Of a stretch of DNA of 34,011 bases, positions 1 to 34,011 are shown piece by piece. The position numbers were made by a program, and so were the translations under genes. This stretch comes from a bacterium (GTDB lineage Bacteria > Actinomycetota > Aquicultoria > Aquicultorales > Aquicultoraceae): NCBI GenBank assembly GCA_902810715.1, contig CADDYS010000014.1:1-34011 (forward strand), in the 5' to 3' direction. The notes beneath the pieces are model-generated. The model was not told where the DNA came from and searched no databases. It saw nothing but the letters and a program-made list of their open reading frames with translations. Position 1 is the first letter of the stretch. The number at the start of each line of letters is the position of its first letter.

Positions 1-56
1 ACCAGGTGATACTTTATGTCATATACGGTATGGCTTGATCTTCTATAGTGCTCCAT
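1..56 (-). CDS. tnpA: IS200/IS605 TnpA (Y1 transposase), N-terminal fragment
   Basis: The minus strand from 56 to 1 reads MEHYRRSSHTVYDIKYHLV, then leaves the window. This matches the conserved start of IS200-type Y1 transposases (a YRRSSHTVYDIKYHLVW-like block) that excise and insert single-stranded DNA through a catalytic tyrosine. The HUH motif and the tyrosine lie outside the window, so it is unknown whether the copy is intact. No strong ribosome binding site precedes the ATG, which is common in IS200 elements, where tnpA translation is weak. An identical start occurs in opposite orientation at the right end. Confidence 0.8.
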   Translation of the reverse strand, partial: MEHYRRSSHTVYDIKYHL

Positions 57-127
57 GCCGCAAGCATACTAAAGTCTTCGCCTAAAGGCGAGGGATTTTC
101 TCCCAATCCCCGAAATGGACATTAAAA
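1..127 (-). mobile_element. IS200/IS605-family element, left end (partial, runs off the window)
   Basis: Positions 5-127 are a perfect reverse complement of 33889-34011. Read on the minus strand, the sequence has two subterminal hairpins (stem GGGATT/AATCCC, then TCGCCT-TT-AGGCGA), followed by the start of a transposase frame. Subterminal hairpins upstream of a Y1 tnpA are typical of IS200/IS605 left ends. The two copies diverge at 127/128 after a shared TTTTAAT (minus strand), so the element boundary and its short target sequence lie within about 119-127. The rest of the element is beyond the window. The family call rests on the TnpA N-terminus and the hairpins; no right end or tnpB is visible. 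Confidence 0.85.
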
Positions 128-669
128 CAATTCAGGTGGCGCTGTTTTTAACCCTGGCGTTTTTCTTGATTAAACAATTCGTAGTTACGCCTTTTCAGAT
201 CGTGCTGCTCTTATTTTCAAATGATTTTGCCACGATGGCGATAGCCACCGATAACGCCCGTGTCGCGCCCGCGCCGCAGCGCTGGCACGTGCGTGCCCTC
301 GTCAATACCGCCCTTGGATTATCGCTGATAATCCTTGTCGAGTCTTTTATTGTCCTCTGGCTTGGCATGAGTATCTTTAGACTGCCCCTTCCACAGCTGC
401 AAACGTTTAATTTCGTTATGCTTGTATTTACCGGGCATCTCACCCTTTTCGTTATACGAGAACGGTACCACTTCTGGACGTCTCGCCCGAGCAACTGGCT
501 TATAGTTGCGCTTGCACTGACCATGCTTTTAATAGCAGTTATTGCTTACTTTGGAATTCTGGTACCGGCTATCGGCTTGCCGGAAATTATTACCCTTTTA
601 ATTGTCGGTGTGATTTTTATGTTTGTGATGGATTATATAAAAGGCTATGTGTTTAGTTTTAAGGGATGA
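115..669 (+). pseudogene. Proton-efflux P-type ATPase, C-terminal membrane remnant cut by the IS
   Basis: The frame encodes 184 residues with six hydrophobic segments (about 5-24, 27-42, 61-86, 96-112, 125-150, 153-178). The block LLFSNDFATMAIATDN matches the M6 region of PMA-type H+-ATPases, where an Asp takes part in proton transport, and later blocks (LVFTGHLTLFVIRER, FWTSRP) fit M8-M9 of the same family. The phosphorylation (DKTG), nucleotide-binding and actuator domains of the usual protein of about 800 residues are absent. The ATG at 115 lies inside the IS end and has no ribosome binding site, so it is not the native start. Native codons resume around 121-128 (I-K-T-I-Q). I infer that the IS insertion separated this M5-M10 part from the catalytic half. 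It ends with TGA, 18 bases before the fakA start. Confidence 0.8.
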
Positions 670-672
670 TAA

Positions 673-681
673 TGATATAAT
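673..681 (+). promoter_or_regulatory. Extended -10 promoter for fakA, possibly giving a leaderless mRNA
   Basis: The sequence TGATATAAT is a perfect extended -10 element (TGnTATAAT). It ends six bases before the ATG at 688, which is where transcription would be expected to begin. There is no Shine-Dalgarno sequence before 688/691. Together these fit a leaderless transcript. No convincing -35 box is visible, as is usual for extended -10 promoters. Confidence 0.55.
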
Positions 682-687
682 TTGCTG

Positions 688-2324
688 ATGATGAGTGAAT
701 ATTCCACAAACGGTTACAGGGATCTTATACTCTCACTGCTTAATGCGTCACTTACAGCTCTAAAAAACATGAGGATGAGATCAACAAGCTAAATGTGTTT
801 CCGGTCCCGGATGGGGATACCGGGACTAATATGCTTTACACCATGCAAAGCGTTATAAGCGAGGCCGCAAAGGTAAGCGATTCATCGCTAAAGGGGCTAT
901 TACAGGCGATAACATACGGCTCTTTAATGGGGGCAAGGGGCAACTCCGGTGTCATTTTATCCCAGGTTATAAAAGGGATCTGTGAAGAGATTGAAAAATA
1001 CGATGAAATGTCCTCCGAGACGATCATAAAGGCCCTTAGAAACGGCTCTAATGTTGCTTATCAAGCCGTTAAGAGGCCCGCTGAGGGAACAATGCTTACC
1101 GTCATAAGCGATATGGCAAATGCTGCCGAGAGCAAGGCCGGGAACGGGATTATGCCGCTTAACCTTATCGGCTATATCGTTGAGGAGGGCAAGAAATCGG
1201 TCGAGAGAACACCTTTTCTTTTACCCGTCCTAAAGGAGGCCGGGGTCGTTGATGCGGGCGGCTACGGCCTGGTTGTTATCACCCAGGGGCTGCTAGCCGC
1301 GTTAAGGGGAGAACGGGTAAACGGTGAATACAGTGAGGCTGCCGAGCGTATAAATGTCATGGAGGAGAGCGCTGTCGAGGAAAGCATTGAATTTGCGTAT
1401 TGTACCGAGCTTATGCTCAAGAGCGACGGCGTTGATATGAAAGAGCTGGAGGCAAAGCTCGAACCACTTGGTGATTCAATGCTTGTTGTGGGTACGCCCG
1501 AGCTTATCAGAATCCACATTCACACAAACGAGCCCGGGAAGGTTATCCGGCTTGCGACCGGGCTTGGCTCTATAAGCAACGTTCAGATCGGCAATATAGT
1601 TGAACAATCCAAGGCAAGAGCCGAGGCTCTAAAGGCGGAGTCAGAGCACTCTCAAGAAAGCACTCTGGGCGATATTGGAATCGGAATAGTTGCCGTTGCA
1701 AACGGGGACGGGGTTAAAAATATTTTGCTTAATCTTGGTGTAAGCAGGATTGTAAACGGCGGGCAAAGCATGAACCCCAGTACCGCCGATATCTTAACCG
1801 CCGTTAATGATCTCCCGTCGCATGATGTTTTGATCCTTCCCAATAACGAAAACATAGTCCTTGCCGCACAGCAAGTAACCCAACTAACAGAGAAGAATGC
1901 CGCAGTCGTCCCGACAAAATCAATCCCCGAGGCATTTACCGCGCTTCTGGCATATGATGGGGGGTCGTCCCTCAAGGAAAATCTAAATACAATGTCAAAG
2001 GCTTTTGCAGATGTTAAGACGGGAGAAGTCACTTATGCTGTAAGAGATGATAAAAGGGGCGATTTTGAAAAAAACGATTTTATCGGGCTCTATGGCGGTG
2101 AAATAAAAACAACGGGCAAAGAACTTATCTCAACAACATATAGTTTAATTAAAGAGATGCTCGACAAAGAAGACGAGTCGTTAACAATTCTTGCCGGTCA
2201 ACAAGTAGATGATGAAGAAGTTGCCAGATTAACCAAGATGATCGGTTCAAACCTGCCCGAGCTTGATCTCGACATTCACCGTGGCGACCAACCCGTCTAT
2301 CATTTTATTATCGGGGTAGAATAA
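688..2324 (+). CDS. fakA: Fatty acid kinase ATP-binding subunit FakA (DhaL/DAK2 family), apparent -1 frameshift near the N-terminus
   Basis: FakA phosphorylates fatty acids held by a DegV/FakB partner to give acyl-phosphate for phospholipid synthesis. The start is ATG at 688 (or 691). The first frame runs 34 codons to TAA at 790-792. The family N-terminus continues in the -1 frame from 768 (HEDEINKLNVFPVPDGDTGTN), giving about 545 residues in total, the usual FakA length. The DhaL motif PDGDTGTN carries the Mg/ATP-binding Asp residues; DhaL covers roughly residues 20-200 and the C-terminal domains follow. Without the shift, the open frame begins only at GTG 795 and would lack the conserved N-terminal helix. 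The junction is a run of six A (762-767) forming A_AAA_AAC, so this is a one-base loss, an assembly error or true -1 frameshifting. The fakB gene follows two bases after the stop. Confidence 0.85.
762..768 (+). promoter_or_regulatory. Slippery heptamer A_AAA_AAC at the fakA frame junction
   Basis: In the frame opened by ATG 688 the codons read CTA AAA AAC, the exact phase of the classic X_XXY_YYZ -1 slippage site. A -1 slip makes the next codon CAT at 768, which enters the conserved FakA frame directly. No Shine-Dalgarno-like enhancer lies 10-15 bases upstream and no hairpin starts 5-9 bases downstream. The nearest dyad, CCCGG/CCGGG, is more than 30 bases away, so a plain indel remains possible. 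Confidence 0.4.
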
Positions 2325-2326
2325 AG

Positions 2327-3172
2327 ATGACCAAAATAGCAATCGTAACCGATAGCACGTCGGATATGCCGCTTTCTTTCTATAAAGAAAACGATGTCAC
2401 TATGGTGCCGCTTGTTGTCCGGTTTGGTAGGCAAGCGTATAAAGACTGGGTCGATATAACCCCGGAAAAGTTTTACGACCGCCTGAGGAAGGCCGAGATA
2501 CTCCCCAAGACGTCCCAGCCATCCGTGCAGGATTTTATTGAGGCATATAAGAAACACTCCGATTGCGACCACATCATCTCAATCCACCTGTCTTCAAAAC
2601 TAAGCGGTACATACCAATCCGCCTATATCGCGGCGCAGAACGTTGAAGTCCCCGTTACCGTAATCGACAGTAAGCTGACAAGCGCGGGGGACGCGCTTAT
2701 CGTACAGAATCTTATTAAGGCCAGGGATGAGGGCAAAGACCTGGACTATATGTTAAATATGGTGGATAGCCTCATCAGTAGAATAAAGGTTGCTTTTTAT
2801 GTTGACACCTTAAAATATCTTGAGATGGGCGGCCGCATAGGAAAGGCCTCGGCCCTTGCGGGGTCGATACTAAATATAAAGCCAATTCTAACCCTCGAAG
2901 ACGGCGTTGTCGCACCGCTTAAAAAAGTTAAGGGGCGCAGGAAAGCCATAAGAGAAATAGCCGGGTATATAAAGCAAGAGGCATGCGGGCGGACCATAAA
3001 TCTTGGCCTGGCGCATGCAGATGCTTCGGATGCACTTGCCGAGCTTGAAGATATCCTTAAACAAGAGAACATCGATTATAATATAGTTATCAAATCGTAT
3101 ATAGGCAGCGTTATAGGGACGTATGTAGGGCCGGGGGCCTTTTGTACTCTTTTCTATGCTGCCGATAGTTAA
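2327..3172 (+). CDS. fakB: DegV family fatty-acid-binding protein FakB
   Basis: This 281-residue DegV protein binds a fatty acid and presents it to FakA for phosphorylation. The N-terminus IAIVTDSTSDMP is the DegV signature. SSKLSGTYQSA, near residue 90, carries the Ser/Thr that hold the carboxylate. The block FYVDTLKYLEMGGRIGK, followed by LNIKPILTLEDG, is the conserved DegV core. Length and ends fit the family. It starts two bases after the fakA stop, so the two are almost certainly cotranscribed, and this pairing is the main reason to prefer FakB over an unspecified DegV. Lipid chain preference cannot be read from the sequence. Confidence 0.88.
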   Translation: MTKIAIVTDSTSDMPLSFYKENDVTMVPLVVRFGRQAYKDWVDITPEKFYDRLRKAEILPKTSQPSVQDFIEAYKKHSDCDHIISIHLSSKLSGTYQSAYIAAQNVEVPVTVIDSKLTSAGDALIVQNLIKARDEGKDLDYMLNMVDSLISRIKVAFYVDTLKYLEMGGRIGKASALAGSILNIKPILTLEDGVVAPLKKVKGRRKAIREIAGYIKQEACGRTINLGLAHADASDALAELEDILKQENIDYNIVIKSYIGSVIGTYVGPGAFCTLFYAADS

Positions 3173-3196
3173 ACAGAGCCGGAGTTGCCTGGCTAG

Positions 3197-5344
3197 ATGA
3201 ACAAACCGAAAAATGAACCCGTGAGCATAAACCAACCGCCTAAGTTGGTCGATGATAAGAACATCGGCCCCCTTAAGCTTTCCGTCTCAAAAGTTAAATT
3301 TGTCGGCCCCGCAATCATGAATCATCTTAAAAGACTTGGAATTGAAACGGTAGGCGACCTCTTATACCATTTCCCGCACAGGTATATCGATCTTTCAAAA
3401 ATGCGAAAGATCGGTGAGCTTAGAGTGGGAGAAAACGTTACCGTTATCGGAGAAGTTCGGGGCGTTAAGATCTGGCGCGGCCGTAAGGGAACACGCGTTA
3501 TAAATGTAAGCATATTTGACGGCACCGGATATATCGCCGGGACATGGTTTAACCAGGATTTTATCGCAAAGCGTCTAAGGGAAGGCATGCAGGTTACTTT
3601 TAGCGGAAAGGTTGCCTATAAATACAGGCAGTTGCAGATCGAAAACCCGTTCTACGATGTGCTAAGCGAGAAAAGCAGCGAGCCGGTTCATTCAGGGAGA
3701 ATAGTCCCGATCCACCCCGCAACCCAAAACCTGACAACTAACACAATCAGGCGCATTGTTAAAAATGCCTTGGACGAATATGGGAATGTCGAAGAAACCC
3801 TTCCCGGCGAAATAATCAAAACATATAAGCTACTTTCTAGAGCTAAGGCATTAAAAGATATACATTTCCCGTCGAGCAGAGAGCTTCTGCTGCAGGCACG
3901 CGCGCGCTTTATATTTGAGGAGCTTTTCTTGATGCAGCTAGGCCTTGCTGCAAGGAAGAAAAGAGTTGAGATTCAGATAAAGGGAATAGAACACAGGCGA
4001 GACGGCGATCTGGTGCGCGCATTTTATGAGACCTTACCCTTTAAATTAACCTCAGACCAGCAAAAAGTAATCGACGAGATACAAACGGATATGGAGAAAT
4101 CAAAGCCGATGAACCGCCTGCTTCAGGGCGAGGTCGGTTCGGGGAAAACTGTGGTTGCTCTCGTTTCTCTGCTTACAGCCGTTCAAAGTGGCTACCAGGC
4201 CGCGATGATGGCACCGACAGAAGTGCTTGCCGGCCAGCATTATCTTAAGACAAAAGAGGTCCTTGAGCGTTTGGGTGTGACGGTCGCACTTCTTACAGGG
4301 TCGCTTAGCTTAAAAGAACGCGAAAAGATATCTGGGGACATAAAAGACGGCAATATAGATATAGTAATCGGTACGCATGCCATCATACAGGAGTCGGTCG
4401 ATTTTGCGAGACTCGGTATGGTCGTAATCGATGAGCAGCACCGGTTCGGCGTCATGCAGAGAATCAACCTTAAGGAGAAAGGTTATTATCCAGACGTTCT
4501 TGTGATGAGCGCGACTCCAATCCCAAGAACCCTCTCACTAACTCTTTATGGAGACCTTGATGTCTCAATAATAAAGGAACTCCCCGGGGGTAGAAAAATC
4601 GGCGGGCATGTCGATACGGTCTTGTTCGACCGCAAAAGCCGCGAGCTTGCCTACGAGAAGATACGGATTGAAATTGCTAAGGGCCGGCAAGCTTATGTTG
4701 TCTGCCCGCTTATTGAGGAATCGGATAAGCTTGAAGATGTAAAAGCCGTAATGGAGGAAGCCGAACGCCTTAAGACCGAGGTGTTTCCGGATTTGCGGGT
4801 CGGTATTATCCACGGACGTATGAAGGCCGGCGAAAAAGAAAACGTGATGAAGCAGTTTAGCAAATGTGAACTCGATGTTCTTATATCAACTACAGTTATC
4901 GAGGTCGGGATCGACGTTCCAAACGCAACTGTTATGCTGGTCGAGGATGCCGACCGCTTTGGTCTGGCCCAGCTTCACCAGCTCAGGGGAAGAATTGGCC
5001 GGGGCGAGCATAAGTCGTACTGCATCCTGTTTGCAGACCCGACAACCGAAGAAGGAGATAAGCGGATGAACGCAATCTTAAAAATAAAAGACGGGTTTGA
5101 GCTTGCCGAGGCGGACTTGCAGATACGAGGGGAAGGACAGCTTTTTGGGACCCGCCAGTCGGGCTTGCCCGATTTAAAACTGGCCAAGCTTACGCGTGAC
5201 ATCGAAGTCCTCGCCGAGGCCAGAAAAGCCGCGTTTAATATCATCGATAAAGACCCTTATCTGGCGGCGCCATCATATCGGCAATTACGGCAAGAAGTTA
5301 AGGATAAGTTTGGAGATAATGTGGACTGGCTATTTCAAGCCTAA
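3197..5344 (+). CDS. recG: ATP-dependent DNA helicase RecG
   Basis: RecG remodels stalled replication forks and Holliday junctions. The 715-residue protein has an N-terminal region with a wedge/OB domain (about residues 60-170, containing GEVRGVKIWRGRKGTRVINV), then a superfamily 2 helicase core. Walker A is GEVGSGKT near residue 313; motif II is DEQH near 412, the RecG form of DExH; motif III follows as MSATPIPRTL. Helicase domain 2 holds TTVIEVGIDVPNA and QLRGRIGRG, and a C-terminal RecG tail ends the protein. It starts 24 bases after fakB at ATG 3197. The usual actinobacterial neighbour, the methyltransferase rsmD, follows after 128 bases. Confidence 0.96.
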   Translation: MNKPKNEPVSINQPPKLVDDKNIGPLKLSVSKVKFVGPAIMNHLKRLGIETVGDLLYHFPHRYIDLSKMRKIGELRVGENVTVIGEVRGVKIWRGRKGTRVINVSIFDGTGYIAGTWFNQDFIAKRLREGMQVTFSGKVAYKYRQLQIENPFYDVLSEKSSEPVHSGRIVPIHPATQNLTTNTIRRIVKNALDEYGNVEETLPGEIIKTYKLLSRAKALKDIHFPSSRELLLQARARFIFEELFLMQLGLAARKKRVEIQIKGIEHRRDGDLVRAFYETLPFKLTSDQQKVIDEIQTDMEKSKPMNRLLQGEVGSGKTVVALVSLLTAVQSGYQAAMMAPTEVLAGQHYLKTKEVLERLGVTVALLTGSLSLKEREKISGDIKDGNIDIVIGTHAIIQESVDFARLGMVVIDEQHRFGVMQRINLKEKGYYPDVLVMSATPIPRTLSLTLYGDLDVSIIKELPGGRKIGGHVDTVLFDRKSRELAYEKIRIEIAKGRQAYVVCPLIEESDKLEDVKAVMEEAERLKTEVFPDLRVGIIHGRMKAGEKENVMKQFSKCELDVLISTTVIEVGIDVPNATVMLVEDADRFGLAQLHQLRGRIGRGEHKSYCILFADPTTEEGDKRMNAILKIKDGFELAEADLQIRGEGQLFGTRQSGLPDLKLAKLTRDIEVLAEARKAAFNIIDKDPYLAAPSYRQLRQEVKDKFGDNVDWLFQA

Positions 5345-5348
5345 AGGC

Positions 5349-5403
5349 AGCCAATAGCTAATGTTTTGTTATTGGCTATTTGGCTTACTTAAAGCTATTG
5401 GCT
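5349..5403 (+). repeat. Three-arm inverted repeat between recG and rsmD
   Basis: AGCCAATAGCT (5349-5359) is the exact reverse complement of AGCTATTGGCT (5393-5403). A middle arm, TTATTGGCTATTTGGCT, can pair with the first arm instead. The alternatives would allow two competing hairpins just after the recG stop. No good T-tract follows, so a classical terminator is not clear. Confidence 0.55.
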
Positions 5404-5472
5404 TGTGACAGCGTTTAACGAAGATCACTATATCTTGCAAGCCAAGCAAACGTTGAAAAGCAAGGTGTCGAA

Positions 5473-6027
5473 ATGCGTGTTATCGCTGGAATAGCAAAGG
5501 GCAGAAAACTATATACTCCTAAGGGAAAAGCCATTAGGCCTACATCCGACCGTGTTAAAGAGGCGATTTTTAGCATAATAGGCCCTGAAATAAACAATAA
5601 ACAAGTACTAGATCTTTTTGCAGGGACGGGAAGCCTCGGCATAGAAGCTATAAGCAGGGGAGCGAAAGGCGCGTATTTCGTCGACTCAGAACCATCAGCA
5701 ATCGAGTTGACCAATAAAAATCTTGAAGCCACCGGGCTTCAAGACAAAGCTGTTGTAGTAAAAGCAGATGTAGATAAGGCCTTAAAGAGATTGGCAAAAG
5801 GTGGGCTTAAGTTTGATTTGATTTTTCTTGACCCTCCTTATAGAATTAGCGTATCCTTTTTAGATGCCATATTGCTGATGTTGGCATCTAGTTTGTTGAG
5901 TAACGATGGATTACTCGTCTTAGAACACTCAACAAAGACTCCGGCAAGACCTGTAACCGGTCTTGAGATTGACTCAACAAGAGTCTACGGAGACACAGCC
6001 GTAACGTTTTATCGAAAGAAAGGCTGA
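5473..6027 (+). CDS. rsmD: 16S rRNA (guanine(966)-N(2))-methyltransferase RsmD
   Basis: RsmD methylates G966 of 16S rRNA in the 30S subunit using S-adenosylmethionine. The 184-residue protein is standard length. The SAM-binding motif LDLFAGTGSLGIEA lies near residues 46-60, and the catalytic DPPY of N2-guanine methyltransferases near 120-123. The N-terminus MRVIAGIAKGRKL with RPTSDRVKEAIFS is the RsmD signature. AAGGTG, 5-6 bases before ATG 5473, sets the start. coaD follows after two bases, a pairing conserved across many bacteria. Confidence 0.95.
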   Translation: MRVIAGIAKGRKLYTPKGKAIRPTSDRVKEAIFSIIGPEINNKQVLDLFAGTGSLGIEAISRGAKGAYFVDSEPSAIELTNKNLEATGLQDKAVVVKADVDKALKRLAKGGLKFDLIFLDPPYRISVSFLDAILLMLASSLLSNDGLLVLEHSTKTPARPVTGLEIDSTRVYGDTAVTFYRKKG

Positions 6028-6029
6028 CA

Positions 6030-6506
6030 ATGATTGTAGCGGTTGTTCCAGGCAGCTTTGACCCGATAACCGCCGGGCACATGGATATTATTAAAAGGGT
6101 TTCCAATCTATATGATAAGGTAATTATAGGAGTTGTGGTAAATCCAAGCAAAAAACCACTTTTCTCTCTTGAAGATAGAGTTAAAATGGTTAAAGAGGCG
6201 ATAAGAGACAACAAAAAGATTGAAGTAGATTCGTTTAATGGGTTACTGGTTGAGTTTGTAAAGAAGCACGGGGCCCGTGTTATCATTAGGGGACTAAGGG
6301 CAGTATCGGATTTCGAACATGAGTTTCAGATGGCCCAACTTAATAGAAGACTTAATTCAGATGTAGAAACAATGTTTGTTATGGCTAGTCCGGAATACGC
6401 ATACCTGAGCTCAAGCGTAGTTAAGGAAATTGCGCAGTATGGGGGCAACATAAGTGGGCTTGTACCGCCGAACGTTGATGAATCACTGCGCGATGCGTTG
6501 GCTTAG
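6030..6506 (+). CDS. coaD: Phosphopantetheine adenylyltransferase (PPAT)
   Basis: CoaD transfers AMP from ATP to 4'-phosphopantetheine, giving dephospho-CoA, the fourth step of CoA synthesis in the cytosol. The 158-residue protein has the nucleotidyltransferase motif PGSFDPITAGH (residues 7-17, with T14 and H17 in the active site). It also has RGLRAVSDFEHEFQMA, near 90-105, for substrate binding, and the late SSSVVKE motif. AAAGG upstream gives the start. The two-base gap from rsmD indicates one transcript. CoA made here also feeds acyl carrier protein modification and the downstream acyl-CoA synthetase. Confidence 0.97.
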   Translation: MIVAVVPGSFDPITAGHMDIIKRVSNLYDKVIIGVVVNPSKKPLFSLEDRVKMVKEAIRDNKKIEVDSFNGLLVEFVKKHGARVIIRGLRAVSDFEHEFQMAQLNRRLNSDVETMFVMASPEYAYLSSSVVKEIAQYGGNISGLVPPNVDESLRDALA

Positions 6507-6528
6507 CCTGAGGAGGGTTATGAGATAG

Positions 6529-6981
6529 ATGGATATAATGGGCCTTATTGACCGTTTAGAGGATATCATAGCAAACGGCAGAAAGATCCCTCTAAGTGGG
6601 TCTGTTGTATTACACGAGCAGAAAATATACGACATAATAGATGAACTAAGGGCTGCGCTTCCAGAAGAACTAAAGCAGGCTCGTTGGATTGTCAAAGAAA
6701 GACAAGAGATGATCGATGAGGCCGATAAGGAAGCAAACAGGATTATTGAAGAGGGCAGACAACGGGCGGAGGCTTTGGCAGCCGAGACGGAGGTCGTAAA
6801 GCTTGCCGAGAGAAGAGCGGCAGAAGTCATCGAGGCGGCCCAGTCGAGAGAGCGCGAGATAAGACTTGGTGCCGAAGATTACGCAGACGAGATGCTTGCT
6901 AACCTGGAGGTAAACCTGGGTAAGCTGCTAACGGCAGTCCAGCGCGGCAGAGACAGACTGCAGGGTCGCCTGGAAAGATAG
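6529..6981 (+). CDS. SepIVA/DivIVA-like coiled-coil septation protein
   Basis: The 150-residue protein opens with a short conserved segment (RKIPLSGSVVLHEQKIYDII), followed by a helical, charged coiled coil (about 50-150) rich in Ala, Glu and Arg. The opening and the C-terminal block (DEMLANLEVNLGKLL, then RGRDRL) resemble actinobacterial SepIVA, a DivIVA-like protein of septum and envelope growth whose gene also lies next to DUF177 and rnc. It is clearly shorter than the mycobacterial form because the middle coil is reduced. The F0 subunit-b-like annotation often given to such coils is probably spurious. GAGGAGGG lies 11 bases before ATG 6529. A terminator follows at 7033. The function is inferred from similarity and position. 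Confidence 0.7.
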   Translation: MDIMGLIDRLEDIIANGRKIPLSGSVVLHEQKIYDIIDELRAALPEELKQARWIVKERQEMIDEADKEANRIIEEGRQRAEALAAETEVVKLAERRAAEVIEAAQSREREIRLGAEDYADEMLANLEVNLGKLLTAVQRGRDRLQGRLER

Positions 6982-7032
6982 CCGGTTACCTGATCGTCTT
7001 CAGCACTTGTAATTATAACATCTTTATAGTCG

Positions 7033-7068
7033 AAGTTCTTGTGACCCGCGCACAAGAACTTTTGTTTT
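7033..7068 (+). terminator. Intrinsic terminator after the sepIVA-like gene
   Basis: AAGTTCTTGTG (7033-7043) pairs perfectly with CACAAGAACTT (7051-7061) around a 7-base loop. A T-rich tail, TTTGTTTT, follows. It would end the fakA-to-sepIVA transcript and separate it from DUF177. Confidence 0.75.
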
Positions 7069-7098
7069 GGGGTATTAACTAGTAACAAGGTAAACCAT

Positions 7099-7617
7099 AT
7101 GAATAAAGTGATTGTTGATGTTAAAGATATATTAAATGTAATCGGTGCGGAGGAGCATTTCTCATTTGAGAGAGATTTCTCCCCAATTAAGGTGGATGCC
7201 GACCAAATCGAGTTCGCAGAACCGGTAAAGTTTGACATCAACCTGGAGAACGTGGGAACCGGTATAAGGATTTTAGGGCATATTAAATCGGCCTTGAAAC
7301 TTATTTGCGGACGCTGCCTGACTGAGTTTAGCTTTCCGGTTGACTGGCGTATAGATGAGTTATTTTATAAGGAAAACATGCCCAAGGAAGAAGAAGCCTA
7401 CGAGATGAAAAATGGAACAATCGACCTGGGGCCGCCCACCGAAGAAGAATTCGTCCTTGCGATACCGATGAAACCTCTATGCGATGAATCCTGCCAGGGG
7501 ATCTGCGCAATTTGTGGGGAAGTTATAACAGCGAAACACAAACCGCACGGAGAGGTTAAGATTGATGCAAGACTCGCGGTTCTTAAAAAACTCCTTGAGG
7601 AGAAGAGAAAGGAATAG
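7099..7617 (+). CDS. DUF177 (YceD-like) protein, 23S rRNA accumulation family
   Basis: A 172-residue YceD/DUF177 protein. Family members affect 23S rRNA accumulation and are usually encoded directly before rpmF. Two Cys groups are visible: CGRC in the middle (LICGRCLTEF) and a C-terminal set (CDESCQGICAICGE), both typical and possibly metal-binding. AAGGT, 10 bases before ATG 7099, supports the start. Here rpmF is 4.8 kb away instead of adjacent, because an accessory block has been placed between them. The biochemical role of the family is poorly defined. Confidence 0.85.
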   Translation: MNKVIVDVKDILNVIGAEEHFSFERDFSPIKVDADQIEFAEPVKFDINLENVGTGIRILGHIKSALKLICGRCLTEFSFPVDWRIDELFYKENMPKEEEAYEMKNGTIDLGPPTEEEFVLAIPMKPLCDESCQGICAICGEVITAKHKPHGEVKIDARLAVLKKLLEEKRKE

Positions 7618-7789
7618 CAACTCCGACGCTCCTATTAGCCACCAAGCTTAACATCCAACCTGTATAACGTGCCTGCCAAATAGTTTTTTCTCCATCTAGT
7701 ATTGCCTTGCTTTATGGAAGTAAGTAAAATCGAGGCCTGATGCTGCCATACCATACATACATTCCATACATTCTGAAAGGAAGATATTA

Positions 7790-8866
7790 ATGGAGTTTAA
7801 GCCCAAATGGATAGCCCTTGAAGTTACGCGCCGTTGCAACCTGAATTGTATTCATTGCCGCTCTCACTCCGAGATGAGCACAAACGGTCATCCGGATTTA
7901 TCGACCAAGGAAGTCTTAAGAATAATCGATGAGCTGATAGATTATTCAAATCCAGTTATTGTTCTGTCCGGAGGCGAGCCGTTGTTAAGAGATGATATAT
8001 TTGAGATCGCCGGCTATGCCACCCAGAAAGGTGCGCGCTTAAGTATTGCAACAAACGGAACACTTGTTACCGACGAGGTCTGCAAGAACATTAAGAAAAC
8101 GGGCGTAAAAATTATTTCATTAAGCCTTGACGGGTCAACCGCCGATATCCACGATAACTTCAGAAATCAGAAGGGTGCTTTCGAGGGGGTAGTAAACGCT
8201 ACAAGATTATTTCGTGAGCACGGTATCGAATTTATTATAAACTCTTCTTTCACCAAGAGGAACCAGCATGATATACCAAAGGTTTATAGGCTGGCTAAGG
8301 AGCTGGGTGCGACCGCCTGGTACATGTTCATGGTAGTCCCGACCGGTAGGGGCGAAGATCTGCTGCGCGAACTCATCTCAAAAGAAGATTACGAGGATAT
8401 ACTCGGCTGGCACTATCAAATGGAAAAAGAAGAGCGCGATTTACTGGTCCGGCCGGCGTGTGCCGCGCATTATTATCGAGTGGTGCTCCAGAAATCAAAA
8501 GAAGAGGGACTAAAGTTTGAGCGGCGGTCTTTCAAATTCTCAACCGGCGGCGCAAAGGGATGTGTAGTTGGCCAGATAATATCCTTTATCGATGTAGACG
8601 GAAATGTATTGCCGTGTAGCTACTTCCCGAAAGCCGCAGGCAACCTTAAAGAGCGTTCGTTTAAGGATATATGGGAGAACTCCGAATTATTCCAGGAGCT
8701 CAGAGATCCTAAGAAACATAGGGGTAAGTGTGGCTCGTGTGAATACAACAACATATGCGGCGGCTGCAGGGCCAGAGCCTACTCTATAAACGGTGATTAT
8801 CTCGACGAAGACCCGTTCTGCAATTATGTGCCTCTAAAGTATCGCCGCACGCTTCACGTCTCTTAA
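7790..8866 (+). CDS. Radical SAM/SPASM protein, AhbD (heme b synthase)/NirJ-like
   Basis: The 358-residue enzyme has the radical SAM cluster motif CNLNCIHC (Cys16, 20, 23), followed by [11 protein letters not shown]. The C-terminal SPASM-type domain holds Cys for auxiliary clusters: CVVGQ, then [24 protein letters not shown] and DPFC. The stretch [14 protein letters not shown] and the [10 protein letters not shown] segment resemble AhbD, which oxidatively decarboxylates Fe-coproporphyrin III to heme b in the siroheme-dependent route, and its relatives NirJ and AhbC. No other heme genes lie in the window, so the substrate is uncertain and a peptide-modifying role is possible. AAAGGAAG before ATG 7790 gives a good start. 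The clusters imply anaerobic function. Confidence 0.65.
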
Positions 8867-8943
8867 CCATAAGAATATACATTTATTTAGTAATATAACA
8901 AATATCTCGCCCCGAATGGGAATATTAAAGCCGGGGTATCTTC

Positions 8944-10596
8944 TTGGACGAGATAGTCGGAAGAGCTCAGCTTGAGCAACTCATCAGAAAAATTGAAGAG
9001 AGCGAAGAGAGATACCGGCGTCTTGTTGAGGTATCTCCCGATCTTATCGCGGTTTATAGCGAGTGGAGGTTTCTCTACTTAAACCCGGCGGGAGCAAGAA
9101 TGCTCGGCGCATCCGACTCAAACGAGCTCATCGGAAAACCCATTCTTAGTTTTGTAGACCCTGCTTACCGTAAATCTGCAAAAGATCGCCTTTTGAGAGT
9201 ACAACAAGGCAAGACGGTCGGTCCGATTGAAGAGAAGTTTGTCCGCCTTGACGGCGGGGTAATCGACGTTGAGGTTATGGCTGTGCCCGTTATCTATCAG
9301 GGGCATCCTTCAGTTCAGATGGTTGTACGTGATATAAGCAGGCGAAAAAGAGACGAGGAGAAATTTAAAGAATCAAAAGAGTTGAGCGACGCGCTAAATA
9401 GAATAAATTCTGCCATAAACTCGACGCTTGATTTTAATGTAATTATGCAAAGGGTTGTTACAGAATCGGCAAAGGCGTTAAGATCCGAAACGGCGGGCAT
9501 CGCGCTGCACGAGCACGAATATTGGGTGACAAGATATGTCTATGGGCTACCGCAAGATATAGTTGGAAATAAAATTAGCGAAGACAAAGCCACGATCACG
9601 GGGATTGCAGCTAAGACAAAAGCGCCCGTGGTGGTCGATGACGCTCTTACCGATAAGCGAATAAACGTCGAAATCATGGAAAAGCACGGGATTCGCTCAT
9701 TTATGGTCATACCCTTAATGGTAAGGGGTGAGGTCATAGGTGCGTTATCGTTTAACTACTATGCCCACAAGATCACCTTCAGTGAAGCCCAGATTGATTT
9801 TGCGAAGAAGCTCGCCACGTCGATCTCCCTTGCTTTAGAAAATGCCCGTTTATATTCATCAGAGAGAGATATCGCAAATACCTTACAGGAGGCTCTTCTT
9901 ACAATACCCAAACTGATTCCGGGGGTACAGTTTGGCTACCTTTATCATTCCGCAACTGTGACAGCACGTGTAGGCGGAGATTTTTATGATCTATTTGAGC
10001 TAGAACATGATAAAGTTGGCATAACCATAGGAGACGTCTCCGGTAAGGGGCTTGAAGCCGCAGCACTGGCCTCACTTGTCAAAAACACTATTAAGGCCTA
10101 TGCATACGAAAACAGCTCACCGGCTGCCATAATTTCTAAGACAAACAACTTGACTATTATGGAGTCGATTCCACCCTCATTCGTAACTGTATTTTTTGGT
10201 ATACTAGATACGGTATCAGGGTTACTCACTTACTGTAGTGCGGGCCATCCCCCGGCAATACTTAAGAGAGAGACATCGGTTACTGCGCATATTCCATCGA
10301 GATCTCCAATCATTGGAGCATTCAAAGACCTGGTTTATGAAAACAACGAGGTTGTTCTTAGGCCCGGCGATGTTTTGATTCTTTACACGGATGGTGTGAT
10401 TGAGGCCAGACATAAAGGCGATTTTTTTGGTGAAGATAGGTTGATAAATTCCATAAAGGCACTAAAGCCGATACGGGTAAACGATATACCAAAAAAAATA
10501 TTCAGCAGTGTTTTAAAGTATGCAGGCGGCTTATTGACCGATGATATCGCGATAATAGCTATCGGTCTTGGGGATACAGAAAATGCCTTGGCATAG
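8944..10596 (+). CDS. PAS-GAF sensor PP2C-type (SpoIIE/RsbU) protein phosphatase
   Basis: The 550-residue cytosolic protein has a PAS domain (about 17-135, EERYRRLVEVSPDLIAVY), a GAF domain (about 150-300, ending SLALENARLY) and a C-terminal PP2C/SpoIIE phosphatase (about 315-545). The phosphatase keeps the metal-binding Asp motifs GGDFYD, GDVSGKG and YTDGVIEA. Such proteins dephosphorylate anti-anti-sigma factors in partner-switching cascades; none is encoded nearby, so the target is unknown. No membrane segment or kinase domain is present. The start is TTG 8944, with CCGGGGT just upstream; no better in-frame codon exists after the stop at 8926. The GGGG of this ribosome binding site could pair with CCCCG about 20 bases earlier. 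Confidence 0.88.
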   Translation: MDEIVGRAQLEQLIRKIEESEERYRRLVEVSPDLIAVYSEWRFLYLNPAGARMLGASDSNELIGKPILSFVDPAYRKSAKDRLLRVQQGKTVGPIEEKFVRLDGGVIDVEVMAVPVIYQGHPSVQMVVRDISRRKRDEEKFKESKELSDALNRINSAINSTLDFNVIMQRVVTESAKALRSETAGIALHEHEYWVTRYVYGLPQDIVGNKISEDKATITGIAAKTKAPVVVDDALTDKRINVEIMEKHGIRSFMVIPLMVRGEVIGALSFNYYAHKITFSEAQIDFAKKLATSISLALENARLYSSERDIANTLQEALLTIPKLIPGVQFGYLYHSATVTARVGGDFYDLFELEHDKVGITIGDVSGKGLEAAALASLVKNTIKAYAYENSSPAAIISKTNNLTIMESIPPSFVTVFFGILDTVSGLLTYCSAGHPPAILKRETSVTAHIPSRSPIIGAFKDLVYENNEVVLRPGDVLILYTDGVIEARHKGDFFGEDRLINSIKALKPIRVNDIPKKIFSSVLKYAGGLLTDDIAIIAIGLGDTENALA

Positions 10597-10917
10597 GTTT
10601 GCAGTAAACGCTAAAATATAGTATTATCCTAAAGATAGATAGACAACCAATAATAACCGGAAACTTTGTATCCATGTTGTTGTTTAAAATTAAATATAGA
10701 TTGCAAAAGTTGCTTGATATGTCGCTATACCTAAAGAACGAGATCTGCATTAACACTACTAGTTAATCAACACCAGCTGCACAATTATCACCCAGTAAAA
10801 GATACCTAAAACACAGTAAAAGCAAGCTTGTTGCTACCGCAAATAAGTGGTCGGTCGCAGCTGATTAATCTGGGTTGCCAATAAAAAGAATTAGATTAAG
10901 GCAGGTGTATTATTATA
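10597..10917. other. 321-bp gene-free stretch before the transglycosylase-like gene
   Basis: This AT-rich gap has a promoter-like pair at its left edge (see 10599-10627), which would give a leader of about 290 bases. Small dyads include TTAAC/GTTAA near 10750, and CAGTAAAAG is repeated twice. A 30-codon frame at 10674-10766 has no ribosome binding site. I do not recognise a riboswitch or RNA gene. Confidence 0.5.
10599..10627 (+). promoter_or_regulatory. Sigma70-type promoter candidate
   Basis: TTGCAG (10599-10604) and TATTAT (10622-10627) are separated by exactly 17 bases. It starts right after the phosphatase stop and would drive the transglycosylase-like gene through a long leader. Confidence 0.4.
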
Positions 10918-11547
10918 GTGGAAGAAAACAGAAAATCACCGACGAAGATACTTGTGGCAATTATAATATTAATGGCATTTTCCTTACTTGCAGTCGAATA
11001 TAAAAATAGCGTTGAGATAAAGAAGTTAAAAGCAGATAAAGCAGTTTTAAAAGCCGAGATTTTAAATAAAGATAACCAACTAAAGTCCGAGCGTGCAAAA
11101 GTCGAAAATCAAAACCACTACCTTGCAGAGAAATCATCGATCTCTTATACGATCGAGACCGTAGCAGCTGTACCAGAGCTGACAAAATACAGATATAGGC
11201 GGCACTACAAATCCCAGCACAAAAGCTGGAAAAGGCAACCAAGCGTATCCAGAGGCGGGGCTCGTTCTGTTAATGTTGAACCAATTATAAGGGAAGTCGG
11301 AGCCGCCTACTGGCCGGACCCTGCCCAACTCGACGCTCTCGTATGGATATGCAGCCATGAGTGCACGACTCCCGGGGTAGTAAACCCACGCGGTTTCTAT
11401 GGATTGTTTCAACTTCACAGCCCACCCGCTTGGATGGTTCTGGGAGATGCCGCTAGCGAGACAAAAGCCGGGTGTGAGTACATCCGGCGCCGTTACGGTA
11501 ACCCGCTGGCCGCTAAGGCATGGTGGGTGAGCCACCGCTGGTACTAA
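10918..11547 (+). CDS. Membrane-anchored lytic-transglycosylase-like protein
   Basis: The 209-residue protein has an N-terminal membrane anchor or uncleaved signal (about 9-26, ILVAIIILMAFSLLAV). A short coiled coil follows (30-70), then a basic, low-complexity linker with RYRRHYKSQHKSW. The C-terminal domain (about 118-209) resembles SLT-type muramidases: WICSHE would carry the catalytic Glu, NPRGFYGLFQL matches the GAxGLmQ motif, and GCEYIRRRYGNPLAAKAWW with SHRWY closes the fold. It would cleave peptidoglycan outside the membrane. The start is GTG 10918 with AGGTG about 11 bases upstream, slightly distant. Its stop lies four bases from that of the convergent gene. No LysM or other wall-binding domain is present. 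Confidence 0.75.
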   Translation: MEENRKSPTKILVAIIILMAFSLLAVEYKNSVEIKKLKADKAVLKAEILNKDNQLKSERAKVENQNHYLAEKSSISYTIETVAAVPELTKYRYRRHYKSQHKSWKRQPSVSRGGARSVNVEPIIREVGAAYWPDPAQLDALVWICSHECTTPGVVNPRGFYGLFQLHSPPAWMVLGDAASETKAGCEYIRRRYGNPLAAKAWWVSHRWY

Positions 11548-11551
11548 AATG

Positions 11552-12127
11552 CTACCTATCGTCAGTTAAATAACCATCGAGCTGGTCTATGAGAAATTCC
11601 ACGAAGGAATCAATATCCGTCCATTTATCATTCACTGCGGGATATTGCAGTATGCTGTTTTCTACATGAGCCTCAAGTAGCGCTTTTGCCAAATGGCGCT
11701 CGTATAGAAATCCTTTATACATGCTAAAGGACCTTTGCGATGATTCTCCATACGGAATCAATACACGCTCGCAGCAATGGTATCGCCCCGCTTTATCCAG
11801 GTAAACCTCGTTCCAGTCCCGCAAGCTATTTTCTAGCCTACCGAGACCGACCCCAAATTCAACTTGCATGACATCCGGCATCTCGATTACCGGCCTATAA
11901 GAATTTCCGCCGTCAAAAAAGCTTAGCTTTCTTCTATGCGTCGGTGTTAGGACAAACTTATGGGGAACTATTAAAGGAGCCTTGGTGGCAAATTCCCGCA
12001 GAACATCAACAACGTTTGCCATTGAGGATACCACAAAGATTTCCTTTTCTTCCTGTATCCGCCTTTGGTAATCGTTTTGTTGTCGCCTTCGTCGTTGAAG
12101 AATCTCGACATCCTCAAAGTATCCCAC
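11552..12127 (-). CDS. Hypothetical protein, unknown family
   Basis: I do not recognise this 191-residue protein. It has a charged N-terminal helix (LQRRRRQQNDYQRRIQEEKE), then a mixed alpha/beta region with a His-Arg-Arg stretch (TPTHRRKLSFFDGG), a Cys pair (YHCCERV) and an acidic C-terminus (DSFVEFLIDQLDGYLTDD). There is no signal peptide or membrane segment. The start is GTG at 12127, with GAGGT six bases upstream on the minus strand, which supports a real gene. It is one of only two full genes on the minus strand and converges on the transglycosylase-like gene with four bases between stops. A role cannot be inferred. Confidence 0.7.
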   Translation of the reverse strand: MGYFEDVEILQRRRRQQNDYQRRIQEEKEIFVVSSMANVVDVLREFATKAPLIVPHKFVLTPTHRRKLSFFDGGNSYRPVIEMPDVMQVEFGVGLGRLENSLRDWNEVYLDKAGRYHCCERVLIPYGESSQRSFSMYKGFLYERHLAKALLEAHVENSILQYPAVNDKWTDIDSFVEFLIDQLDGYLTDDR

Positions 12128-12248
12128 GTTATGACCTCTTTTGCTTACAAAAAGCTAAATATGCAGCTCAAGATATGCATGTATAGTTGCCGGTATCGTA
12201 TAACTAGCTTATATTATCGGCATATATTGCCAAAAACCTAAATTTACT

Positions 12249-12320
12249 GTAGCTGCTCCATTTATGGAGCTTCTTTGGCCTGATAAATCAGGCAACTACA
12301 CCCGATGAATCAGCAACTAC
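12249..12320. repeat. REP/BIME-like cluster of three GTAG-headed hairpins
   Basis: The block starts with GTAG (12249-12252). Hairpin GCTCCAT-TT-ATGGAGC (12255-12270) follows, then a spacer and hairpin GCCTGAT-AA-ATCAGGC, and it closes with CTAC (12296-12299), the reverse complement of GTAG. A degenerate third unit ends in a further CTAC at 12317-12320. GTAG at the foot of an imperfect palindrome is the hallmark of bacterial REP sequences mobilised by RAYT transposases. Positions 12254-12301 recur perfectly, inverted, at 19275-19322. It lies between the minus-strand hypothetical gene and rpmF. Confidence 0.75.
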
Positions 12321-12341
12321 AGTTCGGCATTCGTAATTCGC

Positions 12342-12370
12342 TGGACATCTCCCCTGGGTACATGTAAAAT
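12342..12370 (+). promoter_or_regulatory. Promoter candidate for rpmF
   Basis: TGGACA (12342-12347) and TAAAAT (12365-12370) are 17 bases apart, about 40 bases before the rpmF start. This fits rpmF having its own promoter after separation from DUF177. Confidence 0.5.
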
Positions 12371-12412
12371 AATGCTGTTTGTGTTTAAGATTGTCGGGGA
12401 GGTGCTAAATAT

Positions 12413-12592
12413 ATGGCAGTGCCTAAGAGGAAAACCTCACACGCTCGCAAAAATTCAAGAAAAGCTCATTGGTTGGCGATGTCTGGGCCTACTCTCGTCG
12501 AGTGCCCGCAGTGCCACGAGCCCAAACTGCCGCACCGCGTTTGCTCATCGTGTGGATATTACAACAAACAAGAAGTTCTTGAAGTGGAGTAA
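12413..12592 (+). CDS. rpmF: 50S ribosomal protein L32
   Basis: The frame encodes 59 residues starting MAVPKRKTSHARKNSRKAHW, the conserved L32 N-terminus. A zinc-ribbon follows with CPQC and CSSC (four Cys) and the usual ending GYYNKQEVLEVE. L32 is a structural protein of the large ribosomal subunit. The Cys4 form binds zinc, so this is the zinc-dependent version. GGGGAGGTG, 8 bases before ATG 12413, is a strong ribosome binding site. It normally sits between DUF177 and plsX; here it is separated from both. Confidence 0.97.
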   Translation: MAVPKRKTSHARKNSRKAHWLAMSGPTLVECPQCHEPKLPHRVCSSCGYYNKQEVLEVE

Positions 12593-12631
12593 TTGGGAAT
12601 AAGCATTTAAAACCCTGTTCAGGTGATTCAG

Positions 12632-14728
12632 ATGCTTGAAGATTTGTTTTGCCCAACCGCAGTAGCCGTTATCGGTGTTGGCCGTGAAGAGGGAAACGTC
12701 GGTCACGAAATTTTCGATAACATAAGAGAAGCCGGTTTTAAAGGAAAGTATTTCGCCGTGAATCCAAAAACCATGGAGATTCACGGCGAAAAAGTTTATG
12801 CGTCTATTAAAGATATCCCGGACCCGATCGAACTTGCCGTCGTCGTGGTCCCCGCAAGACTCGTCCCCCAGATAATGGAAGAGGCGGGCGAGAAGGGGAT
12901 CAAGATGGCGGTTATTATTTCCGCAGGGTTTAAAGAAACCGGCATCGAGGGCGCAAAACTTGAGCGAGAGGTAATGGACATTGCAAGGCGCTTTGGTATT
13001 AGGGTCTTGGGCCCGAACTGCCTTGGTGTATCCGATACCGGGTGCGGCCTCAACGCCACGTTTGCAAAAGAAGCCCCCTATAAGGGAAACATCGCAATGA
13101 TCTCGCAATCGGGCGCGCTTCTTACCGCTATTCTTGACTGGGCAAAGGCCGAGCGCATCGGCTTCTCAAAATTCGTAAGTTTAGGAAACAAGGTGGACAT
13201 AAGCGAGATAGATCTTCTGCAAGCATTAAAGGTCGATGACCAAACCAAGGTTATCTGTACCTACATGGAAGGGATAGGGCGCGGGCGTGAATTCATGAAC
13301 ATCGCCGCCGAGGTGTCCAAAGAAAAGCCGATCATTGCGATAAAGTCGGGGGTTACCGACGCGGGGGCGCGGGCGGTATCTTCACATACCGGTACACTTG
13401 CCGGCTCGGAGCAGGCTTTTGAGAGCGCGTTTAAGCAAAGCGGAATTATCCGGGCCAACTCAGTTGAGGACCTCTTTGACTACGCGGTCGGATTTGCGTA
13501 CCAGCCTCTGCCAAAGGGACGAAATGTAGCGATTCTAACCAACGCGGGCGGCCCCGGCATCATGGCGACCGACGCCTGCGAGAAACACGACGTGCCCCTT
13601 GCTTCTTTCAGCCGGGAGACAATTGATGCATTAAGAGAGATGCTCCCACCGGCGGCCGGTCTCTATAACCCTGTCGATGTGTTGGGAGACGCCAAAGCGG
13701 ATAGGTACAGGGCAGCCCTTGAGCTGGTTCTTAAAGACGATGGTGTGTCGGCAGTTACGGTTATCCTAACCCCGCAGGCGATGACCGAGATAGATGAGAC
13801 GGCGCGCGTTATCGCGTCCCTTTCCAAAAGCTATCCCGATAAACCTATTTACGCCTGCTTTATGGGCCGAGCCGACGTTGCATCGGGGATAAAAATACTT
13901 ACCGAGAACAAAGTCCCAAACTATTACTATCCCGAGCGGGCGATCGAAACGGTTGCCGCCGTCCTCTCATATATTAACTACCGGGGGCAGCCGCCGAAAA
14001 CCTATGGGAAGTTTAATGTCCGCCGGCAAGCCGTGCGCGAGATATTTGACGAGACGGTTAAGCTCGGGAGACGCAACCTACCCGACATCCAGGCATCGCA
14101 AGTTGTCGATGCCTACGGTATAAGCATAGCGAGATGCGTTTTGGCCCATGATGTTGACGAGGCGATAAAGACAAGCAGGCATTTAGGGTTTCCGCTTGTT
14201 TTAAAAATAGCATCGCCGGACATCCTGCATAAAAGCGATGTCGGAGGAATTGCGGTCGGCGTGCGTAACGAGGCCGAGCTTGAGGCGTCTTTTAACCGCA
14301 TCATCTCAAATGTGACCAGGTTTATGCCGCAGGCGCTGATTTGGGGAATATGCCTTCAGGAAATGATAACCGGTGCCCGTGAGACGATTATCGGCGTAAA
14401 CAGAGACCCTCAGTTCGGGCACCTCATCCTTTTTGGGTTGGGCGGCATTTACGTTGAGGTTTTAAAGGATGTCTCGTTCAGGATAGCCCCCCTATCCGAA
14501 CAAGAAGCAAGAAGGATGGTTCAAGAGATACATGCCTACGCGCTTCTTCGGGGCGTGCGCGGTCAACCGAGCGCGGATATAGATGCTATTGTGGACGCAA
14601 TCCTTAAAGTGTCGCAACTTGTAACCGATTTTCCAGAAATAATAGAGATGGATATAAACCCATTTATGGCCCTTGATAAGGGGCATGGCGGTGTCGCCGC
14701 AGATGTTAGGATTATGATAGGAGAGTGA
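12632..14728 (+). CDS. ADP-forming acyl-CoA (acetyl-CoA) synthetase, fused alpha-beta
   Basis: The enzyme converts acyl-CoA, ADP and phosphate to the free acid, ATP and CoA, a way to make ATP from acetyl-CoA in anaerobes. The 698-residue protein carries both subunits. The N-terminal CoA-binding Rossmann domain (AVIGVGREEGNVG) comes first, followed by the succinyl-CoA-ligase-like domain with the phosphorylated His in SSHTGTLAG near residue 250. The C-terminal ATP-grasp domain begins near 470 (PLVLKIASPDILHKSDVGG). AGGTGA, five bases before ATG 12632, favours that start over GTG 12623. A BioD/DRTGG gene follows after seven bases, a pairing common to this family. The acid specificity cannot be read from the sequence. 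Confidence 0.9.
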   Translation: MLEDLFCPTAVAVIGVGREEGNVGHEIFDNIREAGFKGKYFAVNPKTMEIHGEKVYASIKDIPDPIELAVVVVPARLVPQIMEEAGEKGIKMAVIISAGFKETGIEGAKLEREVMDIARRFGIRVLGPNCLGVSDTGCGLNATFAKEAPYKGNIAMISQSGALLTAILDWAKAERIGFSKFVSLGNKVDISEIDLLQALKVDDQTKVICTYMEGIGRGREFMNIAAEVSKEKPIIAIKSGVTDAGARAVSSHTGTLAGSEQAFESAFKQSGIIRANSVEDLFDYAVGFAYQPLPKGRNVAILTNAGGPGIMATDACEKHDVPLASFSRETIDALREMLPPAAGLYNPVDVLGDAKADRYRAALELVLKDDGVSAVTVILTPQAMTEIDETARVIASLSKSYPDKPIYACFMGRADVASGIKILTENKVPNYYYPERAIETVAAVLSYINYRGQPPKTYGKFNVRRQAVREIFDETVKLGRRNLPDIQASQVVDAYGISIARCVLAHDVDEAIKTSRHLGFPLVLKIASPDILHKSDVGGIAVGVRNEAELEASFNRIISNVTRFMPQALIWGICLQEMITGARETIIGVNRDPQFGHLILFGLGGIYVEVLKDVSFRIAPLSEQEARRMVQEIHAYALLRGVRGQPSADIDAIVDAILKVSQLVTDFPEIIEMDINPFMALDKGHGGVAADVRIMIGE

Positions 14729-14735
14729 GGGGGAT

Positions 14736-15794
14736 ATGGCAAACCTTTATGTTGTCTCGACCGAGGCTTACTCTGGCAAGACAGGCATTTGCCTGAGCCT
14801 TGGATTACTGCTTAAAGAGAGGGGTAAAGTTGTCGGCTACATGAAGCCGATAGGCACAACTCCCGGCAGGGTTAATGATAAAACCGTCGATCTGGATGCA
14901 TACTATGTCCTAAAACGTCTTGAGATAGAAGATAGTATCGAAGACGTTTCGCCTATTTCCCTTACGAGAAAGTTTATGCATGACCATCTGCGCGGGCAAG
15001 GCATCGACAGCGGAAAGATTATAAAAGATGCTTATCTGAAGATATCCAAAGGCAAAGACGTCGTCTTGCTTGAAAACGGGGCCGACGTTAACGAGGGCCG
15101 GTTTATTAACGCGTCCGCTTTTCAGATATCTGAATTGCTCAATGCTCCGGTAGCCCTGGTGGTGAAGTATAGATCTGAGCTGGTGGTCGATGATATTCTC
15201 GAGGCCCGAGGGCTTCTTGGGGATAAGCTTCTGTGCGTTATTTTCAACCAGGTACCAAATAGCCAAAGACCGGTCGTTGACATGATTGTTCCTTATTTAG
15301 GGCAGAAAGGAATAAAGACCTACGGTATAATACCGCGGGATAAGACGCTTACGTCCGTAACCGTTGGCGAGATTGCCGATCATCTAAACGGCACTATACT
15401 TACCGCCACCAATAAAACCGAAGAGCTTGTCGAGAACTTCATGGTGGGAGCGATGGGGCAGGAGAAGGCGTTAAGGTTTTTCCAAAGAACGGCAAACAAG
15501 GCGGTAATCACCGGCGGCGACCGCGCTGATGTACAGCTTGCCGCCTTAGAGACGCCGACAAAGGCCTTGATCCTGACCGGTAACCTGCAGCCCAGTCCGA
15601 TCGTTATGGCCAGGTCTGAGGACCTTGGCATTCCCATGATCCTCGTCGATTTAGATACATTGACGGCTGTCGAAAAAACCGATGAGCTGGTCGGAAGGGT
15701 TAGGATACACCAGGCCCAAAAGGCACAGCGAGTATACGAGCTGGTAAAACAAAGTGTCGATGTGAATGCGCTGTTTGGGGATGCGGGAGTCTAA
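14736..15794 (+). CDS. BioD-like/DRTGG-domain protein (phosphotransacetylase N-terminal type)
   Basis: The 352-residue protein has an N-terminal P-loop NTPase of the dethiobiotin-synthetase type (about 1-210; the P-loop is STEAYSGKTG, with Lys15). A DRTGG domain follows (about 215-330; VITGGDRADVQLAALET, then ALILTGNL). This is the regulatory N-terminal half found in long phosphotransacetylases; the catalytic PTA domain is absent. Free-standing versions often accompany ADP-forming acetyl-CoA synthetases, as here, so a role in sensing or controlling acetyl-CoA/acetate flow is inferred. GTGAGGGGG before ATG 14736 gives the start. A strong terminator directly follows the stop, ending the rpmF-acs unit. 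Confidence 0.8.
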   Translation: MANLYVVSTEAYSGKTGICLSLGLLLKERGKVVGYMKPIGTTPGRVNDKTVDLDAYYVLKRLEIEDSIEDVSPISLTRKFMHDHLRGQGIDSGKIIKDAYLKISKGKDVVLLENGADVNEGRFINASAFQISELLNAPVALVVKYRSELVVDDILEARGLLGDKLLCVIFNQVPNSQRPVVDMIVPYLGQKGIKTYGIIPRDKTLTSVTVGEIADHLNGTILTATNKTEELVENFMVGAMGQEKALRFFQRTANKAVITGGDRADVQLAALETPTKALILTGNLQPSPIVMARSEDLGIPMILVDLDTLTAVEKTDELVGRVRIHQAQKAQRVYELVKQSVDVNALFGDAGV

Positions 15795-15795
15795 G

Positions 15796-15840
15796 ATGCC
15801 TGAATGTTATTAACAGTTAATAACATTCAGGCATTATTTA
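15796..15840 (+). terminator. Intrinsic terminator with an 18-bp perfect stem
   Basis: Positions 15796-15813 pair perfectly with 15817-15834 around the loop CAG. The T-rich tail is only TTATTTA, so termination may be partial. The hairpin begins one base after the DRTGG gene stop. It is symmetric and could work in both directions. Confidence 0.75.
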
Positions 15841-15868
15841 CGGAGGGCGTCAATTGTTTCAAAACTGG

Positions 15869-15894
15869 GTAGCAGGGCTAAAGCCCTGCGCTAC
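15869..15894. repeat. REP-like hairpin with GTAG/CTAC ends
   Basis: GTAG (15869-15872) and CTAC (15891-15894) flank the perfect stem GCAGGGCT-AA-AGCCCTGC (15872-15889). The ends match those of the units at 12249-12320, but the stem sequence differs, so it is a second REP-like class. Confidence 0.6.
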
Positions 15895-16010
15895 TGCAGC
15901 ACCTTTGATAAACCCACAGCTAGCCGCTATTGCCTTGAAACATATAAATCCTGTAATGTTTATAGCTAGTAATTGCTTGCAGGCTAAAGCCTGGAATGCA
16001 GACCTCCACT

Positions 16011-16105
16011 AGTACAGCGTCATGGATAAATTGATGCTTTATTTTACAAAATACCTATCGGTGGTAAAAATGCTTTTCAATCAAAAGAAGACCTGACGCT
16101 GTACT
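16011..16105. mobile_element. MITE-like element with 12-bp terminal inverted repeats
   Basis: AGTACAGCGTCA (16011-16022) and TGACGCTGTACT (16094-16105) are perfect inverted repeats bounding 95 bases without coding capacity. Outside them, CTCCA on the left and GGAG on the right extend the symmetry if a three-base CTA is skipped. This layout suggests a miniature or internally deleted DNA transposon. No clear target duplication is visible. Confidence 0.5.
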
Positions 16106-16299
16106 GGAGAATAGAAAATAGAGAAGTAGAAAATAGATTGATTATTCTCTATTATCTATTTTCTTCTTTGGCTATTCAATAATTTTTATGGTCAGTTGAT
16201 GTGCGGTGAGTACTAGATAACTGAATTCATGCTATTCTATGATATTGATAGCCTTTTATAATTAAGGAAGTTTACTAAAAAATAAGGTAGCCAATACGC

Positions 16300-17313
16300 A
16301 TGAGAAATATCGTAATATTAGTTGATACTGTGGGGGGCGACCGCGGCCCGGCTGAGATCGTAAAGGGCTGTTTAAGCGCATCAAAAATTGTTTCTCATGC
16401 GGACATTGTTCTCTTGGGGCCGGAAGAGCTTCTTAAATCAGAACTGGAAAAAAGCGGCTGGCCTAGTAATATAAAGATAGAGCACGCGCCCGATGTTATA
16501 AGCATGGATGAGGAACCTGCCTGGGCGGTAAGAAACAAAAGCGAATCAACTATCGTTGTGGGCAGCAGAATGGTAAAAGATGGAAGAGCCCAGGCGATCG
16601 TAACTCCAGGCAACACAGGTGCCGTCATGGCGGCGGCCTTATTGATAATGGGCAGGATAAAGGGAATTTCCCGGCCCGCGATACTTGTAAGGTTTCCCAT
16701 TAAAGAGCGGGAAACTTATCTTTTGGATGCCGGTGCAAACGTCGAGTGCAAGCCCGAGAATTTGCTCGAATTTGCCATTATGGCGAATTCTTATCTAAGC
16801 TCTGTATTAAAGATAGAGAACCCATCGATCGGGCTTCTAAGTATAGGAGAAGAAAAGATCAAAGGAAATGATCTTGTAAAAGAGGCTTATCAATTGCTCG
16901 AGAGATCGAAGCTTAATTTTTATGGAAACGTTGAGGGCAATGATATCCCCCGGGGAACCGTCGATATTATCGTTTGCGATGGTTATACAGGCAATATAGT
17001 ATTGAAATTGTCCGAGAGCCTGGTTAAAGAGGTCTTTGCAGAACTAAAAACAATAGTAAAGAACTCTTTTATGGGAAAAATAGGCGGGCTGCTGCTAAAG
17101 CCGGGTTTAAAGAAAATGATAAAGAGACTCGATTATGAAGAATATGGCGGCACCCTTCTTTTGGGGGTAAACGGAGTTTGCGTTATTTGCCACGGCAGCT
17201 CTTCAGCTAAAGCAATCACAAATGCAATTTTGCAGGCGGTAAGTGCAGTTGAGGGCGGGGTCGTTTCAAAGATCAAAGAAGACTTGAAAGGAAAAGCATT
17301 TATTAATGTGTAA
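16300..17313 (+). CDS. plsX: Phosphate acyltransferase PlsX
   Basis: PlsX interconverts acyl-ACP and acyl-phosphate, the acyl donor of PlsY in phospholipid synthesis, at the inner face of the membrane. The 337-residue protein has GNTGAVMAAALLIMGRIKGI and RPAILV (about 105-130), and later GLLSIGEEKIKGND and CDGYTGNIVLKL, all PlsX signatures. The N-terminus reads VDTVGGDRGP where most PlsX have DAMGGDxxP, a mild deviation. ATG 16300 has AAGGT about 11 bases upstream. The gene opens the fab operon and overlaps fabH by eight bases. Acyl-phosphate from FakA/FakB would enter at the same point. Confidence 0.94.
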   Translation: MRNIVILVDTVGGDRGPAEIVKGCLSASKIVSHADIVLLGPEELLKSELEKSGWPSNIKIEHAPDVISMDEEPAWAVRNKSESTIVVGSRMVKDGRAQAIVTPGNTGAVMAAALLIMGRIKGISRPAILVRFPIKERETYLLDAGANVECKPENLLEFAIMANSYLSSVLKIENPSIGLLSIGEEKIKGNDLVKEAYQLLERSKLNFYGNVEGNDIPRGTVDIIVCDGYTGNIVLKLSESLVKEVFAELKTIVKNSFMGKIGGLLLKPGLKKMIKRLDYEEYGGTLLLGVNGVCVICHGSSSAKAITNAILQAVSAVEGGVVSKIKEDLKGKAFINV

Positions 17314-18295
17314 TGGTCCTGCCGGGATAGCCGGTATGGGAGTGTACGTCCCGAACAAAATACTTACAAATAACGACCTTGAAAAAATAGTGGATACAAG
17401 CGACGCATGGATAAGGGCCAGAACCGGTATCGTTGAGCGAAGGGTTGTCGAAGGAGATACCGCAACATCAGACCTGGCCGTTCTCGCTGCAAAGGCGGCC
17501 CTTGAGGATGGGGGCGTTCACATAGATGAAGTCGATCTAATTCTGGTTACAACCTCAACGCCGGACATGATCTTTCCATCCACAGCTTGCCTTGTCCAAA
17601 AAAAGCTGAATTCCAGGGGAGCGGCCGCATTCGACATGCAGGCAGCCTGCACCGGGTTTATCTACGGGATGACGGTTGCGTCGCAGTTTATTGAGACCGG
17701 TATGTATAAGACGGTGCTATTGATCGGCGCCGATGCATTTACAAAACACATAAACTGGAAAGATAGGGGCACCTCTGTTATCTTTGGGGACGGCGCGGGT
17801 GCGTTTGTGTTGCGTGAGGCCGATAAAGGGTACGGCCTACTATCCAGCTATCTTGCGGCGGATGGGTCGGGCGCAGACCTTTTAAAGATACCTGCCGGCG
17901 GCTCGTACCACCCGGGGAGTGAGGAGTCCGTAAGAGAAGGACTTCACTTTGTCTATATGAACGGCAGTGAGGTATTCAAGTTTGCGGTTAGAATTTTTCC
18001 GGAGGCCGTCCAAAGAGCATTGGATAAAGCCGGCCTTACGGTAGATGATATTGATTACTTAGTACCCCACCAGGCAAACATAAGGATTATTAATTCGGGA
18101 ATCGAGAGGCTTGGCATAAATAAAGACAAAGTAGTTATAAACTTAGATAGGTACGGGAATACTTCTACGGCGTCTATCCCATTGGCGCTATATGACCTTT
18201 ACAAGACAGGGTCCCTTAAAAGAGGTGACGTGCTGGTCTTTGTGGGATTTGGAGCCGGGCTTACCTGGGGAGCCAATGTAATTAGATGGTATTAA
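17306..18295 (+). CDS. fabH: 3-oxoacyl-ACP synthase III (KAS III)
   Basis: FabH condenses an acyl-CoA primer with malonyl-ACP to start fatty acid synthesis. The 329-residue thiolase-fold enzyme has the catalytic Cys in DMQAACTGFIYG (near 113), the His in VPHQANIRI and the Asn in DRYGNTSTAS. These form the Cys-His-Asn triad of KAS III. Length is standard. The start at 17306 lies within the last codons of plsX, implying translational coupling. Straight-chain versus branched-chain primer preference cannot be judged here. Confidence 0.95.
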   Translation: MCNGPAGIAGMGVYVPNKILTNNDLEKIVDTSDAWIRARTGIVERRVVEGDTATSDLAVLAAKAALEDGGVHIDEVDLILVTTSTPDMIFPSTACLVQKKLNSRGAAAFDMQAACTGFIYGMTVASQFIETGMYKTVLLIGADAFTKHINWKDRGTSVIFGDGAGAFVLREADKGYGLLSSYLAADGSGADLLKIPAGGSYHPGSEESVREGLHFVYMNGSEVFKFAVRIFPEAVQRALDKAGLTVDDIDYLVPHQANIRIINSGIERLGINKDKVVINLDRYGNTSTASIPLALYDLYKTGSLKRGDVLVFVGFGAGLTWGANVIRWY

Positions 18296-18312
18296 GGAGG
18301 GGAAAGATATCG

Positions 18313-19269
18313 ATGCGAACAAGACTTTGCGAACTTCTAGAAATTGAACACCCCATTATCCAGGGAGGAATGGCCTGGGTATCCACCGCCGAGCTGGTTG
18401 CTGCGGTCTCCAACGCCGGAGGTCTGGGTATAATCGGTGCGGGCCATATGCCGACAGATATTTTGCGTGAGGAGATTCGCAGAACTAAAGAGCTTACAAA
18501 CAAGCCTTTTGGAGTAAATTTAATGCTTCTTACCCCCCATATCAATGAACTTATTGAAGTAACCCTGGAGGAACGTGTCCCCGTTATCACAACGGGCGCC
18601 GGCAACCCGGGGTCCTTTATTGGTAGATTTAAGGAAATAGGAACTAAAGTCATTCCCGTTATCCCTTCCGTAGCTTTGGCCCTGAGGATGGAAAAGGCGG
18701 GTGTCGATGCGGTGATCGCCGAGGGAACGGAGTCCGGAGGCCATGTGGGTGAACTCACTACCATGGCTCTTGTTCCGCAGGTAGTGGATGCGGTGAATAT
18801 CCCCGTTATAGCGGCAGGTGGAATTGCGGATGGAAGAGGTATCGCAGCATCGTTGGCTTTAGGAGCAAGCGGTGTTCAAATCGGGACAAGATTTGTCTGT
18901 GCAACAGAGTGCACGGTTCATGAGAACTATAAGCAAAAAGTCCTTGCCGCTAAGGATAGAGATACAACGGTAACCGGTCGCACAACCGGCCATCCGGCAA
19001 GAGTTATAAAGAATAAACTCTCAAGGGAGTTTGACCGGATGGAGAAAGACGGCGCCTCAGTCGAAGAGCTTGAGCAGTTCGGCTTAGGCAAACTGCGTCT
19101 TGCGGCTAAAGACGGCGACATGGAACAAGGAAGCGTCATGGCGGGTCAAATTGCAGGCCTTGTAAAAGATATAAAACCGGCAGCCGAGATTATCCACGAG
19201 ATGGTCAAGGAAGCCAAGGATGTTATAGGTAAACTGCAAGAGGTTGTACTACAGAGCAACCCAGTATAG
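18313..19269 (+). CDS. fabK: Enoyl-ACP reductase II FabK (FMN-dependent)
   Basis: FabK reduces enoyl-ACP with NAD(P)H and FMN, the last step of each elongation cycle, replacing FabI. The 318-residue TIM-barrel protein starts MRTRLCELLEIEHPIIQGGM. It carries the FabK core SGGHVGELTT (near 147-156) with its catalytic-site His, then PVIAAGGIADGRG and GASGVQIGTRFV for flavin phosphate binding. AAGGAGGGG, about 10 bases before ATG 18313, sets this start; an earlier in-frame ATG at 18286 would overlap fabH and precede the ribosome binding site. A 48-bp REP-like repeat follows six bases after the stop. A second, more divergent homologue lies at 21343. Confidence 0.9.
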   Translation: MRTRLCELLEIEHPIIQGGMAWVSTAELVAAVSNAGGLGIIGAGHMPTDILREEIRRTKELTNKPFGVNLMLLTPHINELIEVTLEERVPVITTGAGNPGSFIGRFKEIGTKVIPVIPSVALALRMEKAGVDAVIAEGTESGGHVGELTTMALVPQVVDAVNIPVIAAGGIADGRGIAASLALGASGVQIGTRFVCATECTVHENYKQKVLAAKDRDTTVTGRTTGHPARVIKNKLSREFDRMEKDGASVEELEQFGLGKLRLAAKDGDMEQGSVMAGQIAGLVKDIKPAAEIIHEMVKEAKDVIGKLQEVVLQSNPV

Positions 19270-19274
19270 ACAGA

Positions 19275-19322
19275 GTGTAGTTGCCTGATTTATCAGGCCA
19301 AAGAAGCTCCATAAATGGAGCA
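19275..19322. repeat. REP/BIME-like double hairpin, perfect inverted copy of 12254-12301
   Basis: All 48 bases match the reverse complement of 12254-12301. The unit begins with GTAG (19277-19280), then has hairpins GCCTGAT-TT-ATCAGGC and GCTCCAT-AA-ATGGAGC. Compared with the other copy, the far GTAG partner has been lost. It sits inside the operon between fabK and fabD, so the mRNA would carry two stable stem-loops upstream of the fabD start. Confidence 0.8.
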
Positions 19323-19346
19323 ATAACAATATATTATCGAGGAATT

Positions 19347-20294
19347 ATGGGTTACATGAATGGAATAGCATTCGTATTTCCGGGCCAAGGGTCGCAATAT
19401 GTCGGGATGGGTAAGGATATCGTCGATAAGTATCCCGAAATAAAACGTACCTTTACACGAGCAAAAGAAATACTTGGGACAGACTATTTAGACATCTGCC
19501 TTAACGGGCCCGAAGAAAAGCTAAACGACACAATCAACACGCAACTGTGTGTATATATTCTAAGCATCGGCATCTACAGAGTTATCGACAGCTATGGTTT
19601 TAAGCCGCAAATTATGGCGGGCCACAGCCTGGGCGAGTACAGCGCGCTTACCGCCTCTCAAACGTTTAAGTTCTCTGACGGCCTGCGCATAGTGGCAAAA
19701 AGAGCCGAAATAATGAGCAAAGAGGCTAAGAGATATCCAGGCAAGATGCTTGCGGTTTTAGGCGGGGATTTGAGAGCGGTTGAAAATGTGATCGAAGAAC
19801 TGTCCGGTCAGGGCACGATCGCCATTGCCAACTATAACTGTCCCGGCCAAATCGTTGTGTCAATCGAGGCTTATATGATGGAACCGGTCACCCGGGCCTT
19901 AAAGGAGGCCGGTGCAAAAAAGATTATCGAGCTTCCCGTAAGCGGAGCCTTTCACTCGCAAATGATGGCAGGCGCAGAAGAACAGTTTAAGAAATTTCTG
20001 GACAACCATATCTTCTTAACCTCTGAAGTGCCAATTGTGCCAAATACAATAGCGAGACCGGTAGTTGATGCCATAGAGTTGCGAGGCGCTCTTCAATCAC
20101 AGATATCTTCTTCGGTAAAATGGCAGCAATCCATAGAGCAGATGATCGGCCTGGGCATAAGGACATTTGTCGAAATAGGCCCGGGCGATGTTCTATCCAA
20201 GATTATCAAAAGAATTGATAGGCAGGCCGATATCATGCCAACAGATAAACCGGATATTTTGGAAGCGGTTATTGAGTATTTAAAGGATGTTTAA
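19347..20294 (+). CDS. fabD: Malonyl-CoA:ACP transacylase
   Basis: FabD moves malonyl from CoA to ACP to supply elongation units. The protein of about 315 residues starts near MNGIAFVFPGQGSQYVGMG. It has the nucleophile Ser in GHSLGEYSAL (near 94) and the catalytic His in SGAFHSQMM. Two starts are possible: ATG 19347, four bases after GAGGA, and ATG 19356, twelve bases after it. The longer open frame upstream only covers the REP-like repeat and should not be used. The stop overlaps the fabG ATG by one base. Confidence 0.93.
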   Translation: MGYMNGIAFVFPGQGSQYVGMGKDIVDKYPEIKRTFTRAKEILGTDYLDICLNGPEEKLNDTINTQLCVYILSIGIYRVIDSYGFKPQIMAGHSLGEYSALTASQTFKFSDGLRIVAKRAEIMSKEAKRYPGKMLAVLGGDLRAVENVIEELSGQGTIAIANYNCPGQIVVSIEAYMMEPVTRALKEAGAKKIIELPVSGAFHSQMMAGAEEQFKKFLDNHIFLTSEVPIVPNTIARPVVDAIELRGALQSQISSSVKWQQSIEQMIGLGIRTFVEIGPGDVLSKIIKRIDRQADIMPTDKPDILEAVIEYLKDV

Positions 20295-21034
20295 TGAGAC
20301 TTGATGGTAAAGTTGCACTGGTAACAGGCGGGACCCGGGGGATCGGGGCAGCGATATGCGTGAGGCTTGCAAAAGAGGGAGCCGACATTGCTCTAACGGG
20401 GCGGGATAAAAACGCAGCTGCTAAAGTTATCTCTACGGTGGAAGGGCTTGGAAAAAAAGCATTTTTTTTTGAAGGCAACGTTACCGATAAAAATAAAATG
20501 GACGAATTAATCGCCGATGTCGAGAAGCAGCTTGGCCCGATTGATATCCTGGTAAATAACGCGGGAATCACCCGCGATAACCTCTTCGTTAGGATGAAAG
20601 AGGAGGACTGGCGCTCGGTAATTGACACGAACCTCACGGGGATATTCAATGTTACTCAAGCGGTATCAAAGCTTATGCTAAAAAGAAAGCAGGGTTCAAT
20701 CATAAACATCTCGTCTGTTGTTGGCCTTGCGGGTAACGCCGGACAGGCGAATTATGCAGCATCTAAAGCCGGTATTGTGGGATTAACGAAAGCCCTTGCA
20801 AAGGAATTTGCAAGCAGGAATATTAGAGTCAACGCGATTGCGCCGGGTTTCATTGAAACCGGGATGACGGGGCAGCTCTCAGACGATGTTAGAGAAAAAG
20901 CACGCCGGCAAATCCCGCTTGGGTTCTTTGGTAAACCCGAGGACGTAGCGGCTGCAGTCGTATATCTTGCATCCGGTGATGCAAGATATATAACCGGCCA
21001 AGTCCTAGTTATAGATGGCGGAATGATAATGTAG
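20294..21034 (+). CDS. fabG: 3-oxoacyl-ACP reductase
   Basis: FabG reduces 3-oxoacyl-ACP with NADPH. The 246-residue short-chain dehydrogenase has the cofactor motif TGGTRGIG (residues 12-19), NNAG in the middle, the catalytic Ser in INISSVVG and the pair YAASKAG (Tyr, Lys). The typical C-terminus ITGQVLVIDGG is present. The ATG shares one base with the fabD stop, indicating coupled translation. It contains a run of eight T (20464-20471) that encodes KAFFFEG and keeps the frame. Confidence 0.95.
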   Translation: MRLDGKVALVTGGTRGIGAAICVRLAKEGADIALTGRDKNAAAKVISTVEGLGKKAFFFEGNVTDKNKMDELIADVEKQLGPIDILVNNAGITRDNLFVRMKEEDWRSVIDTNLTGIFNVTQAVSKLMLKRKQGSIINISSVVGLAGNAGQANYAASKAGIVGLTKALAKEFASRNIRVNAIAPGFIETGMTGQLSDDVREKARRQIPLGFFGKPEDVAAAVVYLASGDARYITGQVLVIDGGMIM

Positions 21035-21058
21035 TTTTTACGAAGGGGGGTGCTGTTT

Positions 21059-21298
21059 ATGGCCGATAAACAAATCTTTTCAAAAATAAAAGATATTGTC
21101 GTCGAGCAGCTGGGCGTAGATGATGAAGAGGTATCGTTGTCAACATCTTTTGTTGATGACCTTGGGGCAGATAGCCTTGATATTGTTGAGTTGGTTATGG
21201 CTATGGAAGAGGAGTTCGATATCGAGATACCGGATGAGGATGCCGCCTCCATCAGCACGGTTGAGGATGTAGTAGAGTACGTCGAGCACAAGATATAA
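21059..21298 (+). CDS. acpP: Acyl carrier protein
   Basis: The 79-residue acidic protein carries growing acyl chains on 4'-phosphopantetheine attached to Ser39 in the motif [11 protein letters not shown]. Helix III ends with [12 protein letters not shown], as in other bacterial ACPs. AAGGGGGG, eight bases before ATG 21059, is a strong ribosome binding site. An in-frame GTG at 21050 overlaps it and is not the start. It lies 24 bases after fabG, the usual order. Confidence 0.96.
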
Positions 21299-21342
21299 AA
21301 TACGTTTGGATGGTTGAGTATTGATCTTAAGAAGGAAAATAC

Positions 21343-22314
21343 ATGAGTTTACCTAGCCTAAAAATAGGCGATCTGGTGGCTAAGCTGCCGATTATACAGG
21401 GCGGCATGGCTGTTCGCATATCGATGGCGCGGCTGGCTGCGGCAGTCGCTAATGAAGGCGGCATAGGCCTTATAGCCGCCTCAGGAATTAAACCTCCTGA
21501 GTTGATCGAAAACATTAGAGAAGCTCGTAAGTTGAGTGATGGAATTATTGGTATAAATGTTATGTTTGCCGTACTAGAGTTTGCAAATCTGGTAAAAGCG
21601 GCAATCCAAGAAGGGATCGATCTTATTGTCGCAGGAGCAGGCTTCTCACGAGATGCGTTCAAGTTATGCGCCGAGGCAAAAGTACCTTTTGTTCCGATCA
21701 TTTCATCTGAAAAGGGTGCTAAACTTTCTGAGAAGTTGGGTGCGTCTGCCGTTATATTGGAAGGCAAAGAGGCAGGCGGCCACCTTGGGACTCTTGAGCC
21801 GATGTTCAATGCCCTGCCACGAATAGTAGAATCTGTTGATATACCCATCGTTGCAGCGGGCGGTATCCTCCATGGCAAAGATATAGCAAAAGCTCTATCT
21901 ATGGGCGCAAGCGGTGTCCAGATGGGCTCAAGATTTGCTCTTAGCGAAGAAGCAAATGCCGACATCGCTTGGAAAAAGGCCTGCATCAACGCAAAGCCGG
22001 AGGATGTGGTCCTGGTTGAAAGCCCTGTTGGGATGACAGCTCGCGCGCTAAACAACGCGTTCATCAAAAGGATTGTGAGTTCGGGCAAAGAAAAGATAAA
22101 GGTGCGCTGCATCAAGTGCCTAAAGGAATGTAAGAGGAATTACTGCATATTTGATGCCCTTGAAAAGGCCCGGATAGGCGACCTTGAAAACGGGCTTATA
22201 TTCTGCGGCGAACGCATCGGCGAGATAAAAGAGATTTTAACCGTAAAGGAGATTTTCAAGAATCTAGTGAAAGAGTATGAAGAAGCAATAAGTCCGGTGG
22301 GTGCTTATGGCTAG
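21343..22314 (+). CDS. Second FabK-like flavin oxidoreductase (nitronate monooxygenase family)
   Basis: The 323-residue TIM-barrel flavoprotein shares the FabK layout: LPIIQGGMAVRIS at the start, EAGGHLGTLEPM near 147, PIVAAGGILHGKD and GASGVQMGSRF. It also has a Cys-rich C-terminal segment (CIKCLKECKRNYC, about 256-268) that could bind metal or an iron-sulfur cluster, which the first FabK lacks. This variant is known from clostridial-type nitronate monooxygenase/FabK-like proteins. Placed between acpP and fabF, it may be a second enoyl-ACP reductase or a FabM-like or redox helper; the substrate is open. AAGGAAA precedes ATG 21343. Its last eight bases overlap the fabF start. Confidence 0.8.
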   Translation: MSLPSLKIGDLVAKLPIIQGGMAVRISMARLAAAVANEGGIGLIAASGIKPPELIENIREARKLSDGIIGINVMFAVLEFANLVKAAIQEGIDLIVAGAGFSRDAFKLCAEAKVPFVPIISSEKGAKLSEKLGASAVILEGKEAGGHLGTLEPMFNALPRIVESVDIPIVAAGGILHGKDIAKALSMGASGVQMGSRFALSEEANADIAWKKACINAKPEDVVLVESPVGMTARALNNAFIKRIVSSGKEKIKVRCIKCLKECKRNYCIFDALEKARIGDLENGLIFCGERIGEIKEILTVKEIFKNLVKEYEEAISPVGAYG

Positions 22315-23548
22315 GCGGGTTGTAATAACCGGCCTGGGCACGATATCCCCATTTGGAATCGGAAGAGATATTTTTTGGTCCAGCCTGGTTAACGGAAAAT
22401 CTGGAATAAGGTCGATTCAGAGCTTCGACACCACGGGTTACCCGTCAACAATAGCAGGTGAAGTACCGGATTTTGACCCATTCGATTTTCTTGATCACAA
22501 AGAGGCGCGGAGGATGGATCGATTCCAGCAACTTGCGGTAGCTGCCGCATCGCTTGCTATAACGGATGCACGCCTAGAGATAACACCCGACATCGCTGAT
22601 ATGATAGGCGTTATGGTTGCTTCTGGAATAGGCGGTCTTGGGACCATGGAAGAGTCGATGAAGATTCTTTTGCAAAAAGGCCCCCGAAGAGTCGGCCCAT
22701 TTGTTGTCCCCATGATGATAACGGACCTGGCAGCCGGACATATCTCCATAATGTTTGGGGCTAAGGGACCTAACTATTGCACTACATCCGCATGCGCATC
22801 AAGCAACCACGCTATCGGCGATTCGTTTGAGATTATCAAGCGTGGAATCGCCAACGTCATGATTGCCGGAGGCGCCGAGGCTTCCATCACACCTCTCGGT
22901 ATTGCAGCTTTCTGTGGCGCAAGGACTCTATCCACCAGAAACGATGAGCCGGAGAAGGCCAGCAGGCCGTTCGATATCGGAAGAGATGGCTTTGTGATGG
23001 GCGAGGGATCAGGTATTATAATTTTAGAAGAGTTAAGCCACGCTCTATCGAGGGGAGCCAAAATTTACGCTGAGATTGTAGGGTACGGTGCAACCGCCGA
23101 CGCCTTTCATATAACTCAGCCCGACCCCAGCGGTCAGGGCGCAATCAGGGCGATGGATATGGCGATTAAAGAGGCGGGCATCCAAAAAGAAAAGGTGGAT
23201 TACATCAACGCCCACGGCACATCAACCGAGATAGGAGATATTGCCGAGACAAAAGCCGTAAAAGATCTTTTTGGGGACCATGCCTACAACATGTTGATAA
23301 GCTCGACTAAGTCAATGACGGGGCACCTGCTTGGCGCAGCGGGGGCGATTGAGGCGGTTGCATGTTCTTTAGTCGTGAAAAACGGGGTGGTTCCGCCGAC
23401 GATAAATCTGGAGATACCCGACACGGAGTGCGATTTAAATTATGTGCCGAACAATGCGGTGCAAAAAGATATAAGGTTTGCCCTATCAAATTCATTTGGT
23501 TTTGGTGGCCATAACGCAAGTATACTTATCAAAAGGTTCGAGGAATAG
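22307..23548 (+). CDS. fabF: 3-oxoacyl-ACP synthase II (KAS II)
   Basis: FabF elongates acyl-ACP with malonyl-ACP. The protein of about 413 residues has the nucleophile Cys in CTTSACASSNHAIGD (near 163), and the two catalytic His in NAHGTSTEIGD (near 303) and MTGHLLGAAGA (near 339). It ends with the NSFGFGGHNAS glycine-rich motif. ATG 22307 follows CGGTGGG and overlaps the stop of the FabK-like gene. It is the last fatty acid gene of the operon; rnc follows after two bases. Confidence 0.95.
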   Translation: MARRVVITGLGTISPFGIGRDIFWSSLVNGKSGIRSIQSFDTTGYPSTIAGEVPDFDPFDFLDHKEARRMDRFQQLAVAAASLAITDARLEITPDIADMIGVMVASGIGGLGTMEESMKILLQKGPRRVGPFVVPMMITDLAAGHISIMFGAKGPNYCTTSACASSNHAIGDSFEIIKRGIANVMIAGGAEASITPLGIAAFCGARTLSTRNDEPEKASRPFDIGRDGFVMGEGSGIIILEELSHALSRGAKIYAEIVGYGATADAFHITQPDPSGQGAIRAMDMAIKEAGIQKEKVDYINAHGTSTEIGDIAETKAVKDLFGDHAYNMLISSTKSMTGHLLGAAGAIEAVACSLVVKNGVVPPTINLEIPDTECDLNYVPNNAVQKDIRFALSNSFGFGGHNASILIKRFEE

Positions 23549-23550
23549 GG

Positions 23551-24252
23551 ATGTCGCTTCCTGAGAATGTTCACCAAGCTGAGGAGTATCTCGGCTTCAA
23601 ATTCAAGAATAAGGAGTTGCTGTTTCAAGCGTTAACCCATCGGTCTTACAGCTTTGAGAAAGACCTTTCGGTAACGAATGAAAAGCTTGAGTTTCTAGGG
23701 GACTCCGTCCTCAGCCTGGTTGTGACGGAGTATATATATCACAAATTCCCCCAACTCAACGAGGGCGATCTGGCAAAACTTCGGGCAAACGTCGTAAATG
23801 CCAACTTCCTTGCCAATATAGCTAAAGGTCTTCATGTCGGTGAGGTCCTCCTTATGGGAAAGGGCGCCGAGCAGACAGGAGGCCGGGCACGGGTTTCGAT
23901 CTTAGGGGATGCGCTGGAGGCTATCATGGGCGCGATATACCTTGATCAGGGGATGGAGGCCGCAAACAAGTTCATCTTAAAACACTTTAAAAGCCTTATC
24001 GACGAGAGGGAGTCCCTCGGTCAGTTCGGGGATCCAAAGACCAGGCTACAAGAGCTGGTTATGGCCGAATACGGCAACATCCCCAGATATCGCACAGTTG
24101 ATGAGTTTGGTCCTGTCCACGACAGAAATTTTGTTGTAAAAGTTTATATAAACGATAAAGTTTGGGGACATGGGGTAGGAAAGAGTAAAAAGAAAGCCGA
24201 GCAAGACGCTGCTAAAGAAGCACTAATTAAGTTTGAAAGCGAAAGTAAGTAG
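23551..24252 (+). CDS. rnc: Ribonuclease III
   Basis: RNase III cuts double-stranded RNA, including rRNA precursors. The 233-residue protein has the signature NEKLEFLGDSVLSLVV (about 43-58) with the metal-binding Glu and Asp. The second acidic pair lies in GDALEAIMGAIYLD, and a C-terminal dsRNA-binding domain (about 158-230) ends KSKKKAEQDAAKEAL. It follows fabF by two bases, so ribosome and RNA processing is tied to lipid synthesis in one transcript. The acp-fabF-rnc-smc order is widespread in Gram-positive-type bacteria. Confidence 0.96.
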   Translation: MSLPENVHQAEEYLGFKFKNKELLFQALTHRSYSFEKDLSVTNEKLEFLGDSVLSLVVTEYIYHKFPQLNEGDLAKLRANVVNANFLANIAKGLHVGEVLLMGKGAEQTGGRARVSILGDALEAIMGAIYLDQGMEAANKFILKHFKSLIDERESLGQFGDPKTRLQELVMAEYGNIPRYRTVDEFGPVHDRNFVVKVYINDKVWGHGVGKSKKKAEQDAAKEALIKFESESK

Positions 24253-24254
24253 CA

Positions 24255-24342
24255 TATTAGCTGACAGCTCATAGCTCACAGCTCATAGGGTGTAGGCAAG
24301 AGGTGTTGGCATTAATTCTTTGCTTTCAGCTGTGAGCTAATA
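24255..24342. repeat. Inverted repeat between rnc and smc
   Basis: TATTAGCTGACAGCTC (24255-24270) matches the reverse complement of 24327-24342 at 14 of 16 positions. The left arm contains extra AGCTCAYAG units in tandem (24265-24287), so several foldings compete. The right arm ends just before the smc ribosome binding site (AAGGAG, 24344), and pairing could influence smc translation. Confidence 0.5.
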
Positions 24343-24355
24343 CAAGGAGCAATCG

Positions 24356-27300
24356 TTGTATCTAAAATCGTTAACATTACGAGGCTTTAAGTCATTCGCA
24401 GATAGAACCGTTATACGATTCGAGCCAGGTGTAACAGCTATTGTCGGTCCCAACGGAAGCGGCAAGAGCAACATTAGCGATGCAGTAATGTGGGTGCTCG
24501 GCGAGCAGAGCGCAAGGTCTCTGCGCAGCAGCTCCATGGAAGACGTCATTTTTGCCGGCAGCGCCGCCCGGCCAGCACTCGGTATGGCCGAAGTATCCCT
24601 CGCCCTAAACAACACCGACGGGCTTCTGCCGATTGAGTTCAGCGAAGTAACAATAACAAGAAGGCTTTTCCGCTCAGGTGAGAGCGACTACTATATAAAC
24701 AACTCCCCGTGTAGACTTCTCGACATTCAAGAACTTCTGCTTGATTCGGGCCTTGGGAAAGGCCTTTACTCAATCATTGGCCAGGGGCGTCTTGAAGAAA
24801 TACTGAACAGCAAACCCGAAGATAAAAGAATTCTTATTGAGGAAGCTGCGGGGATACTTAAGCACAAGAAGAGAAAAGAGCGGGCCCTAAAGAAACTCAG
24901 CTCGATGGATCAAAACCTCCAGCGGGCAAAGGACATATTGCAAGAGATCGGCAGGCAACTTAAGCCCCTGAAAAATCAGGCTGCCAAGGCCCAAAAACAT
25001 GCCGGGTTATCCAACAGGCTAAGAAAGCTTGAGGTTGGTTTAGCGGTGGCGGGCCTTCACGGCCTTCAAGACGAGTGGCAGGCGGTACTTAGGCTTGAGA
25101 GCGGCTTAAAGACGAAGTTGTCCGACCTAAAAGCCGAGCTTGCGGAGCACCACGAGGCGTACGAGAAACTTCAGCTTGAGTTCGAGACAAAAAACTTTTA
25201 TTCGGGCGATATCGGCGAGAAAAAGCGCAAGCTGCAATATGCCGAGGAGCGTATCCGATCCAACATCGACCTTCTAGATGAGAAACAAAAAAATGTCGAG
25301 CAAAGGATAAGCGAGGCCAAGCATTATATATTACAGGCCGAGCAGCGAAAAGAAGAGCTGGTTGAGCAACAGAGATGGCTTACCGGTGAGAAAGATTCTC
25401 TTCAGGCAGAACTTAGAAACAACTCCTCGTCACTTAGTAAACTTGAGCAGGAAATTGAGGATATCCACAAGAAAAGGCTCGGTATTGAGGAAACTATCGA
25501 TGAGCTAAAGGCGAAAATTATAAAAGAAACCGGTATCTCAGACAGCTATCAGGCCGAAATAAACGAGCTCCAGCTCGCAATCCAGACTAATGAGAACCAG
25601 CTTAATTTCTTAAAAAATGAGCTGGACAAGACAGTCAAGAGAAAAAGTGCGCTTTACCAGAAGTTTGAACAGAAGAAAAGGGACACTGAGCTTGTTGGCA
25701 TAGAGATATCAAGGCTTGAGTTTCAGCATAACGAGCTTACAATGCTGACCGGGCAACTCAAGGAAGAGCTGTCTGAGAACCGTCGGAACGACGGCGACTT
25801 GAGGCAGGAACATGCAGCAGTAAAGGCAAGAATAAAAGCACTTGAAGATATAATTGGGTCTTTCCCAACGATGGATGATATAGCGGGCTCCGTTGACACA
25901 TTCGACGTCCCCGGGTTTTTAGGGCTCCTTAAGGACGCGATAGAAGTAAGGCCCGAGTTCGAACGCGCGATTGAGGCGGTTCTTGGCGGGGACATCTTCT
26001 GCATGGTTCTTGAGAACTCAAAGGATCTTAAAAAACTTGCAAGCGATAGGCACAGCGAGTCGCTCGGCCTTGCATCCTTTATAGCCAGCGACCGGGCGCG
26101 CTTTAAACTCCCCACGGCCAGGCTGCCGTTTGCAACATGGGCTCTCGACGTGGTCTCGTACCCCTCGCAGTTTAAATACGCGGTAAGCGCGCTTTTAAGC
26201 CACGTCTATATAGTATCCGATTTCAACACCGCGCTTCTCCTGGGGGAGAAGATCGAAAACGAAATCGTTGTGACGATGGATGGCGAAGTGATCCTTCCTA
26301 ACGGCAAGGTCATATTCGGTGCATCAAACGAGTCGGTCGGCATCCTCGGATATCAGCGTGAGCTGCAGGATTTAAGCAACAGGATGAATGAGCTTGAGGA
26401 TAAAATAGAAGAACTCGATGAGGGCCAGGCCGAAATCACAAGACGCCTCGAAAGATTCGAGATACAAAAAAATGACATATGGGTAAAGCTTCAGGCCAGA
26501 AAGGTCGAGCAAAAAAACCTCAACCAGTCCATTGAAGACATTGAGCCTGAGATATCAAACGCCGTATCGCAAGAAAAGTCGCTCCGCGAGAAAATTCAAA
26601 AGCTTGAGATAAAGCTAAGAGACGACCAGATAAGCATCATCAGGTTTAGGCAGGAGTCCAAAGCCCAAAGGGATAAGCTTTACTCGTACCAGTTTAGTCT
26701 GGACGACTCTATCAAGACCCGTGACCTGCAATTCGAGGAAGAATCAAGGCTTCGCATCGAGCTGGGGAAGGTCAAGGTAGAGATAGAATCGATAAACGAG
26801 CGGATAGCCCATAACACAAGACGGGCCGCCGGTATTGCGGGTGAGCTTGACAACTTCGACAACCAGGTCGATAAGCAAACGCAGTTCCATGAGTTTTTGG
26901 AAAAGCTGAATTCAAAGTTTGACCCGCTAAGGGAGTCGCTAAAGCAGGTCTTAAAGTCGATCTCCTTCCGCAACGAGCAGGTAGGCGAGATGACTTCTTT
27001 CGAGGAAGGCTCCCTTGAAGACCTTAGGCACGCGCTCCGCCAGGGCCAGCTTGAGATCAACAAGACAAACGACCGCATTGAGGCCACCATAAAGCAGATG
27101 CACGAAGCCGAGGTTAGAAAAGCCCAACTTGAGCTTAAAGTAACCGCCGCCGTCCAAAAAGTAGTTGATGAGTACGGGGTTCCGCTTGAGAAGGCGATCG
27201 ACTACGAGCTTACCATCCCAAACGAAGATGCAGAGGTCGAGATCTCGAATCTAAAGCAAAGGATATCGACCCTGGGGCCGGTTAATCCGATCGCTGTTGA

Positions 27301-27886
27301 AGAGTATATCCCGCTTGAAGAGCGGCACAAGTTCTTTATGGAACAGATAGAGGACCTGCAACGGAGCAAGCGCGCCCTGGTTAAGGTGGTAAGTGCAATT
27401 GAGCAGAAGATGAAAATACGTTTCGCAGAGACTTTTGAGAAGGCAAACGAGAGCTTCCAGGCAATGTTTGAGTCGCTTTTCCCGGGAGGCCAGGCAGAGC
27501 TTATCCTTACCGAGCCGGATGATATACAAAATAGCGGAATAGATATTATAGCCCAACCCGGGGGCAAGAAACTACAGAGGCTATCGCTTCTATCCGGAGG
27601 AGAAAAGTCCCTGGTAGCCCTAGCATTCTCTTTCGCGCTTTACCAAACAAGACCAAGCCCGTTTTATATCCTCGACGAAGTAGAAGCCGCACTCGATGAT
27701 ATAAACCTGCAGAGATTTATAACCATGCTTAACAGGCTAAAGCAAAAGAGCCAAATCCTCATCATAACCCACCAGCGAAGAACCATGGAGATCGCCGACT
27801 CGCTTTACGGCGTCTCCATGCAGGCAGACGGTGTATCCAAGCTCATCTCGCAAAAATTCAGCGAGGTCGCGATAGGAATCGGATAA
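24356..27886 (+). CDS. smc: Chromosome segregation ATPase SMC
   Basis: SMC dimers organise and separate chromosomes together with ScpA/ScpB. The 1176-residue protein has Walker A GPNGSGKS (residues 31-38), then a long coiled coil (about 165-500). The hinge domain follows (about 515-660, from VPGFLGLLKDAIEVRP), then a second coil (about 670-1010). The C-terminal head has the signature LSGGEKS (near 1079) and Walker B YILDEVEAALDD (near 1104). Length is standard. The start is TTG 24356, set by AAGGAG six bases upstream. ScpA/B are not in the window. ftsY follows after 73 bases, a common order. Confidence 0.97.
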   Translation: MYLKSLTLRGFKSFADRTVIRFEPGVTAIVGPNGSGKSNISDAVMWVLGEQSARSLRSSSMEDVIFAGSAARPALGMAEVSLALNNTDGLLPIEFSEVTITRRLFRSGESDYYINNSPCRLLDIQELLLDSGLGKGLYSIIGQGRLEEILNSKPEDKRILIEEAAGILKHKKRKERALKKLSSMDQNLQRAKDILQEIGRQLKPLKNQAAKAQKHAGLSNRLRKLEVGLAVAGLHGLQDEWQAVLRLESGLKTKLSDLKAELAEHHEAYEKLQLEFETKNFYSGDIGEKKRKLQYAEERIRSNIDLLDEKQKNVEQRISEAKHYILQAEQRKEELVEQQRWLTGEKDSLQAELRNNSSSLSKLEQEIEDIHKKRLGIEETIDELKAKIIKETGISDSYQAEINELQLAIQTNENQLNFLKNELDKTVKRKSALYQKFEQKKRDTELVGIEISRLEFQHNELTMLTGQLKEELSENRRNDGDLRQEHAAVKARIKALEDIIGSFPTMDDIAGSVDTFDVPGFLGLLKDAIEVRPEFERAIEAVLGGDIFCMVLENSKDLKKLASDRHSESLGLASFIASDRARFKLPTARLPFATWALDVVSYPSQFKYAVSALLSHVYIVSDFNTALLLGEKIENEIVVTMDGEVILPNGKVIFGASNESVGILGYQRELQDLSNRMNELEDKIEELDEGQAEITRRLERFEIQKNDIWVKLQARKVEQKNLNQSIEDIEPEISNAVSQEKSLREKIQKLEIKLRDDQISIIRFRQESKAQRDKLYSYQFSLDDSIKTRDLQFEEESRLRIELGKVKVEIESINERIAHNTRRAAGIAGELDNFDNQVDKQTQFHEFLEKLNSKFDPLRESLKQVLKSISFRNEQVGEMTSFEEGSLEDLRHALRQGQLEINKTNDRIEATIKQMHEAEVRKAQLELKVTAAVQKVVDEYGVPLEKAIDYELTIPNEDAEVEISNLKQRISTLGPVNPIAVEEYIPLEERHKFFMEQIEDLQRSKRALVKVVSAIEQKMKIRFAETFEKANESFQAMFESLFPGGQAELILTEPDDIQNSGIDIIAQPGGKKLQRLSLLSGGEKSLVALAFSFALYQTRPSPFYILDEVEAALDDINLQRFITMLNRLKQKSQILIITHQRRTMEIADSLYGVSMQADGVSKLISQKFSEVAIGIG

Positions 27887-27959
27887 CTTATTTTTATGCT
27901 ATCATTAAATCCCGAGAACACGGGAATCATAAAATTAACGGTAATTACGAGGTGTTTTG

Positions 27960-28913
27960 ATGCATTGGTTCAGGCGTGGTGGGGAACAAGAAGAGCAGGC
28001 CTCCTGGTTTCAAAGGCTCAAAAACGGCCTTGTAAAGAGCAGGGAAAACATTGTCGGGCAGATAAGCGATCTTCTATCGCTTAGCGGCAAGATAGACGAC
28101 GAGCTTTGGGACGATATCGAGGCGATTTTGATCCAGGCCGATATTGGCGTCCAATCTACAATGCGCATAATAGACAACCTCAAGTATAAGGTTGCCGAAG
28201 AAAGGGTAACCGAGGCCGGACAGATAATCGACCTGTTAAAAGATGAGCTCGTAGAAATCCTAAGAACTGGAGCCCCCGAGACGCTACATGATAAAGCAGG
28301 CCGCCGAATTTACCTCATAGTCGGAGTTAACGGAACCGGTAAAACCACAACCATCGCTAAACTTGCCAGAAGTTTTCTGAAGAATAAAAAATCGGTGCTC
28401 CTCGGCGCGGCGGACACGTTCAGGGCAGCCGCTGTTGAGCAGCTTGCTATTTGGGCAAAAAGACTTGATGTGGACATTATAAAGCATGAAAGAGGCTCCG
28501 ACCCCGCAGCGGTTGTCTACGACGCCGTACATGCCGCCAACGCCAGAAAATCAGATATCCTTCTCATAGATACCGCCGGGAGGCTTCATACCTATGTTAA
28601 CCTCATGGAAGAGCTTAAAAAGATCAAAAGGATCGCCGAGCGTGAAAAGGGCGATGCCGAAGTCATAACACTGCTGGTAATTGATGCCACGACCGGACAA
28701 AACGGGATTGCGCAGGCACGCCTTTTTGACGAAGCCCTAACCGTTGACGGAATAGTGCTCACAAAGCTGGATGGGACCGCGAAGGGCGGTATCGTCCTTG
28801 CTATACAGGACGAGCTTAAGATACCGATTCGCTATGTGGGCGTGGGCGAAGGTATGGATGACCTGCAGGAATTCAAACCCGACGAATTTGTAGAAGCCCT
28901 CATTAGCGAGTAA
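27960..28913 (+). CDS. ftsY: Signal recognition particle receptor FtsY
   Basis: FtsY is the membrane-associated SRP receptor that pairs with Ffh to deliver ribosomes to the translocon. The 317-residue protein has a short N-terminal segment with aromatic/basic residues (MHWFRRGG), the N domain four-helix bundle and the GTPase domain. G1 is GVNGTGKTTT (near 121), followed by DTFRAAAVEQL, DTAGRLHT (near 203) and TKLDGTAKGG (near 267). The long acidic A domain of enteric FtsY is missing, as in Gram-positive-type proteins. GAGGTG, five bases before ATG 27960, sets the start. Confidence 0.95.
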   Translation: MHWFRRGGEQEEQASWFQRLKNGLVKSRENIVGQISDLLSLSGKIDDELWDDIEAILIQADIGVQSTMRIIDNLKYKVAEERVTEAGQIIDLLKDELVEILRTGAPETLHDKAGRRIYLIVGVNGTGKTTTIAKLARSFLKNKKSVLLGAADTFRAAAVEQLAIWAKRLDVDIIKHERGSDPAAVVYDAVHAANARKSDILLIDTAGRLHTYVNLMEELKKIKRIAEREKGDAEVITLLVIDATTGQNGIAQARLFDEALTVDGIVLTKLDGTAKGGIVLAIQDELKIPIRYVGVGEGMDDLQEFKPDEFVEALISE

Positions 28914-29102
28914 GTTCTAAAAATATTTTTACTCTTTCCAATAACACCCTGCTGACCAGCGTATATCCTGCATAACAATTTTCCTCCAATCGCTAAAGGT
29001 CGATATGTTTAGTCCGATAAGTAAACAGTAGCGGCGTTTCCGCACATAAAACGCGTAGGGCCGCATAGCAATGAAATTAAAGCAACATTGGAGGACACAC
29101 AA

Positions 29103-29843
29103 ATGAAACCTATATTTGCGCTGGCTATCAGTATTGTAATAGCAATTGTGGCTACAATTATAGCCCGCATAAGGCAAAACAAAGACAAGCGCGGCCTTAA
29201 CCTCAACCCTTACCAGCTAAAGGCCCAGGAGTACGCCACCCAAGGCAACTTCCAAGAAGCTAAAACTGAAATCGAAAAAGCTATCGCGGTCGAACCGGCA
29301 GAGAGTTTAAACTACTACGCTCTGGGCATCATCCACTACAACCTTAAGCAGTTCGGAAAAGCCTTAAAGAACCTAAAGCAGACGATCCTTATAGACAGAA
29401 ACAACTCCGATGCATGGTTCATGGTTGGGCGTATATATTATGAGCGATATGACTATGATAAAGCCATAAATTACTTTAAGAAAGCGATTGAACTTAATCC
29501 TGGGATGGTAAAGGCCCGCTTCGGTTTAGGCACGATAATGTTTGACCGGGGCTATATCGAGGAGGCCGCCGTTCAGTACAAAGGCATCATCGAGCACGAC
29601 CCGATGAATGCAAACGCCCACTACAATCTCGGGTCTTGCTACCTGGAAAAAGAGATGTTTAAAGAGGCGATTAAGGAGCACGAGATCGCCGCGGGCCTTG
29701 ACCACGACAACGCATATGCCTATTACTGGGTCGGATACTCATATATCCAGCTAAACGATAGAGACCATGCCGCCGAAGCCTTCGCAAAATCGCTTGAACG
29801 CGGTTTTGAAGGCGCGGCCGACGCCCTCAAGGACTTAATTTAA
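29103..29843 (+). CDS. Membrane-anchored TPR-repeat protein
   Basis: The 246-residue protein has one N-terminal transmembrane helix (about 4-21, FALAISIVIAIVATIIA), then about six tandem tetratricopeptide repeats to the end; examples begin near NYYALGIIHYNLKQFG, AWFMVGRIYYERYDYD and AHYNLGSCYLEKEMF. TPR domains mediate protein-protein contacts; no catalytic domain is present. TTGGAGGA, eight bases before ATG 29103, decides the start. It lies between ftsY and ffh, so a link to membrane protein delivery is possible but unproven. Confidence 0.85.
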   Translation: MKPIFALAISIVIAIVATIIARIRQNKDKRGLNLNPYQLKAQEYATQGNFQEAKTEIEKAIAVEPAESLNYYALGIIHYNLKQFGKALKNLKQTILIDRNNSDAWFMVGRIYYERYDYDKAINYFKKAIELNPGMVKARFGLGTIMFDRGYIEEAAVQYKGIIEHDPMNANAHYNLGSCYLEKEMFKEAIKEHEIAAGLDHDNAYAYYWVGYSYIQLNDRDHAAEAFAKSLERGFEGAADALKDLI

Positions 29844-29904
29844 CAATTTATTGCCCGGCGTCGGATGCGTTATAATTGGATAATCTCAATAAATAATCTG
29901 TGCG

Positions 29905-30699
29905 GTGAATAGCTTGCTATTAAGAATCCTGTTAGACGCATATAAGCTTTTTGATCGACGCTGGCTTATTATACTGGCCGCTGCCGCCATATCGCTAGGT
30001 GTGGCCGAAGTTATGGGCATCCTCCTGAATACTTATGCCCACCTACCAACAATGTCGGGAACGGATCTGGACGGAAAACCTATCGTTATGAGCTATGGCG
30101 ATATTGTTTCGGCTGCGGTATCGGGTATGGCGATCTTCTGGTTTTTCGGCTTTGTTTCCTCGCTTGCAAAAACTGAGATTGACGGGCAGCCGATAAAATT
30201 TAAAGATGTAGCACTTCATGCCACCGAACACTATCCAAAGATTGTGATGGTAAATCTGGTTACCGTAATTATCACTCTCTTTGCTGTTCTTTTGGCTTTA
30301 CCTGCACCTTCCCTGGGGTTTATAGGTCTAATATTCTTAATACCTTCGCTGCTTTTTACAGTTTGGTTCTCGCTGGTAACACCGGTTGTCGTCATGGACA
30401 ATTTCCGCCGAATTAGAGACATCCTGATAAGAAGTAGAATCCTTGTCCATGGCTATTTCTGGACCGTTTTTATTGCGCAAGCAATATCTGCCATACCGTT
30501 ACTTGCAAGCGCTGGAATCCAAACAAATAATATTTATTATGAGCCTTTAATGTTTATCATACAGTCAATGACCGTAATGCTGGCAGCGTTAATCTTAGTC
30601 TCTGCGTACGCAAATTTAAGGGCCGCCAAAGGCGAGAAATTGGCGGTCAAGGTCAATGAGAACATAAAAAAGCAGGCAGGCAAATCGGTTGATGTATAA
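29905..30699 (+). CDS. Polytopic membrane protein, unknown function
   Basis: The 264-residue protein has about six hydrophobic helices (roughly 19-43, 66-88, 110-132, 136-162, 183-205, 213-240) and a basic C-terminal tail (KVNENIKKQAGKSVDV). The overall layout resembles small glycerophosphodiester-membrane-domain or YciC-like proteins, but I see no diagnostic motif. The start is GTG 29905 without a good ribosome binding site; TATAAT at 29871-29876 could be a -10 box. It stands between the TPR gene and the ffh promoter. Confidence 0.7.
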   Translation: MNSLLLRILLDAYKLFDRRWLIILAAAAISLGVAEVMGILLNTYAHLPTMSGTDLDGKPIVMSYGDIVSAAVSGMAIFWFFGFVSSLAKTEIDGQPIKFKDVALHATEHYPKIVMVNLVTVIITLFAVLLALPAPSLGFIGLIFLIPSLLFTVWFSLVTPVVVMDNFRRIRDILIRSRILVHGYFWTVFIAQAISAIPLLASAGIQTNNIYYEPLMFIIQSMTVMLAALILVSAYANLRAAKGEKLAVKVNENIKKQAGKSVDV

Positions 30700-30720
30700 T
30701 CTCATTCCGGTTTGTCCAGC

Positions 30721-30747
30721 TTGACAGCATTAATTACCTGGTATAAT
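30721..30747 (+). promoter_or_regulatory. Strong promoter for the ffh operon
   Basis: A consensus -35, TTGACA (30721-30726), is followed by an extended -10, TGGTATAAT (30739-30747). The spacer is 15 bases, slightly short, which the TGn element may offset. Transcription would begin near 30754, immediately before a hairpin. Confidence 0.75.
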
Positions 30748-30754
30748 ATTGACA

Positions 30755-30790
30755 CGGCTGGGAATATACTCCCAGCCGGATTTTATTTTG
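30755..30790 (+). terminator. Hairpin with T-rich tail in the ffh leader (attenuator-like)
   Basis: CGGCTGGGA (30755-30763) pairs perfectly with TCCCAGCCG (30770-30778), and GATTTTATTTTG follows. By form it is an intrinsic terminator. It lies downstream of the ffh promoter and at the very 5' end of its predicted mRNA, so it could be an attenuator or a protective 5' stem rather than the end of an upstream gene. Confidence 0.6.
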
Positions 30791-30809
30791 TAAAAGAGTA
30801 GGGATAAAT

Positions 30810-32150
30810 TTGTTCGATAACCTGTCCAACAGGCTACAAGATATATTTGCTAAATTAAGGTCCCACGGCAAGTTGACCGAGAAGGACGTCGATGTAGCGA
30901 TGCGCGAGGTCCGCCTTGCGCTGCTTGAGGCCGATGTTAATTACAAGGTTGTTAAAGACTTTATAGCCAAGGTTAAGGAAAGGGCTATCGGGGTAGAGGT
31001 CTTGGAGAGCCTCACGCCCGCCCAGCAGGTAATCAAAATCGTAAACGAAGAGCTCACAGAGCTTATGGGCTCAACGGAGAGCAAGTTAACCTTTGCATCC
31101 AAGCCGCCAACGGTTATAATGCTTGTTGGTCTACAGGGCTCTGGTAAAACGACAACCGCGGCTAAGCTGTCGCACTTCTTAAGATCAAACGGCAGAAGAC
31201 CGTTTTTGATCGGTGCAGACGTTTATCGCCCCGCCGCTATTGATCAGTTAAAAACACTGGCAGATGAGAACAAGATACCGTTTTACAGCGACGACCCAAA
31301 AACGGCGCCGCTACAGATAATAAGGGCGGGCATCAGGGCGGCAAACCAAAACGGCGCCGACGTGATAATCGTCGATACCGCAGGGCGTCTGCATATCGAC
31401 GACCAGATGATGCACGAGCTAGAGGAGGTTAAGACCGAGGTAAGGCCGCATCAGATTCTGCTTGTCGTGGACGCTATGACAGGCCAGGACGCAGTAAATG
31501 TCGCGCAGGCATTCCGCGAAAAGTTGGATTTTGACGGCGTGGTCATGACAAAGCTGGACGGCGATGCCCGTGGGGGCGCCGCGCTGTCGATTAAAGCTGT
31601 GACAGGTCGGCCGATTAAACTTGTCAGTGTGGGCGAGAAGATGGACAGTCTCGAATCTTTCCATCCCGACCGCATGTCATCGCGAATCCTCGGCATGGGA
31701 GATATCTTAACTCTCATTGAGAAGGCCCAGTCCACAGTCGACGAGAAAATGGCCCGCGAGATGGAGGAGAAACTTCGCAAGGCCGAGTTTACATTTGAGG
31801 ATTTCCTCGTTCAGATGGAGCAGATGCAGCAGATGGGTCCCATCCAACAGCTTATTGGCATGATACCGGGCTTGGGCAAGCTGCCGAAGAATATCCAGGT
31901 AAGCGATAAGGACATGGCAAGAATTCGGGCGATAATTCAGTCGATGACCCTTGAAGAACGCCGCAATCCAAGTATCATAAGTGGAAGCAGACGTGAGAGA
32001 ATAGCTAAGGGCAGCGGCACCGACACGCACGAGGTAAACCAGCTCCTCAAGCAGTTTAACCAGGTAAGGAAGATGCTCAAGCAGTTCGGCAGTACGCAAG
32101 GGAAAATGAAGATGCCCAAGGGTATGGGTTTACCTCCATTTTTTGGATAA
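30810..32150 (+). CDS. ffh: Signal recognition particle protein Ffh
   Basis: Ffh binds signal peptides and 4.5S/SRP RNA and docks with FtsY. The 446-residue protein has the N domain, then the GTPase domain with G1 GLQGSGKTTTAAKL (near 106), DVYRPAAIDQL, DTAGRLHIDD (near 189) and TKLDGDARGGAAL (near 246). The Met-rich M domain (about 300-446) contains MEQMQQMGPIQQLIGMIPG, the RNA-binding RRERIAKGSG and the ending MKMPKGMGLPPFFG. The start is TTG 30810 after AGTAGGGA. No SRP RNA gene is visible in the window. Confidence 0.97.
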   Translation: MFDNLSNRLQDIFAKLRSHGKLTEKDVDVAMREVRLALLEADVNYKVVKDFIAKVKERAIGVEVLESLTPAQQVIKIVNEELTELMGSTESKLTFASKPPTVIMLVGLQGSGKTTTAAKLSHFLRSNGRRPFLIGADVYRPAAIDQLKTLADENKIPFYSDDPKTAPLQIIRAGIRAANQNGADVIIVDTAGRLHIDDQMMHELEEVKTEVRPHQILLVVDAMTGQDAVNVAQAFREKLDFDGVVMTKLDGDARGGAALSIKAVTGRPIKLVSVGEKMDSLESFHPDRMSSRILGMGDILTLIEKAQSTVDEKMAREMEEKLRKAEFTFEDFLVQMEQMQQMGPIQQLIGMIPGLGKLPKNIQVSDKDMARIRAIIQSMTLEERRNPSIISGSRRERIAKGSGTDTHEVNQLLKQFNQVRKMLKQFGSTQGKMKMPKGMGLPPFFG

Positions 32151-32228
32151 GCAACGGATAACCGATTTTTGCTGATAGTAGAAGGTTTAAACATAAATAT
32201 TTGTGGCAATAGCAAAGGAGGTGACAGT

Positions 32229-32474
32229 TTGGCAGTCAAGATTCGTCTATCTCGTGTAGGGGGAAAGAAAAATCCGCACTACAGGGTTGTGGTAGCAGAC
32301 TCAAGGTCGCCGAGAGACGGGAGATTTATTGAGATTATAGGTCGCTATAATCCACAAACTGACCCATCGACCATTGAAATTAATAATGATAAGGCCTCCG
32401 AGTGGCTGAAGAAAGGTGCACAACCGACAGAACAGGTTAAAAAACTATTGAAAATCTCTGGAGTTCTTGGCTAA
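32229..32474 (+). CDS. rpsP: 30S ribosomal protein S16
   Basis: The 81-residue protein begins [20 protein letters not shown], the S16 signature, and continues with [15 protein letters not shown]16 is an assembly protein of the small subunit. The start is TTG 32229, fixed by AAAGGAGGTGA, a nearly full anti-SD complement just upstream. An open frame extending back to 32169 passes this site and is not used. It follows ffh by 78 bases. Confidence 0.96.
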
Positions 32475-32499
32475 TAAGTAGCTTGCAGGAGGTATCGGA

Positions 32500-32730
32500 G
32501 TGAAAGAGTTGTTAGAGCTGCTGGCTAAAGCCGTTGTGGATGACCCGGATAGCGTGCATGTATCTGTTGTTGAAGGCGAGAGATCCATCATTCTACAATT
32601 GCACGTTGCGCCAGATGATCTCGGCAAAGTCATTGGCAAACAAGGTCGGATTGCGAAAGCGATACGGGTTATCGTAAAAGCATCAGCCGTGAAAGAGGGC
32701 AAAAAAGCAATCGTCGAGATCATCGACTAA
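32500..32730 (+). CDS. khpA: KH-domain RNA-binding protein KhpA
   Basis: The 76-residue protein is a single KH domain with the RNA-gripping GKQG loop (in DLGKVIGKQGRIAKAIRVI, near 42-60). KhpA pairs with KhpB/EloR in Gram-positive-type bacteria and affects cell division and RNA metabolism. AGGAGG, seven bases before GTG 32500, gives the start. The rpsP-khpA-rimM order is conserved in Actinobacteria and Firmicutes. Confidence 0.93.
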   Translation: MKELLELLAKAVVDDPDSVHVSVVEGERSIILQLHVAPDDLGKVIGKQGRIAKAIRVIVKASAVKEGKKAIVEIID

Positions 32731-32749
32731 AAGATTTGGAGTTTATTGA

Positions 32750-33259
32750 ATGCGACCGAAATATCTGGTTGTCGCTCACGCCACCCGACCTCACGGTTTA
32801 AGAGGCGAAATCGAGGCGTTGAGCTTAACCGACTTTCCCGAGCGTTTTAAGCAAGGGTTGATTCTTTACCCAAGTCCCCCGATCGCAGGTATAAAATCCC
32901 TTACTATCGAGCAAGTTGAAAGCAGGCCATCGGGCCTTGTTTTTAAATTTGAAGGTGTAGACAGCAGGGAAGAGGCCGGGCAGGTTGCCGGCCACGACTT
33001 GCTAATACCAATCGAGGAAGCCGCCGAGCTTCCTGAAGGTGAGATATGGATTCACGACATTATCGGCATGGAGGTCTACACCACAAGCGGCGAGCACCTC
33101 GGGCACGTAATTGACGTCCTTCGCACCGGAAGCAACGATGTCTATGTGGTCAAAAACAGAAGGGAATACCTCATCCCCGCGTTAAAAAATGTCGTAAAAG
33201 ACATATCGCTTGAAGAGAAAAAGATGACGATTGAGCCGGTACCGGGGTTGCTGGAGTAG
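32750..33259 (+). CDS. rimM: Ribosome maturation factor RimM
   Basis: RimM assists assembly of the 30S head near S19. The 169-residue protein has the N-terminal RimM barrel (KYLVVAHATRPHGLRGEIEA, about 4-23, to residue 85) and a C-terminal PRC-barrel (about 95-169, IHDIIGMEVYTTSGEHLGHV, with YLIPALKNVVKDI). GGAG, about 10 bases before ATG 32750, supports the start. trmD and rplS, which nearly always follow, are absent; a tRNA gene begins 85 bases downstream. Confidence 0.94.
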   Translation: MRPKYLVVAHATRPHGLRGEIEALSLTDFPERFKQGLILYPSPPIAGIKSLTIEQVESRPSGLVFKFEGVDSREEAGQVAGHDLLIPIEEAAELPEGEIWIHDIIGMEVYTTSGEHLGHVIDVLRTGSNDVYVVKNRREYLIPALKNVVKDISLEEKKMTIEPVPGLLE

Positions 33260-33344
33260 TTGAGAAAAACGCCCGATAATAGTATCATGATTTTTGCATA
33301 AGAATAGAGACTGGGTAGCTTTTAATCGAGTTCTTTTGTATTTT

Positions 33345-33417
33345 GGGGATATGGCTCAGCTGGGAGAGCGCTGCGTTCGCAATGCAGAGGTCGGGGGTTC
33401 GAATCCCCCTATCTCCA
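33345..33417 (+). tRNA. tRNA-Ala (anticodon CGC)
   Basis: A complete cloverleaf is visible. The acceptor stem GGGGATA/TATCTCC has the G3-U70 wobble that identifies tRNA-Ala. The D arm is GCTC/GAGC, and the anticodon stem is CTGCG/TGCAG with loop TTCGCAA (anticodon CGC at 33378-33380). The T arm is GGGGG-TTCGAAT-CCCCC, and the discriminator base is A. CCA is not encoded. It reads GCG codons and stands alone after rimM. Confidence 0.96.
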
Positions 33418-33513
33418 CAATTAATAGTCTATTTACCACAATCCTCTTCATCTTGCAATCTTTCAATCTTTCAAGCCAGGTACCATTTGTAGGCACCATT
33501 TGTTCATTTGTAG

Positions 33514-33804
33514 CTAATATCTACGTCCGCCGCCAAAGGCTCGTCTTCTGCCTTCACGGCGCTCTTGCGGTTTTGCTTCGCTAACCTTAATATTGCGCCC
33601 ATCAAGCTCGCTTCCGTTAAGGGCAAGCATTGCTTGTTTTGCTTCACCTGCATTTGGCATCTCAATAAATCCGAAGCCTTTGCTACGACCGGTATCTCTA
33701 TCGGTGATAACGTTGACCGATGTAACTTCTCCGTACTGCCCAAAAAGTTTCTTGAGAGCATCCTCGCTTGTCTCATAAGCTAGGTTGCCTACATAAAGTC
33801 TCAT
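33514..33804 (-). CDS. Single-RRM RNA-binding protein
   Basis: The 96-residue protein is one RNA-recognition motif with RNP2 LYVGNL (residues 3-8) and RNP1 KGFGFIEM (near 43-50). A short Arg/Gly-rich tail follows (ERREGRRRAFGGGRRY). Small RRM proteins of this type occur in cyanobacteria and various other bacteria; the RNA target is unknown. The start is ATG 33804, with AAAGGGGAG about eight bases upstream on the minus strand. A longer frame back to 33876 crosses this site and is not used. It faces the rimM operon and ends near the tRNA gene. Confidence 0.88.
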   Translation of the reverse strand: MRLYVGNLAYETSEDALKKLFGQYGEVTSVNVITDRDTGRSKGFGFIEMPNAGEAKQAMLALNGSELDGRNIKVSEAKPQERREGRRRAFGGGRRY

Positions 33805-33866
33805 GTCTTTTGTCTCCCCTTTCAACATTATTGTTCCCATTAATTTGGATTTACACTCACAAGCAT

Positions 33867-33892
33867 AAAAGACCACCCTCGGGTGGTCTTTT
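33867..33892. terminator. Bidirectional intrinsic terminator beside the IS insertion
   Basis: AAAAGACCACCC (33867-33878) pairs perfectly with GGGTGGTCTTTT (33881-33892) around the loop TC, with T tails on both strands. On the minus strand it would end transcription from beyond the window before the RRM gene. The IS end begins inside the + strand T-tract. Confidence 0.8.
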
Positions 33893-34011
33893 AATGTCCA
33901 TTTCGGGGATTGGGAGAAAATCCCTCGCCTTTAGGCGAAGACTTTAGTATGCTTGCGGCATGGAGCACTATAGAAGATCAAGCCATACCGTATATGACAT
34001 AAAGTATCACC
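33889..34011 (+). mobile_element. IS200/IS605-family element, left end (partial, runs off the window)
   Basis: This is the perfect reverse complement of 5-127. Hairpin arms are GGGATT (33906-33911) with AATCCC (33919-33924), and TCGCCT-TT-AGGCGA (33925-33938). The tnpA start follows at 33960. The shared sequence starts with TTTTAAT, which probably includes the target bases recognised by the transposase. The window stops inside the element. Confidence 0.85.
33960..34011 (+). CDS. tnpA: IS200/IS605 TnpA (Y1 transposase), N-terminal fragment
   Basis: ATG 33960 opens a frame reading MEHYRRSSHTVYDIKYH before the window ends. It is identical to the fragment at 1-56 on the opposite strand. It is a partial gene because the sequence stops, so there is no evidence that it is broken in the genome. 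Confidence 0.8.
   Translation, partial: MEHYRRSSHTVYDIKYH

Follow-up and report, generated by a model that had tools for sequence, protein, structure and literature searches.

What are the palindromic repeats that recur in this DNA, and by what means did they come to be there? The window, as we call the whole stretch of 34,011 nucleotides analysed here, is contig C14 of a draft genome of 2,426,698 bases (2.43-Mb), a MAG in 153 contigs. REP/RAYT systems have mostly been studied in gamma-proteobacteria. An earlier note on this DNA, made from the letters of the window, described REP/BIME-like units with GTAG heads at three places, some of them paired and one recurring as a perfect 48-bp inverted copy. 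It supposed that they had spread recently, mobilised by a RAYT transposase related to an IS200 TnpA that it placed at the window ends. It called for a genome-wide count of the unit and for a search for a RAYT gene flanked by the same repeats; the proposal was to be given up if there were only these copies, no RAYT gene, and conservation at orthologous sites across species.

Several described systems offer a frame for this question, and the comparisons made below refer to passages of the papers cited. In the main text of Di Nocera 2013 (PMC3733652), 24 GTAG families are described from Proteobacteria, Cyanobacteria, Chloroflexi and PVC, together with REPtrons and dimers. RAYTs flanked by two inverted REPs have been reported (Nunvar 2010, PMC2817692), and the inverted REP doublet, or REPIN, has been presented as the probable mobile unit (Bertels and Rainey 2011, PMC3116915). 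TnpA_REP proteins have been divided into subclasses, with REPs inserted in genes of subclass 2.4 and a patchy distribution taken as horizontal transfer (Quentin 2018, PMC6006769).

Two classes of GTAG repeats in the window and its genome

The 72 bp at 12249-12320 are not a single unit: they hold three units of what we call class A, two intact hairpins with their heads outside and a degenerate one. The class-A unit consists of GTAGTTGC, three variable bases, ATTYAT, three variable bases and GC. The repeat units of the window are the following, with the basis of each in brackets.

12249-12270, + strand: class-A REP unit GTAGCTGCTCCATTTATGGAGC (sequence; genome-wide family)
12278-12299, - strand: class-A REP unit GTAGTTGCCTGATTTATCAGGC, exact consensus (sequence; genome-wide family)
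about 12300-12320, - strand: third, degenerate class-A unit (sequence reading; similar third units in matches spanning query positions 1-72)
15869-15894, listed without strand, read on the - strand: class-B REP unit GTAGCGCAGGGCTTTAGCCCTGC(TAC), GTAG/CTAC at both feet (22 copies against 0 in the control)
19277-19298, + strand: class-A REP unit, exact consensus, between fabK and fabD (sequence; exact 48-bp inverted copy)
19306-19327, - strand: partner unit, hairpin intact, GTAG head lost (CAATAAC) (sequence reading)

The intact class-A units of the window carry GTAG at the foot of the palindrome, in keeping with the GT[AG]G of GTAG-type REPs, with two nucleotides (TT or CT) between GTAG and the paired stem of a perfect hairpin; the head of the 12249-12270 unit, GTAGCTGC, departs from the GTAGTTGC consensus at one position. 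The first two units form a head-outside doublet, BIME- or REPIN-like, around a spacer of 7 nt (TTCTTTG). The perfect inverted copy that the earlier note had pointed out is indeed there: the reverse complement of 12254-12301 equals 19275-19322 at 48/48 bases, and in a repeat search of the window the inverted arms extend to 61 nt at 92%. Folded as DNA, pieces of the + strand give z values of -3.1 to -4.3.

The 72-bp query finds 39 matches in its own genome, 17 of which cover the two hairpins with at least 79% identity, in line with the pairing that had been likened to BIMEs. From the consensus of aligned copies the unit pattern GTAGTTGCNNNATTYATNNNGC was derived, and its reversed form served as control. 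With at most one mismatch, the count that the earlier note had called for gives 147 class-A matches against 0 for the reversed pattern, and with at most three mismatches 241 against 48; by eye, about 97 of the latter matches listed are mismatch-free. The GTAG foot, the hairpin, this count and the doublets bear out the identification as GTAG-headed REP/BIME repeats.

The palindrome is kept by complementary changes in the stem. Among 65 distinct places of this genome, chosen with the fixed positions exact and without a pairing filter, standard pairing is found for 92.3% of the three variable stem pairs; over 1000 shuffles the mean is 67.2% and the highest value 76.4%. All three pairs are formed in 51 places (shuffle mean 20.6). 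Placement was followed in a 400-kb sample of the genome, of which crude ORFs of at least 80 aa cover 85.8%. Out of 40 units (at most 2 mismatches, at least 6/7 pairs), 35 lie outside these ORFs and 5 inside; the gaps that hold them are co-directional (25), convergent (6) or divergent (4), and neighbouring units up to 100 bp apart are arranged head-outside (8) or in tandem (10), never head-inside (0). Class A thus has the features of GTAG-type REPs, i.e., high copy number, a mainly extragenic location and occurrence as single units or inverted doublets.

The unit at 15869-15894 shares GTAG with the other two places, as the earlier note stated, but its stem and loop differ from those of class A, and it belongs to another GTAG REP class, an older one, rather than being one more copy of the same unit. 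The class-B pattern has 22 genomic matches versus 0 for its control (at most 3 mismatches). Since a decayed ortholog of this unit is found in the same-genus genome G001, class B at this place is older than the split from G001. When the five Y1 loci of this genome were scanned for GTAG hairpins, no RAYT could be tied to class B; in G010, of the same family, a RAYT (L324) is flanked by a REP related to class B.

Other elements were noticed in the window. A perfect 19-bp inverted repeat with a 1-nt gap (15796-15834), at the end of the gene preceding plsX, is possibly a terminator. Upstream of plsX, at about 15917-16012, a noncoding block of roughly 85 nt with ATCCTGTAAT and TAGTAATTGCTTGCAGG is kept in this genome and in G001, G002, G004, G005 and G007; it has no Rfam match and may be a conserved promoter or leader serving the fatty-acid operon. 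At 16011-16105 lies a MITE-like element of 95 bp with perfect 12-bp terminal inverted repeats (AGTACAGCGTCA / TGACGCTGTACT), absent in G001. The window ends (1-127 and 33889-34011) carry an inverted repeat of 123-127 bp found at 11 genomic places, mostly contig ends, which is an assembly-breaking repeat. An IS200/IS605 element at these ends had to be dismissed: Y1_Tnp (PF01797) has 5 matches in the genome and none on C14, so the IS200 TnpA claimed there was not found.

Occupied and empty sites among relatives and other phyla

The region from rpmF to fabD is syntenic with two genomes of the same genus, G001 (FabD 86% identical) and G002 (FabD 72%), and two class-A sites of the window, 12249 and the fabK-fabD gap, were compared. 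At the syntenic fabK-fabD loci of G001, G002, G003, G004, G005 and G007 there is no class-A REP; the gap holds other sequence in G001 and G007 and is nearly absent in G004. The filling in G001 and G007 (L391, L393) consists of other dispersed-looking repeats (GTCATCCCGAG..., GTCATTCTGA...). The 12249 unit sits in a 795-bp segment of which G001 keeps about 8 bp, and in G002 the equivalent region is present without the REP. Conversely, G001 has a class-A unit of its own before plsX (G001:C6:13441), where the window has none. The window class-A insertions are therefore supported as lineage-specific by two sites empty in the same genus. As to the recent spread proposed earlier, these empty sites speak for it; the 48-bp identity, taken by itself, is weak evidence.

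Copy number is patchy. Among 148 related genomes including this one, scanned with at most one mismatch, 12 (again including this one) have class-A matches. The window's genome has 147 and two others of its genus 24 and 1; for two further genera of the family the counts are 143 and 21, a genome of the same class has 48, and the remaining relatives have 0-1. As to the affinity of the host itself, a first assignment to Dehalococcoidia was dropped, since comparing its proteins with the named loci gave no clear sign of such a relationship.

Class A is not confined to this lineage. When named genomes were scanned for the degenerate unit in its exact form, at least 113 stretches came out; among those listed are records titled Nitrospirae, Nitrospinota, WOR-3, Zixibacteria, Elusimicrobia, Proteobacteria, Poribacteria, Dehalococcoidia/Chloroflexi, Firestonebacteria, Brocadiales, Actinomycetota, Clostridia, Planctomycetes, Patescibacteria, Desantisbacteria and Methylomirabilota. 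From 80 of the stretches listed, 42 genomes were picked, one locus each, chosen for having a match. In 36 of them class A reaches at least 10 copies (at most 1 mismatch; highest 311), and the reversed pattern has 3 matches over all 42. Class-A REPs are thus multi-copy in genomes titled as more than 10 phyla, although record titles may be wrong, and all or nearly all of the genomes compared are draft MAGs, in which absences weigh little.

This is where class A departs from the phylum list in the main text of PMC3733652, one class spanning records titled as more than 10 phyla. In its other traits it resembles the GTAG REP superfamily described there and in PMC2817692: a GTAG foot, a short palindrome, complementary stem variants and a TY-type loop. 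Neither GTAGTTGC nor Dehalococcoides appears in the main text of PMC3733652, to which this comparison is limited, and class A may equal one of its 24 families. With the REPINs of PMC3116915 it shares the inverted doublet; unlike them, its spacer is often only 7 nt, and in the 400-kb sample tandem pairs are no rarer than inverted ones.

A RAYT flanked by class-A units

Matches to Y1_Tnp (PF01797) are found in 34 of the 42 class-A-bearing genomes, from which 80 Y1 loci with small frames were taken for a flank test, long-frame loci being set aside. One kind of protein of about 137 aa, RAYT-A, occurs at 9/80 of them, in some cases shortened. Class-A units lie within 150 bp of RAYT-A at 9/9 loci; at the other Y1 loci a class-A unit is found within 400 bp at 2/71. 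Of the ten RAYT-A loci that are not relics, eight have class-A units on both sides, in hosts titled Dehalococcoidia, Clostridia, Zixibacteria, Planctomycetes and Nitrospirae and in a relative of the same class; the other two are L357, which ends at a contig end, and L354 (titled Proteobacteria), with one class-A unit and one degenerate unit. At 19 loci of other RAYTs no class-A unit was found with at most one mismatch, and many of these carry a GTAG hairpin class of their own. In other genomes, therefore, class A forms REPtrons, i.e., a Y1/HUH RAYT between two REPs of the same class. In one of them (L288) the TAG stop codon of RAYT-A is supplied by the GTAG of the 3′ REP, and in L240, L258 and L268 a class-A unit overlaps the gene end. 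High copy number, head-outside dimers, flanking by the cognate REP and this overlap are all known from the REPtrons described in PMC2817692 and PMC3733652. A class-A-like unit also lies within the RAYT-A gene of the Clostridia-titled genome (L240, 1547), which recalls the REP insertions described for subclass 2.4. In G017, of the same class as the window, RAYT-A is disrupted at the N-terminus and has class-A units close on both sides.

An alignment of seven RAYT-A sequences (A1), 53-64% identical to the first, was used for a renewed profile search; for comparison, FabD identity between the genera of the window's family is 59-65%. In a tree of 34 rows, 11 RAYT-A rows form one clade (support 98/96); one of them is a relic from the window's genome, with no more than 48% of the columns occupied. 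Inside the clade, the copy titled Clostridia groups within those titled Dehalococcoidia (98/87), a position that would imply either horizontal transfer or mis-binning. Among solved chains the best match is E. coli TnpA_REP 4er8 (E 6.6e-13), and among NCBIfam models NF047646, REP-associated tyrosine transposase (REP_Tyr_transpos), against which the two RAYT-A proteins compared reach 68.4 and 73.0 bits, below the curated cut-off of 80. The alignment contains WQ and Y..NNP, its first HUH residue varies, and most copies have no insertion. RAYT-A resembles subclass 2.4 / RAYT group 4, as presented in PMC6006769, in its WQ and YIxNNP motifs, and the two systems share canonical and "double foot" REPs, REP insertions in related gene copies and a patchy distribution, there taken as horizontal transfer. 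It differs in being shorter (about 137 vs 194 aa), in mostly lacking the variable insertion between HUH and Y, and in its HUH motif ([SDNT]H[ILV]H vs NH[IFV]H).

Of the 42 genomes that bear class A, only 9 could be assigned a member of the RAYT-A clade. Profile matches at E 0.01 or better occur in 33/42, most of them to other RAYTs, and in most of the genomes with multi-copy class A, all or nearly all of them draft MAGs, no clade member was detected. Some of the richest belong here: G168 (311 copies), G171 (145) and G172 (126). This scarcity fits loss of the transposase or draft gaps, and leaves room for other enzymes.

In the window's genome the A1 profile search retrieves one copy:

G000:C13:31919-32122, - strand: RAYT-A relic (A1 profile search, 109.5 bits)

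It spans profile positions 69-136 of 137, the C-terminal half, and is followed on its 3′ side by a degenerate class-A unit (one mismatch). As the upstream sequence is unrelated to RAYT-A, the copy lacks H66 and H68 of the HUH motif; the stretch where the N-terminal half should be resembles the dispersed-looking repeats of G001 and G007. In this draft assembly we found no cognate RAYT with intact HUH and Tyr, only the relic. As RAYT-A survives here as a C-terminal relic devoid of the HUH motif, the approximately 150 class-A REPs are probably orphans by now, unless an intact RAYT-A is missing from the assembly. The search for a RAYT flanked by the same repeats hence succeeded in other genomes, while at home the supposed mobiliser is broken.

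Origin and fate of the class-A repeats

It is very probable that the repeats of the window are, as a whole, mobile class-A REPs of the GTAG type, spread in trans by RAYT-A and now probably orphaned, with class B as a second class. The observations on which this reading is based are the repeat family itself, the covariation of its stems, the mostly intergenic placement, the empty sites and the specific flanking of RAYT-A elsewhere. The class-A copies at 12249-12320 and 19275-19322 would be non-autonomous single-strand mobile repeats, many of them paired head-outside, and the cognate Y1/HUH RAYT-A of about 137 aa most likely spread them in trans. By analogy with the literature on E. coli TnpA_REP, this enzyme would bind the GTAG foot plus the hairpin on single-stranded DNA, and may then cut beside the foot and join the strand elsewhere.

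The mobiliser could instead be one of the five other Y1 proteins encoded in the window's genome, three of about 325 aa, RAYT-like with a DnaA-like tail, one of 201 aa and one of 157 aa. Their frames are open and they match NF047646, one of them above its cut-off; however, in 8-kb stretches no class-A unit lies within 100 bp of any of them, the nearest being at about 2 kb, and elsewhere class-A flanking is specific to RAYT-A. We consider this origin unlikely, and the long genes (~325 aa) were rejected as cognates on account of the missing flanks. Covarying stems and a location in intergenic, mostly co-directional gaps are also what one could expect of RNA regulatory or terminator elements kept by vertical descent. 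Such elements are hard to reconcile with two tested sites that are empty in the same genus, with counts as uneven as 147, 24 and 1 among three members of a single genus, with units in both orientations and in doublets, and with window copies after which, on reading the sequence, no T-run follows; this explanation appears very improbable, though RNA roles of the hairpins after insertion are possible. That the repeats are chance hairpins or an assembly artefact, as a MAG of 153 contigs might lead one to suspect, has practically no probability left: the 147 matches against 0 already refute the artefact, the copies lie inside long contigs, and 36 of the 42 other genomes have at least 10. Nor do the findings that were to overturn the earlier proposal appear, as there are many copies, neither of the two tested class-A sites is conserved, and there is a cognate RAYT, albeit broken here.

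Class A and RAYT-A appear to be new as a REP class and its transposase, although their kind is already known. What stands out is the unusually wide spread of class A across phyla and its orphaned population in the window's genome. In the literature searched (PMC12306157 among it), including for the string GTAGTTGCC, we found neither a class-A REP joined to its RAYT clade over such a range of uncultured phyla nor a paper on a RAYT in Actinobacteria.

Chances seem evenly balanced that a single REP/RAYT pair, with the GTAGTTGC head, the ATTYAT loop and one RAYT clade, moved horizontally among many phyla of uncultured bacteria of sediment and groundwater, time and again leaving tens to hundreds of REPs in a genome before the transposase was lost, which would make orphans the usual end state. 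The intact, decayed and lost stages of the RAYT, all of which are visible, constitute a natural series on how RAYTs choose their REPs, and one that also bears on whether a REP and its RAYT travel together and on the persistence of REPs after the death of their transposase.
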